In this document: positions 1 to 64,000 of the stretch, piece after piece | How the letters are laid out: each line of letters begins with the position of its first letter | Numbering within the stretch: position 1 is the first letter of the stretch | NCBI GenBank assembly: GCA_002415085.1 | Contig: DIBV01000006.1 | Span: 1 to 64,000, forward strand | From: Arsukibacterium sp. UBA5043 | GTDB taxonomy: Bacteria; Pseudomonadota; Gammaproteobacteria; Enterobacterales; Alteromonadaceae | Direction of reading: 5' to 3' | DNA: 64,000 bases | Notes under the pieces: model-generated | What the model was told of the DNA's origin: nothing | Seen by the model: only the letters and a program-made list of their open reading frames with translations | Databases searched by the model: none | Position numbers and translations under genes: made by a program

Positions 1-22
1 TCTACTGATCATGGGTAACTCG

Positions 23-47
23 GCCATTTAACGCCGCAATAAATGGC
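23..47. repeat. Perfect 8-bp inverted repeat at the left edge
   Basis: The arms GCCATTTA (23-30) and TAAATGGC (40-47) are perfect inverted repeats around a 9-nt loop. It lies in the presumed mobile element, with no gene covering it. Its function is unknown; a hairpin or a protein-binding palindrome are both possible. Confidence 0.4.
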
Positions 48-62
48 GCTTAGGTTGGCGCT

Positions 63-94
63 GTTTTTGCTGGCTTTTTGTTTTTAGCAAAAAC
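63..94 (-). terminator. Hairpin downstream of the 125-aa gene, possible terminator
   Basis: GTTTTTGCT (63-71) and AGCAAAAAC (86-94) form a perfect 9-bp inverted repeat with a 14-nt loop. It starts about 45 bp beyond the stop codon of the minus-strand gene at 138-515, which fits a transcription end. The long U tract expected of an intrinsic terminator is not clear, so the call is tentative. Confidence 0.35.
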
Positions 95-137
95 CGCGAC
101 AGCCGTAATGCGTCAGATTTGATAGCCTTATTAGCTT

Positions 138-515
138 TTATACTGCTGTATAAGACTTGCCTTCAAGCAAGCCATTAGATGACAAAGTTAAACTAAAGCG
201 TTTAAATAAACCAAAAAACTCATTATAAGGCATCTCTATTTCAATTTCGTTTAGTTCCAGAGCATCACCTTCAGCTTTCATTTTTTCTTGGATATTGTCA
301 TACCCACCAACATTTAAATGTAAGAACCTAACTGTAAGAGTGTTTCCCCTAACATTATGTACTGACGAATAAACTTGAATACCAAGTACAAAGCTATCGT
401 CAGGGATGTTGTGGTGCTTTCGTAGATAGTCAGTTGCATTTTGATTGTCATCTCGATCTGCATGGACAGAGCCATCAAGATCTTTATATTGAACACCTGC
501 TTCGAATATTGTCAT
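138..515 (-). CDS. Hypothetical 125-aa protein, likely cargo of the integrated element
   Basis: I do not recognise this protein. It is acidic and soluble-looking, with no signal peptide, membrane segment or cysteine motif. Alternating hydrophobic and polar stretches in the second half suggest beta structure. The start is supported by an AAGGAT ribosome-binding site ending seven bases before the ATG. The gene lies downstream of the integrase gene in the same orientation, with a 357-bp gap between them. Its DNA is visibly more A+T-rich than the core genes to the right, consistent with acquired DNA. It may be a small cargo gene of the island, but nothing in the sequence gives its function. Confidence 0.6.
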   Translation of the reverse strand: MTIFEAGVQYKDLDGSVHADRDDNQNATDYLRKHHNIPDDSFVLGIQVYSSVHNVRGNTLTVRFLHLNVGGYDNIQEKMKAEGDALELNEIEIEMPYNEFFGLFKRFSLTLSSNGLLEGKSYTAV

Positions 516-872
516 AAATAATCCTTTTAATATATGTGATAGTTGAAAGTGAAAGAAAGCTAACGCTTATTCGGCGGATCGACCAGTATTTAAACATGGT
601 GTGACCTGTCTTTGTAAATTTAATGTACAGAACACTACATCGCTTCTTTAAAACTTACAACAACTTATAGGTACAACTGGTATTTGCGTAAGCTGAAAGT
701 ACGGATTGATCCGTCTAGCAAGCGTTGGCGGCATCGAGATGGGTCAGGATATTTGTACAGTGCTTAAAATTCGATGAAGGTTAGGAATAACCGCTTCTGG
801 CACATAATAGGCTGTCAGCCCTGCTCAAGCTCTATCATGAAAAATGTCTGATGAAATTAAGCCCAATCCGTC
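516..872. other. Non-coding gap between the integrase and the 125-aa gene
   Basis: No convincing gene is seen here. A short open stretch on the plus strand (stop at 768-770) reads as about 40 basic and aromatic residues, but it has no ATG and no ribosome-binding site. It may be a decayed fragment. The start-proximal part of the gap presumably holds the promoter of the minus-strand gene at 138-515; no clear -35/-10 pair was identified. Confidence 0.4.
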
Positions 873-2090
873 TTAGGCTTCAATTATCGATTCAAGCTTA
901 TTGGATATAGCAATCAGCGCCTCTCTTCGCTCATCCAAATAATCATGCTTGTTATAAATCCCTTCAACGCCCTTCAGCTTGTGATTTAAACAGCGCTCGG
1001 CCACATGGCCTGGCACACCTAGTTGTGCCAGCATAGTGCGGCAGGTACGGCGTAGGTCGTGTACTGAAAAGTGCTTTATATCGCCCATTTTGTTCGGTGG
1101 CTGTTTCTTTTTGCCGGCTTCGTGGCCAAATAGCTTAGTTATGGCGCGATTAAGGGTATCTGCGCCCATATAGGGGTTTTTACTGCTACGCCGGTTGGGG
1201 AATACATAAGGTGAACCTGCTGCATGTGTTTGCAAGTCATTAAGCCAGCTGATGCACAGCTCGGGCAGGGGAATAGTAATACCCACGCCAGATTTGCTGC
1301 GTTCCTTTGGTAACTCCCATATTCCGGCTTCTAAATCAAACTCCTGCCAACTTGCCTCTGTTAACTCACCTTTGCGCACACCCAGCGTTACCAGCAGCGC
1401 ACAAGCCAGATAATTCTCTCTGGCAAAACTATCCTTATTTTCCCGAAATACTTTAAATACTTGGGTAAGCTCTTCCAGGGTTAGTGCCCGATCTTTGCTT
1501 AGCTCTACACCACCGGCATCGCTTACATTAAAGGCACTGGCCGGGTTGGCACCGACTACATCTAACTTGATGCCGTGGTTAAACAGTTGTTTTAAATAGA
1601 GCAGGGCGTCATTGGCGGTAGTAGGGCGGCCTGACGCAGTGATGCTTTCGATGATGTACTGAATATCTCTGGCAACCACTTTGTTGGGCGCTGCGGCGCC
1701 AATATGCGGCGCAATATCTTTGCGGTAAACCCGTTCGGGGATGTTGTGGTGTTTTAACCGTTTAACATTACCTTTATGCCAGTCGACAAATAAGTCGTCT
1801 ACCGTTTGCATTTTGTGCTGCTTGGCGCGCTGTTTTAAAAACAGTGGATCGACCTTTTCCACCACCAATTGTTTTTTTTGCATTACCGCTTCGGCACGTG
1901 CTTCAGCAAGTGAGAGATTGGCACACTTGGCCAACGTCATTTCCCGGCGTTTGCCATTAATGCTGTAACGAAGAAACCAAAAGGGCAGGCCTGATTTTGG
2001 TACGGCCAGATATAAGCCACCACCATCAGCATACTTACCTGGAATTCCCTTTATTAGGGACTCTACTTTCTTTACGGTTAAACTGCCCAT
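873..2090 (-). CDS. P4-type tyrosine recombinase / integrase
   Basis: This is a 405-aa site-specific recombinase of the phage P4 integrase family, which integrates and excises mobile DNA. The N-terminal DUF4102-like arm-binding domain spans roughly residues 1-85 (it includes the YADGGGLYL and FWFLRYSINGKRREM segments). A SAM-like core-binding domain follows (about 95-190), then the catalytic domain. The catalytic set is visible: Arg239 (LGVRKGEL), His344 and Arg347 (HDLRRT), His370 (CLNHK) and nucleophile Tyr379 (GIYNKHDY). Full length suggests it is active. A GAGAGGG ribosome-binding site precedes the ATG. It is transcribed away from yicC, and only about 200 bp separate its start from the yicC stop codon, as expected when the attachment site lies at the yicC 3' end. 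Confidence 0.93.
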   Translation of the reverse strand: MGSLTVKKVESLIKGIPGKYADGGGLYLAVPKSGLPFWFLRYSINGKRREMTLAKCANLSLAEARAEAVMQKKQLVVEKVDPLFLKQRAKQHKMQTVDDLFVDWHKGNVKRLKHHNIPERVYRKDIAPHIGAAAPNKVVARDIQYIIESITASGRPTTANDALLYLKQLFNHGIKLDVVGANPASAFNVSDAGGVELSKDRALTLEELTQVFKVFRENKDSFARENYLACALLVTLGVRKGELTEASWQEFDLEAGIWELPKERSKSGVGITIPLPELCISWLNDLQTHAAGSPYVFPNRRSSKNPYMGADTLNRAITKLFGHEAGKKKQPPNKMGDIKHFSVHDLRRTCRTMLAQLGVPGHVAERCLNHKLKGVEGIYNKHDYLDERREALIAISNKLESIIEA

Positions 2091-2288
2091 AATCCCTCTC
2101 AGATCAGCATGTTAGCCAAAGATGATTTTACTCACCACTAGGCATCTGAGATATTTTAACATGCCCACCACTTTACCCACCAGTTATACTTGGCTTTCGG
2201 TGGGTGAAGGTGGATGCTGGTAGACTATGGTTTTTCTTAAGTTATTGAATTTAATTATCTAAAATATCAATATGGACTTCAGTGGATG
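2091..2288. other. Candidate attachment-site region between integrase and yicC
   Basis: This 198-bp spacer is rich in CCACC/GGTGG motifs. The arms around 2166-2182 and 2199-2213 are near-inverted repeats, resembling recombinase arm sites. The 9-mer GTGGATGCT occurs at 2210-2218 and again at 2282-2290, where it spans the yicC stop codon. The spacer also holds the integrase promoter. An attachment site in or near the yicC 3' end is inferred; the other island end lies outside the window, so the core duplication cannot be confirmed. Confidence 0.4.
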
Positions 2289-3149
2289 CTATTCAATATT
2301 TTGGATTTGTTCTCTCATCTGTTCAATTAACACCTTAAGCTCTACTGCGGCATTGGTGATCTCGGTGCTGATGGCTTTGGATGACAGGGTATTCGCTTCG
2401 CGGTTAAATTCCTGCATCATAAAATCTAAGCGTCGGCCGCAGGCGCCGCCTTTTTTCAGGGAGTGGCGGGTTTCTTTAATATGGGCATCGAGCCGGTCCA
2501 GCTCTTCGGCGACGTCAGATTTCGATGCTAAAAACGCCATTTCCTGCTCTAAACGGCCTTGTTCAATATCGGCTTTAATGTCGTTTAAACGGTTTACAAT
2601 CCGGTCGCGCTGCCATTGCATGGCTTGTGGTAAATGTGTGCGGACAAAAGCCACTTGCTCGCCAATAGCGGTTAAGCGCTGCTGGATCATCTGTTCTATC
2701 GCGTCACCTTCACGGCCACGGCCGGCCAGGAAGTCTTGCAGGGCGGCGTCAAAGCCGGCCAGCAGTTCGCCTTGCATGGCGTCTAAATCGTCAGTGGGGG
2801 TTTCCATAACGCCAGGCCAGCGCAGAATGTCAGCAATATTCAGTTGTGCCTGCGGCGCTTTTTGCAGCAGTTGCTGGGCTTTTTGCAGCAATTGTTCAGC
2901 AAATTCTTCGTTCAGGGTTAGCTCGCCAGCGGCCTGATTGGCATGATAACGCAGATTCACTTCAATTTTGCCACGTTGCAGACTGTTGCGCAGTTTGTCA
3001 CGCAGCAGGCTTTCCAGGCCTCGGAATTGCTCGGGCAGCCGGAAATAGCTTTCCAGATAGCGCTGATTAACTGAGCGGATTTCCCACTGGGCGGTGCCCC
3101 AGCTGGCTTTGGTTTCGTGACGGGCGAAGGCGGTCATGCTGTGGATCAT
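2289..3149 (-). CDS. yicC: YicC family endoribonuclease
   Basis: This 286-aa protein matches the usual length of YicC, a conserved stress-related endoribonuclease reported to act on small RNAs. The N-terminal MIHSMTAFAR signature and the C-terminal EQMREQIQNIE are typical of the family. The N-terminal YicC_N domain spans about 1-155 and the C-terminal DUF1732 domain about 200-286. It is divergent from rph, its usual neighbour in gammaproteobacteria. The gene is intact although an integrase gene sits directly beyond its stop codon. That pattern fits islands which insert at the yicC 3' end and restore the reading frame. Confidence 0.93.
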   Translation of the reverse strand: MIHSMTAFARHETKASWGTAQWEIRSVNQRYLESYFRLPEQFRGLESLLRDKLRNSLQRGKIEVNLRYHANQAAGELTLNEEFAEQLLQKAQQLLQKAPQAQLNIADILRWPGVMETPTDDLDAMQGELLAGFDAALQDFLAGRGREGDAIEQMIQQRLTAIGEQVAFVRTHLPQAMQWQRDRIVNRLNDIKADIEQGRLEQEMAFLASKSDVAEELDRLDAHIKETRHSLKKGGACGRRLDFMMQEFNREANTLSSKAISTEITNAAVELKVLIEQMREQIQNIE

Positions 3150-3344
3150 AAAAAACTCTCTGGCGGCAAATAAAACCAGAGTATACCGCAGGCCAACGGA
3201 ATTTGGCGAATTGCTCGCCCTAATACGCGTCGCCTTTCAAAATGCACGGGTGTTGTCTGCGCCCGTTCCCCCAATCACTAAGTAACACTAAGCTCATTGG
3301 GATTCACAGCCTGGCCGCCTACGTGCATTTAGAAATTCATAGCG

Positions 3345-3350
3345 TATAAT
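3345..3350 (+). promoter_or_regulatory. -10 element upstream of rph-pyrE
   Basis: A perfect TATAAT lies 31 bp upstream of the rph start codon. No good -35 hexamer is seen at 16-18 bp, so activation or an atypical -35 is possible. Confidence 0.45.
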
Positions 3351-3381
3351 GACGAACATTATTAATTTCAGGAGTGCAGCT

Positions 3382-4095
<714 letters not shown>

Positions 4096-4113
4096 GCAGA
4101 GGGCAGCAAGAAC

Positions 4114-4764
4114 ATGAAGCAGTTTCAACGTGATTTTATTGAATTTGCCCTGAACCGTCAGGTATTAAAGTTTGGCCAGTTTACGCTGAAATCGGGCCGC
4201 ACCAGCCCGTATTTCTTTAATGCCGGTTTGTTTAATACCGGCAGCGATCTGGCCAAACTGGGCCGGTTTTATGCCGCAGCGTTGCAGGATGCGGCAATTG
4301 AATTTGATGTGCTGTTTGGTCCGGCTTATAAAGGTATACCAATAGCCACTACCACAGCAGTAGCCCTGGCGGATCATCACAACCGGGATGTGCCGTATTG
4401 CTTTAATCGCAAAGAGGCGAAGACCCATGGTGAGGGCGGTAATTTAGTCGGCGCACCGCTTAAGGGCCGGATTATGCTGGTGGATGATGTGATTACCGCC
4501 GGTACCGCCATTCGTGAGTCGATGCAGCTTATTCAGGCGCAGGGCGCTGAGCTGAGTGGCGTGCTGGTGGCGCTGGACCGGCAGGAACGCGGTCAGGGTG
4601 AGCTGTCGGCCATTCAGGAAGTGGAGCGCGATTTTAACACTAAGGTTGTGGCTATTATCAGCCTGCCGGATCTCATCAGCTATTTAGCCGATAAGCCAGA
4701 AATGGCAGAGCATTTGGAGGCGGTAAAAGCTTACCGGGCGCAGTATGGGGTTAAGATAGCTTAA
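4114..4764 (+). CDS. pyrE: Orotate phosphoribosyltransferase
   Basis: PyrE joins orotate to PRPP, forming OMP in pyrimidine synthesis. The 216-aa protein is of normal length. It has the [14 protein letters not shown] substrate segment near the N-terminus, the mobile loop with [13 protein letters not shown] (about residues 98-110), and the PRPP-binding motif [12 protein letters not shown] (about 123-134). It follows rph after 18 bp. In enterobacteria pyrE is controlled by an attenuator at the rph end. No hairpin with a U tract is visible in this short spacer, so that control is not evident here. Short AGCTTAAC repeats overlap and follow the stop codon. Confidence 0.97.
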
Positions 4765-4837
4765 CAGCTTAACAGCTTAGTTAGCGACAGAGCGCAGAGT
4801 CAGGAAATGCTTTCGACGGCTCACCGTAACGCAAGGT

Positions 4838-4935
4838 ATCAGGTAATGCTTACGGAACAGCGGCATGGATGCCGCGCAGGCTGAAGGGGCACAGGGATGT
4901 GATCCTTGAAGCCGGTGCAGTAAGTGTTACCTGAT
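4838..4935 (+). repeat. Structured three-stem repeat element, copy 1
   Basis: The element is closed by a 16-bp outer stem (4838-4853 with 4920-4935) whose only two non-Watson-Crick positions become G-U pairs when read as plus-strand RNA. Inside are the hairpin GCGGCATGGATGCCGC (4860-4875) and a longer hairpin at 4879-4913 capped by a GGGA (GNRA-type) loop flanked by CACA and TGTG. The junction GGAACA (4854-4859) is identical in copy 2. It lies between the convergent genes pyrE and slmA. Short open frames across it on the minus strand are spurious. It could be a structured RNA or a small non-autonomous mobile hairpin element. Confidence 0.8.
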
Positions 4936-4995
4936 GCGTTGCAGAGTCTGCTGCCGTTTTGAAAGTACCCTTGCCCCTGCGCTTCCTTTAAGTTC

Positions 4996-5586
4996 TCAGT
5001 TAAATAAAGCCTGCTGCAGTAGCGCCCACTGGTTTTGCCAGGCGTTGGTTGGCAGGCGTTTAAAGCCTGAACGAACAAATTGGCTTATTTTACCCTCTAC
5101 CAAGGCCAGTAGTAAGTTTGCCAGCTCGCCTTCGTCAATGCTGAAACCTTTACCTTCGCGCAATTTGCGCTCGCGCAGGGTTTGTTTAAATTGCGTTTCC
5201 AGTTTTTCAAACAGCGCAGCAACCCGCTCCAGCAAACGCTCCTGCTCACCTTGTAAGGCATCGCCGGTAAGGATGCGGCAAAAGCCCGGGTTACGCTCGG
5301 CAAATACCAGAATAAGCTGCAGCATGAGTTCAATGCGGCTTTGGGTGTCTTTGTGTTCATCTGAAATGCTGTTTATTCTGGATAACAGGGTGTCTTCAAT
5401 AAATTCAATTAAGCCCTCAAACATTCGGGCTTTGCTGGGAAAATGCCGATACAACGCCGCCTCGGATACGCCAACCTTTTCGGCTAAAGCAGCCGTAGTA
5501 ATGCGCTGGCCGTTGTTGCTTTGCAACATGGCGGCTAACGCCTGCAAAATATCTTCTTTTCTGTTGCCGCGACGCGGTGTTGACAT
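4996..5586 (-). CDS. slmA: Nucleoid occlusion factor SlmA (TetR family)
   Basis: SlmA binds specific chromosomal sites and blocks FtsZ ring assembly over unsegregated DNA. The 196-aa protein has the N-terminal TetR helix-turn-helix (about residues 28-52, including [21 protein letters not shown]) and the helical C-terminal domain. The start [14 protein letters not shown] agrees with the family. It lies in its usual neighbourhood between pyrE and dut-coaBC. Unusually, it is flanked on both sides by copies of the same structured repeat. Confidence 0.94.
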
Positions 5587-5631
5587 AGTTGTTCCTGAAA
5601 ATAAAAACCAATATATTATCTACTGCTTGTT

Positions 5632-5677
5632 CAGCCAGTATGTAGGGTGTTGGTGCAAGGCTCGTCCAGCCAGTATG
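5632..5677. repeat. Short direct repeat upstream of slmA
   Basis: The 11-mer CAGCCAGTATG occurs at 5632-5642 and 5667-5677. It lies in the slmA 5' region, so it could be a pair of binding sites, but chance or local duplication is equally possible. Confidence 0.3.
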
Positions 5678-5728
5678 CGCCTTTCGCCGCCTTTAAGGAC
5701 GACTAACCCAAACTTTAAAAAACCGTAA

Positions 5729-5821
5729 GGCAACATACTTGTGGAACAGCGGCATGGATGCCGCGGAGCCTGAAAGGGCACAGGGATGTGATCCTTTAAG
5801 GCGGTGAACAAGTGTGTTGCC
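5729..5821 (+). repeat. Structured three-stem repeat element, copy 2
   Basis: It is the second copy of the element at 4838-4935, in the same orientation. Outer arms at 5729-5742 and 5808-5821 pair over 14 bp with one G-U. The inner hairpin GCGGCATGGATGCCGC (5749-5764) is identical to copy 1. The second hairpin spans 5768-5802 and has the same CACA-GGGA-TGTG tip. The arm sequences differ from copy 1, yet pairing is kept by compensatory changes. It lies between the slmA start and the dut stop, on the strand opposite to both genes. Confidence 0.8.
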
Positions 5822-5858
5822 CGGAGGTTTTATCACCAAGTCCTATTGTCACTAGCGA

Positions 5859-6317
5859 CTAGCTCTTCCCTGAGTGTCCAAAGCCACCTTCGCCGCGCTC
5901 AGACGCATCAAAGCTATCAACGAGCTTAAATTCTGCCTGCACCACCGGCATAAACACCAGCTGGGCAATCCGGTCACCTGGCTCAATGCTGAAGGTTTGC
6001 GCTCCACGGTTCCACATAGACACCATTAATGGCCCCTGATAATCAGAGTCAATTAACCCAACCAGATTACCCAGTACAATACCGTGTTTATGGCCCAGGC
6101 CAGAACGCGGCAAAATAGTGGCGCATAAATTAGCATCACCGATAAAAATCGAAATACCGGTTGGAATTAATACCGTCTGGCCTGGCTCCAGCGTTAAGGT
6201 CTGATCCAGACAGGCGCGTAAATCAAGGCCGGCTGAACCCGGTGTGGCATAGGCCGGCAGTGGAAATTCGTTACCAATACGCGGGTCAAGGATCTTCAGC
6301 TCAATTGCTTTATTCAT
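5859..6317 (-). CDS. dut: dUTP diphosphatase
   Basis: Dut hydrolyses dUTP to dUMP and pyrophosphate, preventing uracil incorporation and supplying thymidylate synthesis. The 152-aa trimeric dUTPase shows the five conserved motifs, including [35 protein letters not shown] and the C-terminal GEGGFGHSG loop. It overlaps the end of coaBC by four bases, so the two are translationally coupled as in other gammaproteobacteria. Confidence 0.97.
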
Positions 6318-7600
6318 TTGGTTACTTCACTCGTTGTACTTTTCGGAGAATAATGTTGTGAAATTAAGGTTATCAGGCTTGCAGCCAGCGCGGTTTTGCT
6401 TTGCAGGGCCAGTGTCTGTTCGCCATCTTGCCACAGCAGTGTTACCGCATTTTGATCGCTGTTAAAGCCGGCATCAGGTTGCGAGACATCATTGGCGCAA
6501 ATCATATCGAGCTTTTTCTTCAGCAGCTTTTGCCGGGCATAGTTCAGGACATCCTGCGTCTCAGCAGCAAAGCCGACGGTAAAAGGGCGTAGTTCATGCA
6601 GGCCAGCTACCGCAGCAATAATATCCGGGTTTTTAATCAGGGTGAGCTGCAGCTCGTTGCTGGCACCTTTTTTAAGCTTATTGCTTGCGACATCAGCTGC
6701 CCGGTAGTCAGCCACGGCCGCGCAGCCGATAAAAATATCGCTTTTTACCGCTGCTTTTAATGCTGCATCATGCATCTGCTGTGCGCTTATCACATCTATC
6801 CGCTTAACCCCGGCTGGGGTAGCCAGTTGCACCGGGCCACTAATAAGGGTGACTTCAGCGCCCATCGTAGCGGCAGCAGCGGCTAAAGCAAAGCCCATTT
6901 TGCCGGAGCTGTGGTTAGATAAGTACCGCACCGGATCCAGCGCTTCGCGGGTAGGGCCGGCAGTAATAGTAAAGCGCAGGCCGGCTAATGAGCCGGCTGG
7001 TACCTGGCTTTGCTCATGGGTCTGTATAACGCTTTGTTTAATAGTGCTCTGTTCAATACTTTGTTCAACTAATGCCACCAGCTCTAACGGTTCCAGCATC
7101 CGGCCATAGCCGACATCGCCACAGGCCTGCTCACCGGCACCCGGGCCATAAATGTGAAAATTATGTTTTTTTAGTGTTGCTAAGTTTTGTTGGGTGGCTA
7201 TATTGTTATACATCTGCTGATTCATGGCAGGCGCTACCGCGACAGGCGCGGCAGAGGCCAACACGCAGGTAGTGAGTAAATCGTTGGCCATGCCATGCGC
7301 CAAACGGGCGATAACATCGGCAGAGGCCGGCGCAACCACGATTAGGTCAGCCCATTTGGCCAGCTCAATATGGCCCATCGCTGCTTCTGCTGCCGGGTCG
7401 AGCATACTGGTGCTGACCGGGTTGCCGGATACCGCCTGCAAGGTAAGCGGGGTAATAAATTGCTGGGCTGCGTCGGTCAGGATCACTCTGACCTCGGCAC
7501 CCCGCTCTTTTAAGCGGCGGACTAAATCGGCACTTTTGTAAGCGGCGATACCGCCACTAATGCCCAGTAATATCCGTTTGGCTGTCAGTGTCTGCTGCAT
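6314..7600 (-). CDS. coaBC: Phosphopantothenoylcysteine decarboxylase / phosphopantothenate-cysteine ligase
   Basis: This bifunctional coenzyme A enzyme (Dfp) is 428 aa long. The N-terminal flavin-dependent decarboxylase domain (about 1-190) has the [13 protein letters not shown] start, the substrate motif [10 protein letters not shown] and the [10 protein letters not shown] segment with the catalytic cysteine. The C-terminal ligase domain (about 205-410) contains [24 protein letters not shown] and a KNPDII motif. The linker of about 25 residues is rich in Gln, Ser and Glu. It is upstream of dut, and divergent from radC across an 82-bp gap that must hold both promoters. Confidence 0.96.
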
Positions 7601-7682
7601 AAATACCTAAAGCTGGTCCGAAAATCATCGGCATAAGATAACACGGAACGGAAAAATCAGCATCAATTCAGGGAGGATTCAG

Positions 7683-8357
7683 ATGGCAATTACGGACTGG
7701 CCAGTAACCGAGCGACCGCGGGAAAAACTGTTGCAACTGGGGCCTAAGGCGTTATCAGATGCTGAACTACTGGCTATTTTTCTGCGAACCGGGGTAAGCG
7801 GCTGTGACGCGGTCACGCTGGCCCGTCAGTTGCTGAACCATTTTGGCTCGCTGCGGCGCTTAATGGGTGCCAGTCAGCATGAATTTTGTCAGGCAAAGGG
7901 CCTGGGTGAGGCAAAGTTCGTTCAGTTACAGGCGGTGCTGGAGCTAAGTAAACGTTATATGCAGCAACAATTACAACGGGAAACCGTGTTTACTGAGCCG
8001 GCCCTGGTGAAAAAATTTTTATCGCATACCATTGGCCATGAACAACGTGAAGTGTTCTTACTACTTTATCTTGATAATCAGCATCGTTTGATTGCCAGCG
8101 AGCCGCTATTTATGGGCACTATCGACGCATCGCCGGTATATCCGCGTATTGTAGTTCAGCGCGCTTTAGCGCATAATGCCGCCGCCGTTATATTGGCTCA
8201 TAATCATCCTTCCGGGGTGGCAGAGCCAAGCCGCGCCGACAGGGCAATAACGGAGCGTCTGACCCAGGCTATGGCTTTAGTAGATATTAAAATACTGGAC
8301 CATTTTGTGGTGGGCGATGCAGAAGTTGTCTCTTTTGCAGAACGCGGCTGGCTTTAA
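7683..8357 (+). CDS. radC: RadC family JAB/MPN-domain protein
   Basis: This 224-aa protein belongs to the RadC/YeeS family. Its biochemical role is unsettled; the original DNA-repair assignment is disputed. The N-terminal helix-hairpin-helix-like part (about 1-90) precedes the JAB metalloprotease-like domain with the zinc motif [24 protein letters not shown] ribosome-binding site precedes the ATG. This is the chromosomal core copy in its usual place between coaBC and rpmB, not a mobile-element copy. Confidence 0.93.
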
Positions 8358-8419
8358 CAAAATTTAAACGATAAAGGCGGATCGCCAATGGATCTGCCTG
8401 AAGCGCCATTTAAATTCTC

Positions 8420-8448
8420 TTGAGTTTAATGGGGCTTTCGTGTATAAA
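8420..8448 (+). promoter_or_regulatory. Promoter of rpmB-rpmG
   Basis: TTGAGT (8420-8425) and TATAAA (8443-8448) are separated by exactly 17 bp, a good sigma-70 promoter. The leader to the rpmB ATG is about 80 nt. Confidence 0.65.
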
Positions 8449-8536
8449 GTGCGCCCTCATCCATTTTCGGGGCAACCTTCAAGGCCAGAAGGGTGAATGA
8501 TAGCTCGAGCTGACGTAATTTTGGAGAAATATAGAC

Positions 8537-8773
8537 ATGTCTAGAGTATGCCAAGTAACTGGCAAAGGTCCGATGGTAGGTAACCGTCGTTCGCACGCCA
8601 ACAACGCGACAAAGCGCCGTTTCCTGCCTAACCTGCAAACTCACCGTTTCTGGGTTGAAAGCGAAAACCGTTTTGTTACTTTACGTACAACCACCCGTGG
8701 TATGCGTATTATTGACAAGAAAGGTATTGACGCCGTTTTAGTAGACGTTCGTGCCAACGGTCACAAGGTTTAA
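8537..8773 (+). CDS. rpmB: 50S ribosomal protein L28
   Basis: L28 is a small basic protein of the large ribosomal subunit. The 78-aa product begins [12 protein letters not shown] and has the conserved [14 protein letters not shown] segment. It is a full-length, Cys-poor form. A GGAG site 11 bases before the ATG supports the start. It forms an operon with rpmG, 11 bp downstream, as in nearly all gammaproteobacteria. Confidence 0.97.
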
Positions 8774-8784
8774 GGAATTAACTC

Positions 8785-8940
8785 ATGCGCGATAAAATCC
8801 GTTTAGTTTCTTCTGCCGGTACTGGTTTCTTCTACACTACAACGAAGAACAAACGTACCATGCCAGAAAAAATGGAAATCAAAAAGTTCGATCCTAAAGT
8901 GCGCAAGCACGTGATTTTCAAAGAAGCGAAAATCAAGTAA
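8785..8940 (+). CDS. rpmG: 50S ribosomal protein L33
   Basis: The 51-aa protein starts [19 protein letters not shown] and ends KEAKIK, a standard L33 of the large ribosomal subunit. The variant lacks the zinc-binding cysteine pairs found in some L33 paralogues. Its ATG follows the rpmB stop after 11 bp, and a strong intrinsic terminator lies 10 bp beyond its stop codon. Confidence 0.97.
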
Positions 8941-8950
8941 TCGACCTGAA

Positions 8951-8980
8951 AACCCGGCTCTCGCCGGGTTTTTGCTTTTT
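8951..8980 (+). terminator. Intrinsic terminator of rpmB-rpmG
   Basis: AACCCGGC (8951-8958) and GCCGGGTT (8963-8970) form an 8-bp stem with a 4-nt loop, followed by a T-rich run to 8980. Confidence 0.9.
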
Positions 8981-9050
8981 ACACCCCGCCTAAGTTACTA
9001 TGCCGCTGCCCCTTTGCAGACTGGTGCTGCCTTGTGCAGATACGAAAACT

Positions 9051-9524
9051 ATGTTGAAACTTTCTCGTCGGAACTGGAATAACGTGCTGATATTTGCCGT
9101 ACTTATTCTGATGTTTGTGCTGTATGGCATTCCCCAGCGCCTGCAACAAAAATCGTCAGCAGAGCATCGCTTAATTCCGGCCGACGCCCAACTGTTAATG
9201 GTAGGCTTTGCCAATCAGCGCCTGGTAAAAGCCGGCCCACAGTGGCAACTGCAACCGCAGAGTAATATCCAGGTTGATGCCGGGCAATTAGCGCTGGCCT
9301 GGCAGCACAGCCAGCTGATACCGGTGGATACCGTGCCAATGCAAAGCCGGGTACCGGTGGCACAAGCCAGCGTGCAACTGGTTGGCGAGACTAGTCCTGT
9401 TATCTGGTTACTGTATCCGGATGCAGAGTCAGGCAACAGCCAGTATCTGCTGCAACAGGCCGGACAAACCCAGTTTTATCTGCTGAGCGCCAGCCAGGCT
9501 AAGCAGCTATTTTTGTTAAAGTAA
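9051..9524 (+). CDS. Hypothetical membrane-anchored protein upstream of mutM
   Basis: I do not recognise a named family. The 157-aa product (from ATG 9051) has a short basic N-terminus, then one membrane helix (about residues 11-26, VLIFAVLILMFVLYGI). A periplasmic-looking domain rich in Gln and beta-type segments follows (about 30-157). An open frame extends upstream to 9000, but those residues are unlike a signal anchor, so ATG 9051 is preferred although its ribosome-binding site is weak. It sits between the rpmG terminator and mutM, 36 bp before the mutM start, and is probably co-transcribed with it. Confidence 0.75.
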   Translation: MLKLSRRNWNNVLIFAVLILMFVLYGIPQRLQQKSSAEHRLIPADAQLLMVGFANQRLVKAGPQWQLQPQSNIQVDAGQLALAWQHSQLIPVDTVPMQSRVPVAQASVQLVGETSPVIWLLYPDAESGNSQYLLQQAGQTQFYLLSASQAKQLFLLK

Positions 9525-9560
9525 GGTTCGGTTGCAGCACGCTTTTCAGGAGTAAACATT

Positions 9561-10370
9561 GTGCCAGAATTACCCGAGGTTGAAGTATCCCGCTTAGGCA
9601 TTAGCCCGCATCTTGAAGGTCAGCAATTGCTGAGCGTAGTCGCCCGGCAGCGTCAGCTGCGTTGGTGGATCCCGGATGAAGTGATTGCGCTGAGCAACCA
9701 ACCGATATTAGCGGTGAGCCGCCGGGCCAAGTATTTGCTAATCGGTTTGCCAGCGGGAGAGATTATTTTGCATTTAGGGATGTCGGGTCATTTAAAAGTA
9801 GTCTCGACCAATACCCCGGCGGCGAAACATGACCATCTGGATTTACTGCTATCTAATAACAAAATACTGCGTTTAAACGATACCCGTCGTTTTGGTGCGG
9901 TATTGTGGCAGGCAAAAAACCAGCCGCATCCGCTACTGGCTGCGTTAGGCCCCGAGCCACTTACCCGTGATTTTAACGCTCAGACGCTGATTGAGACTTG
10001 TAGCAAACGCTCAGCCGCGATCAAGCTGGTGCTGATGGACAATAAGGTGGTAGTGGGGGTGGGCAACATTTACGCCAACGAGGCCTTGTTTAAAGCCGGT
10101 ATTTCACCCACAACGCCAGCTAAAACGGTGGCAGCTGATAAACTGGCGTTGCTGAGCACTGTGGTAAAAGAAACCCTGGCTGCAGCAATTGTGCAGGGCG
10201 GCACTACGTTAAAAGACTTCAGCCAGGCTGATGGTAAGCCTGGCTATTTTAAACAACAGTTGCTGGTTTATGGTCGCGGTGGCCAGCCTTGTGTGCAATG
10301 TCAGCAGCCGCTGAGCGAGATCAAGCTGGGCCAGCGTACTACAGTATTTTGCCGTTTGTGTCAGGCGTAA
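9561..10370 (+). CDS. mutM: Formamidopyrimidine-DNA glycosylase
   Basis: Fpg/MutM removes 8-oxoguanine and other oxidised purines from DNA and cleaves the abasic site. The 269-aa protein starts at a GTG codon after an AGGAG site. The mature N-terminus [10 protein letters not shown] supplies the catalytic proline and glutamate. The RRAKYLL lysine, the [12 protein letters not shown] helix-two-turn-helix and a C-terminal four-cysteine zinc finger (CVQCQQ and CRLCQ) are all present. It is convergent with the D15-type gene, with six bases between the stop codons. Confidence 0.96.
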
Positions 10371-10376
10371 GCAAAG

Positions 10377-12017
10377 TTAAAAGCGCCGCTTAGCGGTAAT
10401 TCGCCACTGCCAGTTGCCCAGCTCGGGATTATCAGTTACCGGGCGGGTTAAATCGATATGTACCATAGTGCCGCGGCTGGAGTGGGTAGACAATAAGCGG
10501 ATGCCTACACCTACGCCATAAAGAATACTGTCGTCTATGTCGTTTTCGCCACGTTGGTCGGCACCCCAGCTACGACCGGCATCGGCAAAGCCAGCGAAGC
10601 CGACATCAAAGATTTGCAGAATATTCCAATCGGTGTAATAGCGGTACTCCGTCGTGGCCACCATTCGGTTATCACCGCGCTGGTAAAACAACGGAAAAGC
10701 CCGCAGACCGGTGTCACCACCCAGATAGAGTGCTTCATCGGCAAATAAATCTTTACCACGTTGTAGATCCAGAATACCAACCAGGCTGCTCTGCCGGGTT
10801 AGCTGATATACCATTTGCCAATGAGTACTGATTAGTTGCTGGTTCAGGTCGGCCATTTTCAGGCCATGGTAGCGAAAACTGGCCAGTAACCATATGTCAC
10901 TTTGCAACGCCCAGGCTTTTTCTATAGCCGCATCAACCTGCCAGCCACTAGCGTCAGCACCCAGGCCTTTTTGAAGCTGACCCAGCCGCAAATAGGCCTG
11001 CCAGCCTAAGTTAATATCTTCTACCCGGTTAAATTGGTTGATGTTATACAATTTACGATACTGATCTTCCAGCAACTGGTACTCAACCCACACCCGGGAT
11101 AAATTACGTTCGTCAGGCAAAGTAAACAGCGTGTCAGCATTGGCGGCAAAGCTGACATCCTCTAATGTTATTCCGCTGTTAAACCGATGAATTTGCTTAC
11201 TGTCGCCTGCCAGACGCCAGCCAAAAAAACTGCTGAAACCATGCTGAGTCCGGTCGTACTGATTAACCTTTTCACCCAGTACATAATCGTTTATTTGTTG
11301 TTTGTCTTTACTGACATCGACACTCACTGCCCAGGGTGAACTTAACCGGTAAAATGGTCGTTGAATATTAAACTGATAACTTTCACCATCAGAGTTATTG
11401 GCATAGCGGGTAAGTGCCTGCCAACGGCTACCCAGAATATTCGGGCTGGCAAAGCTGAACAGATAGCCGGTACGCTCAGCATCTTTGGCATAGTCGAGCT
11501 GCAACTGGTTGCCGGTTCCCAGCAGGTTATCTTCCGCTACACCTATTGAGTATTCTGTAGCGCCACCTTCGCTGGAAAAATCGATTTTAGGTAATAACGA
11601 CCAGTTGTCCCAGGTTTTCACTAACACTTCTACCGTATTGGTTTCAGGGCAATAGCGGCTGACGGCAACTTCCGCATCCCGAATGTACCGGCGTGAGCGC
11701 AATATCCGCTCTGTTTCTGCCAGCTCGGCCAGAACTAACGGACTTTCTGGAGTAAATAGCAGATCATTGTCGATAGTGATCTGTTTAGATATAACGTGGC
11801 TGTAATTGGCAAAGCGGTGTAACCAGAAGGTACCTGGCTCGTTCAGATCAAAAACATTTTGCTGCTCAAAGCGGATGCTACTAATGGTCAGATTAGTGTG
11901 CTGCAAATCAGCTTCATCAAACAAACGAGTACAGTCGGTATCAGCTGCCGCATAGGCTTGGCGCAGCGTAAAGCAGGCAAGTAACACAACAATCACTGAT
12001 AAACGGCGACCTGTCAT
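10377..12017 (-). CDS. BamA/TamA-like outer membrane protein (surface antigen D15 family)
   Basis: This 546-aa protein has a signal peptide (about 1-23), an N-terminal POTRA-like region (about 60-130) and a C-terminal 16-strand Omp85-type beta-barrel. The GDTGLRAFPLFYQRGDNRM segment resembles the conserved VRGF/Y motif region of the family, and the protein ends in Phe, as outer-membrane barrels do. It is too short to be BamA, which has five POTRA domains, so it is an accessory D15-family protein of unknown substrate. It lies five bases after mscS in the same direction, which suggests one operon. Confidence 0.8.
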   Translation of the reverse strand: MTGRRLSVIVVLLACFTLRQAYAAADTDCTRLFDEADLQHTNLTISSIRFEQQNVFDLNEPGTFWLHRFANYSHVISKQITIDNDLLFTPESPLVLAELAETERILRSRRYIRDAEVAVSRYCPETNTVEVLVKTWDNWSLLPKIDFSSEGGATEYSIGVAEDNLLGTGNQLQLDYAKDAERTGYLFSFASPNILGSRWQALTRYANNSDGESYQFNIQRPFYRLSSPWAVSVDVSKDKQQINDYVLGEKVNQYDRTQHGFSSFFGWRLAGDSKQIHRFNSGITLEDVSFAANADTLFTLPDERNLSRVWVEYQLLEDQYRKLYNINQFNRVEDINLGWQAYLRLGQLQKGLGADASGWQVDAAIEKAWALQSDIWLLASFRYHGLKMADLNQQLISTHWQMVYQLTRQSSLVGILDLQRGKDLFADEALYLGGDTGLRAFPLFYQRGDNRMVATTEYRYYTDWNILQIFDVGFAGFADAGRSWGADQRGENDIDDSILYGVGVGIRLLSTHSSRGTMVHIDLTRPVTDNPELGNWQWRITAKRRF

Positions 12018-12022
12018 CAGGC

Positions 12023-12877
12023 TTAGTCCTCTTGCTCTGTAAATGATTCAGGCTTGGCTGATGCGTTAATGGTTACTGGTGCCGACCCCTGGCCAAAAAC
12101 TACGGTACGTTGCGGGAATGGAATTTCGATGCCCGCTTTATCAAAGGCATTTTTAACTTCTTCCTGAATACTGTTGCGTAAATCCCGAAAATTCTCCCGC
12201 TTGGTCCAGACGCTGAATTGAATACTAAGCGATGAGTCAGCAAAGCCGTTAAAAATAAAAAGGGGTGCCGGCTCGTCCAGACTAAGCGGATTTTCGTCTG
12301 CTACTTGCTGTAATATTTGCCGAACGTTGCTGATATTCTCTTTGTACGCCACCCCTATCATTAAATCAAAGCGTCGAATAGGAAAGCGGGTCAGATTGGT
12401 CATTTCCGTTTTGATCAGGCTTTCATTTGGAATGCGTACAAACAGATTATCGAAAGTACGCAGTTTTACTGACAGTAAGTCTATCGACAGTACTTCGCCG
12501 GTGGTGGTACCTACTTTAATGACATCACCTAGCTGAAACGGTTTTTCACCAATTAAAAACAAGCCACTAATCAGGTTTGACGCTGACGTTTGCGAGGCAA
12601 AGCCAATCGCCACCGATAACACGCCCGCAGCGCCAATCAGCACACCAAGTGAAAACCCGAGCTGACGCAATGCAGAGGCCACAAATAATGCTAATACCAA
12701 CCAGTAAACCAGTCGCTTAAATAATACCGCATGATGCTGCGAAAAGTTTCGGGTCACCAGCTTTTGTACCGCGCGTCCGGCCAAACTGGCCAACAGTAAG
12801 CCTGCGGCCAGTAAAATAGCGGCTTGCAACATATTGACCATTTGCTCTGACCTTAAATAGGCCGAAATTTGCTCCAT
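12023..12877 (-). CDS. Small-conductance mechanosensitive channel (MscS family)
   Basis: The 284-aa protein has three N-terminal membrane helices (about 15-35, 57-76 and 83-105). The Gly/Ala-rich pore helix GVLIGAAGVLSVAIGFASQ follows, then the beta domain with PFQLGDVIKVG and the cytoplasmic vestibule. These features match MscS, which opens under membrane tension to release solutes during osmotic downshock. It lies between a DUF432-like gene and a D15-type gene on the same strand. It is not clearly the housekeeping MscS, so no symbol is given. Confidence 0.9.
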   Translation of the reverse strand: MEQISAYLRSEQMVNMLQAAILLAAGLLLASLAGRAVQKLVTRNFSQHHAVLFKRLVYWLVLALFVASALRQLGFSLGVLIGAAGVLSVAIGFASQTSASNLISGLFLIGEKPFQLGDVIKVGTTTGEVLSIDLLSVKLRTFDNLFVRIPNESLIKTEMTNLTRFPIRRFDLMIGVAYKENISNVRQILQQVADENPLSLDEPAPLFIFNGFADSSLSIQFSVWTKRENFRDLRNSIQEEVKNAFDKAGIEIPFPQRTVVFGQGSAPVTINASAKPESFTEQED

Positions 12878-12891
12878 TATGTCAGTTCCTG

Positions 12892-13722
12892 TTAATCATT
12901 AAACATACCGGTAAACGCCCTGATTAAGCCCTGCTTCTCAATATTCTGGCGGGGCCCGGCAATTCTTGCTGCCGCCGTTACGCCTGCAGGCAGTTGCTTA
13001 CTTATTTTAAACCGGGTCAGGGCATGGTTGCCGTCGTGTTGCAGAGTGATAGGGTCGGTCCATAACGAGCCATCATTCAAACCATACAATGCCAGATAGG
13101 GCAGCGGGATACTCAGTTTATCGATCACCAGCATGCTATTGGCATTATTCTCTATAGTCACGGCGGTAACTGCCCGGTGGGGTCTGACCGGCAGATCCGC
13201 TCTGTCATGCCGGGCCTGGGTTTTATCGGCGTAGCATAACTCGCCATGTAAGGTGGATGGTCCAAACCAGGTGTCAGACAGGCGCTGACTGGCAATATCA
13301 ATCAGACTACAGGCCGGTTGCTGCAGATTTACTTCAATTACCACCGGCGAGCTGATATAAAATACCGCCTGCTGGGCAGGAGGTATACTAAGTTGAGTAC
13401 GGGTTTTAACCACCATTGGCCGGTCAAGTAACTTAGGGCTAAGGCAAAACTGGGCCGGGCTTTGCCGGAACACAAAGCGTTGTAAATTATCCAGATCAGG
13501 TAATTGTCTGATGCTGCTGCTTTGCATCTGACTGTGCACGTCTTGCTCCGCTACACGGGTAAAGCCAAGCAACCATTCCACCGGTAAGCGCTGCAAATAA
13601 AGAGTTAATGGCCCAAATACATAGTGCCAGCTCTGGCCGCTGTTTAACGCGATGGGCTGCCACCAGGGGTTACCTGTCGGGGTGTCGTTGTGATGTTGTG
13701 GTTGCATATCCGGTCCGGTCAT
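12892..13722 (-). CDS. DUF432-like protein, partner of the MscS-type channel
   Basis: This 276-aa protein is predicted soluble. It resembles DUF432-type proteins often found beside MscS channels; that assignment is from memory of gene neighbourhoods and is moderate. It has several Gln/Trp-rich stretches, a central hydrophobic beta segment (AVFYISSPVVIEV) and no signal peptide. Fourteen bases separate it from mscS, so co-transcription is likely. A role in modulating the channel is inferred from context only. The start could also be the internal Met five codons downstream. Confidence 0.6.
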   Translation of the reverse strand: MTGPDMQPQHHNDTPTGNPWWQPIALNSGQSWHYVFGPLTLYLQRLPVEWLLGFTRVAEQDVHSQMQSSSIRQLPDLDNLQRFVFRQSPAQFCLSPKLLDRPMVVKTRTQLSIPPAQQAVFYISSPVVIEVNLQQPACSLIDIASQRLSDTWFGPSTLHGELCYADKTQARHDRADLPVRPHRAVTAVTIENNANSMLVIDKLSIPLPYLALYGLNDGSLWTDPITLQHDGNHALTRFKISKQLPAGVTAAARIAGPRQNIEKQGLIRAFTGMFND

Positions 13723-14034
13723 TCTCAGTGGCGATGGTCTAGTAGCAAAGCAATCGTAATTTATCTCTGAGTTACAGTTACAGCCTGATTGTTATCTCTG
13801 GTGGCAAAAACTAAAATAATGGATAATTTCTGCTTAAGAAGCAATATGTTATTTTAGCTGAACTGCTAATAGCAGCCAGGTGTGTTACAGCATACTCTCT
13901 AAGCGGTTTTTGGTCAGCGGTTTTTGTCAGGCATTAGCTGCTAGTGTGGCAGAGGCTTTATGAAATTACGCTTAATAAGTTAACCCTGCAATTTGCCAGG
14001 CACACTGCTGCCCGGCCAGCACTACGAGGTTGCT
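13723..14034. other. Divergent intergenic region upstream of mgtE
   Basis: The 312-bp region separates the DUF432-like gene from mgtE. It holds a nested inverted repeat at 13811-13857 (listed separately) and a duplicated AGCGGTTTTTG motif near 13910-13927. No M-box magnesium riboswitch was recognised. Promoters for both genes must lie here, but no clear -35/-10 pair was found. Confidence 0.4.
13811..13857 (+). promoter_or_regulatory. Nested inverted repeat in the mgtE upstream region
   Basis: CTAAAATAA (13811-13819) and TTATTTTAG (13849-13857) pair perfectly over 9 bp. The loop contains a second hairpin of TGCTT and AAGCA. The structure could be a leader hairpin or a repressor-binding palindrome. 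Confidence 0.4.
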
Positions 14035-15378
14035 ATGGAACTACCGGTACTGATAAACCGACTGCGCTTCGCGTTAGAGAACGATACGGTTCAGCTATTG
14101 CAAGACCAGCTGGAGGATGTGCACCCGGCCGACTACGCTGCAGCCATCACGGAGTTTTCACTCGATCATTTATGGCTACTGTTGGTTGCTTTGCGCCGTT
14201 CTCAGCAAGCAGAGGTATTTGGTTATTTACCGGCAGAAGTGCAGGTAGCGTTAGCCATTCGGGTAAGCCGGCGCAAACTCGCGCCCATAATCCGCCAGAT
14301 GTCGTCTGATGAGCGGGCTGATTTATTTAACCAGTTGACCGCAGAACAGCGGGAAATGTTATTGCCGGCACTGGCACAGGCCGAGCGCGAAGATTTACTG
14401 CGTCTTTCCAGTCATCAGGAGGGTAGCGCAGGCGCTATTATGACCTCGGATTACGCGATACTGGCATCTGATATTACCGTACGGGAAGCGCTGGATGTGC
14501 TGCGTCGCGAAGCACCTGATAAAGAAACGATTTACTCAGCCTATGTGGTAGACGAGCAGCGCAAGCTTATTGGCGTTGTATCGCTGCGTGAGCTTATTCT
14601 TGCCCCGGCCACTATGTTGGTCGATGAGCTGATGAACCACGATCCAATTTATGCCACTGTGGAAATGGAGCAAGAGCAGGTTGCGGCAATGGTAGCTAAG
14701 TATGACTTACTCGCCCTGCCTATTCTTAATGTCGAACAGCAGATGGTGGGCATTGTAACCTACGATGATGCAATGGACGTTGCCGCAGAAGAAGCCACTG
14801 AGGATTTTCATAAAACCGCCACCATCGGCAAGCTGGAGGGCAACGTAAAAGATGCCAGTATTGGTCTGCTGTATCGCAAAAGGGTGTTCTGGCTGGTGAT
14901 CCTGGTATTTGGCAACATTTTCTCTGGTGCCGGTATTGCGTATTTTGAAGACACCATTGCCAGCTATCTGGCGTTATTATTCTTTCTGCCGTTGTTAATT
15001 GCCAGTAGCGGTAACGCCGGGGCGCAGTCGGGCACCTTAATGGTACGGGCACTGGCTACCGGTGATGTAAAACTCCGGGACTGGGGTTCATTGCTATTAA
15101 AAGAATGCCTGGTAGCCGGGTTATTGGGGCTGACAATGTCATTTGCCGTGGTGTGGTTAGGCTGGTGGCGCGGTGGCTATGATATTGCCATCGTCGTGGC
15201 CGCCACCATGATGCTGGTAGTCATGGTCGGCAGCCTGGTCGGCTTGTCGTTACCTTTTTTACTCAGCCGGCTAAAGCTTGACCCGGCCACCGCCAGCGGG
15301 CCGTTAATCACCTCCATTGCCGACGTGTCCGGGGTCGTATTGTATTTCTCTATTGCCACCTGGTATCTCGGGTTGTAG
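14035..15378 (+). CDS. mgtE: Magnesium transporter MgtE
   Basis: MgtE is a dimeric Mg2+ channel whose cytosolic domains sense magnesium and close the pore when it is abundant. The 447-aa protein has the N-terminal helical MgtE_N superhelix (about 1-125) and two CBS domains (about 130-250). A C-terminal membrane domain with five helices starts near residue 285 and includes the PLLIASSGNAGAQSGTLMVRAL segment. ATG 14035 is chosen over an upstream TTG because a GAGG site precedes it and MELPVLINRL fits the family start. It is convergent with the M15 peptidase gene. Confidence 0.94.
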   Translation: MELPVLINRLRFALENDTVQLLQDQLEDVHPADYAAAITEFSLDHLWLLLVALRRSQQAEVFGYLPAEVQVALAIRVSRRKLAPIIRQMSSDERADLFNQLTAEQREMLLPALAQAEREDLLRLSSHQEGSAGAIMTSDYAILASDITVREALDVLRREAPDKETIYSAYVVDEQRKLIGVVSLRELILAPATMLVDELMNHDPIYATVEMEQEQVAAMVAKYDLLALPILNVEQQMVGIVTYDDAMDVAAEEATEDFHKTATIGKLEGNVKDASIGLLYRKRVFWLVILVFGNIFSGAGIAYFEDTIASYLALLFFLPLLIASSGNAGAQSGTLMVRALATGDVKLRDWGSLLLKECLVAGLLGLTMSFAVVWLGWWRGGYDIAIVVAATMMLVVMVGSLVGLSLPFLLSRLKLDPATASGPLITSIADVSGVVLYFSIATWYLGL

Positions 15379-15399
15379 TAACGGAACAGATGGGGCTGC

Positions 15400-16176
15400 T
15401 CAGCCGGTCAGTGGCTGCAGAAAACCACTGTGGCTGTAGCCATCCACCAAGCCATCACCCTGCAGATCTACCTGGCTCCAGTCACCGCTTTGGCCCAATA
15501 CAAATACCTGCTGGCCGTTGACTAAGGTTGTTTTAATATCAAAGCTGGTACCGGGTCCGGCCCTTAACCGCAGGCCGTCCCGTGCGATAACCTGCGCTTT
15601 ACTGGCTGATAAATTAGCCAAATTAATACTGGCAGCGTTACCAGTGGGGGCTTCTGCTGGTAGCGGTGGTCTGACAGGCAAGCCAGAGGGTAGTGGCGGG
15701 GCAGCAGGCAGGCCTTGCCAGTTACTTATTGCCTGTTGCATGTTTTCTGCCCAGTCGCTATCGCCGTTGGCCGGATAGTCACCACGTTGCAGCTGGGCGA
15801 GTTCAATACCTCGCATCTGCAAGTGGGGCAGTTCCCAGCTTAATGGCTTCAGCTCCTGTTTATCAGCCAGCTTATGCAACTGCTGCCACCATTTTTTACG
15901 TTCGCCGCTGTCGTCCCAACTCCATCTGCCATCGATATACAACACAAAGTCGGCCGCCACGCCGAACTGATGCATTGAACTCCAGGCATCGGCATTGGTT
16001 ACTCTGGCGCCAGGCGCGCTACGACCTTGGCTGTAAAGCTGACGTTGACGCTGTGGTGAGCGAAAACCCTCGAATATCCTGAAGGGTAATTGAGCTTTTA
16101 ACAGCTCTTGCAATAACAGCTCAACTTTATGCCGGAAAACCGGATGCAGGTGCGCCATACTGGTATCTCTGCTCAT
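15400..16176 (-). CDS. M15-family peptidase with C-terminal SH3 domain
   Basis: The 258-aa protein has an N-terminal VanY/endolysin-type M15 peptidase domain (about 8-130). It shows FRIFEGFRSPQRQRQLY, the zinc motif SMHQFGVAADF and the second zinc histidine in ELPHLQM. A Pro/Ala-rich linker (about 160-185) leads to a bacterial SH3 domain (about 190-255). The fold suggests cleavage of peptidoglycan stem peptides, either as an L-alanyl-D-glutamate or a D-Ala-D-Ala peptidase. No signal peptide is evident, which is usual for phage-derived endolysin-like enzymes. It is convergent with mgtE and divergent from the thiamine operon. Confidence 0.82.
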   Translation of the reverse strand: MSRDTSMAHLHPVFRHKVELLLQELLKAQLPFRIFEGFRSPQRQRQLYSQGRSAPGARVTNADAWSSMHQFGVAADFVLYIDGRWSWDDSGERKKWWQQLHKLADKQELKPLSWELPHLQMRGIELAQLQRGDYPANGDSDWAENMQQAISNWQGLPAAPPLPSGLPVRPPLPAEAPTGNAASINLANLSASKAQVIARDGLRLRAGPGTSFDIKTTLVNGQQVFVLGQSGDWSQVDLQGDGLVDGYSHSGFLQPLTG

Positions 16177-16295
16177 TGTTATGCTCCTGGCTGGATTGTT
16201 AATAGCACCCTTAACGTTTGCCCTGACTCACTACACAGGCGGGCATTGAGTATAGCTATAGTTTTACAAAAGTGAGGTGACACCGGCCCGACAGC

Positions 16296-16324
16296 TTGCT
16301 CCATCATTAGAAAAGCTTTACACT
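16296..16324 (+). promoter_or_regulatory. Promoter of the thiamine uptake operon
   Basis: TTGCTC (16296-16301) and TACACT (16319-16324) are spaced by 17 bp. The predicted transcription start falls a few bases before the first stem of the TPP riboswitch. Confidence 0.55.
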
Positions 16325-16335
16325 TGTCCCGCAAC

Positions 16336-16428
16336 CAAGGGGTGCAACTGCGCAATAGCGCAAATGCTGAGATGCTTTCGGGCAAACCCTTAGAACCTGA
16401 TCCGGATTATGCCGGCGGAGGGATGGTG
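16336..16428 (+). ncRNA. TPP riboswitch (THI element)
   Basis: The conserved thi-box signals are present in order: AAGGGGTGC (from about 16338), CTGAGA (16367-16372), ACCCT (16386-16390), GAACCTGATC and the closing GCCGGCGGAGGGA (to 16423). This RNA binds thiamine pyrophosphate and lowers expression of the downstream operon. It precedes a TonB receptor, a thiamine-binding protein, PnuT and a kinase, which fits thiamine control. No strong terminator follows. The CTCC at about 16434-16437 could mask the GGAG at 16471-16474, so control of translation is likely. Confidence 0.96.
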
Positions 16429-16486
16429 CTAACTCCTCAAGCTGGTGTGATCTCTGTTTTTCTGATAAATGGAGCGTCATACGATA

Positions 16487-18592
16487 ATGCGTTTTTCTCC
16501 GACTTTAGTTACTTCAGCAGTATTTGCGGCGTTAGCTGCTTCTGGCTGTGTTTATGCCGATAATTCCTCCGCTGTTACTGCTATTGAGCGCATTACCGTG
16601 CAAGGCGATTTACGCCAGCAACACGTCGGCCAGCTGGCCGGCAGCATCACGGTTGTGACTGAACAGGATTTGCAGCGCCAGTCGGTGCAGCATCTTGACC
16701 AGCTACTTAATCAGTTCGCTAATGTTAACTTCAGTGCTGGCGCCTCCCGCGGGCGGTTTATTCAGGTGCGTGGTATTGGCGAGCGCAGTGAATTTGTTGA
16801 TACCATTAACCCCTCTGTTGGTATTCTGATTGATGGTATAGATTATTCAGGTCTTGGCATTAGTGGTATCAGCGATATTGCCCAGTTTGAGGTGTTCCGC
16901 GGCCCGGAAGCGACCCGCTTTGGTGCCAATGCGCTGGCCGGTATGCTGAACCTGACCACCCAGGGCCCTACAGAGACTGCCGAAGGTAAAGCCAGCCTGA
17001 CCATCGCTAACTACGACAGCTATCAGCTGGCTGGTCAGTTCAGTGATGCGCTGAACTCAAAATGGGGTTATAGCCTGTCGCTGGAGCAGCAACAGTCGGA
17101 TGGCTTTATTGAAAACCGCTTTCTTAACCGCGATGATACCAACGATATTAACGAGTTTACCGGTCGTTTTAAGCTGGCTTTTCAGGCAACTGCCGATCTT
17201 AAACTGCAACTGGTCAGCCATGTTGTTGATCAGGATAACGGTTACGATGCGTTTTCGCTGGACCGCGACCGGACAACCCTGTCGGACGAGCCCGGTCAGG
17301 ACGAGCTGCGCAGTACGGCGCTGGCCCTGCAGGCTGATTACAGCGGCTTAACTTTTGCCAGATTACATGGCCAGCTTAGCTGGTTAGACGCTGATATGGA
17401 CTATGGCTTTGATGAAGACTGGAGCTATGTCGGGCTGCACCCGGATGAATATTCAACCTCCGATCGTTATTTACGCGATCGCGAACAATTAACCCTGGAT
17501 TACCGGCTGGTTTCTACCGATGCCGGTCGGCTTGGCGAAAGTGACTGGGTGCTCGGTGTGTATGCGGCCAGTAAAGAGTTTGCTTTAACCCGGCAGTTCT
17601 GGAACTGGGATTTATGGCAAGCCGACACCTTTGCCAGCGAGCTTAGTCGCAGTAATCTGGCGTTATACTCTGAACTTAATACACCGCTAAGTGAGCGGCT
17701 GAGCCTGGTATCGGGTCTGCGGCTGGAGCGCTATGAAGATGAATATGCTGACAGCAGTGCTAATTACATCACTAACAATGACACCATGTGGGGCGCCAAG
17801 CTGAGCCTGAACTATCAGGCAAGCCCGCAGGCGCTGATTTATCTGCTGGCATCACGTGGTTATAAAGCGGGTGGCGTAAATGGTGATGCGCTGGCCAAAG
17901 CCGCCGATGACAGCCTGAGCGAGTTGCTGACTAAAGCCAGCTTTGTGCCGGAAACCCTGTATAACGCCGAATTCGGGGTAAAAGGCACGGCATTGGATCA
18001 AAGCCTGGTAACCCGGGTTGCTGCATTTTATATGTGGCGCGAGGATATGCAGGTTAAAGGCTGGCTGAACCCGGACAGCGGTCCACAATTTGCCGGTTTT
18101 ATTGATAACGCCGGCAGTGGCCGTAATTACGGTATTGAAATTGAAAACCGGCTGCAACTGCATCCGCAACTGGCACTGATGATAAACGCCAGCTGGTTGA
18201 AAACCAAATTGGGTAATTACGTGACTATTGATGGCGACGATTTCAGTGGCCGGGAGCAGGCGCAGGCACCACGATTTAGTTACAGTGTGGCTGCTGACTG
18301 GTATCTGAGTGATACCGTTACGTTTAATGTCGGACTACAGGGTAAAGACAGTTATTATTATTCTGATGGTCACAATGCCCGTTCCAGCCGCTACGAGTTG
18401 TTAAACCTGCGGTTAAGTTACCAGCTACAGCAGTGGCAACTGACAGTGTGGAGCCGCAATGCGCTAGATCAGGATGTCGGCATTCGGGGGTTTTATTTTG
18501 GCAACGACCCACGTGATGGCTATGAGCCCCATGTGTACGAGCAGTTTGCTGAACCACGCCGGGTAGGGCTTAGTGCCAGCTATCAATTTTAA
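16487..18592 (+). CDS. TonB-dependent receptor, predicted thiamine transporter
   Basis: This is a 701-aa outer membrane receptor with a signal peptide (about 1-24). The plug domain (about 40-150) includes QHLDQLLNQFANVNFSAG and the VFRGPEATRFGANALAGMLN motif. The C-terminal 22-strand barrel ends with the aromatic Phe of SASYQF. It lies directly behind a TPP riboswitch and is the first gene of the thiamine operon. It therefore probably imports thiamine or a phosphorylated form, like receptors described for riboswitch-linked pnuT operons. ATG 16487 is favoured because a clean signal peptide starts there; an in-frame ATG at 16469 is possible. Confidence 0.9.
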   Translation: MRFSPTLVTSAVFAALAASGCVYADNSSAVTAIERITVQGDLRQQHVGQLAGSITVVTEQDLQRQSVQHLDQLLNQFANVNFSAGASRGRFIQVRGIGERSEFVDTINPSVGILIDGIDYSGLGISGISDIAQFEVFRGPEATRFGANALAGMLNLTTQGPTETAEGKASLTIANYDSYQLAGQFSDALNSKWGYSLSLEQQQSDGFIENRFLNRDDTNDINEFTGRFKLAFQATADLKLQLVSHVVDQDNGYDAFSLDRDRTTLSDEPGQDELRSTALALQADYSGLTFARLHGQLSWLDADMDYGFDEDWSYVGLHPDEYSTSDRYLRDREQLTLDYRLVSTDAGRLGESDWVLGVYAASKEFALTRQFWNWDLWQADTFASELSRSNLALYSELNTPLSERLSLVSGLRLERYEDEYADSSANYITNNDTMWGAKLSLNYQASPQALIYLLASRGYKAGGVNGDALAKAADDSLSELLTKASFVPETLYNAEFGVKGTALDQSLVTRVAAFYMWREDMQVKGWLNPDSGPQFAGFIDNAGSGRNYGIEIENRLQLHPQLALMINASWLKTKLGNYVTIDGDDFSGREQAQAPRFSYSVAADWYLSDTVTFNVGLQGKDSYYYSDGHNARSSRYELLNLRLSYQLQQWQLTVWSRNALDQDVGIRGFYFGNDPRDGYEPHVYEQFAEPRRVGLSASYQF

Positions 18593-18619
18593 CTTTACGA
18601 CGACATAACCGGAGTTGTG

Positions 18620-18868
18620 ATGAAATTATCTGTAGAAATCAGTAAATACCCTTTGGCAGAGGACTATATCGGGCCCATTAAAGGTTTTATCGAGCAGCTT
18701 AATCAATACCCGGATATAAGGGTAATCACCAATACCATGAGCACCCAGCTGTTTGGCGATTATGATCAGGTGATGCAGGCCCTGCAAGACTGTATCAAGG
18801 CGTCTTTCGCCCAGTACGGTAAGGTGGTATTTGTTTGTAAATTTATTCATGGTGATCTGCAGCCATGA
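18620..18868 (+). CDS. Thiamine-binding protein (MTH1187/YkoF-like)
   Basis: The 82-aa protein belongs to the small ferredoxin-fold thiamine-binding family (DUF77 type). MKLSVEISKYPL, the NTMSTQLFGDY segment and the YGKVVFVCKFIHGDL end are typical. Such proteins bind free thiamine in the cytoplasm. The start at 18620 is the ATG of a GTG-ATG pair, with CCGGAG upstream. It follows the receptor gene by 27 bp and overlaps pnuT by four bases, so it belongs to the riboswitch operon. Confidence 0.85.
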   Translation: MKLSVEISKYPLAEDYIGPIKGFIEQLNQYPDIRVITNTMSTQLFGDYDQVMQALQDCIKASFAQYGKVVFVCKFIHGDLQP

Positions 18869-19494
18869 TGCACTGGCTTAGTAATGCATTGGATCAATGG
18901 CAGTTGATGCATAGCCTGGAGCTGCTGGCAACCTTACTGGCACTGGCCTACGTGATACTGGCCTTACGTCAGAGTCTCTGGTGCTGGCCGGCGGCATTAT
19001 TAAGCACCATTTTATTTACCCACATTATGTGGGATTCTGCTTTATTATCAGACGCCTTGTTGCAATTGTATTATGCGGCAATGGCCCTGTATGGCTGGTG
19101 GCGCTGGCAACAGCTGAAACAGCAGCACAAAGGACAGAATACGGTATCAGAATGGCCCTGGCGCCGGCACATGCAGTTAATTCTGATAACGGCGCTTGCT
19201 GGTGTGCTGCTGGGCTATGTGATGGCAAACTTCACCCGCGCTGATTTTGCTTATCTTGATGCTCAAACCACCGTGTTCAGTGTCATGGCAACCTGGCTGG
19301 TCGCACGTAAACTAGTCTCGAACTGGCTATACTGGGTGGTGATTGATGCGGTATCCATTTACGTTTATGCACAAAAACATCTGTATTTTCTGACCCTGTT
19401 GTTTATGCTGTATACCATTATTGCATTAGCGGGATATTTTATATGGCGGGCGAATTATCAGCAGCAACCGCAACTGGCGACGTCGGCCAGATAA
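18865..19494 (+). CDS. pnuT: Thiamine transporter PnuT
   Basis: PnuT is the thiamine-specific branch of the PnuC family and carries thiamine across the inner membrane by facilitated diffusion. The 209-aa protein has about seven membrane helices and the family WPAALLSTILF and LQLYYAAMALYGWWRW motifs. The name rests on the riboswitch and neighbours; sequence alone does not separate it from nicotinamide riboside PnuC proteins. It overlaps the preceding gene by four bases and the following kinase gene by about 50 bases. Confidence 0.9.
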   Translation: MMHWLSNALDQWQLMHSLELLATLLALAYVILALRQSLWCWPAALLSTILFTHIMWDSALLSDALLQLYYAAMALYGWWRWQQLKQQHKGQNTVSEWPWRRHMQLILITALAGVLLGYVMANFTRADFAYLDAQTTVFSVMATWLVARKLVSNWLYWVVIDAVSIYVYAQKHLYFLTLLFMLYTIIALAGYFIWRANYQQQPQLATSAR

Positions 19495-20342
19495 CCGCAT
19501 TATGCCGGCATCTGGAATTTTTTGCAGCACATCCGGCACTTGCCGTTACCCCGCTTTCTAATGGCGAGCTAAATCTTAATTACCGGGTAGAAACCAGCCG
19601 AGGCGTGTACGCCGTGCGACGTTACCCGCCAAGCAGCAGCGGAGTTTGCCGCCAGCAAGAGCTGCGTTGTCAGCATGCGGCTGCAGTGGCCGGTATTGCC
19701 CCGGCGCCACTTTGCTTGAATAACCATTTACAGGTGTTGATCAGCGAGTTTATTCAGGGCGGTGCTTGCTTTGCGGTTACCGAGCGAACGATTCCGATAC
19801 TGGCATGCACCCTGGTAAAACTGCATCAGCTTGGTGCCCGAACTGCAGTGTTGCACCCGGTAAACTATCTGCAGCAGTTAGCAAAGCAGACCGGACAGGC
19901 ATTTGTCAGCGCCGACGCGCGATTATTTGCCCGATTACTGGCAACAGCAGAATATTATCAGACCTTGCCAATTGATACTGTGCTGTGTCATCTGGATTTG
20001 CATGGCGGCAATATGTTGTGGACAGATCAGAAATTATGGTTGCTGGATTTTGAGTACGCACAGTCGGCTGATAGCTGTCTGGATTTAGCCGCCGTCTCGC
20101 TGAATTTTCAGTTGTCTGCTGAATCAGAGCAACAGTTGCTCTCGGCATACCGGAAACAACGTGCTCATGGCGCTGGAACAGAAACTGAATTTTCGGCCAA
20201 ACTGGCGCTGGCAAAAATCATTTTTAGCGGATTTTGCTGGTTATGGTATCTGAGCCTGCAACAAAAACTGACTTCGGGCCAGCAGCAGGCTCAATATTGG
20301 CAGCAGCAGCTTGCTGAGCAACTGGCGCTACAAACCTCCTAA
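19443..20342 (+). CDS. Predicted thiamine kinase (APH/choline kinase fold)
   Basis: The 299-aa protein has an aminoglycoside-phosphotransferase fold. An N-lobe (about 25-100) contains NGELNLNYRVETSRGVYAVRR. The catalytic loop is CHLDLHGGNML and the metal-binding Asp is in LLDFEY. In this riboswitch operon it most likely phosphorylates thiamine imported by PnuT, trapping it in the cell. The reading frame overlaps the end of pnuT by 52 bases, which implies translational coupling or a later start. The 3' end overlaps the convergent small HTH gene by 15 bases. An assignment to another small-molecule substrate cannot be excluded. Confidence 0.85.
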   Translation: MAGELSAATATGDVGQITALCRHLEFFAAHPALAVTPLSNGELNLNYRVETSRGVYAVRRYPPSSSGVCRQQELRCQHAAAVAGIAPAPLCLNNHLQVLISEFIQGGACFAVTERTIPILACTLVKLHQLGARTAVLHPVNYLQQLAKQTGQAFVSADARLFARLLATAEYYQTLPIDTVLCHLDLHGGNMLWTDQKLWLLDFEYAQSADSCLDLAAVSLNFQLSAESEQQLLSAYRKQRAHGAGTETEFSAKLALAKIIFSGFCWLWYLSLQQKLTSGQQQAQYWQQQLAEQLALQTS

Positions 20343-20510
20343 GCGTTCGGCCAATACTTTATAGCGCTTTACATCGTCCTCGTTAAATAATGGCTTGCCA
20401 CTGTCGTCTTGTTCAGTGGCTACCAGCAGATTTTCTCTGGCTAACCGTTCTACCCGAATATCCGGGATCCCAAGGAACTCAGCAACCTGTTGTACCGACA
20501 TGAGTGACAT
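20328..20510 (-). CDS. Small excisionase-like helix-turn-helix protein
   Basis: The 60-aa protein is a MerR/excisionase-type winged HTH: SVQQVAEFLGIPDIRVERLAREN followed by a beta-wing and DVKRYK. Such proteins bind DNA; here no recombinase is nearby, so the excisionase label describes the fold only. An AGGA site eight bases before the ATG supports the start. The internal Met at codon 4 is an alternative. It overlaps the 3' end of the thiamine kinase gene on the other strand. Its target is unknown. Confidence 0.7.
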   Translation of the reverse strand: MSLMSVQQVAEFLGIPDIRVERLARENLLVATEQDDSGKPLFNEDDVKRYKVLAERLGGL

Positions 20511-20836
20511 AGCTTTATCCTGATCAATGGTTAAGATACTAGTAATACCTTATTCATGGGCTTTTTTGAATTAAAAAAGCATAATTTTAAAAAAAAACTC
20601 AGCTGGATTTTCTCAGGCGGCTACACCGACTTTAATAGACATTCCGGCTACTTATCGGTATAAATATTGGTTAAATCCAATTACGTTTTGATTCGTCGCA
20701 GGCTGCTACCCCTAAAGTGATTCTGTGTTATTGCGGCTCTGTTCAGAATAACGTCAGACAGCCCCTGTGGCCTGCAGAGCACAATTCTGTAGATTAGTTT
20801 GAAATTTCGCCATTTTGTAAAGGAAGCAACGACGCT
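20511..20836. other. Divergent intergenic region upstream of the mrp operon
   Basis: The 326-bp region holds the promoters of the small HTH gene and the mrp operon. A perfect 8-bp hairpin, GCTTTTTT (20560-20567) and AAAAAAGC (20573-20580), may end transcription from the thiamine operon. An AAGGAAGC site precedes the mrpA start. No gene or conserved RNA was recognised. Confidence 0.45.
20560..20580. terminator. A/T-rich hairpin, possible terminator
   Basis: GCTTTTTT and AAAAAAGC pair perfectly around a GAATT loop, about 220 bp beyond the thiamine kinase stop codon. The stem is weak, so termination is uncertain. Confidence 0.3.
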
Positions 20837-23632
20837 ATGACATTGTTATGGATACTTTTACTTCCCCTGCTGGGTACGCTGGTGCCGGTATTAACGGCCA
20901 GCTGGCGGCGAAGTGCCTGTGCCACGGCGACGGCCATTCCTCCAGCGATAGCATTAATGCTGCTGTTCTACCACGGCAGTGCCATTTTTGCTGGCGAAAG
21001 TTTACGCTACACTCTGGGCTGGATACCACTGCTGGGGCTGGATGTCAGCCTCCGGCTGGATGGGCTGGCATTTCTGTTCAGTCTGTTAATTCTGGGTATT
21101 GGCTTACTGATCATCTTGTATGCGCGCTATTATCTGTCTGAACAAGATTCTATGCCGCGTTTCTACGCTTATCTGATGCTGTTCATGACCGCAATGATGG
21201 GCATTGTATTATCTAATAACGTATTGCAGCTCTGGTTGTTCTGGGAACTGACCAGTATCAGCTCTTTCCTGTTGATCAGTTATTGGTGGCATAAATCTGA
21301 AGCGCGGCGCGGCGCCCGAATGGCTCTGACGGTAACCGGGGCCGGGGGCTTGTGTTTACTGGCTGCCTTATTGTTGCTTGGCCAAATTACCGGCAGTTAC
21401 GATTTGGATGTTATTCTGGCCAGTGGTGCTGTTATTCAGCAACATGGCTGGTATCCGTTGGTTTTAGTGTTGTTTTTGCTGGGTTGCTTTACCAAATCAG
21501 CACAATTTCCGTTCCATTTCTGGTTACCCAATGCGATGGCCGCGCCAACCCCGGTAAGTGCTTACTTACACTCAGCTACTATGGTCAAAGCCGGTATTTT
21601 TTTGCTGGCGCGGTTTTACCCGGCAATGGCCGGTACGGAATTATGGTTTTTACTGGTTAGTATTACCGGTTTAACCACGTTGCTGGTCGGTGCCTATCTG
21701 GCACTATTTAAACATGACTTAAAAGGCTTGCTGGCCTATTCCACTATCAGCCATTTAGGATTAATTACCTTGTTGTTCGGCATGGGTACCGACTTAGCCG
21801 CTGTTGCCGGGGTATTTCATATTATTAATCATGCGACGTTTAAAGCGTCGCTGTTTATGGCTGCCGGCATTATTGACCATGAGTCAGGCTCGCGTGATAT
21901 GCGCAAATTAAACGGCCTGTGGCACTTTATGCCGATAACCGCTACGCTCGCCATGGTCGCGGCGGCGGCAATGGCAGGAGTACCCTTGCTCAACGGGTTT
22001 TTATCCAAAGAAATGTTTTTTGTCGAAACTCTGCAACAGCACCTGCTGGGTTCGTTGTCGTGGATTATTCCGGTACTGGCGACCGTAGCGGGTGTGTTTT
22101 CGGTGGCGTATTCAACCCGCTTTATCCATGATGTGTTTTTTAACGGTAAGCCAAAAGGCTTAACCAAAACCCCTCATGAGCCGCCCCGTTATATGCGAAT
22201 GCCGGTTGAAGTATTAGTGGTGCTTTGTATTCTGGTTGGCATAGCACCGGGGTACATTGTCGGTGATTTGCTTCATGCCGCATCCTCTGCAGTGCTGGGC
22301 GGGCCCGTCCCCGAGTACAGTCTGGCTATCTGGCATGGTTTTAATGTTGCCTTGCTGATGAGTGTAGTAGCGCTGGCGGGCGGTGCGCTGATATACATTA
22401 ACCGTAAACACTTATTTGATTTTCAGAATACGCTGCCAGGCTTAGATGCCATCAATACTTTTGAGCTGGCGATGAAAACGCTGGCAAAACGTTGCCAGCA
22501 AATATATGGCTGGCTGGACAATGGTTCATTGCAGCGTTATCTGGTGTTTTTATTAATCGCTGTTGTGGTGTTGGCAGGGCTGCCGCTGCTGGAGCTGGAC
22601 ACCCTGTTTGGTGGCCGCCCTGAACTACCGGTCGATGCCGTAAATGCAACCGGCGCGGCAATGTTGCTAATTACTGCCTTTGCGACTGTGGTATTTCACC
22701 GACAAAGGGTAGTGGCGTTACTGATGATTTCTGTGGTGGGGTTAATGGTATCAATTGCCTTTACCCGCTTTTCAGCTCCCGATTTGGCACTGACCCAGCT
22801 ATCAGTGGAAGTGGTTACCATTATTCTGTTAATGCTGGCTTTATTTTTCTTACCCCATAAAACACCGAAACAATCCAGCCCGACCCGGGTGATCCGGGAC
22901 ATCAGTCTGGCCAGTATGGTAGGGGTGGTTATAGGCAGTATCAGTTACGCCATTATGACCCGACCCTTTAATACGATTTCTGATTATTTCCTGACCAATG
23001 CCAAAACCGGCGGTGGCGGAACTAACGTGGTTAACGTTATTCTGGTCGATTTCCGGGGTTTTGATACCTTTGGTGAGATAGCTGTGTTGGGTATCGCTTC
23101 GCTGGGTATTTTTAAGTTGCTGACCCGGATCCCGGTATTTAAGCCCAGCAGCGATGGCGAAGGCAGACCATGGGCTCTGGAGCGTCATCCGGTATTACTG
23201 GCTACAGTATCCCAGAGTTTATTACCTCTGGCGTTAATGGTGTCAGTATTTATTTTCTTCCGGGGCCATAACTTACCCGGGGGGGGCTTTATTGCCGGTC
23301 TGATTACCGCGGTGGCGTTAATTCTGCAATATATCGCGCATGGTGTGGAATGGGTAAAAAGCAGAATGAATATTGAGTATCAGCGGGTGGTCGCGGTAGG
23401 ACTGATGATCGCCCTCTTCACCGGTGCAGCGAGCTGGCTGTTCAATAAACCATTTTTGACGTCATGGTTCGATTATTTTGATATTCCATTGCTGGGTAAA
23501 ATTGAACTGGCGAGTGCTATTGCGTTTGATGCCGGAGTATATGTGACGGTGGTGGGCTCCACCCTGCTAATTCTGGCCAGTCTGGGTAAGATGACCACCA
23601 GTCATCGTCCTGTTCATACGGAGACCATTTAA
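20837..23632 (+). CDS. mrpA: Mrp Na+/H+ antiporter subunit A, fused A-B form
   Basis: This 931-aa membrane protein is the largest subunit of the multisubunit Mrp (Mnh/Pha) cation/proton antiporter, related to NuoL/NuoM of complex I. The N-terminal NuoL-like part contains [19 protein letters not shown], the proton-channel [16 protein letters not shown] and [15 protein letters not shown]. After about residue 780 the sequence matches the separate MrpB subunit ([17 protein letters not shown]), so A and B are fused as in group 2 (Pha-type) systems. No separate mrpB gene is present. Its stop codon overlaps the mrpC start by one base. Confidence 0.95.
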
Positions 23633-23985
23633 TGGAAAGCTTACTTGCAGGTTGTATTGGCTTCCTGACTGCCTGTGGCGTATTTTTGTTACTGCGTGGC
23701 CGCACCTTCCCAGTGGTTGTCGGCCTGACCATGCTGGCCTATGCCGTTAACTTATTTCTGTTTTCATCAGGCCGGTTAACCTTGCAGGGCGCAGCTGTGT
23801 TAGGCACAACAGACAACTATGCGGACCCCTTGCCGCAAGCCCTGGTACTCACCGCTATTGTAATTGGCTTTGCGATGACCGCTTATCTGGTGATCCTGGC
23901 AATACGGGCCCGGGCCGATTTAGGTAACGATCATGTTGATGGCAAATTGCCGGGCAATGAAAGTAGCCGCAAGGAGAGCCGTTAA
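23632..23985 (+). CDS. mrpC: Mrp antiporter subunit C
   Basis: The 117-aa NuoK-like subunit has three membrane helices (about 2-22, 28-48 and 67-90). Family segments include GLTMLAYAVNLFLF and DPLPQALVLTAIVIGFA. It is required in the assembled antiporter complex. Its start codon overlaps the mrpA stop, and its last base is shared with the mrpD start codon, so the three are translationally coupled. Confidence 0.95.
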   Translation: MESLLAGCIGFLTACGVFLLLRGRTFPVVVGLTMLAYAVNLFLFSSGRLTLQGAAVLGTTDNYADPLPQALVLTAIVIGFAMTAYLVILAIRARADLGNDHVDGKLPGNESSRKESR

Positions 23986-25508
23986 TGTCGCATCTGATCA
24001 TTGCGCCAATTCTGTTGCCGGTCTTTACCGCACTGCTGATTATGCTGCCCCCAATTCATTATTCGCCAATGCGTCGGCGCTGGGTCAGTATGATTTCTAC
24101 AGTTATCCTGCTGATCCTAACCGTGTGTCTGTTAGTCCAGACCCAAAACACTGGGGTATCGTTTTATGCCTTAGGTGCCTGGCAGCCTCCGTTTGGTATT
24201 ATCCTGGTCGCTGATATTTTCAGTGTCAGTATGGTGTGTTTAACCGCGGTGCTGGCGTTGGGTGCTATTTGTTATGGTAGTGCCGGCGAAGATGAGAGGG
24301 GCTCTTTTTTCCACCCTTTATTTCAGTTTCAGCTGATGGGGATTAATGGTGCCTTTTTAACCGGCGACTTGTTTAACCTGTTCGTATTTTTTGAAGTGTT
24401 GCTTATCGCTTCCTATGGTCTGCTGGTGCATGCCGGCGGTAAAAATAAAACCAAAGCTGCCGTTCACTATGTAGTGTTGAACCTGACAGGCTCGGCGGTA
24501 TTTCTGTTCTCGCTGGGTATTTTGTATGGCACTCTTGGTACCCTAAATATCGCCGATATGGCAGTACAGGTCGCAAAACTACCACCTGAGAACGTGATGC
24601 TGGTGAAGTCTGGTGGTTTGTTATTGTTAATCGTGTTTGCATTAAAAGCGGCGATTTTGCCCTTACAGTTCTGGTTACCGGCAACCTATTCTGCTGCGTC
24701 GCCGCCGGTCGCCGCACTTTTTGCGGTAATGACCAAAATAGGCACTTACGCTTTACTGCGGGTGTATACCACTATCTTTGGTGAGCAGGCCGGGCCGCTG
24801 GCCGGTATGGCTTCCGATTGGCTATGGCCATTGGGTCTGGCCACTATAATGCTAGGCGCGATTGGCGTATTAGCCAGCCAGGATTTCAGAAAACTGGTGG
24901 CTAATCTGGTGATTATATCGGTTGGTACTTTGGTTACTCTGGTGTCGCTGCAAAGCATCGCAGCCACTTCAGCGATTTTATTTTATACCGTCCACTCAAC
25001 CCTGGTGTGCGGCGCGTTATTTTTGCTGGCTGACGTGATTGGCGCCCAGCGAGGTAAAGCAGGTGACAGGTTAGTGCCGGGACGGCGCATGGCCCAGCCT
25101 GTATTGCTGGGGACAATGTTTATTATTGCCGCTATTGCGGTAGCTGGCTTACCGCCGCTGTCAGGCTTTGTTGGTAAACTGATGATCTTGCAAGCAGCAA
25201 GCTCGCCGTTGCAACAGATATTTCTCTGGTCAGTGATCTTACTCAGTAGTCTGATGGTGTTAATCGGCTTATCCCGCGCTGGCAGTATTTTGTTCTGGCG
25301 GGTCAGTGGCAATGAAGCCGGACCGGAGCGGGTATTACCTTTACAGACGTTTGCATTGGTCTGGTTGCTACTGGCCGCACCGTTGATGGTGGTATTTGCA
25401 GGTCCGCTTACTGAGCTAACGTTTGCGGCGGCCGAGCAGTTAAGAGATATTCAGCGTAGTATCGCTATTATACTGGGTGATACAGCGACATTCGGAGGTA
25501 CACCATGA
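23985..25508 (+). CDS. mrpD: Mrp antiporter subunit D
   Basis: This 507-aa NuoN/NuoM-like subunit has about 14 membrane helices. The proton-path segments LFNLFVFFEVLLIASYGLLV, ALKAAILPLQFWLPATYSAA and FAVMTKIGTYALLRVY carry the conserved Glu and Lys residues. With subunit A it forms the ion-translocating core. It overlaps mrpE by four bases. Confidence 0.95.
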   Translation: MSHLIIAPILLPVFTALLIMLPPIHYSPMRRRWVSMISTVILLILTVCLLVQTQNTGVSFYALGAWQPPFGIILVADIFSVSMVCLTAVLALGAICYGSAGEDERGSFFHPLFQFQLMGINGAFLTGDLFNLFVFFEVLLIASYGLLVHAGGKNKTKAAVHYVVLNLTGSAVFLFSLGILYGTLGTLNIADMAVQVAKLPPENVMLVKSGGLLLLIVFALKAAILPLQFWLPATYSAASPPVAALFAVMTKIGTYALLRVYTTIFGEQAGPLAGMASDWLWPLGLATIMLGAIGVLASQDFRKLVANLVIISVGTLVTLVSLQSIAATSAILFYTVHSTLVCGALFLLADVIGAQRGKAGDRLVPGRRMAQPVLLGTMFIIAAIAVAGLPPLSGFVGKLMILQAASSPLQQIFLWSVILLSSLMVLIGLSRAGSILFWRVSGNEAGPERVLPLQTFALVWLLLAAPLMVVFAGPLTELTFAAAEQLRDIQRSIAIILGDTATFGGTP

Positions 25509-26041
25509 GAGTTACGCCTCGTTATAGCTGGTTACCCACACCTTATCGCAGTCTTTTGCTACTGCTGGTGTGGCTATTATTAAACCAGAGTGTTGAATTA
25601 ATTCATTTGTTTTTTGGTACCATCCTGGCGCTGATTATTCCCTGGATTAGTGGTAAATTTCGTGATCCTCAGCCGTTGATTGAGCGGCCATTACTGGCAT
25701 TGCGTTATATTTTGCTGGTATTTGGCGACATCGTCACAGCCAATGCCCAGGTCGCCATCCTGATCCTGGGTCCGCAAAGCCGGCTAAATCCGGCATTTGT
25801 GAGAGTGCCACTGGATTTGCAGCACGATTTGCCTATTACCATTCTGGCAAGCACCGTTTCCATGACGCCGGGGACCGTTAGCGCCGACGTGTATCCGTGC
25901 CATGATACTCAGCCTGGTGACGCTGAGATTACGCAGCGCTGGTTATTAATTCATGTGTTAAATTTAGAGGACGAAGCGGATTTAATCGCGACGATTAAGA
26001 GCCGTTATGAAGCACCGCTAAAGGAGATATTTCAATGTTAG
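25505..26041 (+). CDS. mrpE: Mrp antiporter subunit E
   Basis: The 178-aa MnhE-type subunit has two or three N-terminal membrane helices and a cytosolic C-terminal domain with the family segments LASTVSMTPGTVSADV and LIHVLNLED. It overlaps mrpD by four bases and mrpF by seven. It contributes to complex assembly rather than to ion transfer directly. Confidence 0.95.
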   Translation: MRVTPRYSWLPTPYRSLLLLLVWLLLNQSVELIHLFFGTILALIIPWISGKFRDPQPLIERPLLALRYILLVFGDIVTANAQVAILILGPQSRLNPAFVRVPLDLQHDLPITILASTVSMTPGTVSADVYPCHDTQPGDAEITQRWLLIHVLNLEDEADLIATIKSRYEAPLKEIFQC

Positions 26042-26304
26042 AACAGGTTATATTTCTGGTGTTTGGCATGATTAGCCTGGCGTTATTGCTCAATCTCTGG
26101 CGTTTGCTGATAGGCCCGAGTATCCCAGACCGTATTCTGGCGCTCGATACCATGTTTATAAACAGTATCGCATTGATTATCCTATATGGCCTGTTAATGG
26201 GCTCGCCGCTATATTTTGAAGCTGCCTTGCTTATCGCCATGTTAGGCTTTGTCAGCACAGTAGCAGTATGTAAATTTCTGCTGCGCGGCGATATTATCGA
26301 ATAG
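26035..26304 (+). CDS. mrpF: Mrp antiporter subunit F
   Basis: This 89-aa hydrophobic subunit has three membrane helices and the RLLIGPSIPDRILALDTM motif typical of MrpF/PhaF. It overlaps mrpE by seven bases and lies 10 bp before mrpG. Confidence 0.95.
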   Translation: MLEQVIFLVFGMISLALLLNLWRLLIGPSIPDRILALDTMFINSIALIILYGLLMGSPLYFEAALLIAMLGFVSTVAVCKFLLRGDIIE

Positions 26305-26314
26305 GAGCGACATT

Positions 26315-26704
26315 ATGCAAAACTGGATGGAATGGGCCGTTGCTTTTTTCTTGTTGTTAGGTGGATGTTTTGTGTTAATTGGCTCGATAGGTTTAAGCCG
26401 GATGCCTGACTTTTTTATGCGGTTACACGGTCCGACTAAAGCCACGACCCTTGGCATGGGTGGTATTTTACTGGGCTCAATTTTCTATTTTAGTTTGCTG
26501 CAAAGCGTCAGTGTACATGAATTGCTGATTACTATTTTCCTGCTGATAACCGCACCGATAAGTGCCCATATGTTGATCAAAACCGCATTGCATCATCAGT
26601 TAAGAGCAATCGAACGCACAGGCGGTGAGCGCGAGTTAAAAAAGGGGCAACAGGAAGGTAGCCCGGATACGAAGAAAGCCCTGGCAGGAGATGACAAGCC
26701 TTAA
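26315..26704 (+). CDS. mrpG: Mrp antiporter subunit G
   Basis: The 129-aa protein has three membrane helices and the MrpG signature GLSRMPDFFMRLHGPTKATTLG. A charged C-terminal tail of about 40 residues extends beyond the core. It is the last gene of the operon and is convergent with ptsO, with seven bases between the stop codons. An AGGAG site lies seven bases before its ATG. Confidence 0.95.
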   Translation: MQNWMEWAVAFFLLLGGCFVLIGSIGLSRMPDFFMRLHGPTKATTLGMGGILLGSIFYFSLLQSVSVHELLITIFLLITAPISAHMLIKTALHHQLRAIERTGGERELKKGQQEGSPDTKKALAGDDKP

Positions 26705-26711
26705 AGAGGTT

Positions 26712-26984
26712 TTACTCGCCAAAGCCTTGTTCTATAAGTGAAACTACGGCGCTCAATGCCGCTTCAGCATCAGTGCCCTCCGCGGTTACCTGCAAGGTTT
26801 TGCCTTTACTACTGGCCAGCATAAGTAAGGCTAATACACTGCAGGCATCAGCGGTTTTATCTTGATAAACTAATTCAATATGAGCCTGAAACTGCTGGCA
26901 CAGCTGTGCAAGTTTAGTCGCTGCCCTGGCATGTAAACCCAGTTGATTTACGATAGTGACGTTGCGGCTAAGCTTAGTGGCCAT
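26712..26984 (-). CDS. ptsO: Nitrogen-PTS phosphocarrier NPr
   Basis: NPr transfers phosphate from EI-Ntr to EIIA-Ntr. The 90-aa HPr-like protein carries the phosphorylated His18 in QLGLHARAA. An open frame extends upstream to 27086, but it lies inside rapZ; ATG 26984 fits the family and gives an 11-base overlap with rapZ. Ser46-type regulation is not expected, although the SSKG segment is present. It is the last gene of the rpoN block. Confidence 0.94.
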   Translation of the reverse strand: MATKLSRNVTIVNQLGLHARAATKLAQLCQQFQAHIELVYQDKTADACSVLALLMLASSKGKTLQVTAEGTDAEAALSAVVSLIEQGFGE

Positions 26985-27831
26985 GGTGACGAACCAGCTC
27001 TCTGTGCCGGATTTGCACGTCTTCCCGTTGGCTGCGATAGCTCTCAGCCAGACTCTCTGCGATGTAAACGGAACGGTGCTGACCACCGGTACACCCTATT
27101 GCAATGGTTAGATAACTGCGGTTGTTGCGTTCCAGATGCGGTAGCCAACTGCTGATAAAACTATTGATGTGCCAGGTATATTTAGCAACCACCGCCTGAG
27201 ATGCCAGATAATTTTTAACCGGTTGATCGAGGCCGGTTAATGGCTTTAACTCAGGCTCCCAATGGGGATTGGGTAAAAAACGAGCATCAAAAACAAAATC
27301 AGCATCTTTAGGGATGCCATATTTAAAGCCGAATGATTCAAACAACATGACCAGACGGCCGGTTTTTTGGCCCAGGATCCGTTCTCGCAATTGTTCTGCA
27401 AGCTGATGAACATTCAGTTCGGTGGTATCAATATATAAATCTGCTCGGCTGGAAATAGGGTCTAACAGCTGCTGTTCACGAGAAATTGCTTCGTCCAGAG
27501 ACATTGCCTGATGCGACAGCGGATGCAATCGACGGGTTTCACTGAAACGTTTTATTAAGCTGGCGTGATCAGCATCAAGATACAATATTGTCAGATCAAG
27601 TTTTCGGGGCAGGTACGATAAGATATCTGCAAGTTCGTCAGGGTCTTGGGGTAAATTGCGCACATCAATGCTAACTGCCACCCGCTCATACTGGCCCATT
27701 ACCGTAGTAGCAAGGGTCGGTAACAGGTTTACCGGAATATTATCGACGCAGTAGTAGCCAAGATCTTCCAATACCCTTAACGCCACTGATTTGCCTGAGC
27801 CCGAACGACCGCTGACGACCAATAGTTTCAT
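26974..27831 (-). CDS. rapZ: RNase adapter protein RapZ
   Basis: RapZ is an RNA-binding adapter that in E. coli guides RNase E to the small RNA GlmZ and so tunes GlcN6P synthase. The 285-aa protein has the N-terminal P-loop GRSGSGKSVAL and the C-terminal domain with IGCTGGQHRSVYIAE. It overlaps ptsN by four bases and ptsO by 11. No GlmZ/GlmY homologue is visible in this window. Confidence 0.95.
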   Translation of the reverse strand: MKLLVVSGRSGSGKSVALRVLEDLGYYCVDNIPVNLLPTLATTVMGQYERVAVSIDVRNLPQDPDELADILSYLPRKLDLTILYLDADHASLIKRFSETRRLHPLSHQAMSLDEAISREQQLLDPISSRADLYIDTTELNVHQLAEQLRERILGQKTGRLVMLFESFGFKYGIPKDADFVFDARFLPNPHWEPELKPLTGLDQPVKNYLASQAVVAKYTWHINSFISSWLPHLERNNRSYLTIAIGCTGGQHRSVYIAESLAESYRSQREDVQIRHRELVRHHGH

Positions 27832-28301
27832 GATGTACCCATCACCTCACTGGCGTCGATGATCAACTGATATAACTGCTCGTCCGATTCTGCATGGCGG
27901 ATTTTGCGGGTGAGTTCTTTCTGACTTAGCAAGCGGGCAATACCGGCGAGGGTAGTTAAATGCGCCTGACACTGTTCTTCAGGAATCAAAATAGCGCAAA
28001 AGATATCTACCGCCTGATTATCAATGGCATCAAAGGCAATGGTATCTTTGGTTACCACAAATACCAAAATAGGCTGGGTAACCGTTTTAAGCTTGCCATG
28101 CGGAATAGCAATACCTCCGCCGATACCGGTAGAGCCGAGCTTTTCCCGGGTCATTAATGCTTCAAGAATAGTGTACTCGCTTATGTCAGGTAAGCGCTGA
28201 TGCGCTAACTCTGCAATATATTCGAGAACTCGTTTTTTGCTGTTAAAAAGAACTGCACTCTTGGTGCAGTTCTCGGCTAGCATAGCGCTTAAGTTGATCA
28301 T
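27828..28301 (-). CDS. ptsN: Nitrogen regulatory EIIA-Ntr
   Basis: EIIA-Ntr is the output protein of the nitrogen phosphotransferase system, regulating potassium transport and other targets according to its phosphorylation. The 157-aa protein has the fructose-type EIIA domain with phospho-acceptor His68 in GGGIAIPHGKL. It lies six bases after hpf and overlaps rapZ by four bases. Confidence 0.95.
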   Translation of the reverse strand: MINLSAMLAENCTKSAVLFNSKKRVLEYIAELAHQRLPDISEYTILEALMTREKLGSTGIGGGIAIPHGKLKTVTQPILVFVVTKDTIAFDAIDNQAVDIFCAILIPEEQCQAHLTTLAGIARLLSQKELTRKIRHAESDEQLYQLIIDASEVMGTS

Positions 28302-28307
28302 ATGAGT

Positions 28308-28595
28308 TTAGTGTCGGGCTATTTTTTCTTTATGTTTAATAACTTGCCTATCGAGTTTATCAATTAACTGGTCGATGGCCGCGTACATATTTTCATCTTC
28401 CGAGGCAGCAAAAACTTCACCGCCGGTCAAATGCAGTTTGGCTTCCGCTATTTGTTTCAATTTTTCCACGTTTAGGATGACATGTACATTGTTAATATGG
28501 TCAAAGTGACGTTCCAGCTTGGCGAATTTATTGTCTACGTATTCTTTTAATGCAGTGGTAATTTCTACATGACGACCCGTTAAGTTGATTTGCAT
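28308..28595 (-). CDS. hpf: Ribosome hibernation promoting factor HPF (short form)
   Basis: HPF binds the 30S subunit during stationary phase and promotes 100S ribosome dimers. The 95-aa short form has the beta-alpha-beta fold with MQINLTGRHVEITTAL at the start and FAASEDENMYAAIDQLIDKLDRQ near the end. It lies 26 bp after rpoN in the conserved block. Confidence 0.95.
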   Translation of the reverse strand: MQINLTGRHVEITTALKEYVDNKFAKLERHFDHINNVHVILNVEKLKQIAEAKLHLTGGEVFAASEDENMYAAIDQLIDKLDRQVIKHKEKIARH

Positions 28596-28621
28596 AGACG
28601 TTTTCCTTCTGTTTTGCTGAC

Positions 28622-30118
28622 CTAAACCAAGGTCTTGCGTTGATTCGATGGCGGAATAAACAGGGCCTCACGATACTTGGCAATGGTTCGCCGCGCTACA
28701 TTAATGCCTTGATCTGACAATATATCTGCCATCTTGCTGTCACTTAGTGGCTTGGCTGGGTTTTCAGCCGCCACCAGCTTTTTAATAAATGCCCGAATCG
28801 CTGTGGAGGAGCATTCACCACCACTTTCTGTACTAACATGACTGGAAAAAAAGAATTTAAGTTCAAATATTCCCCGGGGAGTATGCATAAATTTCTGGGT
28901 CGTAACTCGGGATATCGTCGACTCGTGCATACCTACCATCTCGGCCACGTCATTTAATACCATGGGTTTCATCGCTTCTTCGCCGTGCTCAAAAAAGGCT
29001 TGTTGCTGCTGCACAATACAGTTTGCAACCTTTAATAAGGTGTCATTACGGCTTTCAAGGCTTTTCAGAAACCACTTTGCCTCCTGTAGGTGAGACCTGA
29101 TGAACTGAGTGTCAGCAGTATTTTTAGCGGTACGCGACAACGCCGCATATTGCTGATTTATCCTGACTTTTGGCATTGCATCCGGGTTTAATTCCACTTG
29201 CCAGCGGCCCTTCACTTTCATTACCGAGACGTCAGGAATCACGTATTGTTGTTCCTGCCGAATCACGTCTGCCCCTGGTCGGGGGTTTAAACTGAGAATG
29301 AGCCGCATCACTTCTTTTAGCTCATCTTCTTTCAGTCTAGTCACCCGCATCAAAGAACGAAAGTCGCGGTTCGCTAAATAATCAGTATGTTCTTTAATGA
29401 CATGTTGTGCTTGCGGTAAAAACGGCGTGTTGGGGTCAAATTGACGCAGTTGCACCAGCAGACATTCGGCAATAGTGCGGGCACCGACCCCAACAGGGTC
29501 AAACAATTGGATCCGCTTAATCACGGCTTCGACTTCATCTTCTTCGACATCAGGCAGACCCAATGACTCCAGAATTTCGGCCACATCTATGGTCAGCAAT
29601 CCGGTTTCATCGATGCCTTCAATAATAATTTCGGCGATGGCTAAATCAGTTTCTGAGAATGGCGTTAACTGCATTTGCCAGCGCAGGTAATCTTGCAGGG
29701 TTTCACTGGTTTCACCCTGAAAAACCATATCTTCATCAGGGGGCGACCCTGCACTGACTGGCGCGGCACTAATCAAATCATCCCAGTTATTATCCAGCGG
29801 CAGATCGTCTTGCAGACCTTGTTCGGCAATTGATTCACTGCTGTCACGTTCGGCAATTTCTGTCAGATTTTCCTGGGCAGTGTCGTTACTTTCCTCTGAT
29901 GCCGAGCGAGTATCGTTATCATTAACATCACTACTATCCGGATCTGCAGAAAAGCTCTCAAACTCATCTTCACTTTCCAGCAACGGATTTGCATCCAGAG
30001 CTTCCTGTATTTCCTGCTGCAGCTCAATGGTTGATAATTGCAGTAAGCGGATAGCTTGCTGCAATTGCGGTGTCATTGTAAGTTGCTGACCTAGCCGAAG
30101 TTGCAAAGAGGGTTTCAT
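28622..30118 (-). CDS. rpoN: RNA polymerase sigma-54 factor
   Basis: Sigma-54 directs RNA polymerase to -24/-12 promoters and needs ATP-driven activators. The 498-aa protein has the Gln/Leu-rich region I ([20 protein letters not shown]), a long acidic region II (about 50-125), the core-binding domain and the HTH. It ends in the RpoN box region ([15 protein letters not shown], about 477-491). It is located between lptB and hpf, as in E. coli. Confidence 0.97.
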
Positions 30119-30164
30119 TTACGTCTATTTCTCTCCTGAAGCAGGCGTTTGTTATTTTTCTTAA

Positions 30165-30887
30165 CTATAGCCTGAATTGCTCGCCCAGGTATACATCACG
30201 AACCTGCTGATTCACTAATACTTCCTGTGGGGGGCCGGCGGCAATCAGTTCACCATGACTGACGATATAGGCCATTTCACAAACATCAAGGGTTTCCCTG
30301 ACATTGTGGTCGGTAATTAATACTCCGATGCCTCGTTGCCCCAGATGCTGAATAATTTTTTTGATGTCCAGCACTGAAATCGGATCGACACCGGCAAAGG
30401 GTTCATCCAGCAGAATAAACGCCGGATTTGCAGCAAGTGCTCTGGCAATTTCCACCCGGCGTCGTTCGCCTCCGGACAAGCTCATCCCCAGACTGTTTTT
30501 AATATGGCCGATATGAAACTCTTCCAGTAAGTCATCTGCCAGCTCTTCGCGCTTAGCGTTGCTGAGATCATTACGGGTTTGTAATATCGCTAATAAATTG
30601 TCATAAACTGTCAACTTTCGGAAAATAGAACTTTCCTGAGGTAAATAACCAATACCAGCTCTTGCCCTGGCATGAATAGGATCGAACGTAATATCCTGAT
30701 TATTTAGAATAATTTTACCTTTGTCCGACGGGACCAGGCCCACAATCATATAAAAGGTAGTGGTTTTGCCGGCGCCGTTTGGTCCAAGCAAGCCGACAAT
30801 CTGACCAGCACTGACTTCAAGGCTGACATCTTTGACCACCTGTCTGCCTTTATAACTTTTAGCCAGATGCGCTGCCACTAACTTCAT
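30165..30887 (-). CDS. lptB: LPS export ABC transporter ATP-binding protein LptB
   Basis: LptB is the ATPase that drives lipopolysaccharide extraction by LptFG and transport to the outer membrane. The 240-aa protein has Walker [14 protein letters not shown], signature [15 protein letters not shown], Walker [14 protein letters not shown] and the H-loop ITDHNVRET. It overlaps lptA by four bases. No lptFG genes are in the window. Confidence 0.96.
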
Positions 30888-31378
30888 GGATTTTCCTTGG
30901 TTTGAGGAGTGAAAATCGTTGTTACCCGTTTTTTCTGCTCACCACTTTCGGCGCTGATTTGTTGCGTTTCAATATTGTATCGAATGACGGCGGCTTGCAC
31001 CTCGCTGCCACTCTGGCTTAGCTGGGCGTTACCGCTTAACGTCAGTGTGCGGCTGGCAAGGTCATACCGGATCTCAGCTGCGGTGGCAGTTACCGGTATT
31101 TCACCTTCCAATAGCTGGCTGTATTGCACTGGTGTACCTGTGGTAATAAATACTTCATTGCCTTTTCCTGCACTGGCATTAATTTCTAACCGGTCAGCTT
31201 TAATATGCAAGCTGCCCTGGCGCACTTCGACATTTTGGGTATAAACGGATACATAGTCTTTGATTGATGTTTCGTTATTGTCAGAAGTAATAGCAATTGG
31301 TTGGCTGTAATCTGCGTCAACGGCAAAGCAGTTTGCACTAAGCAGTGCAGTGAGGAAAAAGAGATTAATTCTGTTCAT
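30884..31378 (-). CDS. lptA: LPS transport periplasmic protein LptA
   Basis: LptA forms the periplasmic beta-jellyroll bridge that carries LPS between LptC and LptD. The 164-aa product starts [19 protein letters not shown], a signal peptide cleaved near residue 20. An upstream in-frame start at 31408 would give a poor, charged N-terminus. The core repeats [13 protein letters not shown] and [17 protein letters not shown] are typical of the OstA fold. It overlaps lptC by 14 bases and lptB by four. Confidence 0.93.
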
Positions 31379-31922
31379 TGGCGTATACCGTCTCCAAATG
31401 CTTAACAATCCGCAGATTTTGCTGAGCTAAATCTGCCTGTAAGCCTATACCATTAATATAAAAACCTTTACCAATAATCTTCACCGGCGCCGAGGTTTGC
31501 AACATTTTACTTGGCAAAAGCAGTTCGAGATTATCAGTATCAATGCGATCGATCAGCTCGCTGCCACTGACATTAACAATTCGAACCTGCTGCTCCAGAA
31601 TAATTTTATCGTCTGGCAACCATATTCCAAACTGGCTGGTGACTTTCCATGCTGGCTGATGCTCAGCATCAAACAGAGTATATTCAGGCTTTTCGAACTG
31701 GGTGAAACCTAAACGTTCAAAAAACTCTAAGCGTTCAGCCTTAATGTGATCTGCCACATAACCCTGGCCGTCATAAAGGGTTCGGGTGACCTGTTCGGCA
31801 ATATAATCAGGCAACAGTTCACGGTCTGCATCATTTAGATTAAGTTGCTCAGTTTGGTTAAACCTGATGTAAGTTGCTGTCAGCACCAGTATAAACACCA
31901 ACATAAACAGCGTTTTTTTCAT
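31365..31922 (-). CDS. lptC: LPS export protein LptC
   Basis: LptC is a bitopic inner-membrane protein that passes LPS from LptBFG to LptA. The 185-aa protein has one N-terminal membrane helix (about 4-22) and a periplasmic OstA-like fold. It overlaps kdsC by four bases and lptA by 14, as expected for the operon. Confidence 0.93.
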   Translation of the reverse strand: MKKTLFMLVFILVLTATYIRFNQTEQLNLNDADRELLPDYIAEQVTRTLYDGQGYVADHIKAERLEFFERLGFTQFEKPEYTLFDAEHQPAWKVTSQFGIWLPDDKIILEQQVRIVNVSGSELIDRIDTDNLELLLPSKMLQTSAPVKIIGKGFYINGIGLQADLAQQNLRIVKHLETVYANEQN

Positions 31923-32473
31923 GAGCTGCTGCCATCGAACTGTTGAAACTTATGCTGGCTTATCAACAGTAAATCGGCCAGCTCACGTACTGCGCCGAAA
32001 CCACCAGGCAATGATGTCAGGTAATCAGCGTGCAGTCGCAGATAGGGATGGGCATCTTTAACTGCCACTGATAAGCCACAGTGTTGCATCACCTGCCAGT
32101 CTGATAAATCGTCGCCGATGTAGCCAATCTGCTCTGTGCTTAGCGCCAGTTGCTGCTGTAAACTGGCAAAGGCGGCCAGTTTATTTTCCTGGCCCTGATA
32201 AATATAAGGGACTGTTAGTGAACGCATTCGTTGTTCAACAATGGCTGATGTACGGCCGGTAATGATGGCTACCTCAATACCAGCGTGGCGCAACGCTTTT
32301 ATCCCAAAGCCATCCCGGGTATGAAAAGCTTTCAATTCTTCACCGTTATTGCCAAGATAAATCCGGCCATCAGAAAATACGCCGTCCACATCACAAATCA
32401 ATAATTTAATGGCGGCGGCACGGCGCAGAATCTCGTCACTGACAGGCTGATAAAGGGTGGCAAAAAGCGACAT
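31919..32473 (-). CDS. kdsC: 3-deoxy-D-manno-octulosonate 8-phosphate phosphatase
   Basis: KdsC removes phosphate from Kdo-8-phosphate in LPS core synthesis. The 184-aa HAD-family enzyme has the nucleophile motif ICDVDGVFSDG, the IITGRTS motif and the C-terminal GYIGDDLSDWQVM. It has no cap domain, typical of this tetrameric phosphatase. One base separates it from kdsD. Confidence 0.95.
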   Translation of the reverse strand: MSLFATLYQPVSDEILRRAAAIKLLICDVDGVFSDGRIYLGNNGEELKAFHTRDGFGIKALRHAGIEVAIITGRTSAIVEQRMRSLTVPYIYQGQENKLAAFASLQQQLALSTEQIGYIGDDLSDWQVMQHCGLSVAVKDAHPYLRLHADYLTSLPGGFGAVRELADLLLISQHKFQQFDGSSS

Positions 32474-32474
32474 G

Positions 32475-33455
32475 CTACAGTACTCCTGCTCGCAGCAAAT
32501 CGTGCATATTCATGGCACCCACCGGAGTGCGGTTCTGGTCAATGATCAGCAAGCCGTTAATTTTTTTCTGTTGCATAATCTTCAACGCTTCGCCAGCAAG
32601 CATGTCAGCATTGGCGGTAGTGCAGGGCGTGGTCATTACCTGTTCAATTGCGGTGCTGTGGATATCCAGTTTAAGGTCTAGGATCCGTCGTAAGTCGCCA
32701 TCAGTAAAAATACCGGCCAGACTCTGATCATCATTAACGACCGCTGTCATACCGAGACCCTTTTCTGAGATTTCCAGTAATGCTTCTTTGATGGTAGCGT
32801 GTCGCCTCACTATCGGCACTTGGCTGTCTTTATGCATTACATCGCTCAGCCTGAGCAATAATTTACGGCCAAGACTGCCACCAGGATGGGACAGGGCAAA
32901 GTCGTCGGCAGAAAAGCCCCGGGCATCCAGCAGGGCAACAGCCAGGGCATCTCCCATCGCCAACGTTGCCGTAGTGCTTGCCGTCGGTGCCAATCCAAGC
33001 GGACAGGCTTCCTGTTCTACCCTTACACACAAATGAACATCTGATAATTTTGCCAAAGTAGAGGCCGGGTTACCTGACATGCTGATTAGGGTAATACCCA
33101 ATCGTTTAATTACGGGCAGTATGGTTAAAATTTCTGCAGTTTCACCCGAGTTGGAAATAGCCAGCACAATATCACCTGCGGTCAGCATGCCTAAGTCACC
33201 ATGGCTGGCTTCAGCAGGATGTACAAAAAACGCCGGTGTACCGGTTGAGGCTAAGGTGGCCGATATCTTATTGGCGATGTGGCCGGATTTGCCCATACCC
33301 ATCACAATAACTTTGCCCTTACTGTGAAATAATAGCTGGCAGGCTTGTTCAAAATCGGCGTTGATATATTGCGCAAGCTGACGTACGGCTTCTGCTTCAA
33401 TCTGCAGTACTTCCAGTGCCCGGTTACAAAACGTGCTGATCATAGTAATTGCCAT
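32475..33455 (-). CDS. kdsD: Arabinose-5-phosphate isomerase
   Basis: KdsD interconverts ribulose-5-phosphate and arabinose-5-phosphate, the first step toward Kdo. The 326-aa protein has an N-terminal SIS domain (about 35-180, with GMGKSGHIANKISATLASTGTPAFFVHPAEASHGD) and two C-terminal CBS domains (about 205-325). The start is given as ATG 33455; ATG 33443, four codons inside, is equally possible since neither has a strong ribosome-binding site. It lies 14 bp after yrbG. Confidence 0.95.
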   Translation of the reverse strand: MAITMISTFCNRALEVLQIEAEAVRQLAQYINADFEQACQLLFHSKGKVIVMGMGKSGHIANKISATLASTGTPAFFVHPAEASHGDLGMLTAGDIVLAISNSGETAEILTILPVIKRLGITLISMSGNPASTLAKLSDVHLCVRVEQEACPLGLAPTASTTATLAMGDALAVALLDARGFSADDFALSHPGGSLGRKLLLRLSDVMHKDSQVPIVRRHATIKEALLEISEKGLGMTAVVNDDQSLAGIFTDGDLRRILDLKLDIHSTAIEQVMTTPCTTANADMLAGEALKIMQQKKINGLLIIDQNRTPVGAMNMHDLLRAGVL

Positions 33456-33469
33456 AAATAAGAAAACGA

Positions 33470-34447
33470 TTATGCCGTTTGTGAGAATAACAGATATTGA
33501 TAACCAACGAATGCTGCCAGCAGTATAGCACCCTCTATCCGGTTAATCCGTTGCATCCGAGTCAGGCGTACTGACATCAGCAACATCAATACCGTGGCAC
33601 CGATCATCACATAACTGTCCCGCCCACCGGCATTAGGATCAATCATATCTGGCCCTATAACAGCGCCTAATCCCAAAACAGCCAGAATATTAAAGATATT
33701 AGAGCCAATAATATTACCCAGTGCTAAATCATCCTCACCTTTTAAAATACCAATAATACTGGCTGCTAATTCAGGCAGGCTGGTGCCAATAGCGATGATT
33801 GTTAAACCAATCACCAAATCACTCAGGCCGGCATAGCGGGCGATAGTCACAGCACCATGTACCAGCAGTTGCGAGCTGGCTAGCAAAAGTATCAGACCTG
33901 CTGCTGCCCATACAATGGCTTTAACAGTGGAAATATGAACGGTAGGGACATCGGCATTAATCTCTGCAATCAGCGGATCATCAGGGGTAGCATGTTTACC
34001 CCAGTACACTAATAATGCCAGAAAACTAAAAAATGCTACCAGTAATACGATCCCCTCAATCCGGGTTAGCAGGTGGTCCGACAGCAGATAGTAACCGAAC
34101 AGGGTACAAACTAATAACAACGGGAATTCACGGCGTAAGGTCAGTGAAGATACCGCAATGGGTTTTAGCAGTGCTGCAGCGCCAATAACCAGTAAAATAT
34201 TGGTGATATTAGAACCAACAGCATTGCCTACTGACGTGTCCAGCTTGCCTTGCCAGGCAGCGGTTGCCGACACCAGCATTTCAGGGGCCGAAGAACCCAT
34301 AGCTACAATGGTAAGGCCAATAACCATAGGAGAAATACCACTATTGCGGGCTATTGACGAAGCACCATACACAAAGCGATCAGCACTCCATATCAATAAC
34401 ACAAGGCCGACAATGACAAAAAAAATAGCGACGAGTAAAGGAGACAC
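33470..34447 (-). CDS. yrbG: Calcium/sodium antiporter (CaCA family, YrbG)
   Basis: This is a 325-aa inner-membrane cation/Ca2+ exchanger with about ten helices in two inverted halves. Each half carries an alpha repeat: GLTIVAMGSSAPEMLVS (about 44-60) and GLTIIAIGTSLPELAAS (about 213-229), with the conserved Glu residues. It is the first gene of the kds-lpt-rpoN block and is divergent from mlaF, exactly as in E. coli. Confidence 0.94.
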   Translation of the reverse strand: MSPLLVAIFFVIVGLVLLIWSADRFVYGASSIARNSGISPMVIGLTIVAMGSSAPEMLVSATAAWQGKLDTSVGNAVGSNITNILLVIGAAALLKPIAVSSLTLRREFPLLLVCTLFGYYLLSDHLLTRIEGIVLLVAFFSFLALLVYWGKHATPDDPLIAEINADVPTVHISTVKAIVWAAAGLILLLASSQLLVHGAVTIARYAGLSDLVIGLTIIAIGTSLPELAASIIGILKGEDDLALGNIIGSNIFNILAVLGLGAVIGPDMIDPNAGGRDSYVMIGATVLMLLMSVRLTRMQRINRIEGAILLAAFVGYQYLLFSQTA

Positions 34448-34621
34448 GCAGCAGTCCTGTAATTTATTGGTTAAGTTAACTGTATTTTCCGTGTTATTGT
34501 CGGTAATTGCAAAAAAAACCTGTCACTTCAGCTCTCTTCGATTTTTTCGCACACTTTGTTACGATTTTTTGTAACGACATTGAACTGCAATACCTTTACA
34601 ATACTACAACCTAAGGGATTT

Positions 34622-34678
34622 CTGGTATTCGATTGCAAACATACATGCTTGTATGTATATTGGCAAATTTAGTACCAG
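34622..34678 (+). promoter_or_regulatory. Nested palindrome upstream of mlaF
   Basis: Three nested arm pairs are visible: CTGGTA/TACCAG (34622-34627, 34673-34678), TTGC/GCAA (34633-34636, 34663-34666) and ACATACA/TGTATGT (34639-34645, 34650-34656). It lies about 45 bp before the mlaF start. It could be a leader hairpin or an operator of the mla operon. Confidence 0.4.
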
Positions 34679-34722
34679 GCCGGTAAAACTGCTTTCGCGG
34701 TTGTTTTCAGTTGGAGTCCAAT

Positions 34723-35526
34723 TTGTCCGATATTATGGTTGATATCCAGCACTTAAGCTTTTCCCGCGGTCAGCACCTGATATACGATGATATGAGTATG
34801 CAGGTTCGTCGTGGTAAAGTTACGGCCATTATGGGGCCGAGCGGCATTGGTAAAACGACGCTGCTTAAACTTATTGGCGGCCAGTTAAAGCCTGACAGCG
34901 GCCATATTTTGTTTGATGGCCAGGATATTCCGGCGTTGTCACGAGCTGATTTATATCAGGCGCGTAAAAAAATGAGCATGCTGTTTCAGAGCGGTGCCTT
35001 ATTTACCGAAATGTCAGTATTTGACAACGTAGCGTTTCCAATCCGTGAACACACCAGACTGCCCGAATCGTTAATCCGGCTTATCGTATTAATGAAACTT
35101 GAGTCTGTTGGCTTACGCGGTGCCCGCGATCTGAAGCCCGCAGAGTTGTCAGGTGGTATGGCGAGACGGGCGGCGCTGGCAAGGGCCATCGCGCTTGATC
35201 CGGAATTAATCATGTATGATGAACCTTTTGCCGGCCAGGATCCTATTTCAATGGGCGTGATTGTCCGGCTGATTAAAGAATTGAATAACGCGCTGGGTTT
35301 GACGTCAATCGTGGTTTCGCATGATGTTACGGAAGTAATGAGTATTGCCGATTACGTTTATGTGGTTGCAGAAAAGAAAGTAATTGGCCATGGCACTCCC
35401 GAGCAGCTTCGTCAGGATAAATCAGAACTGGTACAGCAGTTTTTGAAGGGGGAGGCGGACGGCGCAGTTCCCTTTCATTACCGGGCGCAAGCCTACGAAG
35501 ATGAATTGATGGAGTCTGCCAGGTGA
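34723..35526 (+). CDS. mlaF: Phospholipid ABC transporter ATP-binding protein MlaF
   Basis: MlaF is the ATPase of the MlaFEDB complex that moves phospholipids between the outer and inner membranes. The 267-aa protein has Walker [14 protein letters not shown], the Q-loop [11 protein letters not shown], signature [14 protein letters not shown] and Walker [14 protein letters not shown]. The start is uncommon: a TTG at 34723 is chosen because GGAG (34713-34716) is six bases upstream. The first in-frame ATG (34735) is too far from it, and TTG 34711 has no site. It overlaps mlaE by four bases. Confidence 0.93.
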
Positions 35527-36305
35527 TAACAGACAAACTACAAACGCTTGGACGAGACACCATTAACAACATAGCGGGCTTTGGCCGCTCAGGTTTAATG
35601 TTATTCGGCGCTCTGGTTGGCAAACCCGACTTTCGAAAAGGTTTTCCGCTGCTCATCAGGCAGCTATATGTCATTGGTGTGTTATCGCTGTTGATCATTG
35701 TGGTATCAGGCTTGTTTATCGGCATGGTACTTGCCCTGCAGGGCTACACGGTGCTGGTAAAGTTTGGTGCTGAAGGGATGCTTGGGCCTCTGGTGGCATT
35801 AAGCTTGTTACGGGAACTTGGTCCGGTAGTGACCGCGTTACTATTTGCTGGCCGTGCCGGCAGTGCATTAACGGCAGAAATTGGTCTGATGAAAGCAACA
35901 GAACAATTGTCTGGCATGGAAATGATGGCAGTTGACCCGTTACGGCGAATTATAGCGCCACGTTTCTGGGCCGGCGTTATCAGCATGCCACTGTTGGCAC
36001 TGGTATTTAACGCGGTAGGTATCCTCGGCGGTCATTTGATCGGGGTGGACTGGCTGGGCGTAGATGGCGGAAGCTACTGGTCAACGATGCAAGCTAATGT
36101 TGATTTATATCAGGATGTACTGAATGGCGTCATCAAAAGTTTTGTTTTTGCTATTATCGTTGTCTGGATAGCATTACATAAAGGCTTTGATGCAGTGCCC
36201 ACATCAGAGGGAATTAGCCGGGCGACAACTCAGACCGTAGTGACAGCTTCACTAACGGTTCTGGGCTTTGACTTTATATTAACTGCATTAATGTTTGGTG
36301 GATAA
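35523..36305 (+). CDS. mlaE: Phospholipid ABC transporter permease MlaE
   Basis: MlaE is the inner-membrane permease of the Mla lipid transporter. The 260-aa protein has five to six hydrophobic helices and conserved segments [18 protein letters not shown] and [21 protein letters not shown]. It starts at GTG in a GTGA overlap with the mlaF stop. The mlaD start follows directly after its stop codon. Confidence 0.95.
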
Positions 36306-36306
36306 A

Positions 36307-36771
36307 ATGACCACACGGAAAATTGAAATTTTAGTTGGCGCTTTTATTGTTGTAGCTGTGGCTGCATTTCTTATGCTGGCATTGAAAGTGGCTAATGCCG
36401 GGGTGACCGGTTCAGGCGAGAGTTATGTGCTGTATGCTAAATTCGAGAATATCGGAGGTTTAAAGGTTCGCTCTCCGATTAAAGTGGGTGGTGTGGTAGT
36501 GGGCCGGGTGGCCTCTATTGAATTGGACACCGTTTACTATACTCCGGTGGTTAAAATGGAGATTAACGAGCAATACAGTAATTTTCCTGAAACCAGTTCG
36601 GTTGCCATCTTAACATCGGGTTTGTTAGGCGAGCAGTACCTTGGTTTACAGCCGGGCTTTATCGATGAAACCGTCCAAATTCTGGCAGATGGTGATTCTA
36701 TTCAGGATACGCGTTCAGCTATTGTGCTGGAAGAGCTTATCGGCCAGTTCTTATTTAACCGGGGAAATTAA
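36307..36771 (+). CDS. mlaD: MCE-domain phospholipid carrier MlaD
   Basis: MlaD forms the hexameric periplasmic ring of the Mla transporter. The 154-aa protein has one N-terminal membrane helix (about 8-28) and an MCE domain (about 38-115) with GLKVRSPIKVGGVVVGRV and ILTSGLLGEQYLGLQPG. It is somewhat shorter than the 183-aa E. coli protein because the C-terminal tail is reduced. ATG 36307 is chosen over GTG 36295, which would overlap mlaE. Confidence 0.94.
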   Translation: MTTRKIEILVGAFIVVAVAAFLMLALKVANAGVTGSGESYVLYAKFENIGGLKVRSPIKVGGVVVGRVASIELDTVYYTPVVKMEINEQYSNFPETSSVAILTSGLLGEQYLGLQPGFIDETVQILADGDSIQDTRSAIVLEELIGQFLFNRGN

Positions 36772-36773
36772 TT

Positions 36774-37448
36774 GTGAAATATTTATCGGGCAGCGCATTA
36801 TTACTGGTTATGTTAACAGCGACTCCGTTTACGGCATACAGTAACGAGCCGGTAGCAAGATCAGCAACGCAACAAGTAGAGCAATACACGGACCCTTTTG
36901 AAATGATGGAGGTGGTTGCTGACAAAACGTTCCAGCGCATAGCCAAAGACCAAGAGCTGATTGCTAAGGACAAAGAGCATTTACGGGTTATCGTTAATGA
37001 AGAACTGGTGCCTTATATTGATGGTCGGTATGCTGCCTTAACAGTAATTGGCCGCACCGTAAATTTGCGGGAATTGCCACGGGAGGAGTTTGATGCGTTT
37101 GTGGTGGCATTTGAAGATTATATGGTTGCCTCTTACGCCGGTGCATTAACCTACTACCGGGATCAGAAAGTCATTATTCAGCCGGCACGTCCGCCTGAAA
37201 ATCAAAGTATCATGACGATTAAAACCCGGGTCATTGACCCTGGTAAACCGGATATCACCATCGATTTTAAATTACGTCGTAATCGTGGTTCTGAACACTG
37301 GTTGGTTTATGACATGGTAGCTGAGGGTATATCATTGCTAGACAGCAAGCGGGCTGAACTGAGCAACCTGATCCGGCAGCAAGGTGTTGCCCGGGTCACT
37401 GAACTGTTGCTGGAAAAAGCCAAAGAACCGATTAAAGTGCCGGAGTAA
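36774..37448 (+). CDS. mlaC: Periplasmic phospholipid-binding protein MlaC
   Basis: MlaC shuttles phospholipids across the periplasm between the MlaA-porin complex and MlaFEDB. The 224-aa protein starts at GTG and has a signal peptide (about 1-23). The conserved segments DPFEMMEVVADKTFQRI and YDMVAEGISLLDSKRAELSNLI are present. It lies two bases after mlaD and four before mlaB. MlaA is not in this window. Confidence 0.94.
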   Translation: MKYLSGSALLLVMLTATPFTAYSNEPVARSATQQVEQYTDPFEMMEVVADKTFQRIAKDQELIAKDKEHLRVIVNEELVPYIDGRYAALTVIGRTVNLRELPREEFDAFVVAFEDYMVASYAGALTYYRDQKVIIQPARPPENQSIMTIKTRVIDPGKPDITIDFKLRRNRGSEHWLVYDMVAEGISLLDSKRAELSNLIRQQGVARVTELLLEKAKEPIKVPE

Positions 37449-37452
37449 CGCC

Positions 37453-37746
37453 GTGTCACTGACTATTGACAGCAATGATAATATTTTACGGTTTGGTGGT
37501 GAGCTGAATCGTGACACATTAATGTTATATTCACCTTTTAAATTGTTAAATACCCTCAGCGGCAAGGTAATCTTTGATTTTTCCGCCCTAAGCAATGTAG
37601 ACTCAGCGGGATTGGCATGGCTAATTCAGCAGCTCGGCAAAGCACGTAAGCAGAAGCTAGAGGTTGAATTTGTCAAAGTTCCCGCGCAACTGCTTGCTTT
37701 AGCAAAGGTTAGTGCAGTAACGTCCTTGTTACCGATAACAGATTAA
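37453..37746 (+). CDS. mlaB: STAS-domain protein MlaB
   Basis: MlaB is the cytosolic STAS subunit that stabilises and activates MlaF. The 97-aa product starts at GTG 37453, with GGAG seven bases upstream. The open frame reaches back to 37384 inside mlaC, but that extension is not conserved. The STAS core IFDFSALSNVDSAGLAWLIQ is present, including the DSAG motif. Confidence 0.9.
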   Translation: MSLTIDSNDNILRFGGELNRDTLMLYSPFKLLNTLSGKVIFDFSALSNVDSAGLAWLIQQLGKARKQKLEVEFVKVPAQLLALAKVSAVTSLLPITD

Positions 37747-37754
37747 GGTGTCGT

Positions 37755-39280
<1,526 letters not shown>

Positions 39281-39315
39281 TCTGGCGTTAATAACTAATC
39301 CGAGATAGTAGCCGC

Positions 39316-40437
39316 TTAACCGCGGCGTAGTTCCCGCACTACTGTCGGTATTTCCAGGATCTGACCGTTGCGATTAATGGTCAGCACTAATTCAGTATTC
39401 GGCGCTGTTTCAGCGATCAGATTCAATGCCTGGCGAGTGTCTGAAAATTGCTCGCCGGCAATTTTCAGAATAACATCGCCAATTTGTAAATCTGCTTCAT
39501 CAGCCGGTCCGCCAGGACTTATCGCGGTGAGTGCCAGGCCGTACATTTTCTGGCCGGTAGAAACTAATTTGTCACCGGCGGCATTGACGACAGGATCACC
39601 AGATACCCCTAGATGGCTGCGGGTAACCCGGCCATGTTTAATCAGCTTATGCATAATATTTTGTGCAAGTTGATAAGGCACAGCAAAAAATATGCCTTGG
39701 ATCTCCTGATTTTGTAGTTGAAAAGCAGCCGCATTAATACCAACTAAAGTGCCATTAGTATTAACCAGCGCGCCACCAGAATTCCCTTTGTTTATCGCTG
39801 CGTCCATTCGCATAAAGTCGATATACCCACGGGAACTAAGGCCTGTGTTACCATTGGCACTGATAATTCCCTGAGTAATCGTCTGACCGAGGTTAAGCGG
39901 GTTACCAATCGCCAGCACGACATCGCCAACCTGTGAGTCGAGTTCAATATCCTGAGGTATTACTGGCAAATTATCTGCCTGAACATATAAAACCGCCAGA
40001 TCCGAGATAACATCCTGACCAATTAACACCGCCTCGAGCCAGCGACCATCCTGTAATGCCACTTCAATATGATCGGCACCGGAAACCACATGGTGATTTG
40101 TTAGAATATAACCTTTGGCGCTCATGATAACCCCGGAGCCCAGCTCCTGACGTTCAATTGAACGCGGTTGAAATCCCCGCGGATCGATAACTCTGCTGCG
40201 GGTATAAACATTGACAACAGCCGGTGCTGCTTTTCTTACAGCGCTGGCATAGGATACCGGGGCGGGTTCAGTTTGTTCATTATGACTTTGCCAGCTTGGC
40301 AGACTAATTCCGGTGAACTGAGGAAAAAATAACAGAATAACCAGCGCCAGAGCCAGGCCATAAACAACACTTTTGAGGATAAATAAAAAGATATTTCGCA
40401 CAGCTGTCTGGTAGCAAAAAGAATGTACAGCTAGCAT
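39316..40437 (-). CDS. degS: Site-1 envelope stress protease DegS
   Basis: DegS senses misfolded outer-membrane proteins and makes the first cut in RseA, starting the sigma-E response. The 373-aa protein has one membrane anchor (about 17-37), the trypsin-like domain with His in TNHHVVSGAD, Asp in SDLAVLYV and Ser in NKGNSGGALVN, and a single PDZ domain (about 270-365). The N-terminus before the anchor is longer than in E. coli, so a later start is possible. It is convergent with murA. Confidence 0.92.
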   Translation of the reverse strand: MLAVHSFCYQTAVRNIFLFILKSVVYGLALALVILLFFPQFTGISLPSWQSHNEQTEPAPVSYASAVRKAAPAVVNVYTRSRVIDPRGFQPRSIERQELGSGVIMSAKGYILTNHHVVSGADHIEVALQDGRWLEAVLIGQDVISDLAVLYVQADNLPVIPQDIELDSQVGDVVLAIGNPLNLGQTITQGIISANGNTGLSSRGYIDFMRMDAAINKGNSGGALVNTNGTLVGINAAAFQLQNQEIQGIFFAVPYQLAQNIMHKLIKHGRVTRSHLGVSGDPVVNAAGDKLVSTGQKMYGLALTAISPGGPADEADLQIGDVILKIAGEQFSDTRQALNLIAETAPNTELVLTINRNGQILEIPTVVRELRRG

Positions 40438-40492
40438 AGCACTAATTATGCTTAAGCAGTAGCCACTTAGCTACTGCTTAAGCCAATTTGCC

Positions 40493-41845
40493 TTATCGCA
40501 GTAAGATATAAAGCTCGTCATTTCCACGGCGAATATACAACGCGGCAACACCCTGGCGGCCCTCAAGTATCTGGCGTAAATCGGCCAGATTGCGTACCCG
40601 CTGTCTGTTAACGCCGGTAATGATATCGCCCTGACGCAGGCCTATCTGCTCTGCCACCGAGCCATTGGCCAGTTCGGTAATTTCTACGCCCCGCTCACCA
40701 TTATTAAGAATTGCCCCCTGTAACATCGGATGTAGTTGATTGGCGGCAAGCTGACCGCTTGCCAGTTCCTGCAGGGTTACGGTAACGCTGCGCTCTTTGC
40801 CATCACGCAAAATACCCAACTCAGCTTTACGATTTGCACCCAGAGTAGCAATTTTGGCTCGTAACTCATTAAAGCTTTGGATCCGGTTACCATTCATGCT
40901 GATGATAACATCGCCAGCTTTCAGTCCAGCTTTCGCTGCTGCGGTATCAGGCAGTACTTCGTTGACAAAAGCACCTTTACTAACGTCTAAGTTCAGCGCC
41001 TCTGTCAGTTCAGAATTGACATCATTTCCCCGCACTCCCAAACTGCCCCGGCGGATCTGGCCAAACTCAATAATCTGGTCAACCAGGTTTTTCATCATAT
41101 TGGAAGGGATAGAGAAACCAATACCGACATTGCCACCATTGGGACCCAGAATTGCCGTATTAATACCAATCAGTTCGCCACGCAGGTTAACCAAAGCACC
41201 GCCGGAGTTCCCTCTGTTGATGGCGGCATCAGTCTGAATAAAGTCTTCGAAGCCATCCATATTTAAGCCACTACGCCCCAGTGAACTGACAATACCGGAC
41301 GTGACGGTTTGCTCCAGCCCAAAAGGGTTACCAATAGCTATCGCGTAATCACCGACACGAAGCTTGTCTGAGTCGGCTAACGGAACTTGTACCAGGTTTT
41401 TGGCTTCAATTTGCAAAAGCGCAATATCACTTTGTGGATCTGCGCCCAGCTTTTTGGCCGTAAAACTACGACCATCTTTTAACTTTATTTGAATTTTATC
41501 AGCGTCTTGCACTACATGATTGTTAGTAACGATGTACCCTTTTTCTGCATCAATAATGACGCCCGAGCCCAAACCACTGAATGGCCGCTCCTGGGGTTGA
41601 TTACCCTGACCTCGCTGCCCGAAAAATTCCCGGAACGCATCTGGGATCCGCTGGCGTACTTCGCGGCTGCCTTCGACTGAGATATGCACTACCGCCGGGG
41701 TAGCTTTATCCAGCATAGGTGCCAGAGAAGGCATCTCTTGTTTATCTGAATTAAAAAACGGTAAGGCCGCCTGCACCGAGCTGGCAGGTACGGCTAAAGT
41801 TGCTGCCAATACGGCAGCGTGTAGCACAGACAATTTCATTTTCAT
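40493..41845 (-). CDS. degQ: Periplasmic serine protease DegQ/DegP type
   Basis: This Do-family endopeptidase and chaperone degrades damaged periplasmic proteins. The 450-aa protein has a signal peptide (about 1-26) and the protease domain with the triad His (VTNNHVV), Asp (SDIALLQI) and Ser (NRGNSGGALVN). Two PDZ domains follow (about 255-350 and 365-445). The short Q-linker loop and the location next to degS and zapG favour DegQ over DegP. Confidence 0.92.
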   Translation of the reverse strand: MKMKLSVLHAAVLAATLAVPASSVQAALPFFNSDKQEMPSLAPMLDKATPAVVHISVEGSREVRQRIPDAFREFFGQRGQGNQPQERPFSGLGSGVIIDAEKGYIVTNNHVVQDADKIQIKLKDGRSFTAKKLGADPQSDIALLQIEAKNLVQVPLADSDKLRVGDYAIAIGNPFGLEQTVTSGIVSSLGRSGLNMDGFEDFIQTDAAINRGNSGGALVNLRGELIGINTAILGPNGGNVGIGFSIPSNMMKNLVDQIIEFGQIRRGSLGVRGNDVNSELTEALNLDVSKGAFVNEVLPDTAAAKAGLKAGDVIISMNGNRIQSFNELRAKIATLGANRKAELGILRDGKERSVTVTLQELASGQLAANQLHPMLQGAILNNGERGVEITELANGSVAEQIGLRQGDIITGVNRQRVRNLADLRQILEGRQGVAALYIRRGNDELYILLR

Positions 41846-41936
41846 TGCGTAACAGTCTCCTTCACATACATGCGACTAAGAACGTTGTGGCATAGAAAAA
41901 GTTCAGCGTTTGTTTATTGCGTTATGTAACGAAGTA

Positions 41937-42383
41937 TTACTCGGGCTTACTCACTTTGCGCTCTTTAATCAAACCGCTGGCTTCGCCAGAATAGTCGCGG
42001 GGTTGCTCGTCAACAGCTGAATAAACCCGACGTTTTTCATCAATCTGATGTAAAGTTTGTTTAATATGGTCGGCGGCATCGGTAGACAAGTAATTTAACT
42101 CAGAATTTTTACTGACTGGTGGTTGTTCAACCAGCTGCATCTTAGACTGTTGTACGTGGCGGGCAATGCGTGAATAATTGTCCTGTAACTGAGTCATAAG
42201 TTGATTAGTAACGTCCAGATGTTGTGAGACATCCTGACGGTACTGATTCAGTTGCTGGCGACTGGCATCAAGCTCCTGTTGCAGTTTATGACTGTTAAAT
42301 TGCTTTAAACTGTATAATCTGGCCAGAATCGCACCCACTATTAAACCAACTGCCAGACCCGCCAGGGCGAACGTGAGATCCAT
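41937..42383 (-). CDS. zapG: Cell-division-associated protein ZapG (YhcB, DUF1043)
   Basis: The 148-aa protein has one N-terminal membrane helix (about 5-24) followed by a long coiled coil (about 28-90) rich in Gln and Leu, the DUF1043/YhcB pattern. It is an inner-membrane protein linked to divisome and envelope assembly. It is divergent from zapE and next to degQ, the usual arrangement. Confidence 0.9.
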   Translation of the reverse strand: MDLTFALAGLAVGLIVGAILARLYSLKQFNSHKLQQELDASRQQLNQYRQDVSQHLDVTNQLMTQLQDNYSRIARHVQQSKMQLVEQPPVSKNSELNYLSTDAADHIKQTLHQIDEKRRVYSAVDEQPRDYSGEASGLIKERKVSKPE

Positions 42384-42506
42384 ATCAACTCCTAAATAGT
42401 AAATTCTGTCACCAGTGTACCTTAACTTCTTAGCTTGAGTGGTAAGGCATGTTATTATTATCGCCTGTTTTTCCAGCTAAACCAACTAAGTTTGCAGCAA
42501 TTGCCC

Positions 42507-43598
42507 ATGACACCAGCAGAAAAATATCAGCAAGACTTAACCCGGCCTGATTTTCATCATGATACGGCACAGGAATATGCGGTTAAGCAGTTACAACGGC
42601 TTTACGATGACTTTGTCCAGAAGCTGCCGCAATCACAGTCATGGTGGCAAAAATTAAGAACGGGTACCCCGCAGAAAAAGCCACTTACGGGCTTGTATTT
42701 CTGGGGTGGGGTTGGCCGGGGCAAAACTTATCTGGTCGATACATTTTATGAATGTTTGCCGACCAAACGAAAAATGAGAATTCATTTTCATCGCTTTATG
42801 CACCGGGTCCACGAAGATCTAAAATTGCTAAAGGGGGTAAAAAATCCGCTGGAGCAGGTTGCTGATAATTTCAGCAAGCAAACTGACATTATTTGTTTTG
42901 ACGAGTTTTTTGTCTCAGACATTACTGATGCCATGATTTTAGGCACCTTGATGCAGGGCCTGTTTGCGCGCGGCATCACTCTGGTCGCAACCTCCAACAT
43001 TGAACCGGATGGTTTATATCGCAATGGTTTGCAACGGGCGCGTTTTTTGCCTGCTATTGGTTTAATTAAACAACATTGCCAAATATTTAATGTAGATAGC
43101 GGTATTGATTACCGGCTGCGGACTTTGGAACAAGCTGAAATTTATCACCATCCATTAGATAAAGAGGCTGAACAGAATCTACAGCAATATTTTTTGGCAT
43201 TGTCGGTAGAGCCTCGTCAGGCCGCATGCCAGATTGACGTTGCCAATCGAAAGTTAAGCGCGCTGGCAGAGGCGGATGGTATTGTCTGGTTCTCTTTTAA
43301 CACCTTATGCGAGAGCGCCCGTAGCCAATACGATTATATGGAGTTAAGCAGATGTTATCACACCGTATTGTTGTCTGGGGTGAAACCAATGGGGCGCCAG
43401 AATGAAGATGTCAGCCGGCGTTTTATTGCCCTGGTAGACGAGTTTTATGAGCGCCAGGTAAAGCTGATAATGTCGGCAGAAGTTGCGCTGGAGCAGCTTT
43501 ACACTGAGGGTTTACTTGAATTTGAGTTTAAGCGCTGCATTAGCCGGTTGCAGGAAATGCAGTCCCGGGACTATCTGGCGTCAGCTCATTTACCCTGA
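42507..43598 (+). CDS. zapE: Cell division ATPase ZapE
   Basis: ZapE is an AFG1-like AAA ATPase that acts on the FtsZ ring late in division. The 363-aa protein has Walker A WGGVGRGKTYLVD, Walker B IICFDEFFVSD and sensor region LVATSNIEPDGLYRNGLQRARFLPAI. ATG 42507 is chosen because MTPAEKYQQDL is the usual family start; the open frame upstream to 42435 is not conserved. Confidence 0.94.
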   Translation: MTPAEKYQQDLTRPDFHHDTAQEYAVKQLQRLYDDFVQKLPQSQSWWQKLRTGTPQKKPLTGLYFWGGVGRGKTYLVDTFYECLPTKRKMRIHFHRFMHRVHEDLKLLKGVKNPLEQVADNFSKQTDIICFDEFFVSDITDAMILGTLMQGLFARGITLVATSNIEPDGLYRNGLQRARFLPAIGLIKQHCQIFNVDSGIDYRLRTLEQAEIYHHPLDKEAEQNLQQYFLALSVEPRQAACQIDVANRKLSALAEADGIVWFSFNTLCESARSQYDYMELSRCYHTVLLSGVKPMGRQNEDVSRRFIALVDEFYERQVKLIMSAEVALEQLYTEGLLEFEFKRCISRLQEMQSRDYLASAHLP

Positions 43599-43678
43599 CT
43601 AGCCCGGCTACTTACAACGAACTACAACAATTATGATATTTTTTCATCAACAGGGCTGATCTTTGTAATTGTTTAATA

Positions 43679-43684
43679 TATAAT
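43679..43684 (+). promoter_or_regulatory. -10 element of the rplM-rpsI promoter
   Basis: A perfect TATAAT is followed by a G+C-rich start region, typical of ribosomal protein promoters. The -35 region is not well conserved. Confidence 0.5.
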
Positions 43685-43712
43685 CCGCGCCCGGCCTACG
43701 TTACAGCCTCAT

Positions 43713-43736
43713 ACTGCCGTTAGCCCGGTAGTTTTT
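43713..43736 (+). promoter_or_regulatory. Terminator-like hairpin in the rplM leader
   Basis: ACTGCCG (43713-43719) and CGGTAGT (43726-43732) pair over 7 bp with one G-U, closing a 6-nt loop, and are followed by TTTT. It lies about 20 nt after the predicted transcription start and 87 bp before the rplM ATG. It may be an attenuator or an L13-binding site; autogenous control of this operon by L13 is known in E. coli. Confidence 0.45.
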
Positions 43737-43823
43737 GTACTCGAAGGGGTGCGATTACGACATTGTTAGCAACAGCCCTGCGCAATGTTAGGTGTAACTT
43801 AAGTTTATTTGGAATAGGTTTAG

Positions 43824-44252
43824 ATGAAAACTTTTACTGCAAAGCCAGAAAGCGTAGAACGCGACTGGTACGTTGTTGATGCAAACGGTAAAACACTGGG
43901 TCGTATCGCAACAGAAATCGCTGCTCGTTTACGTGGCAAGCATAAGCCAGAGTATACTCCTCATGTTGACACCGGTGATTACATCATCGTTATCAACGCT
44001 GAGAAAGTAACTGTTACTGGTAACAAAGCGAAAAACAAAATGTATTACTCGCATACTGGTTTCCCAGGCGGTATCAAGGAAATCAGCTTCGAGAAGCTGA
44101 TCGCGAAAAAACCTGAAATGGTTCTGGAAACTGCCATCAAAGGTATGTTGCCCAAAGGCCCATTAGGCCGCGCTATGTTCCGTAAGTTAAAAGTTTACGC
44201 TGGCGCAGAGCATCAACACACTGCTCAGCAACCGCAAATTTTAGATATTTAA
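43824..44252 (+). CDS. rplM: 50S ribosomal protein L13
   Basis: L13 is an early-assembly protein of the large subunit. The 142-aa product starts [20 protein letters not shown] and contains the conserved [18 protein letters not shown] and MLPKGPLGR segments. It forms an operon with rpsI, 12 bp downstream, and has a leader of about 130 nt. Confidence 0.98.
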
Positions 44253-44264
44253 TCGGAGCATAAC

Positions 44265-44657
44265 ATGGCACAGAATCAATATTACGGAACTGGTCGTCGT
44301 AAAAGCTCAACGGCCCGCGTCTTCTTAAAAGCTGGATCAGGTAACATTGTTATCAACCAGCGCGCTCTGACCGAGTACTTCGGCCGTGAAACTGCCTGTA
44401 TGGTAGTAAAGCAGCCGTTAGAACTGGTTGATATGGTTGAAAAGTTCGACCTGTACATCACTGTCAAAGGTGGTGGTATCAGCGGTCAGGCCGGTGCTAT
44501 CCGTCACGGTATCACCCGTGCACTGATGGAATTTGACGAGTCACTGCGTCCGGCGCTGCGTAAAGCTGGCTTCGTTACGCGTGATGCTCGTAAAGTTGAA
44601 CGTAAGAAGGTCGGTCTGCGTAAAGCACGTAAACGTCCACAGTACTCAAAGCGTTAA
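44265..44657 (+). CDS. rpsI: 30S ribosomal protein S9
   Basis: S9 is a basic small-subunit protein whose C-terminal tail reaches the P-site tRNA. The 130-aa product starts [20 protein letters not shown] and ends in the conserved [12 protein letters not shown]. It is co-transcribed with rplM and followed by a strong terminator. Confidence 0.98.
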
Positions 44658-44673
44658 TTCGCTTCTGGTACCA

Positions 44674-44706
44674 AAAACCCGGCTTATTGTGCCGGGTTTT
44701 TTATTT
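44674..44706 (+). terminator. Intrinsic terminator of rplM-rpsI
   Basis: AAAACCCGGC (44674-44683) and GCCGGGTTTT (44691-44700) form a 10-bp stem with a 7-nt loop, followed by TTATTTT. Confidence 0.9.
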
Positions 44707-44928
44707 TAATCAATTTCAAATATACCATGGCTGTAAGCCCTGAACTGTAACGCTTTGTTGCTGTTTATGCCTCATAACTGCTGATATATTAGCTATTCAT
44801 CCCACCTTAAACCTTGTGTAAAGCAGGGCTTTTCATTATGATCGGCGTTATTTTTTAAACTTATAATAATTGCTGGAATTCAGCCGCTTAAATTTTTTTA
44901 TGTTAAGCGTTAACGTGGAGATGAGTGG

Positions 44929-45519
44929 ATGAGCAATGCGCCTGTAGATCATGGTCGCCGCCGCTTCCTTACCATTGCTACCTCAGTAGTGGGAGGCGTG
45001 GGTGCTGTTGGAGTGGCTGTGCCCTTTATTGCATCCTGGAATCCGAGTGAGCGGGCTAAGCAAGCCGGTGCTGCAGTAACTGCAGACATAAGCAAACTCG
45101 AACCAGGGCAGTTAATCCGGGTAGAGTGGCGGGGAAAGCCGGTTTGGATAGTAAAACGCACCGAGGAAACACTCGGGCAGTTAGAGCAAACCGAAAGCAA
45201 ACTGCGTGACCCATCATCCGATGTTCCGCAACAGCCTGCTTATGCCCAGAATCGACATCGTTCAATCAGACCAGAAATTTTTGTCGCTGTCGGAATTTGT
45301 ACTCACCTGGGTTGTTCACCTTCTTATTTGCCAAATGATTTTGCGGCTCAGGTTGAAGGCATCCGGGCTGGCTTCTTTTGCCCATGTCACGGTTCCAAGT
45401 TTGATATGGCGGGCCGGGTATTTCAGGGCGTGCCTGCTCCAACCAATTTAGTGGTACCGCCACATATGTTTATCGATGATAACACCATTGTGGTTGGTGA
45501 AGATGAGGGGGCTGTCTGA
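44929..45519 (+). CDS. petA: Cytochrome bc1 Rieske iron-sulfur subunit
   Basis: This is the 2Fe-2S subunit of the ubiquinol-cytochrome c reductase. The 196-aa protein has an N-terminal twin-arginine-type segment with RRRFLTIATSVVGGVGAVG and one membrane anchor. The cluster motifs CTHLGC (about 123-128) and CPCHGS (about 150-155) supply the two Cys-His pairs. It overlaps petB by one base and is the first gene of the petABC operon. Confidence 0.97.
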   Translation: MSNAPVDHGRRRFLTIATSVVGGVGAVGVAVPFIASWNPSERAKQAGAAVTADISKLEPGQLIRVEWRGKPVWIVKRTEETLGQLEQTESKLRDPSSDVPQQPAYAQNRHRSIRPEIFVAVGICTHLGCSPSYLPNDFAAQVEGIRAGFFCPCHGSKFDMAGRVFQGVPAPTNLVVPPHMFIDDNTIVVGEDEGAV

Positions 45520-46793
45520 TGTTTAAAAACCTGATGAGCTGGATTGAGTACCGCTTACCCTTTATGGATAAGATGAACCTGCATGTGATGCAGTATCCGG
45601 CACCAAAGAATTTTAACTTCTGGTATTTTTTTGGCTCACTGGCCATGCTGGTGCTGGTTAACCAGATTGTTACCGGTATCTGGTTAACGATGAATTATGA
45701 ACCCTCAGCAGAAGGTGCGTTTGCATCGGTTGAATACATCATGCGTGATGTTGATTATGGCTGGTTGTTACGTTACATGCACTCTACCGGTGCCTCGGCC
45801 TTTTTTGTCGTAGTCTATTTACATATGCTGCGCGGCATGATGTACGGCTCTTATCAGAAACCACGTGAACTACTGTGGATTTTTGGCATGTTGATCTTCC
45901 TGGTGCTGATGGCTGAAGCCTTTATGGGCTACTTGCTGCCTTGGGGCCAAATGTCGTTCTGGGGCGCTCAGGTTATCATCGGAATATTTGGTACGATACC
46001 GTTTATTGGTGAAGACTTAACGCTGTGGATCCGGGGTGACTATGTTATATCCGGTGCAACCCTGAACCGCTTCTTCGCCTTGCATGTTATTGCCTTGCCA
46101 TTGGTACTGGTAATTCTGGTGTTCCTGCATATCATGGCGTTGCATGAAGTGGGTTCTAATAACCCGGACGGTATCGACATTAAGAAAGATAATGACGGGT
46201 CGGTTGAACAAACTGAAGCGGATAAAAAGTTTACTTTCCATCAGTATTTTACCCGCGGTGGTAAAAAAATCATTGTGGATGCGATCCCATTCCATCCTTA
46301 TTACACGGTAAAAGATTTAGTCGGTGTGGCAGGTTTTCTGTTAATTTTTGCCTGGGTAATTTTCTTTCTGCCCGAGGGCGGCGGCTATTTCCTTGAGCCA
46401 CCAAACTTCGAACCGGCAAACCCGTTGAAAACCCCTGATCATATCGCGCCAGTATGGTACTTCACACCATTCTACGCCATTTTACGGGCGATACCGCATC
46501 CGTTCATGGGTGCTGTGGCTATGTTCGCTGCCATTGTAGCTCTGGCGTTGTTGCCGTGGCTGGACCGAGGCAAGGTGCGTTCAGTACGCTATCGTAGTGG
46601 TTTGCACAAAGTTAACCTGATTAATTTCTGTATCAGCTTTGTGGCATTGGGTGTGTTGGGTGTATTGCCGGCAGAAGGTGTCTATACCCTAATGGCTCAG
46701 ATATTCTCGTTTACATATTTTGGATTCTTTGTGCTGTTGTTTTTCTACAGTAAGAATGAAAACACCAAGCCGTTACCAGTGAGGGTTACCTAA
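45519..46793 (+). CDS. petB: Cytochrome b of the bc1 complex
   Basis: This 424-aa membrane subunit binds two b haems and forms the quinol oxidation and quinone reduction sites. The histidines in RYMHSTGASAFF and in FALHVIALPLVLVILVFLHI fit the haem-ligand helices. The Qo-site PEWY motif appears here as PVWYFTPFYAILR. Eight hydrophobic helices are visible. It overlaps petC by one base. Confidence 0.96.
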   Translation: MFKNLMSWIEYRLPFMDKMNLHVMQYPAPKNFNFWYFFGSLAMLVLVNQIVTGIWLTMNYEPSAEGAFASVEYIMRDVDYGWLLRYMHSTGASAFFVVVYLHMLRGMMYGSYQKPRELLWIFGMLIFLVLMAEAFMGYLLPWGQMSFWGAQVIIGIFGTIPFIGEDLTLWIRGDYVISGATLNRFFALHVIALPLVLVILVFLHIMALHEVGSNNPDGIDIKKDNDGSVEQTEADKKFTFHQYFTRGGKKIIVDAIPFHPYYTVKDLVGVAGFLLIFAWVIFFLPEGGGYFLEPPNFEPANPLKTPDHIAPVWYFTPFYAILRAIPHPFMGAVAMFAAIVALALLPWLDRGKVRSVRYRSGLHKVNLINFCISFVALGVLGVLPAEGVYTLMAQIFSFTYFGFFVLLFFYSKNENTKPLPVRVT

Positions 46794-47530
46794 TGATGAA
46801 AACGTTATTGTCTGCTGTTGCATTATTAGCTTCTTCACTGGCCATCGCAGCGGGCCCAACAGTACAATTGGATAAAGCGCCGATCGATCTAACCGATAAG
46901 GCATCACTGCAAAATGGTGCCCGCTTGTTCCAGAATTATTGTCTGGGCTGTCATCAGATGCAATATCAGCGTTATTCTCGTACCTTTGCCGATCTGGATA
47001 TTCCGGAGGAGCTGGGTATGGAGCACCTGATGTTTACCGGTGAAAAAGTCGGCGATCATATTACCAACAACATGTCGGCAAAAGACGGTGAAAAGTGGTT
47101 TGGTGCCACCCCGCCTGATTTAACCAACGTTGCCCGGGTACGAGGTCCTGATTGGCTTTATACTTATCTGCGCGCTTTCTATGCGGATGATAGCCGGCCA
47201 TTTGGCGTAAACAATGAAGTGTTTCCGTTGGTTGGTATGCCGCATGTGCTGCAGGAATTGCAAGGCCTGCCAAGCAAAACTTATGAAACCCGGTTAGTTG
47301 ATGGTGAACCTAAACAGGTTTACGTCGGCATTAAAACCGATGGCAGTGGCGAGTTAAGCGAAGAAGAATATGATCGTGCCGTTGCAGATCTGGTAAACTA
47401 CCTGGAATACGTAGGCGAGCCAACCAAACTGGAAGCGCATGCTTTGGGTTACAAAGTGATGATCTTTTTGTTGATTTTCCTTGTGCTGGCTTATTTACTG
47501 AAGAAAGAATACTGGAAAGATGTTCACTAA
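46793..47530 (+). CDS. petC: Cytochrome c1
   Basis: Cytochrome c1 passes electrons from the Rieske protein to soluble cytochrome c. The 245-aa protein has a signal peptide (about 1-20), the haem motif CLGCHQ (about 51-55), the Met axial-ligand region around VGMPHVL and a C-terminal membrane anchor (about 221-238). It ends the petABC operon and is followed by a hairpin with a T-rich tail. Confidence 0.96.
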   Translation: MMKTLLSAVALLASSLAIAAGPTVQLDKAPIDLTDKASLQNGARLFQNYCLGCHQMQYQRYSRTFADLDIPEELGMEHLMFTGEKVGDHITNNMSAKDGEKWFGATPPDLTNVARVRGPDWLYTYLRAFYADDSRPFGVNNEVFPLVGMPHVLQELQGLPSKTYETRLVDGEPKQVYVGIKTDGSGELSEEEYDRAVADLVNYLEYVGEPTKLEAHALGYKVMIFLLIFLVLAYLLKKEYWKDVH

Positions 47531-47559
47531 TTAGTTGATTTAACTAGTATTGAGATACC

Positions 47560-47596
47560 AGGGGCCTTAGCGCCCCTTTGCCGTTTTTTATTTTAC
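47560..47596 (+). terminator. Terminator-like hairpin between petC and sspA
   Basis: AGGGGC (47560-47565) and GCCCCT (47572-47577) form a 6-bp stem with a 6-nt loop. A T-rich run follows after a short spacer (GTTTTTTATTTT). The distance from stem to T-run is longer than ideal, so termination may be partial. Confidence 0.55.
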
Positions 47597-47607
47597 CGGA
47601 GGAATAA

Positions 47608-48246
47608 ATGGCGATCATTGCCAATAAACGCCCTGTGATGACTTTATTCACAGCCATTGATGATATGTACAGCCACCAGGTGCGTATTGTACTGGCCGAG
47701 AAAGGCGTAACTGTTGATATCCTTCAGGTAGCTCAGGACAACCTGCCAGAAGATCTGTACGAAGTGAACCCTTATGGCAGCTTACCGACATTACTTGACC
47801 GTGAACTGGCTCTGTATCAGGCCGACATCATTATGGAATACCTGGATGAGCGTTTCCCGCATCCACCGCTAATGCCGGTTTATCCGGTAGCGCGTGGTCA
47901 GGCCCGGTTAATGATGTATCGGATTAAAAACGATTGGTACAGTCTGGCAGAAAAAGTGCTAACCAATGCTGACGACGCTGACAATGCCCGTCAGGAACTA
48001 AAAGAAGGCCTGTTGTCACTGGCACCACTGTTCAACGAAACCCCGTTTTTTATGAGTGAAGAATTCGGTCTGGTTGATTGTTATATGGCAGCGTTAATGT
48101 GGCGTTTACCCACTCTGGGTATCGAATTCCAGGGGCCGGGTAGCAAGGAGCTGAAAAATTATATGGCACGTGTTTTTGAACGTGATGCATTTCAGGCATC
48201 ATTAACTGAAGCCGAGCGGGAAATACGGCGCGGGATGCGTTTATAA
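47608..48246 (+). CDS. sspA: Stringent starvation protein A
   Basis: SspA has a glutathione-S-transferase fold without transferase activity and binds RNA polymerase, altering transcription under starvation and acid stress. The 212-aa protein has the thioredoxin-like N-terminal domain (MTLFTAIDDMYSHQVRIVLAEKG) and an all-helical C-terminal domain. A GGAGG site precedes the ATG. It overlaps sspB by one base. Confidence 0.95.
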   Translation: MAIIANKRPVMTLFTAIDDMYSHQVRIVLAEKGVTVDILQVAQDNLPEDLYEVNPYGSLPTLLDRELALYQADIIMEYLDERFPHPPLMPVYPVARGQARLMMYRIKNDWYSLAEKVLTNADDADNARQELKEGLLSLAPLFNETPFFMSEEFGLVDCYMAALMWRLPTLGIEFQGPGSKELKNYMARVFERDAFQASLTEAEREIRRGMRL

Positions 48247-48665
48247 TGGCGGCAATGTCACCAAACCGCCCGTATTTAGTGCGGGCGTTTTACGAATGGA
48301 TAGTTGATAACGACTGTACGCCGTATTTGGTGGTAGATGCCAGCTATCCGCAGGTAAAAGTACCACAGCAGTTTGTGCAGAACGGTCAGATCGTGCTTAA
48401 CGTGTTGCCTTCAGCCGTTGGAAATATGCAACTTGGTAATGATGCAATTACCTTTAGTGCCCGCTTCGGCGGTCAGCCATTTGCGTTGCATATTCCGGTA
48501 AAAGCGGTGTTGGCCATTTATGCAAAAGAAAATGGTGCCGGTACAGTGTTCACCCTTGAAGAGGAAGAGGACGATGCAGAGTTATTTGCTGAGCCCTTTG
48601 ATGATGATGACACGCCAGAGCCACCTAAGCCGAAAAAAGGCAGCCATCTGAAGGTTGTTAAGTAA
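48246..48665 (+). CDS. sspB: ClpXP adaptor SspB
   Basis: SspB binds ssrA-tagged proteins and delivers them to ClpXP. The 139-aa protein has the SspB core (about 1-105, NRPYLVRAFYEWIVDNDCTPYLVVD) and an acidic linker rich in Glu, Asp and Pro. The C-terminal ClpX-docking peptide KKGSHLKVVK follows. It is coupled to sspA and shares a bidirectional terminator with ilvY. Confidence 0.96.
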   Translation: MAAMSPNRPYLVRAFYEWIVDNDCTPYLVVDASYPQVKVPQQFVQNGQIVLNVLPSAVGNMQLGNDAITFSARFGGQPFALHIPVKAVLAIYAKENGAGTVFTLEEEEDDAELFAEPFDDDDTPEPPKPKKGSHLKVVK

Positions 48666-48676
48666 CTCAGTTCTGC

Positions 48677-48710
48677 AAATAAAGCTGCCACTGGCAGCTT
48701 TATTTTTTTG
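48677..48710. terminator. Bidirectional terminator between sspB and ilvY
   Basis: AAATAAAGCTGCCA (48677-48690) and TGGCAGCTTTATTT (48692-48705) are a perfect 14-bp inverted repeat, flanked by a T run on the right and A residues on the left. It can serve sspB; its right arm lies within the last codons of ilvY. Confidence 0.85.
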
Positions 48711-49584
48711 CAGCTGCCAGTTGCCAGAATGCCTGCAACAAAGGTTGCTCTAATTTTTTGCCCAGCATACATACACCCAGCTCAAACGGCTGAAACGGGT
48801 AGCTGATATCCAGAATTCGTACCCTGTCACGTACCGGGCTATGGTTAATAACCGGCTCAGGCACCACAGCGACACCGCTACCCAGCGCTACCATAGAAAC
48901 CATCGCCTCGTGGCCATCTACTTTTACCGCAACCTCAGGCCTGATGTTACAGTCAGCCAGCCATTTGTCGGAACGGGAGCGGGCCGGGCCATGGTCTGAT
49001 TGCACCAGCGGTATATCATTCCAGTTAATTGGGGCCGCAGAAAGTAAATCATTTACTTTGCAGGGGATCACCGGCGCAATCAGCCAGACCGGCAGCTGGG
49101 CAATGCGCTGAAAAATCATATTAGCGGGTAAGTGAGCCGGATATGCCGCCAGGGCAATATCGACGTCTCCTGCTTTAATTTTTTCAAATGCCATGGCCGC
49201 ATCGCCGGTCGTTAATTTAATTTCAGCCTTGGGGCATTGCAGCCGGAATTTATCCAGAATAGCCGGCAGGTGACTGTAGCTGGCCGTTACCGTACAGAAC
49301 AAGCGAATTTCGCCGGTCAGTTCAGCACTGGCCAGTTGTAAATCAAGTTGTAGTTGGTGCCATTCATCCAGCCAGAGCCGGACAAACTGTTGCACTCTGA
49401 CACCTTCTTTTGTCAGTAGCACTGATCGTTTATCACGATTAAACAACAAGGTCCCCAGCTCTTCTTCCAGTCGCTGGATCACCCGGGTCAGGGTAGAGGG
49501 GCTGACAAACATCTGCTCGCTGGTTTTAGCAAAGTTTAAACTGGAGGCTAAGTGCAGGAATAACTGGGCACTGCGAATATCCAT
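48700..49584 (-). CDS. ilvY: LysR-type activator IlvY
   Basis: IlvY activates ilvC when acetolactate or acetohydroxybutyrate accumulates. The 294-aa LysR protein has the N-terminal HTH (about 18-37, with VSPSTLTRVIQRLEEELG) and a co-inducer domain. The domain shows family segments SYSHLPAILDKFR, LTTGDAA and GHEAMVSMVALGSGVAVVPE. It is divergent from ilvC, exactly the classic pair, with a large palindrome between them. Confidence 0.95.
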   Translation of the reverse strand: MDIRSAQLFLHLASSLNFAKTSEQMFVSPSTLTRVIQRLEEELGTLLFNRDKRSVLLTKEGVRVQQFVRLWLDEWHQLQLDLQLASAELTGEIRLFCTVTASYSHLPAILDKFRLQCPKAEIKLTTGDAAMAFEKIKAGDVDIALAAYPAHLPANMIFQRIAQLPVWLIAPVIPCKVNDLLSAAPINWNDIPLVQSDHGPARSRSDKWLADCNIRPEVAVKVDGHEAMVSMVALGSGVAVVPEPVINHSPVRDRVRILDISYPFQPFELGVCMLGKKLEQPLLQAFWQLAAAKK

Positions 49585-49595
49585 GGCTTACCTTA

Positions 49596-49643
49596 ATTGC
49601 ATAAAGTGAAATACTGAGTTGTAAATATATCACTTCACGCAAT
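49596..49643. promoter_or_regulatory. Candidate IlvY operator
   Basis: Two 18-bp arms (49596-49613 and 49626-49643) are inverted repeats matching at 15 of 18 positions, separated by 12 bp. The arm core is ATTGC-N3-AAGTGA. It begins 11 bp upstream of the ilvY start codon, so binding could also autoregulate ilvY. Confidence 0.6.
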
Positions 49644-49790
49644 AGATTGCTGTGGCTATTATGAGTTCATTAACGCAGTCTGCCGGCCCATCGACGTAAT
49701 CTGTTTGTCATGGCGCCCCGCTAACATGTGGTTGCAGAGCTGTGTAAGGTAAGCCTGGCTTATCCGCTAAACTGAATTCTGAGAAATTGT

Positions 49791-51269
49791 ATGAGTAATT
49801 ATTTTAATACCTTAAGTTTGCGCCAGCAGTTACAGCAGCTGGGCCAGTGTCGCTTTATGGATAAAAGTGAGTTCAGCGATGGCTGCAGCTTTATTAATGA
49901 CTGGAATATTGTAATCGTCGGTTGCGGCGCTCAGGGCTTAAACCAGGGCCTGAATATGCGCGACTCTGGCTTAAACATCAGCTATGCCCTACGCGACGAA
50001 GCGATAAGCGAAAAGCGCGCTTCTTTTGTTAAAGCCAGCAGCAATGGTTTTACCGTTGGTACTTATCAGCAATTGATTCCGCAGGCTGATTTAGTATTAA
50101 ACCTGACGCCGGATAAGCAACACAGCAGCGTAGTTGATGCGGTAATGCCGCTGATGAAACAAGGCGCGACCTTAGCTTACTCGCATGGTTTTAATATTGT
50201 TGAAGAAGGTAAGCAAATCCGGCCGGATATCACGGTAGTGATGGTAGCACCAAAGTGCCCGGGTACTGAGGTACGGGAAGAGTATAAACGCGGCTTTGGG
50301 GTGCCAACCCTGATTGCGGTGCATCCGGAAAATGATCCTAAAGGCCAGGGTTTAGCGGTAGCGAAAGCTTATGCATCGGCGACGGGCGGCGACCGGGCAG
50401 GGGTGTTGCAATCCTCTTTTATTGCCGAAGTTAAATCAGATTTAATGGGCGAGCAAACCATTCTTTGTGGAATGTTGCAAACCGGTGCCATTCTGGCGTT
50501 TGATAAACTGGTAGCAGACGGGACAGAAGCCGGTTATGCCGCTAAGTTAATTCAGTATGGCTGGGAAACAGTAACTGAAGCCCTGAAGCATGGTGGTATT
50601 ACCAATATGATGGACCGGCTGAGTAATCCGGCCAAGATAAAAGCTTATGATTTAGCGGAAGAGTTAAAACAAACCCTGCGGCCATTATTTGAAAAGCATA
50701 TGGACGATATCATCAGTGGTGAGTTCTCCCGCACCATGATGGACGATTGGGCTAATGATGACAAAAACCTGCTGACCTGGCGTGAGCAGACCCGTGACAG
50801 CGGCTTTGAACAAGCGCCGGTATCAGATGAAAAAATTGCCGAGCAGGAATATTTTGACCGCGCAATCTTGTTAGTTGCCATGGTAAAAGCCGGGGTAGAG
50901 CTGGCGTTTGAAACCATGGTTGACGCCGGTATTATTGCTGAGTCGGCTTATTATGAGTCGCTGCATGAAACACCCTTAATTGCCAATACCATCGCCCGTA
51001 AGCGGTTATATGAAATGAATGTGGTAATTTCCGACACAGCAGAGTACGGCAACTACCTGTTCGCCCATGCGGCGGTGCCGCTGTTGCGTGACAAGGTAAA
51101 TAGTTTAAGCACCGAATATATTGGTAAAGGCTTAAATCAGAGCCAGACCGGCGTCGATAACCTGCAGCTGATTGCAGTAAATGATGCTATTCGTCAGCAC
51201 CCGGTAGAAGTGGTCGGTAAAAAATTACGTGGTTATATGACCGCGATGAAACGAATTGTTGAAGCGTAA
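49791..51269 (+). CDS. ilvC: Ketol-acid reductoisomerase (class II)
   Basis: IlvC converts acetolactate or acetohydroxybutyrate to the dihydroxy acids of valine and isoleucine synthesis, using NADPH and Mg2+. The 492-aa length marks the long class II enzyme with a duplicated knotted domain. The Rossmann motif [18 protein letters not shown] and phosphate-contacting YALRDE are present. A terminator lies about 105 bp beyond the stop. Confidence 0.97.
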
Positions 51270-51375
51270 TTAAGCGCTCAGAAAGAATGATGTGGTTGAT
51301 GGTGGTTAACCCGAAAGCAGTGCTTCAGTTAACGCCAGACCAATAACGATGTTATACGTGGACCTTGGTTGTTTT

Positions 51376-51400
51376 GCCCCGCTTGTCGGGGCTTTTTTTT
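51376..51400 (+). terminator. Intrinsic terminator after ilvC
   Basis: GCCCCG (51376-51381) and CGGGGC (51387-51392) form a 6-bp stem with a short loop, followed by eight T residues. Confidence 0.88.
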
Positions 51401-51439
51401 GAGTGTATGGTCAGTAAAATTCTAAATGCAGGACACACC

Positions 51440-51874
51440 ATGAAAAATATTGCCCTGGTGGCGCACGATGGTAAAAAGGCTACTTTGTTAGAGTGGATTG
51501 GTCAGCATAAAGCATTTTTTGCCGACAAAAACTTAATTGCCACGGGTACCACTGGTAAACTGATAAGCGATGCACTTGAGCAACCGGTACAGTGCATGGC
51601 GAGTGGCCCGATTGGTGGCGATCAACAAATCGGCGCGTTAATTGCGGAGCAAAAAATAGACTGGCTGATATTTTTCTGGGACCCGTTGTCTTCCCAGCCG
51701 CATGACCCTGATGTTAAAGCGCTGATCCGCTTAGCCGTGGTCTGGAATATTCCGGTAGCCTGCAATCGTGCCACTGCCGATTTTATTATTCACTCCAGCT
51801 TGTACCAGCAGGATTATCAGCGTGAAATCCCGGATTTCTCAAAGCATAACCAACGTATGAATCAACTGGAATAA
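51440..51874 (+). CDS. mgsA: Methylglyoxal synthase
   Basis: MgsA converts dihydroxyacetone phosphate to methylglyoxal and phosphate, a bypass under phosphate limitation or sugar overload. The 144-aa product starts [13 protein letters not shown]. It shows [18 protein letters not shown] and the catalytic-Asp segment [18 protein letters not shown]. The open frame extends to 51365, but that stretch overlaps the ilvC terminator, so ATG 51440 is used. Confidence 0.96.
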
Positions 51875-51881
51875 GAATCTG

Positions 51882-52697
51882 GTGCTAACTTCAGTAAATC
51901 TTGGCCCACTGGCGTTACCATTGCCACCATTACTGTTATTAATCAGTGTATTGCTGGGGCTGCTGGTGGCGGCGTTGGTGGGCAGAAAATATAAAGTATC
52001 GGTTACTGATCCATTGTTAACTATTTTTCTTGGCAGTTTTTTGCTTGGACGATTGGCTTTTGTGGCCCGATTTGCCGACAGTTACGACACGGTATGGCAG
52101 ATGCTGGATATCCGGGATAGGGGTTTTGATGTCGCAGCTACGCTAGTAGGTGCAGTAACCATTTTACTCTGGCTATTATGGCACCGCCGCCAGCAGCGTC
52201 AGGCTTTGCTGGCCGGGGTATTGACAGTGACCATGCTATTCGGAGCTTTCAGTTCGGTTATTTATGTCGGGCGTCAGCAAGCTGTATTGCCTGAGCTAAC
52301 ATTGCAGCAGTTAAACGGCGATAGTGTTAATTTAGCAGATCTGGGGCGTGGCCAGCTGACCGTGGTCAATTTATGGGCCAGCTGGTGCCCGCCTTGCCGG
52401 CGGGAAATGCCGGTACTACAACAGGCTGAGCAACTGTATTCTGAGGTACGTTTTGTATTGCTTAATCAGCGCGAGCATCCACAAACCGTGCAACAATATT
52501 TAAACCAGGCTGGCCTAACATTTAACCACTTATTGCTGGACAGGCAAGGACAATTTGCCAGCCAGTTGGGTGCACATGGTTTACCGGTAACCTTGTATTT
52601 TGGTGCCGATGGCCAGTTGCTCCATTCGCATATGGGCGAATTATCAGCGGCCAGCCTGGCGCACAGCCTGCAGCAGTTCGGTGTATCGGCCGAGTAA
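51882..52697 (+). CDS. Membrane-anchored TlpA-like thiol-disulfide protein
   Basis: The 271-aa protein has an N-terminal membrane part with four helices (about 13-33, 43-62, 85-102 and 108-128) and a C-terminal thioredoxin domain (about 130-268). The domain has the redox motif WASWCPPCRREMP and the cis-Pro in HGLPVTLYF. It most likely reduces disulfides in the periplasm, as TlpA/ResA proteins do. The membrane part loosely resembles the Lgt-like segment seen in some TlpA fusions. It starts at GTG seven bases after mgsA and may be co-transcribed with it. Confidence 0.8.
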   Translation: MLTSVNLGPLALPLPPLLLLISVLLGLLVAALVGRKYKVSVTDPLLTIFLGSFLLGRLAFVARFADSYDTVWQMLDIRDRGFDVAATLVGAVTILLWLLWHRRQQRQALLAGVLTVTMLFGAFSSVIYVGRQQAVLPELTLQQLNGDSVNLADLGRGQLTVVNLWASWCPPCRREMPVLQQAEQLYSEVRFVLLNQREHPQTVQQYLNQAGLTFNHLLLDRQGQFASQLGAHGLPVTLYFGADGQLLHSHMGELSAASLAHSLQQFGVSAE

Positions 52698-52718
52698 TTT
52701 TTTAAAATTTAGATCGCA

Positions 52719-52745
52719 AACTTATTGAGAATAATTCGCGTTTAT
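52719..52745 (+). promoter_or_regulatory. Possible Fur site upstream of the iron ABC operon
   Basis: The segment TGAGAATAATTCGCG (52726-52740) matches the 7-1-7 Fur core TGATAAT-N-ATTATCA at about ten of 14 positions. Its right half is weaker. It lies some 55 bp upstream of the ferric-binding protein gene. Confidence 0.4.
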
Positions 52746-52793
52746 GGTTATATGACAGCTCAGAACGTTAACCTGAAGCTGGAGTTGTTCCCT

Positions 52794-53813
52794 ATGCGTA
52801 GTAAACCGACATTTTTGATTGTTTCTGCACTTGCCAGCGCCTTATTCAGCGCCGCCTCGGCAATTGCCAGCGAAGTAAATATTTATTCGGCCCGTCAGGA
52901 AGAGTTAATTAAACCGTTACTGGATGACTTTACTAAAGACACTGGCATCAAAGTCAATCTGATCACCGGTAAACCGGATGAATTAATTAGCCGCTTGGCC
53001 AGTGAAGGACGAAACAGCCCGGCAGACGTATTAATCAGCACCGATGTTGGCCGTTTATATCGCGCAAAAACTCAGGGCGTATTACAAAGCATCGAGTCTG
53101 ACACGCTGAACACTGCTATCCCTGAGGAACTGCGTGACCCTGCTGGCCAATGGTACGGTTTAACCATGCGTGCCCGGCCTATTATGTATGTGCCGGGAAA
53201 AGTGAATCCTGAAGAGTTATCAACCTATGCAGATTTGGCCAGCCCCAAATGGCGTGGCCGCATTTGTATTCGTTCATCAGATAATATTTATAACCAGTCT
53301 ATGGTGGCGGGTTTGATTGCCCATGAAGGTGCGGCAGCCGCAGAGCAATGGGTAGAAGGTTTGGTAGCAAACTTTGCCCGGCCGCCACGTGGTGGTGATC
53401 GGGACCAAATTAGTGCAGCCGCCAGCGGCGTTTGTGATATTGCTATCGCCAATACCTATTATTTAGGTGGCATGCTGGCTGACTCAGAGCAACGCGCGAC
53501 AGCGGAAAAAGTAAAAGTTTTCTGGCCTGATCAGGCTGGCACTGGTGCACACGTTAATATTTCTGGTGCCGGCGTTGCTGCCCATGCGCCTAATAAAGCC
53601 AATGCGGTGCGGTTACTGGAGTATATGGTAACGGAGCAGGCCCAGCAGTGGTATGCCCAGCAAAACCATGAATACCCGGTGGTGAAGGGCGTGCAAGCCA
53701 GCGAATTGCTGCAAAGCTTTGGCCAATTCAACGCGGACGAGCTAAATCTGGATAAGTTAGGTGAGCTAAATGCCGAAGCCATTCGGGTAATGGACCGCGC
53801 TGGCTGGCGTTAA
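52794..53813 (+). CDS. futA: Ferric iron ABC transporter substrate-binding protein
   Basis: This 339-aa periplasmic protein has a signal peptide (about 1-25) followed by EVNIYSARQEELIKPLLDDF, typical of the FutA/FbpA/IdiA Fe3+-binding family. The tyrosine pair in ANTYYLGG fits the iron ligands of the class. The open frame reaches back to 52725, but the signal peptide sets the start at 52794. It is the first gene of a three-gene uptake operon with possible Fur control. Confidence 0.9.
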   Translation: MRSKPTFLIVSALASALFSAASAIASEVNIYSARQEELIKPLLDDFTKDTGIKVNLITGKPDELISRLASEGRNSPADVLISTDVGRLYRAKTQGVLQSIESDTLNTAIPEELRDPAGQWYGLTMRARPIMYVPGKVNPEELSTYADLASPKWRGRICIRSSDNIYNQSMVAGLIAHEGAAAAEQWVEGLVANFARPPRGGDRDQISAAASGVCDIAIANTYYLGGMLADSEQRATAEKVKVFWPDQAGTGAHVNISGAGVAAHAPNKANAVRLLEYMVTEQAQQWYAQQNHEYPVVKGVQASELLQSFGQFNADELNLDKLGELNAEAIRVMDRAGWR

Positions 53814-53842
53814 CCGTCAGTCAGGATCAGCAACGGGGAAGT

Positions 53843-55477
53843 ATGCTGCCATTCAAAGTGGATATCTGGCGTTGGTCAGTATTAGTACCGGCATTGCTGT
53901 TAGCAATGCCGGTTTTGGTCGTTTTTGGCAGTGTGCTCACTCCTGATATTGGGGTTTGGAGGCATTTGCGCCAGACCGTGCTGGCAGACTACATTGTTAA
54001 CTCATTATCGCTGGCAGTGGGCACCGGCCTGGGTACATTAGCCATTGGTACCAGTACCGCCTGGCTGGTTAGTCAGTACCAGTTTGTTGGCCGGCGCGTG
54101 CTGCAGTGGTTGTTATTACTACCGCTGGCGATGCCAGCCTATATTATTGCCTATACCTATACCGGCATGCTTGATTTTGCCGGACCATTACAAAGTGGCC
54201 TGCGAGAATATTTTGGCTGGGCTTATGGCGATTACTGGTTCCCGGAAATTCGTTCACTTAGCGGTGCCATTCTGATGTTATCGCTGGTGCTGTATCCCTA
54301 TGTCTATATGTTAGCCCGTAGTGCGTTTAGAGAGCAATCAAACAGCATGCTGGAGGCTAGCCGCACCCTGGGTTTCAGCCCACGTCAGCACTTCTGGAAA
54401 GTGGCTTTGCCACTGGCCCGCCCAGCGCTGCTTACCGGGGTCGCGTTGGCGATGATGGAGGCGTTTGCCGACTACGGTACTGTACAGTATTTCGGTATCG
54501 CTACGTTTACGACAGGGATTTTCCGTACCTGGTTCGGCATGGGTAGCCAGGAAGGTGCTGCTCAGCTTGCGGCGTTACTCAGCAGCTTTGTCCTGGTGTT
54601 GCTAGTGCTTGAGCAATGGTCAAGGCGTAAGATTCGCTATTTTTTTCAAGGCCAGCGTCAGCAAATCAGCACATTGCGGATATTAACCCCTGGTCGCCAA
54701 TTGCTGGTTGCATTAATTTGTGCGTTGCCGGTTTTTTTAGGGTTTGTTATTCCTGCTTTTCAGCTTGCCAGCTGGGCGTTACCTAATTGGTTAACGCTGT
54801 TAACCGCAGATTTTGGCCGGCTAATCTGGAATAGTTTCAGCCTGGCGGCACTGGCAGCGGTGTTATCCGTTATGCTGGCGTTGTTGTTTGGTTATGCCAG
54901 CCGGCTGCGGCGTGATCCGCTGGTCAGATTGCCGGTACGCCTGGCTGCGCTCGGTTATGCAATACCGGGCACTGTTATTGCCATTGGTGTAATGATTCCG
55001 CTGGCCTGGGCAGATCGGAATATTGATTTACTGGCCGAGCAATGGTTTGGGGTTCGGACGGGTCTGTTGTTCTCTGGCACCTTATTTGCGTTATTGCTGG
55101 CTTACAGTGTGCGCTTTCTGGCGGTGTCACTGCATAGTGTTGAGGCGGGCCTTGAGCGGATTAAACCCAGCATGGACAATGCGGCACGCTCTCTGGGAGC
55201 CAGCCCGCTGCAGGTGCTACGGCGGGTCCATGTGCCATTGCTGCGCGGCAGTGTGTTAACTGCACTCATGCTGGTATTTGTTGATGTATTAAAAGAGCTG
55301 CCAGCCACCCTGATTTTACGACCCTTTAATTTTAATACCCTGGCCGTGCGAACGTATGAGCTGGCGTCAGACGAGCGATTGGCCGATGCCGCTTTACCCG
55401 CGCTGGCCATTGTTTGCGTCAGTATTATTCCGGTTATATTGTTGTCACGGACGCTTGATAGCAGTAGAGGATCTTAA
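53843..55477 (+). CDS. futB: Ferric iron ABC transporter permease (fused)
   Basis: The 544-aa inner-membrane protein has about twelve helices formed by two homologous permease halves. Each half carries an EAA loop: EASRTLGFSPRQHFWKVALP (about 172-191) and the later DNAARSLGASPLQVLRRVHVP (from about 446). This double-length form is typical of FbpB/FutB. It follows futA by 29 bp and is two bases before futC. Confidence 0.93.
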   Translation: MLPFKVDIWRWSVLVPALLLAMPVLVVFGSVLTPDIGVWRHLRQTVLADYIVNSLSLAVGTGLGTLAIGTSTAWLVSQYQFVGRRVLQWLLLLPLAMPAYIIAYTYTGMLDFAGPLQSGLREYFGWAYGDYWFPEIRSLSGAILMLSLVLYPYVYMLARSAFREQSNSMLEASRTLGFSPRQHFWKVALPLARPALLTGVALAMMEAFADYGTVQYFGIATFTTGIFRTWFGMGSQEGAAQLAALLSSFVLVLLVLEQWSRRKIRYFFQGQRQQISTLRILTPGRQLLVALICALPVFLGFVIPAFQLASWALPNWLTLLTADFGRLIWNSFSLAALAAVLSVMLALLFGYASRLRRDPLVRLPVRLAALGYAIPGTVIAIGVMIPLAWADRNIDLLAEQWFGVRTGLLFSGTLFALLLAYSVRFLAVSLHSVEAGLERIKPSMDNAARSLGASPLQVLRRVHVPLLRGSVLTALMLVFVDVLKELPATLILRPFNFNTLAVRTYELASDERLADAALPALAIVCVSIIPVILLSRTLDSSRGS

Positions 55478-55479
55478 GC

Positions 55480-56517
55480 ATGTTAGTTCTGGATAAGCTG
55501 GCGGTGGCCTATGGCCCGCATGTGGTGGTAAAAGATGTTAGCCTGTCGCTGGCCGAGGGCCAGATTGGTTGTTTAGTCGGACCGTCGGGCTGTGGTAAAA
55601 CCACCTTGCTGCGGGCCATCGCCGGCTTCGAACCGGCAGCCAGTGGCAGTATCAGCCTGCAACAGCGTCTGGTTAGTGATCAGCAGACGCAGTTAGCCAC
55701 TGAGCAGCGTCGTGTTGGCATGGTATTTCAGGACTTTGCCTTGTTTCCGCACTTATCAGTTGCTGATAATATTAGCTTTGGCTTACAGGGGCAAAGCAGT
55801 AAGTTTAAGCAAGATAAAGTGAAGAAGCTGCTCCAGCTGGTAGGCTTACCCGATTTGGCCAACCGTTATCCACATCAGTTATCCGGAGGACAGCAGCAGC
55901 GAGTCGCTCTTGCCAGAGCGTTGGCGCCAGAGCCGAAGGTGTTGCTGCTGGATGAACCCTTTTCCAGTCTGGATGCAGAATTACGTGAAGCCCTGGCCCG
56001 GGATATAAGGCAGATTTTGCAACAATTAAAAATTACCGCAGTAATGGTTACTCATGATCAGTTTGAAGCTTTTACCATGGCCGATATGGTGGGGGTAATG
56101 CAACATGGCAAGTTACAGCAATGGGCGACACCTTACGAGCTTTATCACAAACCCGCCAGCCGCTTTGTCGCCGACTTTGTTGGCCGGGGAGTGATGCTGC
56201 CTGGTGAAATGCTCGATGCCAGGCGGGTCCAAACCTGTCTGGGTATTTTTAACCAGCGTTATCTGCAAAATGCCAATAGTGGTGATAAGGTGGATGTGTT
56301 GATCCGCCCGGATGACATAGTGCATGATGACGCCAGCGGTATTACTGCAAAGGTGCTGGAAAAGTCTTTTCGCGGCTCACACATTCTGTACACCCTGGCA
56401 CTGAGTGGCGGTGAACAGGTATATTGTTTAGCGCTAAGCCATCATAATCACGCCAACGGTGAGCACATCGGGATCCGGCTCGACCTCGATCATCTTGTTT
56501 TATTCCCACGTATCTAG
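55480..56517 (+). CDS. futC: Ferric iron ABC transporter ATP-binding protein
   Basis: The 345-aa ATPase has Walker A GPSGCGKTTLLRA, the Q-loop VFQDFALFPHLSV, signature LSGGQQQRVALARAL and Walker B VLLLDEPFSSLD. A C-terminal TOBE-like domain (about 270-345) follows. It energises the FutB permease. It is convergent with the periplasmic binding protein gene at 56557. Confidence 0.93.
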   Translation: MLVLDKLAVAYGPHVVVKDVSLSLAEGQIGCLVGPSGCGKTTLLRAIAGFEPAASGSISLQQRLVSDQQTQLATEQRRVGMVFQDFALFPHLSVADNISFGLQGQSSKFKQDKVKKLLQLVGLPDLANRYPHQLSGGQQQRVALARALAPEPKVLLLDEPFSSLDAELREALARDIRQILQQLKITAVMVTHDQFEAFTMADMVGVMQHGKLQQWATPYELYHKPASRFVADFVGRGVMLPGEMLDARRVQTCLGIFNQRYLQNANSGDKVDVLIRPDDIVHDDASGITAKVLEKSFRGSHILYTLALSGGEQVYCLALSHHNHANGEHIGIRLDLDHLVLFPRI

Positions 56518-56556
56518 TCTGATAAAGTTTAGTCTGGCTGGTTATCAATTAATATT

Positions 56557-57291
56557 TTATGGCAGCAGCGTCTCAATAATTTCCTGGTATTGGCCGGATG
56601 CCCTTAGTTGCTGTAATCCGAGATTAAAGCGCGCTATCCGTTGCAAGTTGGCGGGATCTTTCTTTGATAAGACCAGATACATCGGCCGAAGCTCCAGCTC
56701 TGGTGTTAACCAGTCGAGCTGTTGTTGATAGTGCGGTAATTTATGCTCCAGTATGTGCAGCGCTGTCATCAAATCGACCGGAACTAAATCGACCCGTCGC
56801 AACGCCAACATAGCCAGAGCCTGCTCATCGGTTGCGACACTAATGGTTGTAATGCCACTTTCAAGCAAGCCAGCCGGTTGCTCATAGCCCTGAACTATTG
56901 CTAACCTGCGGTGCTGGCGACTGAGTTCCTGATAATTCCGATAGCGGATGGTGTCAGCTTTGCGTTTAAAAAACACAATCCTATTGGCGTAAAGTGGCTG
57001 TGAGTAAAAGAAATGGGAAGTGCGTTGTTCACTGTACCAGGCTGCGATTAAACCGGTGTAATGCCCCTGCTGACTTTCATACAACGCTCTGGCAAAAGGT
57101 AAAAACTCGACTTCCAGTTGCATGCCTTGCAAAGCAAACGCCTGGCGGATAATTTCGATAGTTGCGCCCTGATCTATAAGCTGCTGCCCATAGTGCGGAG
57201 CATAATTGCTGCTGGCTAAACGAATGATCTCGGCATTGGTAGCAAAGCTGGTGACTGCTAAAAGCAGTAACAGCTTAAAAAACTTCAGCAT
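56557..57291 (-). CDS. Periplasmic solute-binding protein, family 3 type
   Basis: The 244-aa protein has a signal peptide (about 1-20) and an SBP_bac_3-like fold, beginning IIRLASSNYAPHYGQQLIDQG. It has no permease or ATPase partner nearby, so it may be an orphan binding protein or a sensor-type domain. Many such orphan proteins occur in Alteromonadales. The ligand is unknown; the family often binds amino acids. Confidence 0.8.
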   Translation of the reverse strand: MLKFFKLLLLLAVTSFATNAEIIRLASSNYAPHYGQQLIDQGATIEIIRQAFALQGMQLEVEFLPFARALYESQQGHYTGLIAAWYSEQRTSHFFYSQPLYANRIVFFKRKADTIRYRNYQELSRQHRRLAIVQGYEQPAGLLESGITTISVATDEQALAMLALRRVDLVPVDLMTALHILEHKLPHYQQQLDWLTPELELRPMYLVLSKKDPANLQRIARFNLGLQQLRASGQYQEIIETLLP

Positions 57292-57415
57292 TATGCAGCA
57301 TCCTCAAAATAACTATTTCGCTATCAAGAGTGTCACATATTTTTACAGTGAAAGGCGGCGGTCACTGAACAAATCAATAAAATATCAAATCTATGTCAGT
57401 AAATAATACCAGTAA

Positions 57416-57448
57416 ATAAAAAGGGACACCCTATCTAAGCGGCATCCC
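57416..57448 (-). terminator. Intrinsic terminator of the MetX-like gene
   Basis: On the minus strand GGGATGCC (57448-57441) pairs with GGTGTCCC (57430-57423) over 8 bp including two G-U pairs, followed by TTTTTATTT. It starts 28 bp beyond the stop codon. Confidence 0.75.
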
Positions 57449-57475
57449 ATCCAGGAACGGTAAAGATGTTAAATG

Positions 57476-58645
57476 TTACTCAGTTTCGAGAAACTTACGG
57501 ATAGTATCAGCGACTGCACTAATGCCGACGACGCCATCTAAATGACCCCATATGCCGGGTATTTCTGCGTACTCCACGGTTTTACCGGCCGCTTTCATCG
57601 CTTCGACGCTGGTTTTAGCCATATGGGGTAGCAGTAACTGGTCGCCACTGGCGGGCAAAAACAAGGTGTTAGCTTGTACCCGACTTAGCGCCTGTTGCCA
57701 GTTGTCGCCCATTCCGGCGCGGTATAATTGTGACGCCCGGATAAGATACAAAATATGATTCGCATCCTGCATTTTCGCACGAACTTTAGCGTGAGCCATC
57801 AACTGATCCCAGGCCGAGAAGCTGGCAAGAATATCCTGGTGCGGAGCTTGATCGGTATAAGGCGCTGGGTAGCGCATATTAAAACCAATAGGATAAACCG
57901 CATCCTGAATAATATAGGCGAGGGTGGTGGTTAAGCCTTGTTCTGGCTGACCATGCTGATAATAATCACCACCACGCCATGCCGGGTCTTGCTTAATGGG
58001 GTAAGCCCAGCGTTCTAATCTAACAGCAGCCCAGGCGTCAATATAAGCGGTGCCGATAACCGGTATTAAGCGCTCTACGCGCTCCGGGTAACGGGTAGCC
58101 CACTCAATAGCCTGAAACGAGCCCATTGACCCCCCCACTACCGCATGCAATTTATCAACGCCCAGGCTATCAAGCAGGGCTTTTTGCACCTCAACAAAAT
58201 CACCTATAGTAACAACCGGAAAACTTAACCCATAAGGCTTACCGGTGGCAGGGTTAATGGTAGCCGGCCCGGTAGTAATCACATTTGGGTCGAACACATT
58301 GGCATTAACCAGCGTATCCACGCTAATCACATAATATTTGTTGGTATCAATCGCTTTGCCGGGGCCGATAATGGCGTCCCAGTAGCCGGGAGCGGCGTCA
58401 GCCTCAGAATATTTGCCAGCAGCATGCGAGCTACCTGAAAAAAAATGGGTAATCAAAATGACATTTGATTTATCAGTATTAAGCGTGCCATACGCTTCCC
58501 AGCCCACTTTCACCGGATTTATCAGTGCGCCATTTTCGGTTTTAAAGCTCTTGATTTCAAATAGTTGTTTTTCAACCAGCATGGCCTGGCTGTTATAACC
58601 AGCCAGTAGAAAAGTCAGTAGTAATAACGTATTTAATAATTTCAT
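57476..58645 (-). CDS. Secreted MetX-like alpha/beta hydrolase
   Basis: The 389-aa protein has a signal peptide (about 1-21) and a homoserine O-acetyltransferase-like alpha/beta-hydrolase fold. The nucleophile elbow VVGGSMGSFQAIEWA carries the Ser. The acid is probably in LPASGDQLL, and the C-terminal His in WGHLDG. True MetX enzymes are cytoplasmic; the signal peptide indicates a periplasmic or exported esterase instead. It lies 10 bp after a GntP-type permease gene on the same strand, so the two are likely one operon. Confidence 0.82.
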   Translation of the reverse strand: MKLLNTLLLLTFLLAGYNSQAMLVEKQLFEIKSFKTENGALINPVKVGWEAYGTLNTDKSNVILITHFFSGSSHAAGKYSEADAAPGYWDAIIGPGKAIDTNKYYVISVDTLVNANVFDPNVITTGPATINPATGKPYGLSFPVVTIGDFVEVQKALLDSLGVDKLHAVVGGSMGSFQAIEWATRYPERVERLIPVIGTAYIDAWAAVRLERWAYPIKQDPAWRGGDYYQHGQPEQGLTTTLAYIIQDAVYPIGFNMRYPAPYTDQAPHQDILASFSAWDQLMAHAKVRAKMQDANHILYLIRASQLYRAGMGDNWQQALSRVQANTLFLPASGDQLLLPHMAKTSVEAMKAAGKTVEYAEIPGIWGHLDGVVGISAVADTIRKFLETE

Positions 58646-58655
58646 TTAATCATCC

Positions 58656-59957
58656 TTAAAACCACTGAAACAAGGTAATTGCCAGCACTACGCCTAGTAA
58701 CGGCATTAATACGCTGACTACTGCCATTGGCCAGTAGGCGTTTTGATGGGTTTCACCACAGATAGCACGAATAGTGGTAACCACATAGCCGTTATGCGGC
58801 AATGAGTCGAGCGCACCGGATGAAATGGCGACTACCCGGTGTAGCTGCTCTGCATCTACTCCGCGGTCTAAATAAGTTGGTGCAATTTCTGGCAACGCAA
58901 TAGCCTGGCCGCCGGAGGCGGACCCCGTTAAACCGGCAATAGCACTGACGGCAACGGCTGCGCCCACTAATTCGGGGCCAGGTAGGTGAGTCATATAATC
59001 AACAACGCTGCTAAAGGCGGGCGTTAATTTAGCAACACTGCCAAAGCCGACCACGGCGGCAGTGTTGCCAATTGCCAGCAGGGCACCCAGCACACCCTCG
59101 TTGGTGGCGGCGGCTGGGTTAGCCAGAAAGCGGAAGTTGAGTAAATATAGACTGACTACGCCCCCAGCCAGCGCAATAATCAATGCCGCTTGTTGCAACG
59201 CATCGTGCAGTAAAAAGGAGGTGACTAATACTACCAGTAATGGAATAAGACCAGTTAACCAGTGAGGTAAGGGTTTGTCAGTTAAGGTAGGATCGCTGGC
59301 GCGCTGGATAAAGTGTTCACCATTTTTGACGGCCTTTTTAATCATCCACATCAGACTGAAATAGCCGCCTACCGCCATAAATAAAGCCACCACGATACTG
59401 ACTTGCCAGCCGGCATAGGGTGTTGTTCCCAGATAGGCTATCGGAATCCAATTTTGAATTTCCGGCGAACCGGCAGAGGTCATGGTAAAGGTAACTGAGC
59501 CCAACGCTAAGGCCGCAGGAATAAAGCGCCGTGGTAAATTAGCGCCTTTAAATAAGCTGACCGCCATCGGGTAAGCCGAAAACGCCACCACAAACAAACT
59601 GACGCCACCATAGGTTAGCACGGCACAGGCCAGCACTATGGCCAGTACCGCGCGGGTGTGGCCCAGTCGTTTTACAATCGCCAGCGCCACAGCATCGGCT
59701 GCGCCGGTATGCTCCATTAGTTTGCCGAACAACGAGCCCAGTAAAAACATTAGAAACCAGGCAGCAACAAAAGCTGCAAAGCCATTCATATAGCCGTGAA
59801 CAAAATCAACCTTATCAGCTACTTGCCAAAATGGAATACCATTGCTGGCAGCGACCAGTAGCGCACATAATGGTGCGGTAATAAATAAATTAAAGCCACG
59901 CATGGTAAATACGATCAGTAGCCCTAAACCCAGTAGTAAGCCAAAGATACTTAACAT
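58656..59957 (-). CDS. GntP-family permease
   Basis: The 433-aa protein has about 12 membrane helices and resembles the gluconate:proton symporter (GntP) family. It has a central GSASGGQAIALPEIAPTYL segment and a YVVTTIRAICGETHQNAYWP motif near the end. ATG 59957 is chosen because MLSIFGLLLGLGL starts a membrane helix and AAGGA precedes it; the open frame back to 60089 runs into the TonB receptor promoter. The substrate is unknown; organic acids are typical for the family. Confidence 0.82.
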   Translation of the reverse strand: MLSIFGLLLGLGLLIVFTMRGFNLFITAPLCALLVAASNGIPFWQVADKVDFVHGYMNGFAAFVAAWFLMFLLGSLFGKLMEHTGAADAVALAIVKRLGHTRAVLAIVLACAVLTYGGVSLFVVAFSAYPMAVSLFKGANLPRRFIPAALALGSVTFTMTSAGSPEIQNWIPIAYLGTTPYAGWQVSIVVALFMAVGGYFSLMWMIKKAVKNGEHFIQRASDPTLTDKPLPHWLTGLIPLLVVLVTSFLLHDALQQAALIIALAGGVVSLYLLNFRFLANPAAATNEGVLGALLAIGNTAAVVGFGSVAKLTPAFSSVVDYMTHLPGPELVGAAVAVSAIAGLTGSASGGQAIALPEIAPTYLDRGVDAEQLHRVVAISSGALDSLPHNGYVVTTIRAICGETHQNAYWPMAVVSVLMPLLGVVLAITLFQWF

Positions 59958-60111
59958 CGGCAAATCCTTGTTATCATTTTCAGCTAGTCTGATACAGCTT
60001 GGCGATGGCCACCATAGTACTAAGGTACAGGTTAAAAATTCTGCGTTTAAGCCTACAGTAAGGACACTGGTTAGTACCACATTTTGCAATCAATCAGCAG
60101 GAGAGCCAACG

Positions 60112-62433
60112 ATGGCCAATAACTATAAGAATGCACAGCACAAGTTTACCCGCCCGGCCCTGAAACCCAGCCTAATCGCGCTTGCTATCAGTAGCTGCCT
60201 GGCAGCACCTGTTTTCGCGCAGCAACAAGCTGTTGACGCAGACGAAAAAGAATTAAAACTGGAAAGAATTGAAGTAACAGCACGGCGCACGGTTGAAAGT
60301 CTGCAGGAGGTCCCGGTAGCGGTGACCTCTATCGGCGCTGACGATATTGCGCAGCGTGGTTTAGCCTCGATAGTCGAAGTTCAGCAGTTTTCACCCAATA
60401 CCACGTTACAAGCCAGCCGTGGTACTAACTCAACTTTGACTGCGTTTATTCGTGGCGTCGGCCAGGAAGATCCACTTTGGGGTTATGAACCAGGCGTTGG
60501 TATATATATCGATGACGTTTATGTAGCACGGCCACAGGGTGCGGTGCTGGACATATTAAACGTTGAACGGATTGAAGTACTGCGCGGCCCGCAAGGTACC
60601 TTATATGGTAAAAATACCATTGGTGGTGCACTGAAATATGTTACCCGGGAAATGACCGGTGACATGGATTTTTCAGTAAGTGGCACTGTGGGGAGTTACA
60701 ACCAGCGTGATGTCAAAGTTACCGGCCAGATCCCATTAATTGCCAATACTCTTTATTTAGGTGTCGGCTATGCTAATTTGCAGCGCGATGGCTATGGTGA
60801 ATTTCTGATCTCAGATTTGCCAAATCAAGACAGAGAAAACTACAACAAGGACTTACAGGCACTGCGTCTGACTTTAGAGTACCGCCCAGTGGACAACTTG
60901 TTTTTCAGGTTGAATTACGACAAAACGGAAGATGACTCTAATGCCAAAGGTGGTTTCAGATTATTGCCCAGTCTGTTAACTGATGCTCCGGTACCTGATA
61001 GTGTCTACGACTCTTACACCAGTATGCCTACTGAGAACAAGGTAGAAACAGATGGTATCAGCTTAACTGCGTCGTGGGATATCAACGATAATTTCACCTT
61101 AAAGTCTATTACGTCGCAGCGGACAAGTTATTCGCCAACCAATATCGATTTTGACAACACTTCGTTGCGGATATTTGACGTACCGGCCATTTATGACGAT
61201 GAAAACTTTACTCAGGAACTGCAATTAAATTATCAGACTGATGGTTTTAAAATGGTATCAGGCCTGTATTACTATACTGCTGACTCCTGTGGCGTGTTCG
61301 ATGCTATTCTGGAGGTGCTCGGCCAAGGTGCCTTCGGTACACCAGGCTTAACCCGGGAAGTAGGGGGGTGCAGTAACACTGACAGTTCTGCCGCCTATGC
61401 TCAGGGTAGCTACGATTTAACCGATAAGTGGTCAATCACCGCGGGTTTACGCTATACCAAAGATGAAAAGGAAGCGACGGTACGCAACGGTCTGATTTTT
61501 GACACTGTGTATCCGGAAACCGGTTGGATACCAGGTTACGTTCGGCCTGATGGTTTAACCACGCCAGTTGTGCTGGATGATAAAGAAAGCTGGAACAAGC
61601 TGACCCCGAAAATTGGTATCGAATACCAACACAGCCGGGACATGATGTTATTTGCCAGCTTCAGCCAGGGCTTTAAATCAGGCACCTTTAACCCAAGAGC
61701 AACCGTTGCCGAACCTGCAGCTGATCCAGAAACCGTAAACTCATACGAAATTGGTATGAAGAGTGACTGGAATGATAGTCTGCGCGTAAATGCCACTTTG
61801 TTTATGCTTGATCACGAAGACCGCCAGTATATTTCAGTTATTCCCGATCCGGATGATGCATCTGCGTTAAATCAGCGTTTGGGTAACGTTGGTAAATCAG
61901 AAGCGACGGGTGCAGAACTGGAAGTGACCTGGCTAGCCAGCCGCAATCTGAACATTTATGCCAATATTGGTTTAATTGATGCGAAGTTTGAACAAGCACT
62001 TACTTTTGATCCAGTAGAAGGCGCTGTTGATATTTCTGACCGCTTCACTATTACCAATACCCCGGAAACCACCGCTAACGTCGGTTTCAATTACGATATG
62101 ATGACCGATTTCGGTGATGTTATTCTAACCGGTAACTATGCGTATCGCAGTGACTATGACCTGGTTGAGCTGGACAACTTGTTGTCGCAGGATGCCTATG
62201 GCTTGTTGAACCTGGGTGTGACCTGGTTGAGTAAGAGCGGCCAGTGGCGCGTAGGATTGCATGGTAAAAACCTGACCGATGAGCAATATTTAATTGGTAA
62301 CTATGCGTTTATCGCGCCAGATCCGGCTAACCCTGGTCAGTTTATTCCGGGTTTAGGTGGTGACAATACCTTAATCGGCTATTACGGTGCACCGCGTGAA
62401 GTCAGTTTAACTGTGGCTTATCGTTTCTGGTAA
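60112..62433 (+). CDS. TonB-dependent receptor
   Basis: The 773-aa outer-membrane protein has a long signal peptide (about 1-37) and a TonB-box-like LERIEVTARR. The plug (about 55-175) contains EVPVAVTSIGADDI and RGPQGTLYGKNTIGGAL. The 22-stranded barrel ends TVAYRFW. An extension of the frame to 59842 is discounted because ATG 60112 is followed by a clean signal peptide and preceded by GGAG. It is divergent from the GntP permease gene. The substrate is unknown; no siderophore genes are nearby. Confidence 0.92.
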   Translation: MANNYKNAQHKFTRPALKPSLIALAISSCLAAPVFAQQQAVDADEKELKLERIEVTARRTVESLQEVPVAVTSIGADDIAQRGLASIVEVQQFSPNTTLQASRGTNSTLTAFIRGVGQEDPLWGYEPGVGIYIDDVYVARPQGAVLDILNVERIEVLRGPQGTLYGKNTIGGALKYVTREMTGDMDFSVSGTVGSYNQRDVKVTGQIPLIANTLYLGVGYANLQRDGYGEFLISDLPNQDRENYNKDLQALRLTLEYRPVDNLFFRLNYDKTEDDSNAKGGFRLLPSLLTDAPVPDSVYDSYTSMPTENKVETDGISLTASWDINDNFTLKSITSQRTSYSPTNIDFDNTSLRIFDVPAIYDDENFTQELQLNYQTDGFKMVSGLYYYTADSCGVFDAILEVLGQGAFGTPGLTREVGGCSNTDSSAAYAQGSYDLTDKWSITAGLRYTKDEKEATVRNGLIFDTVYPETGWIPGYVRPDGLTTPVVLDDKESWNKLTPKIGIEYQHSRDMMLFASFSQGFKSGTFNPRATVAEPAADPETVNSYEIGMKSDWNDSLRVNATLFMLDHEDRQYISVIPDPDDASALNQRLGNVGKSEATGAELEVTWLASRNLNIYANIGLIDAKFEQALTFDPVEGAVDISDRFTITNTPETTANVGFNYDMMTDFGDVILTGNYAYRSDYDLVELDNLLSQDAYGLLNLGVTWLSKSGQWRVGLHGKNLTDEQYLIGNYAFIAPDPANPGQFIPGLGGDNTLIGYYGAPREVSLTVAYRFW

Positions 62434-62442
62434 GTTAAAAAA

Positions 62443-62467
62443 CCTTGCCGGGGCGCAAGCCCCGGTT
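62443..62467. terminator. Strong GNRA-capped hairpin after the TonB receptor
   Basis: CCGGGGC (62448-62454) and GCCCCGG (62459-62465) form a 7-bp stem with a GCAA loop. The T run is on the left side, so it looks better as a minus-strand terminator, though it follows the plus-strand receptor by 14 bp. Confidence 0.6.
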
Positions 62468-62482
62468 CATTATAGTGAGCCC

Positions 62483-63157
62483 ATGTGCTCAGAAGTAAAT
62501 GTTATGATAGCCATCATCGCCGATGATCATCCTTTATTCCGGGTTGCCTTAGCCCAGGCCTCCTCGGCTATTTTAGGCAGCGATGCCCTGTTATTACAGG
62601 CCCAAACCATGGAGCAAGTCTGGCCGTTGTTGCGCCAGCACCCCGATACTCATTTTATCTTCCTCGATTTGAAAATGCCCGGCTCTGACGGTTTTACCGG
62701 CCTAAGTGCGTTGCGTACTGAATATCCTGACGTGCCGGTAATTATGGTGTCGGCTGAAGAAGACCCGGTCATTATTAAACAAGCGCTGGCATTAGGTGCT
62801 GCCGCTTATATTCCGAAGTCGGTACCACTGGAGTTGCTGTCGGATGCGGTTAGCGCCGTATTAAACGGCGACAGCTGGCTGCCGCCGGGCCTTGCGGACG
62901 ATGTTAAAAATGCTAAGCCATTAATCGACAATGATTTTGCCGAGCGTCTGGAACAGCTAACTCCGCAGCAATTCAGAGTGTTAAAAATGATTGCTGACGG
63001 CTTACTGAATAAACAAATTGCTTATGAGATGAATGTGCAGGAAACCACTATTAAGCAGCATGTCTCGGCAATTTTGCGCAAGTTAAACGTTAATAATCGC
63101 ACTCTGGCGGGCATTATGTTTGAAAAGTTGCGCCTGCCTGAAAGCTATACCGGTTAG
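62483..63157 (+). CDS. LuxR/NarL-type response regulator
   Basis: The 224-aa protein has a receiver domain (about 8-125) with the acidic pair IADDHPLF, the phospho-acceptor Asp in FLDLKMPG and the Lys in YIPKS. A C-terminal LuxR HTH follows (about 155-215, LTPQQFRVLKMIADGLLNKQIA). It should activate or repress transcription on phosphorylation. The start is uncertain: ATG 62504 (MIAIIADDHP) fits the family better than ATG 62483. It is convergent with a hybrid histidine kinase gene, its probable partner. Confidence 0.92.
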   Translation: MCSEVNVMIAIIADDHPLFRVALAQASSAILGSDALLLQAQTMEQVWPLLRQHPDTHFIFLDLKMPGSDGFTGLSALRTEYPDVPVIMVSAEEDPVIIKQALALGAAAYIPKSVPLELLSDAVSAVLNGDSWLPPGLADDVKNAKPLIDNDFAERLEQLTPQQFRVLKMIADGLLNKQIAYEMNVQETTIKQHVSAILRKLNVNNRTLAGIMFEKLRLPESYTG

Positions 63158-63171
63158 CTTGCATTTAGTCG

Positions 63172-64000
63172 TTAATTTCTTAGTAAGCGCTGAAATAAGC
63201 GTTTTAATGCTGCAGGCTTCAGCGGTTTCAGTAAAAAATAAAAACCACCATTTAATGCCTGTTCCCGTATGTGCTGATCATGATCCGCTGAGTGAATAAT
63301 GACTGGCGCATTCAGGGCAAAATGACTGGCAAGTTGTTCAGCAACAGCGACACCCGTGGCGGCGTTATCCAGATGATAATCAAACAGACATAAATCAGGT
63401 TTTAGGCCCTGCCGAATAGCGGCTAAGGCTTCGCCAGGCTGGCTGACCGCGGTAACCTGGCATTGCCAGCTGCGCAGCAGCGCACTAACCGCACTGAGTA
63501 AATGAGCTTCATTATCTAACAACAAGATTTTTTTACCTGCAAAACTGGCACTAATTTCACTGATTGCAGGCGGTAAGTGGGCCGAGCTGAGTGGCGTGGC
63601 TGCCCGTGGCAACGTTAAACTGAAGCAGCTGCCTTTGCCGGGTACGGAGTGCACACTAAGTGTATGACCTAAAATGGCACTGATCCTATGCGCTATGGCC
63701 AGACCCAAGCCCAGACCTTTCTGATCTGGCTGGCTACCTTGTTGAAACTCCTCAAATATGCGCTGCTGATCCGTTTTTGCAATGCCGACACCGGTATCAA
63801 TAATGTGGATTTTTAGCTGCTTGCCCGATCGTTTTACCCCCAGAATTATTTTTCCCTCTGTGGTGTACCGCACGGCATTTGCCAATAGATTTTGCAAAAC
63901 CCGCTTCACAAGTTTACGATCAGTTGTTACCCATAACGCGCTGCTATGAATGCTGAACTGCAACCCTTTTTCTGCAGCAAGCGCTGCCGCATCGCGACCG
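63172..64000 (-). CDS. Hybrid histidine kinase, C-terminal part (cut by window edge)
   Basis: The frame stays open to the right edge, so the 5' end lies outside the window. Visible are the HATPase domain, with N-box NLLANAVRYT, G1 IDTGVGIAK and G2 GLGLGLAIAH, and a C-terminal receiver domain with the Asp in CLFDYHLD and Lys in LLKPLKP. It is the sensor partner expected for the adjacent LuxR-type regulator. The sensing domain is not visible. Confidence 0.9.
   Translation of the reverse strand, partial: GRDAAALAAEKGLQFSIHSSALWVTTDRKLVKRVLQNLLANAVRYTTEGKIILGVKRSGKQLKIHIIDTGVGIAKTDQQRIFEEFQQGSQPDQKGLGLGLAIAHRISAILGHTLSVHSVPGKGSCFSLTLPRAATPLSSAHLPPAISEISASFAGKKILLLDNEAHLLSAVSALLRSWQCQVTAVSQPGEALAAIRQGLKPDLCLFDYHLDNAATGVAVAEQLASHFALNAPVIIHSADHDQHIREQALNGGFYFLLKPLKPAALKRLFQRLLRN

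Follow-up and report, generated by a model that had tools for sequence, protein, structure and literature searches.

Two copies of a structured element flank slmA

The window analysed in this study is the whole stretch of 64,000 nucleotides from contig DIBV01000006.1 of Arsukibacterium sp. UBA5043, and all coordinates refer to it. The slmA gene lies there between two copies of a structured element, which are described below together with their parts. Bit scores marked R1 are those of a covariance model of the element (80 nt, built from 39 copies of what we call the long type, to which both copies belong).

4788..4814, strand not assigned: putative arm left over from an older element around copy 1, seen by eye, resembling L043, with a partner at about 4948-4986
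4831..4942, + strand: element copy 1 (fold; R1 match 4847-4926, 102 bits; sub-threshold RF01731 match, 27.6 bits, E 0.085), in the convergent gap between pyrE (+ strand, ending at 4764) and the slmA 3′ end
4831..4853, + strand: 5′ arm of the basal stem of copy 1, partner 4920-4942 (inverted-repeat search, fold)
4860..4875, + strand: hairpin 1 of copy 1, GCGGCATGGATGCCGC, hexaloop AUGGAU with GGA at 4867-4869 (fold, loop tally)
4879..4913, + strand: stem 2 of copy 1, GA at 4883-4884 facing GA at 4908-4909 as tandem G.A (sequence, alignment, fold)
4890-4901, + strand: tip of stem 2 of copy 1, CACAGGGATGTG, hexaloop AGGGAU with GGA at 4895-4897
4920..4942, + strand: 3′ arm of the basal stem of copy 1 (inverted-repeat search, fold)
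4999..5586, − strand: slmA, nucleoid occlusion factor, between copies 1 and 2 (NCBIfam NF007015, 286 bits)
5659..5699, − strand: possible element remnant (3′ half) beside copy 2, seen by eye, like L063:4061-4140, overlapped by a direct repeat
5729..5821, + strand: element copy 2 (fold; R1 match 5736-5814, 93.8 bits; sub-threshold RF01731 match, 33 bits, E 0.0051), in the gap between the slmA start and the dut 3′ end, antisense to both genes
5749..5764, + strand: hairpin 1 of copy 2, hexaloop AUGGAU with GGA at 5756-5758 (sequence, fold)
5768..5802, + strand: stem 2 of copy 2, hexaloop AGGGAU with GGA at 5784-5786 (sequence, alignment)

In the RNA fold of each copy, a basal stem encloses the hairpin GCGGCAUGGAUGCCGC, of six pairs, and a second, longer stem with CACAGGGAUGUG at its tip; the two copies are 89% identical over the shared 72 nt. 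Both copies were indeed found where the initial annotation had placed them, the paired stem of copy 1 being longer than noted there (4831-4942, with one mismatch). Its count of eight arm pairs with both partners changed was reproduced exactly, counted from the inner end over 14 bp, and so was the flip in the second stem, where G-C at 4880/4912 of copy 1 corresponds to C-G at 5769/5801 of copy 2. In stem 2 of copy 2 the tandem G.A is incomplete, because T at 5797 replaces one of its G residues. The + strand RNA was predicted to fold at −63.6 kcal/mol for copy 1 (z −8.15) and at −54.8 kcal/mol for copy 2 (z −6.80), and for each copy 0 of 200 dinucleotide shuffles was as stable. The − strand folds of copy 1 (−46.5 kcal/mol, z −6.26) and copy 2 (−46.1 kcal/mol, z −7.42) are weaker by about 9 to 17 kcal/mol, but are also good in relative terms, as palindromic arms would lead one to expect. 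The sequence 3′ of either copy carries no T-run. R1 matched copies 1 and 2 only within the window; the two putative remnants, which were seen by eye and are unscored, gave no R1 match.

At the curated Rfam thresholds, the sole match in the window was a TPP riboswitch (RF00059) at 16328-16440 on the + strand (68.9 bits, above the cut-off). An integrase-like frame lies near rph-pyrE at 873-2090 on the − strand (NCBIfam PRK09692, 79.9 bits, far under the cut-off of 434).

Loop sequences and the CsrA signature

Loop conservation was tallied by column for the 83 unique 80-nt cores that align without gaps (30 of 113 unique cores, carrying indels, were excluded), under a model whose seed had been chosen by a regular expression requiring GG in the first loop and GGA in the second and leaving N free. 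Loop 1 starts with A in 83 cores, followed by N (T48 G25 A9 C1), the GGA bases (81, 83 and 82 cores) and T (81); loop 2 likewise starts with A in 83, followed by N (G68 A8 T7), GGA (82, 83 and 83) and a last base that is T71 C9 G2 A1. Both hairpin loops are of the form A-N-GGA-X on a stem with N free, and the fold program additionally draws an A-U closing pair in each hexaloop. The tip of the second stem had been taken for a GNRA-type loop, an assignment now withdrawn: the first base of such a tetraloop is free across the 83 unique cores, while the A preceding it is kept in 83/83 and each GGA base in at least 81/83.

The high-affinity site for CsrA/RsmE is an ANGGAX hexaloop placed directly on a stem, with variation at N tolerated in the published structures (PMC4005645), and both loops of the element take this form in the folds and in the tally. 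The two GGA motifs are 25 nt apart in the window sequence, within the 10-63 nt (best >18) over which one CsrA dimer is described to bridge two sites (PMC7652899). The CsrA SELEX consensus is RUACARGGAUGU (PMC7652899); the tip CACAGGGATGTG includes its ACARGGAUGU part, and the tip ACAGGGAUGU is a match to the consensus. CsrA is encoded in all five of the genomes checked.

Relation to known RNA families

A permissive Rfam search placed RF01731 (TwoAYGGAY) over both copies, on the same strand and along the full length of the model (1-168). Among the 31 genomes of the genus, 21 match RF01731 at E<=0.01 (not each confirmed to be this element), with 37.7 bits as the best score; none of the 31 passes the gathering cut-off of 43 bits, and 14 control genomes gave no match. 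The element is likely a divergent relative of TwoAYGGAY that falls below curated membership. The earlier view that it belongs to no named family thus holds at the curated level, where apart from the TPP riboswitch no Rfam 15 family passes its cut-off in the window, and has to be modified for the sub-threshold match to RF01731 in the same strand and layout.

The likeness comprises the strand, the basal stem and the order of the two hairpins within it (cmscan alignment, folds), ANGGAY loops, the 3′ junction GG and the tandem G.A in stem 2 (columns 37-38 and 62-63 being G 79, A 83, G 83 and A 81 of 83 cores); a tandem G.A in a stem has been reported for TwoAYGGAY (PMC4333381). The window-type element differs in being shorter and multi-copy, in its site-specific palindromic arms, and in having mostly AGGGAU as loop 2, so that in the window only loop 1 (AUGGAU) reads AYGGAY. 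TwoAYGGAY, listed in 2010 without function, was classed there as a probable RNA that is probably not cis-regulatory and was recorded in human gut, gammaproteobacteria and Clostridiales (PMC2864571); two covarying pairs were added to it in Rfam 15 (PMC11701678). Its binding to CsrA was proposed in 2014 as a hypothesis to validate (PMC4333381), and the accessible parts of the literature on TwoAYGGAY yielded no test of this proposal. In the accessible literature, titles and abstract openings yielded no account of the present element, and no paper on repeats of Rheinheimera or Alishewanella was found.

The CsrA-sequestering sRNAs of the CsrB/RsmZ type (RF00018 and relatives) resemble the element in their ANGGA-capped hairpins able to take CsrA dimers; they carry many such sites whereas the element carries two, copies of the element lie in both orientations relative to genes, and no promoter or terminator belonging to the element was noticed. 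RF00018 gave no match in the window at its cut-off, and at E<=1 matched the same genome at another place only. This CsrB-like candidate (G000:C4:300829-301201, L098) scores 32.6 bits (cut-off 71; E 4e-7) in a search that, at E<=1, was also positive in 5 of 14 control genomes, and it carries 21 GGA on its strand.

Distribution among relatives and a short type

The exact two-loop pattern was matched by 85 of 197 relatives, and among the matches listed for them none was to the reversed pattern. Besides the long type seen in the window, the pattern also catches a second, shorter kind of element. With R1 at E<=0.01, 62 of 197 relatives were matched in a genome-wide search with stricter filters, under which weak matches are lost. 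All 31 genomes of the genus were positive, with 1-14 copies each (nine in the genome of the window), and outside the genus comparably strong matches were obtained from G071 and G109 only. A pattern scan of named genomes gave 55 stretches in Rheinheimera, Arsukibacterium, Alishewanella, Alkalimonas and other gammaproteobacterial assemblies. The reading of the initial annotation as a conserved structured element is thus supported: the element is widespread in Rheinheimera, Arsukibacterium and Alishewanella, with covariation well beyond the two copies. No match to the element was found in plasmid and phage collections (blastn, E<=0.01) or, for the exact pattern, in IMG/VR viral contigs. One arm group, of 25 same-armed copies in three genomes, shows dispersal with tandem arrays. 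The spacing in tandem arrays of the long element is 321 bp (L036), 352-406 bp (L145) or 121 bp (L153, L139). Just outside the 3′ arm, 25 of 86 representatives carry a trailing T(G/A/T)CAC(C/A), as against 3 on the 5′ side, which suggests that the repeating unit extends beyond the arm (e.g., L060, L178 and L137).

The short type (CATGGATG..GAGCC..CAGGGATG) has two ANGGAX hairpins inside long palindromic arms, and differs from the long type in its stems and junction and in the distance from the first to the last base of the loop pattern (31-35 nt versus 36). Some members are matched weakly by R1, at 23-27 bits (L036, L071, L072, L144, L145). The stem of the second loop varies (CCC/GGG, TAC/GTA, TAT/ATA), and ANGGAX is present in 38 of 39 unique hits, which were anchored outside the second loop at loci of which many had originally been picked by the loop pattern. 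RF01731 gave no match to the short type at E<=0.5 in the 18 loci scanned. Short-type members occur in L007-L035 and L069-L075 and have very long arms (L009, −106.5 kcal/mol over 166 nt), and the regions of L009, L012, L019 and L069 weakly resemble the Yersinia sRNA Ysr224 (RF02770; 27.7-29.4 bits versus 70).

Covariation and strand dependence of pairing

Across 36 distinct cores, 98.3% of the cells are paired as compared with 92.1% in shuffles, 10 pairs are doubly changed, and none of 500 shuffles reaches any of five measures of covariation. Sliding the partner column by 1-3 positions lowers the pairing to 34-48%. In the inner-arm helix double changes were found in 7 of 7 pairs. The initial annotation had regarded the compensatory arm changes as direct evidence that the fold is kept, but on their own they do not prove selection on it, because template switching between inverted-repeat arms makes matched changes too (PMC8794818, PMC8604942). 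Moreover, the distal arms vary by site, so that double changes seen between copies from different sites do not alone establish stepwise compensation.

The wobble pairs are more informative. The inner arms contain 45 G-U and 1 A-C (shuffle means 76.7 and 36.1; 0/500 reach the observed ratio), though a slight leaning to good pairs is inherent in copies retrieved with a covariance model; the figures are 16 and 0 among the 30 cores below 93% identity, and were 17 and 0 in an earlier count on fewer copies. Since a strand-blind process on DNA would give equal numbers, this asymmetry favours selection on one strand, although RNA and single-stranded DNA of that strand are not distinguished by it. The contrast is smaller in hairpin 1 (G-U 7, A-C 3; shuffles 25.6 and 21.0) and in stem 2 (G-U 130, A-C 10; shuffles 136.9 and 16.9), with 0/500 reaching the ratio in either. 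The outer arms were discarded as evidence: they give G-U 250 and A-C 22, but swapped-arm controls are also in excess (1009 to 186), and a first count of G-U 66 and A-C 24 has the same weakness.

Placement, conservation and orientation of the core

For analysis of placement we used 150 copies, after 8 of 158 model matches had been dropped (wrong length, short type, or L144:3809), from loci fetched around the matches listed, which leave out some contig-edge matches and all matches past the listing, 3 of the 9 own-genome copies among them. By gene calls that are crude (copy 1 was misassigned, with a spurious long frame) and with related copies counted separately, 51 are co-directional sense, 46 co-directional antisense, 47 convergent and 3 divergent, and 3 lie at locus edges. 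By the same crude calls, the core is within 100 bp of a gene 3′ end in 104 of the 147 copies with genes called on both sides. The neighbours identified by profile include ilvD-ilvA, queA-tgt, yidC-mnmE, pirin-DoxX, diacylglycerol kinase, and APS kinase with an inositol-phosphatase family gene. In many relatives (L038, L046, L050 and others) the pyrE-slmA gap holds a small gene, absent from this gap in the window, often with the element on one or both sides; in L046, the one locus tested, this gene is a diacylglycerol kinase (PF01219).

In seven hand-picked sets of copies from the same site, core identity was 0.88-0.97 and identity over the 90 nt beyond the arms 0.66-0.83, with random pairs at 0.59. 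The core and loops are kept as well in the antisense sets as in the sense sets, and core conservation is therefore independent of sense read-through; the cores might also be held alike by copying from one element to another.

Grouping by both flanks gave 28 site groups, 14 of them with at least 2 copies, and 9 of these 14 hold the core in both directions (the largest group mixes adjacent positions, yet the pyrE-dgkA position alone still shows both directions). At pyrE-slmA the opposite copies are close in flanks and arms (window, L063 and L057 versus L042, L068 and L059). A flip of the core alone between fixed outer arms is one possible reading, but where arms differ at this site (L057 versus L042 and L059) they look as if they had moved together with the core, and window versus L042 is ambiguous; in the pyrE-dgkA gap the arms of opposite cores differ at a single position. 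At queA-tgt, cysQ-cysC and other sites, cores of opposite direction lie in a common gap without clearly shared arms or flanks, and independent insertion is possible there. Template switching between inverted repeats is described to homogenise the arms and invert the spacer (PMC8604942, PMC8794818), and is a plausible mechanism of flipping here, with independent insertion as a possible alternative. In L059 one element is interrupted by another and there are arm remnants, both seen by eye, which indicates turnover.

Origin by insertion into a local terminator loop was considered for the position downstream of a gene that we take to be PutA-like, and was not supported. Several element-free loci (L212-L214, L217 and L218; 330 nt inspected by eye) carry ordinary hairpin-and-T terminators at this position, but the arms of the elements found there are not derived from these terminators with the orientations agreeing, and arms resembling them are present at other sites too.

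Discussion

The structure and the loop signature of the element are secure. The mechanism that we favour, tentatively and with somewhat less than even confidence, is docking of CsrA by a + strand transcript. In such a transcript a long basal stem would lead to a three-way junction with two hairpins, each capped by A-N-GGA-X. One CsrA dimer would take both loops, and the element might thereby turn the 3′ UTRs and spacers that bear it into local docking sites or small CsrA decoys. The palindromic arms probably also change by templated copying, leaving the core either way at one site. Transcription of the + strand, binding of CsrA and any effect on neighbouring genes are what we infer. In support of CsrA docking, the loops fit ANGGAX and vary where the published CsrA structures tolerate it (PMC4005645); the SELEX match, the 25-nt gap, the loops of the short type and the presence of CsrA in 5/5 genomes count in the same direction, as do the inner-arm wobble bias and the core identity of 88-97% against 66-83% in the flanks of the seven site sets. 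On the other side stand the lack of strand bias relative to genes and the equal conservation of antisense copies, for which read-through from neighbours fails as an explanation; the 46 antisense copies among 150 argue against a simple supply of CsrA-sequestering RNA by read-through. The CsrB-like candidate of the same genome (L098, 21 GGA, below cut-off) and the weak wobble bias of hairpin 1 also count against CsrA docking.

A mobile REP-like repeat, of which the + strand fold, as single-stranded DNA or RNA, would be recognised by an enzyme supplied elsewhere with the GGA loops as contacts, is the closest alternative and only somewhat less likely. REP/BIME repeats accompany or flank RAYT (Y1) transposase genes, and resemble the element as short extragenic palindromic repeats present several times per genome and in tandem clusters; the element differs by its two direct-order hairpins in a three-way junction and by its conserved GGA loops. 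Mobility agrees with the dispersed same-armed copies (25 in one group), the tandem arrays with periods of 121 and 321 bp, the core lying either way at shared sites and the interrupted element of L059. The proximity to genes would then reflect only avoidance of promoters and coding sequences, in agreement with the absence of a sense bias and with 3/150 copies being divergent, and recognition at the DNA level would explain why antisense copies are conserved too. R1 at E<=0.1 found no copy, however, in the 24 loci with a Y1 transposase that were scanned to some 1.5 kb on either side, and a scan for the loop pattern in 22 of these loci gave three hits (L082, L086, L087), none with a long-type core. 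Moreover, 4 of the 31 genus genomes have no Y1 transposase match and yet 3-10 copies, the plasmid, phage and viral collections have none, and the free N between a fixed A and GGA, which is what CsrA needs, is left unexplained by mobility.

It is unlikely that the element acts as an orientation-indifferent structure at 3′ ends, a REP-like barrier against exonuclease or read-through in which the loops only stabilise the hairpins. The 104/147 cores close to gene 3′ ends, in convergent gaps or in co-directional pairs such as ilvD-ilvA and queA-tgt, speak for this proposal, but stability leaves unexplained the near-invariant GGA, the free first loop base, the conserved junction bases and the one-strand wobble bias of the inner arms, and neither copy in the window is followed by a T-run.

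CsrA docking could also be combined with inversion, in that the arms would allow in-place flipping of the core, through template switching or recombination, gene ends would over evolution gain or lose CsrA binding on their own transcripts, and selection would keep two perfect loops on the exposed strand. We consider this combined form quite improbable; if true, it would make the element well suited to following how template switching writes covariation into RNA. Very improbable is a purely mutational origin of the arm changes, with template switching homogenising the arms and flipping the centre (both described for this process: PMC8604942, PMC8794818) and no selection on the basal stem, for although 9/14 shared sites hold both core directions and flanks and arms are similar at pyrE-slmA, strand-blind templating predicts equal G-U and A-C where the inner arms give 45 to 1 (the outer arms, 250 to 22 versus 1009 to 186 in swapped-arm controls, being uninformative), and the core itself is strongly constrained.

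The element combines palindromic arms with cores lying in two directions at shared sites, and so provides a clean case for telling apart the covariation that selection on RNA produces and that which template switching in DNA produces. As a genus-wide relative of TwoAYGGAY, present in 1-14 copies per genome and varying exactly at the base that CsrA ignores, it would make the proposal that TwoAYGGAY binds CsrA easy to test in culturable species.
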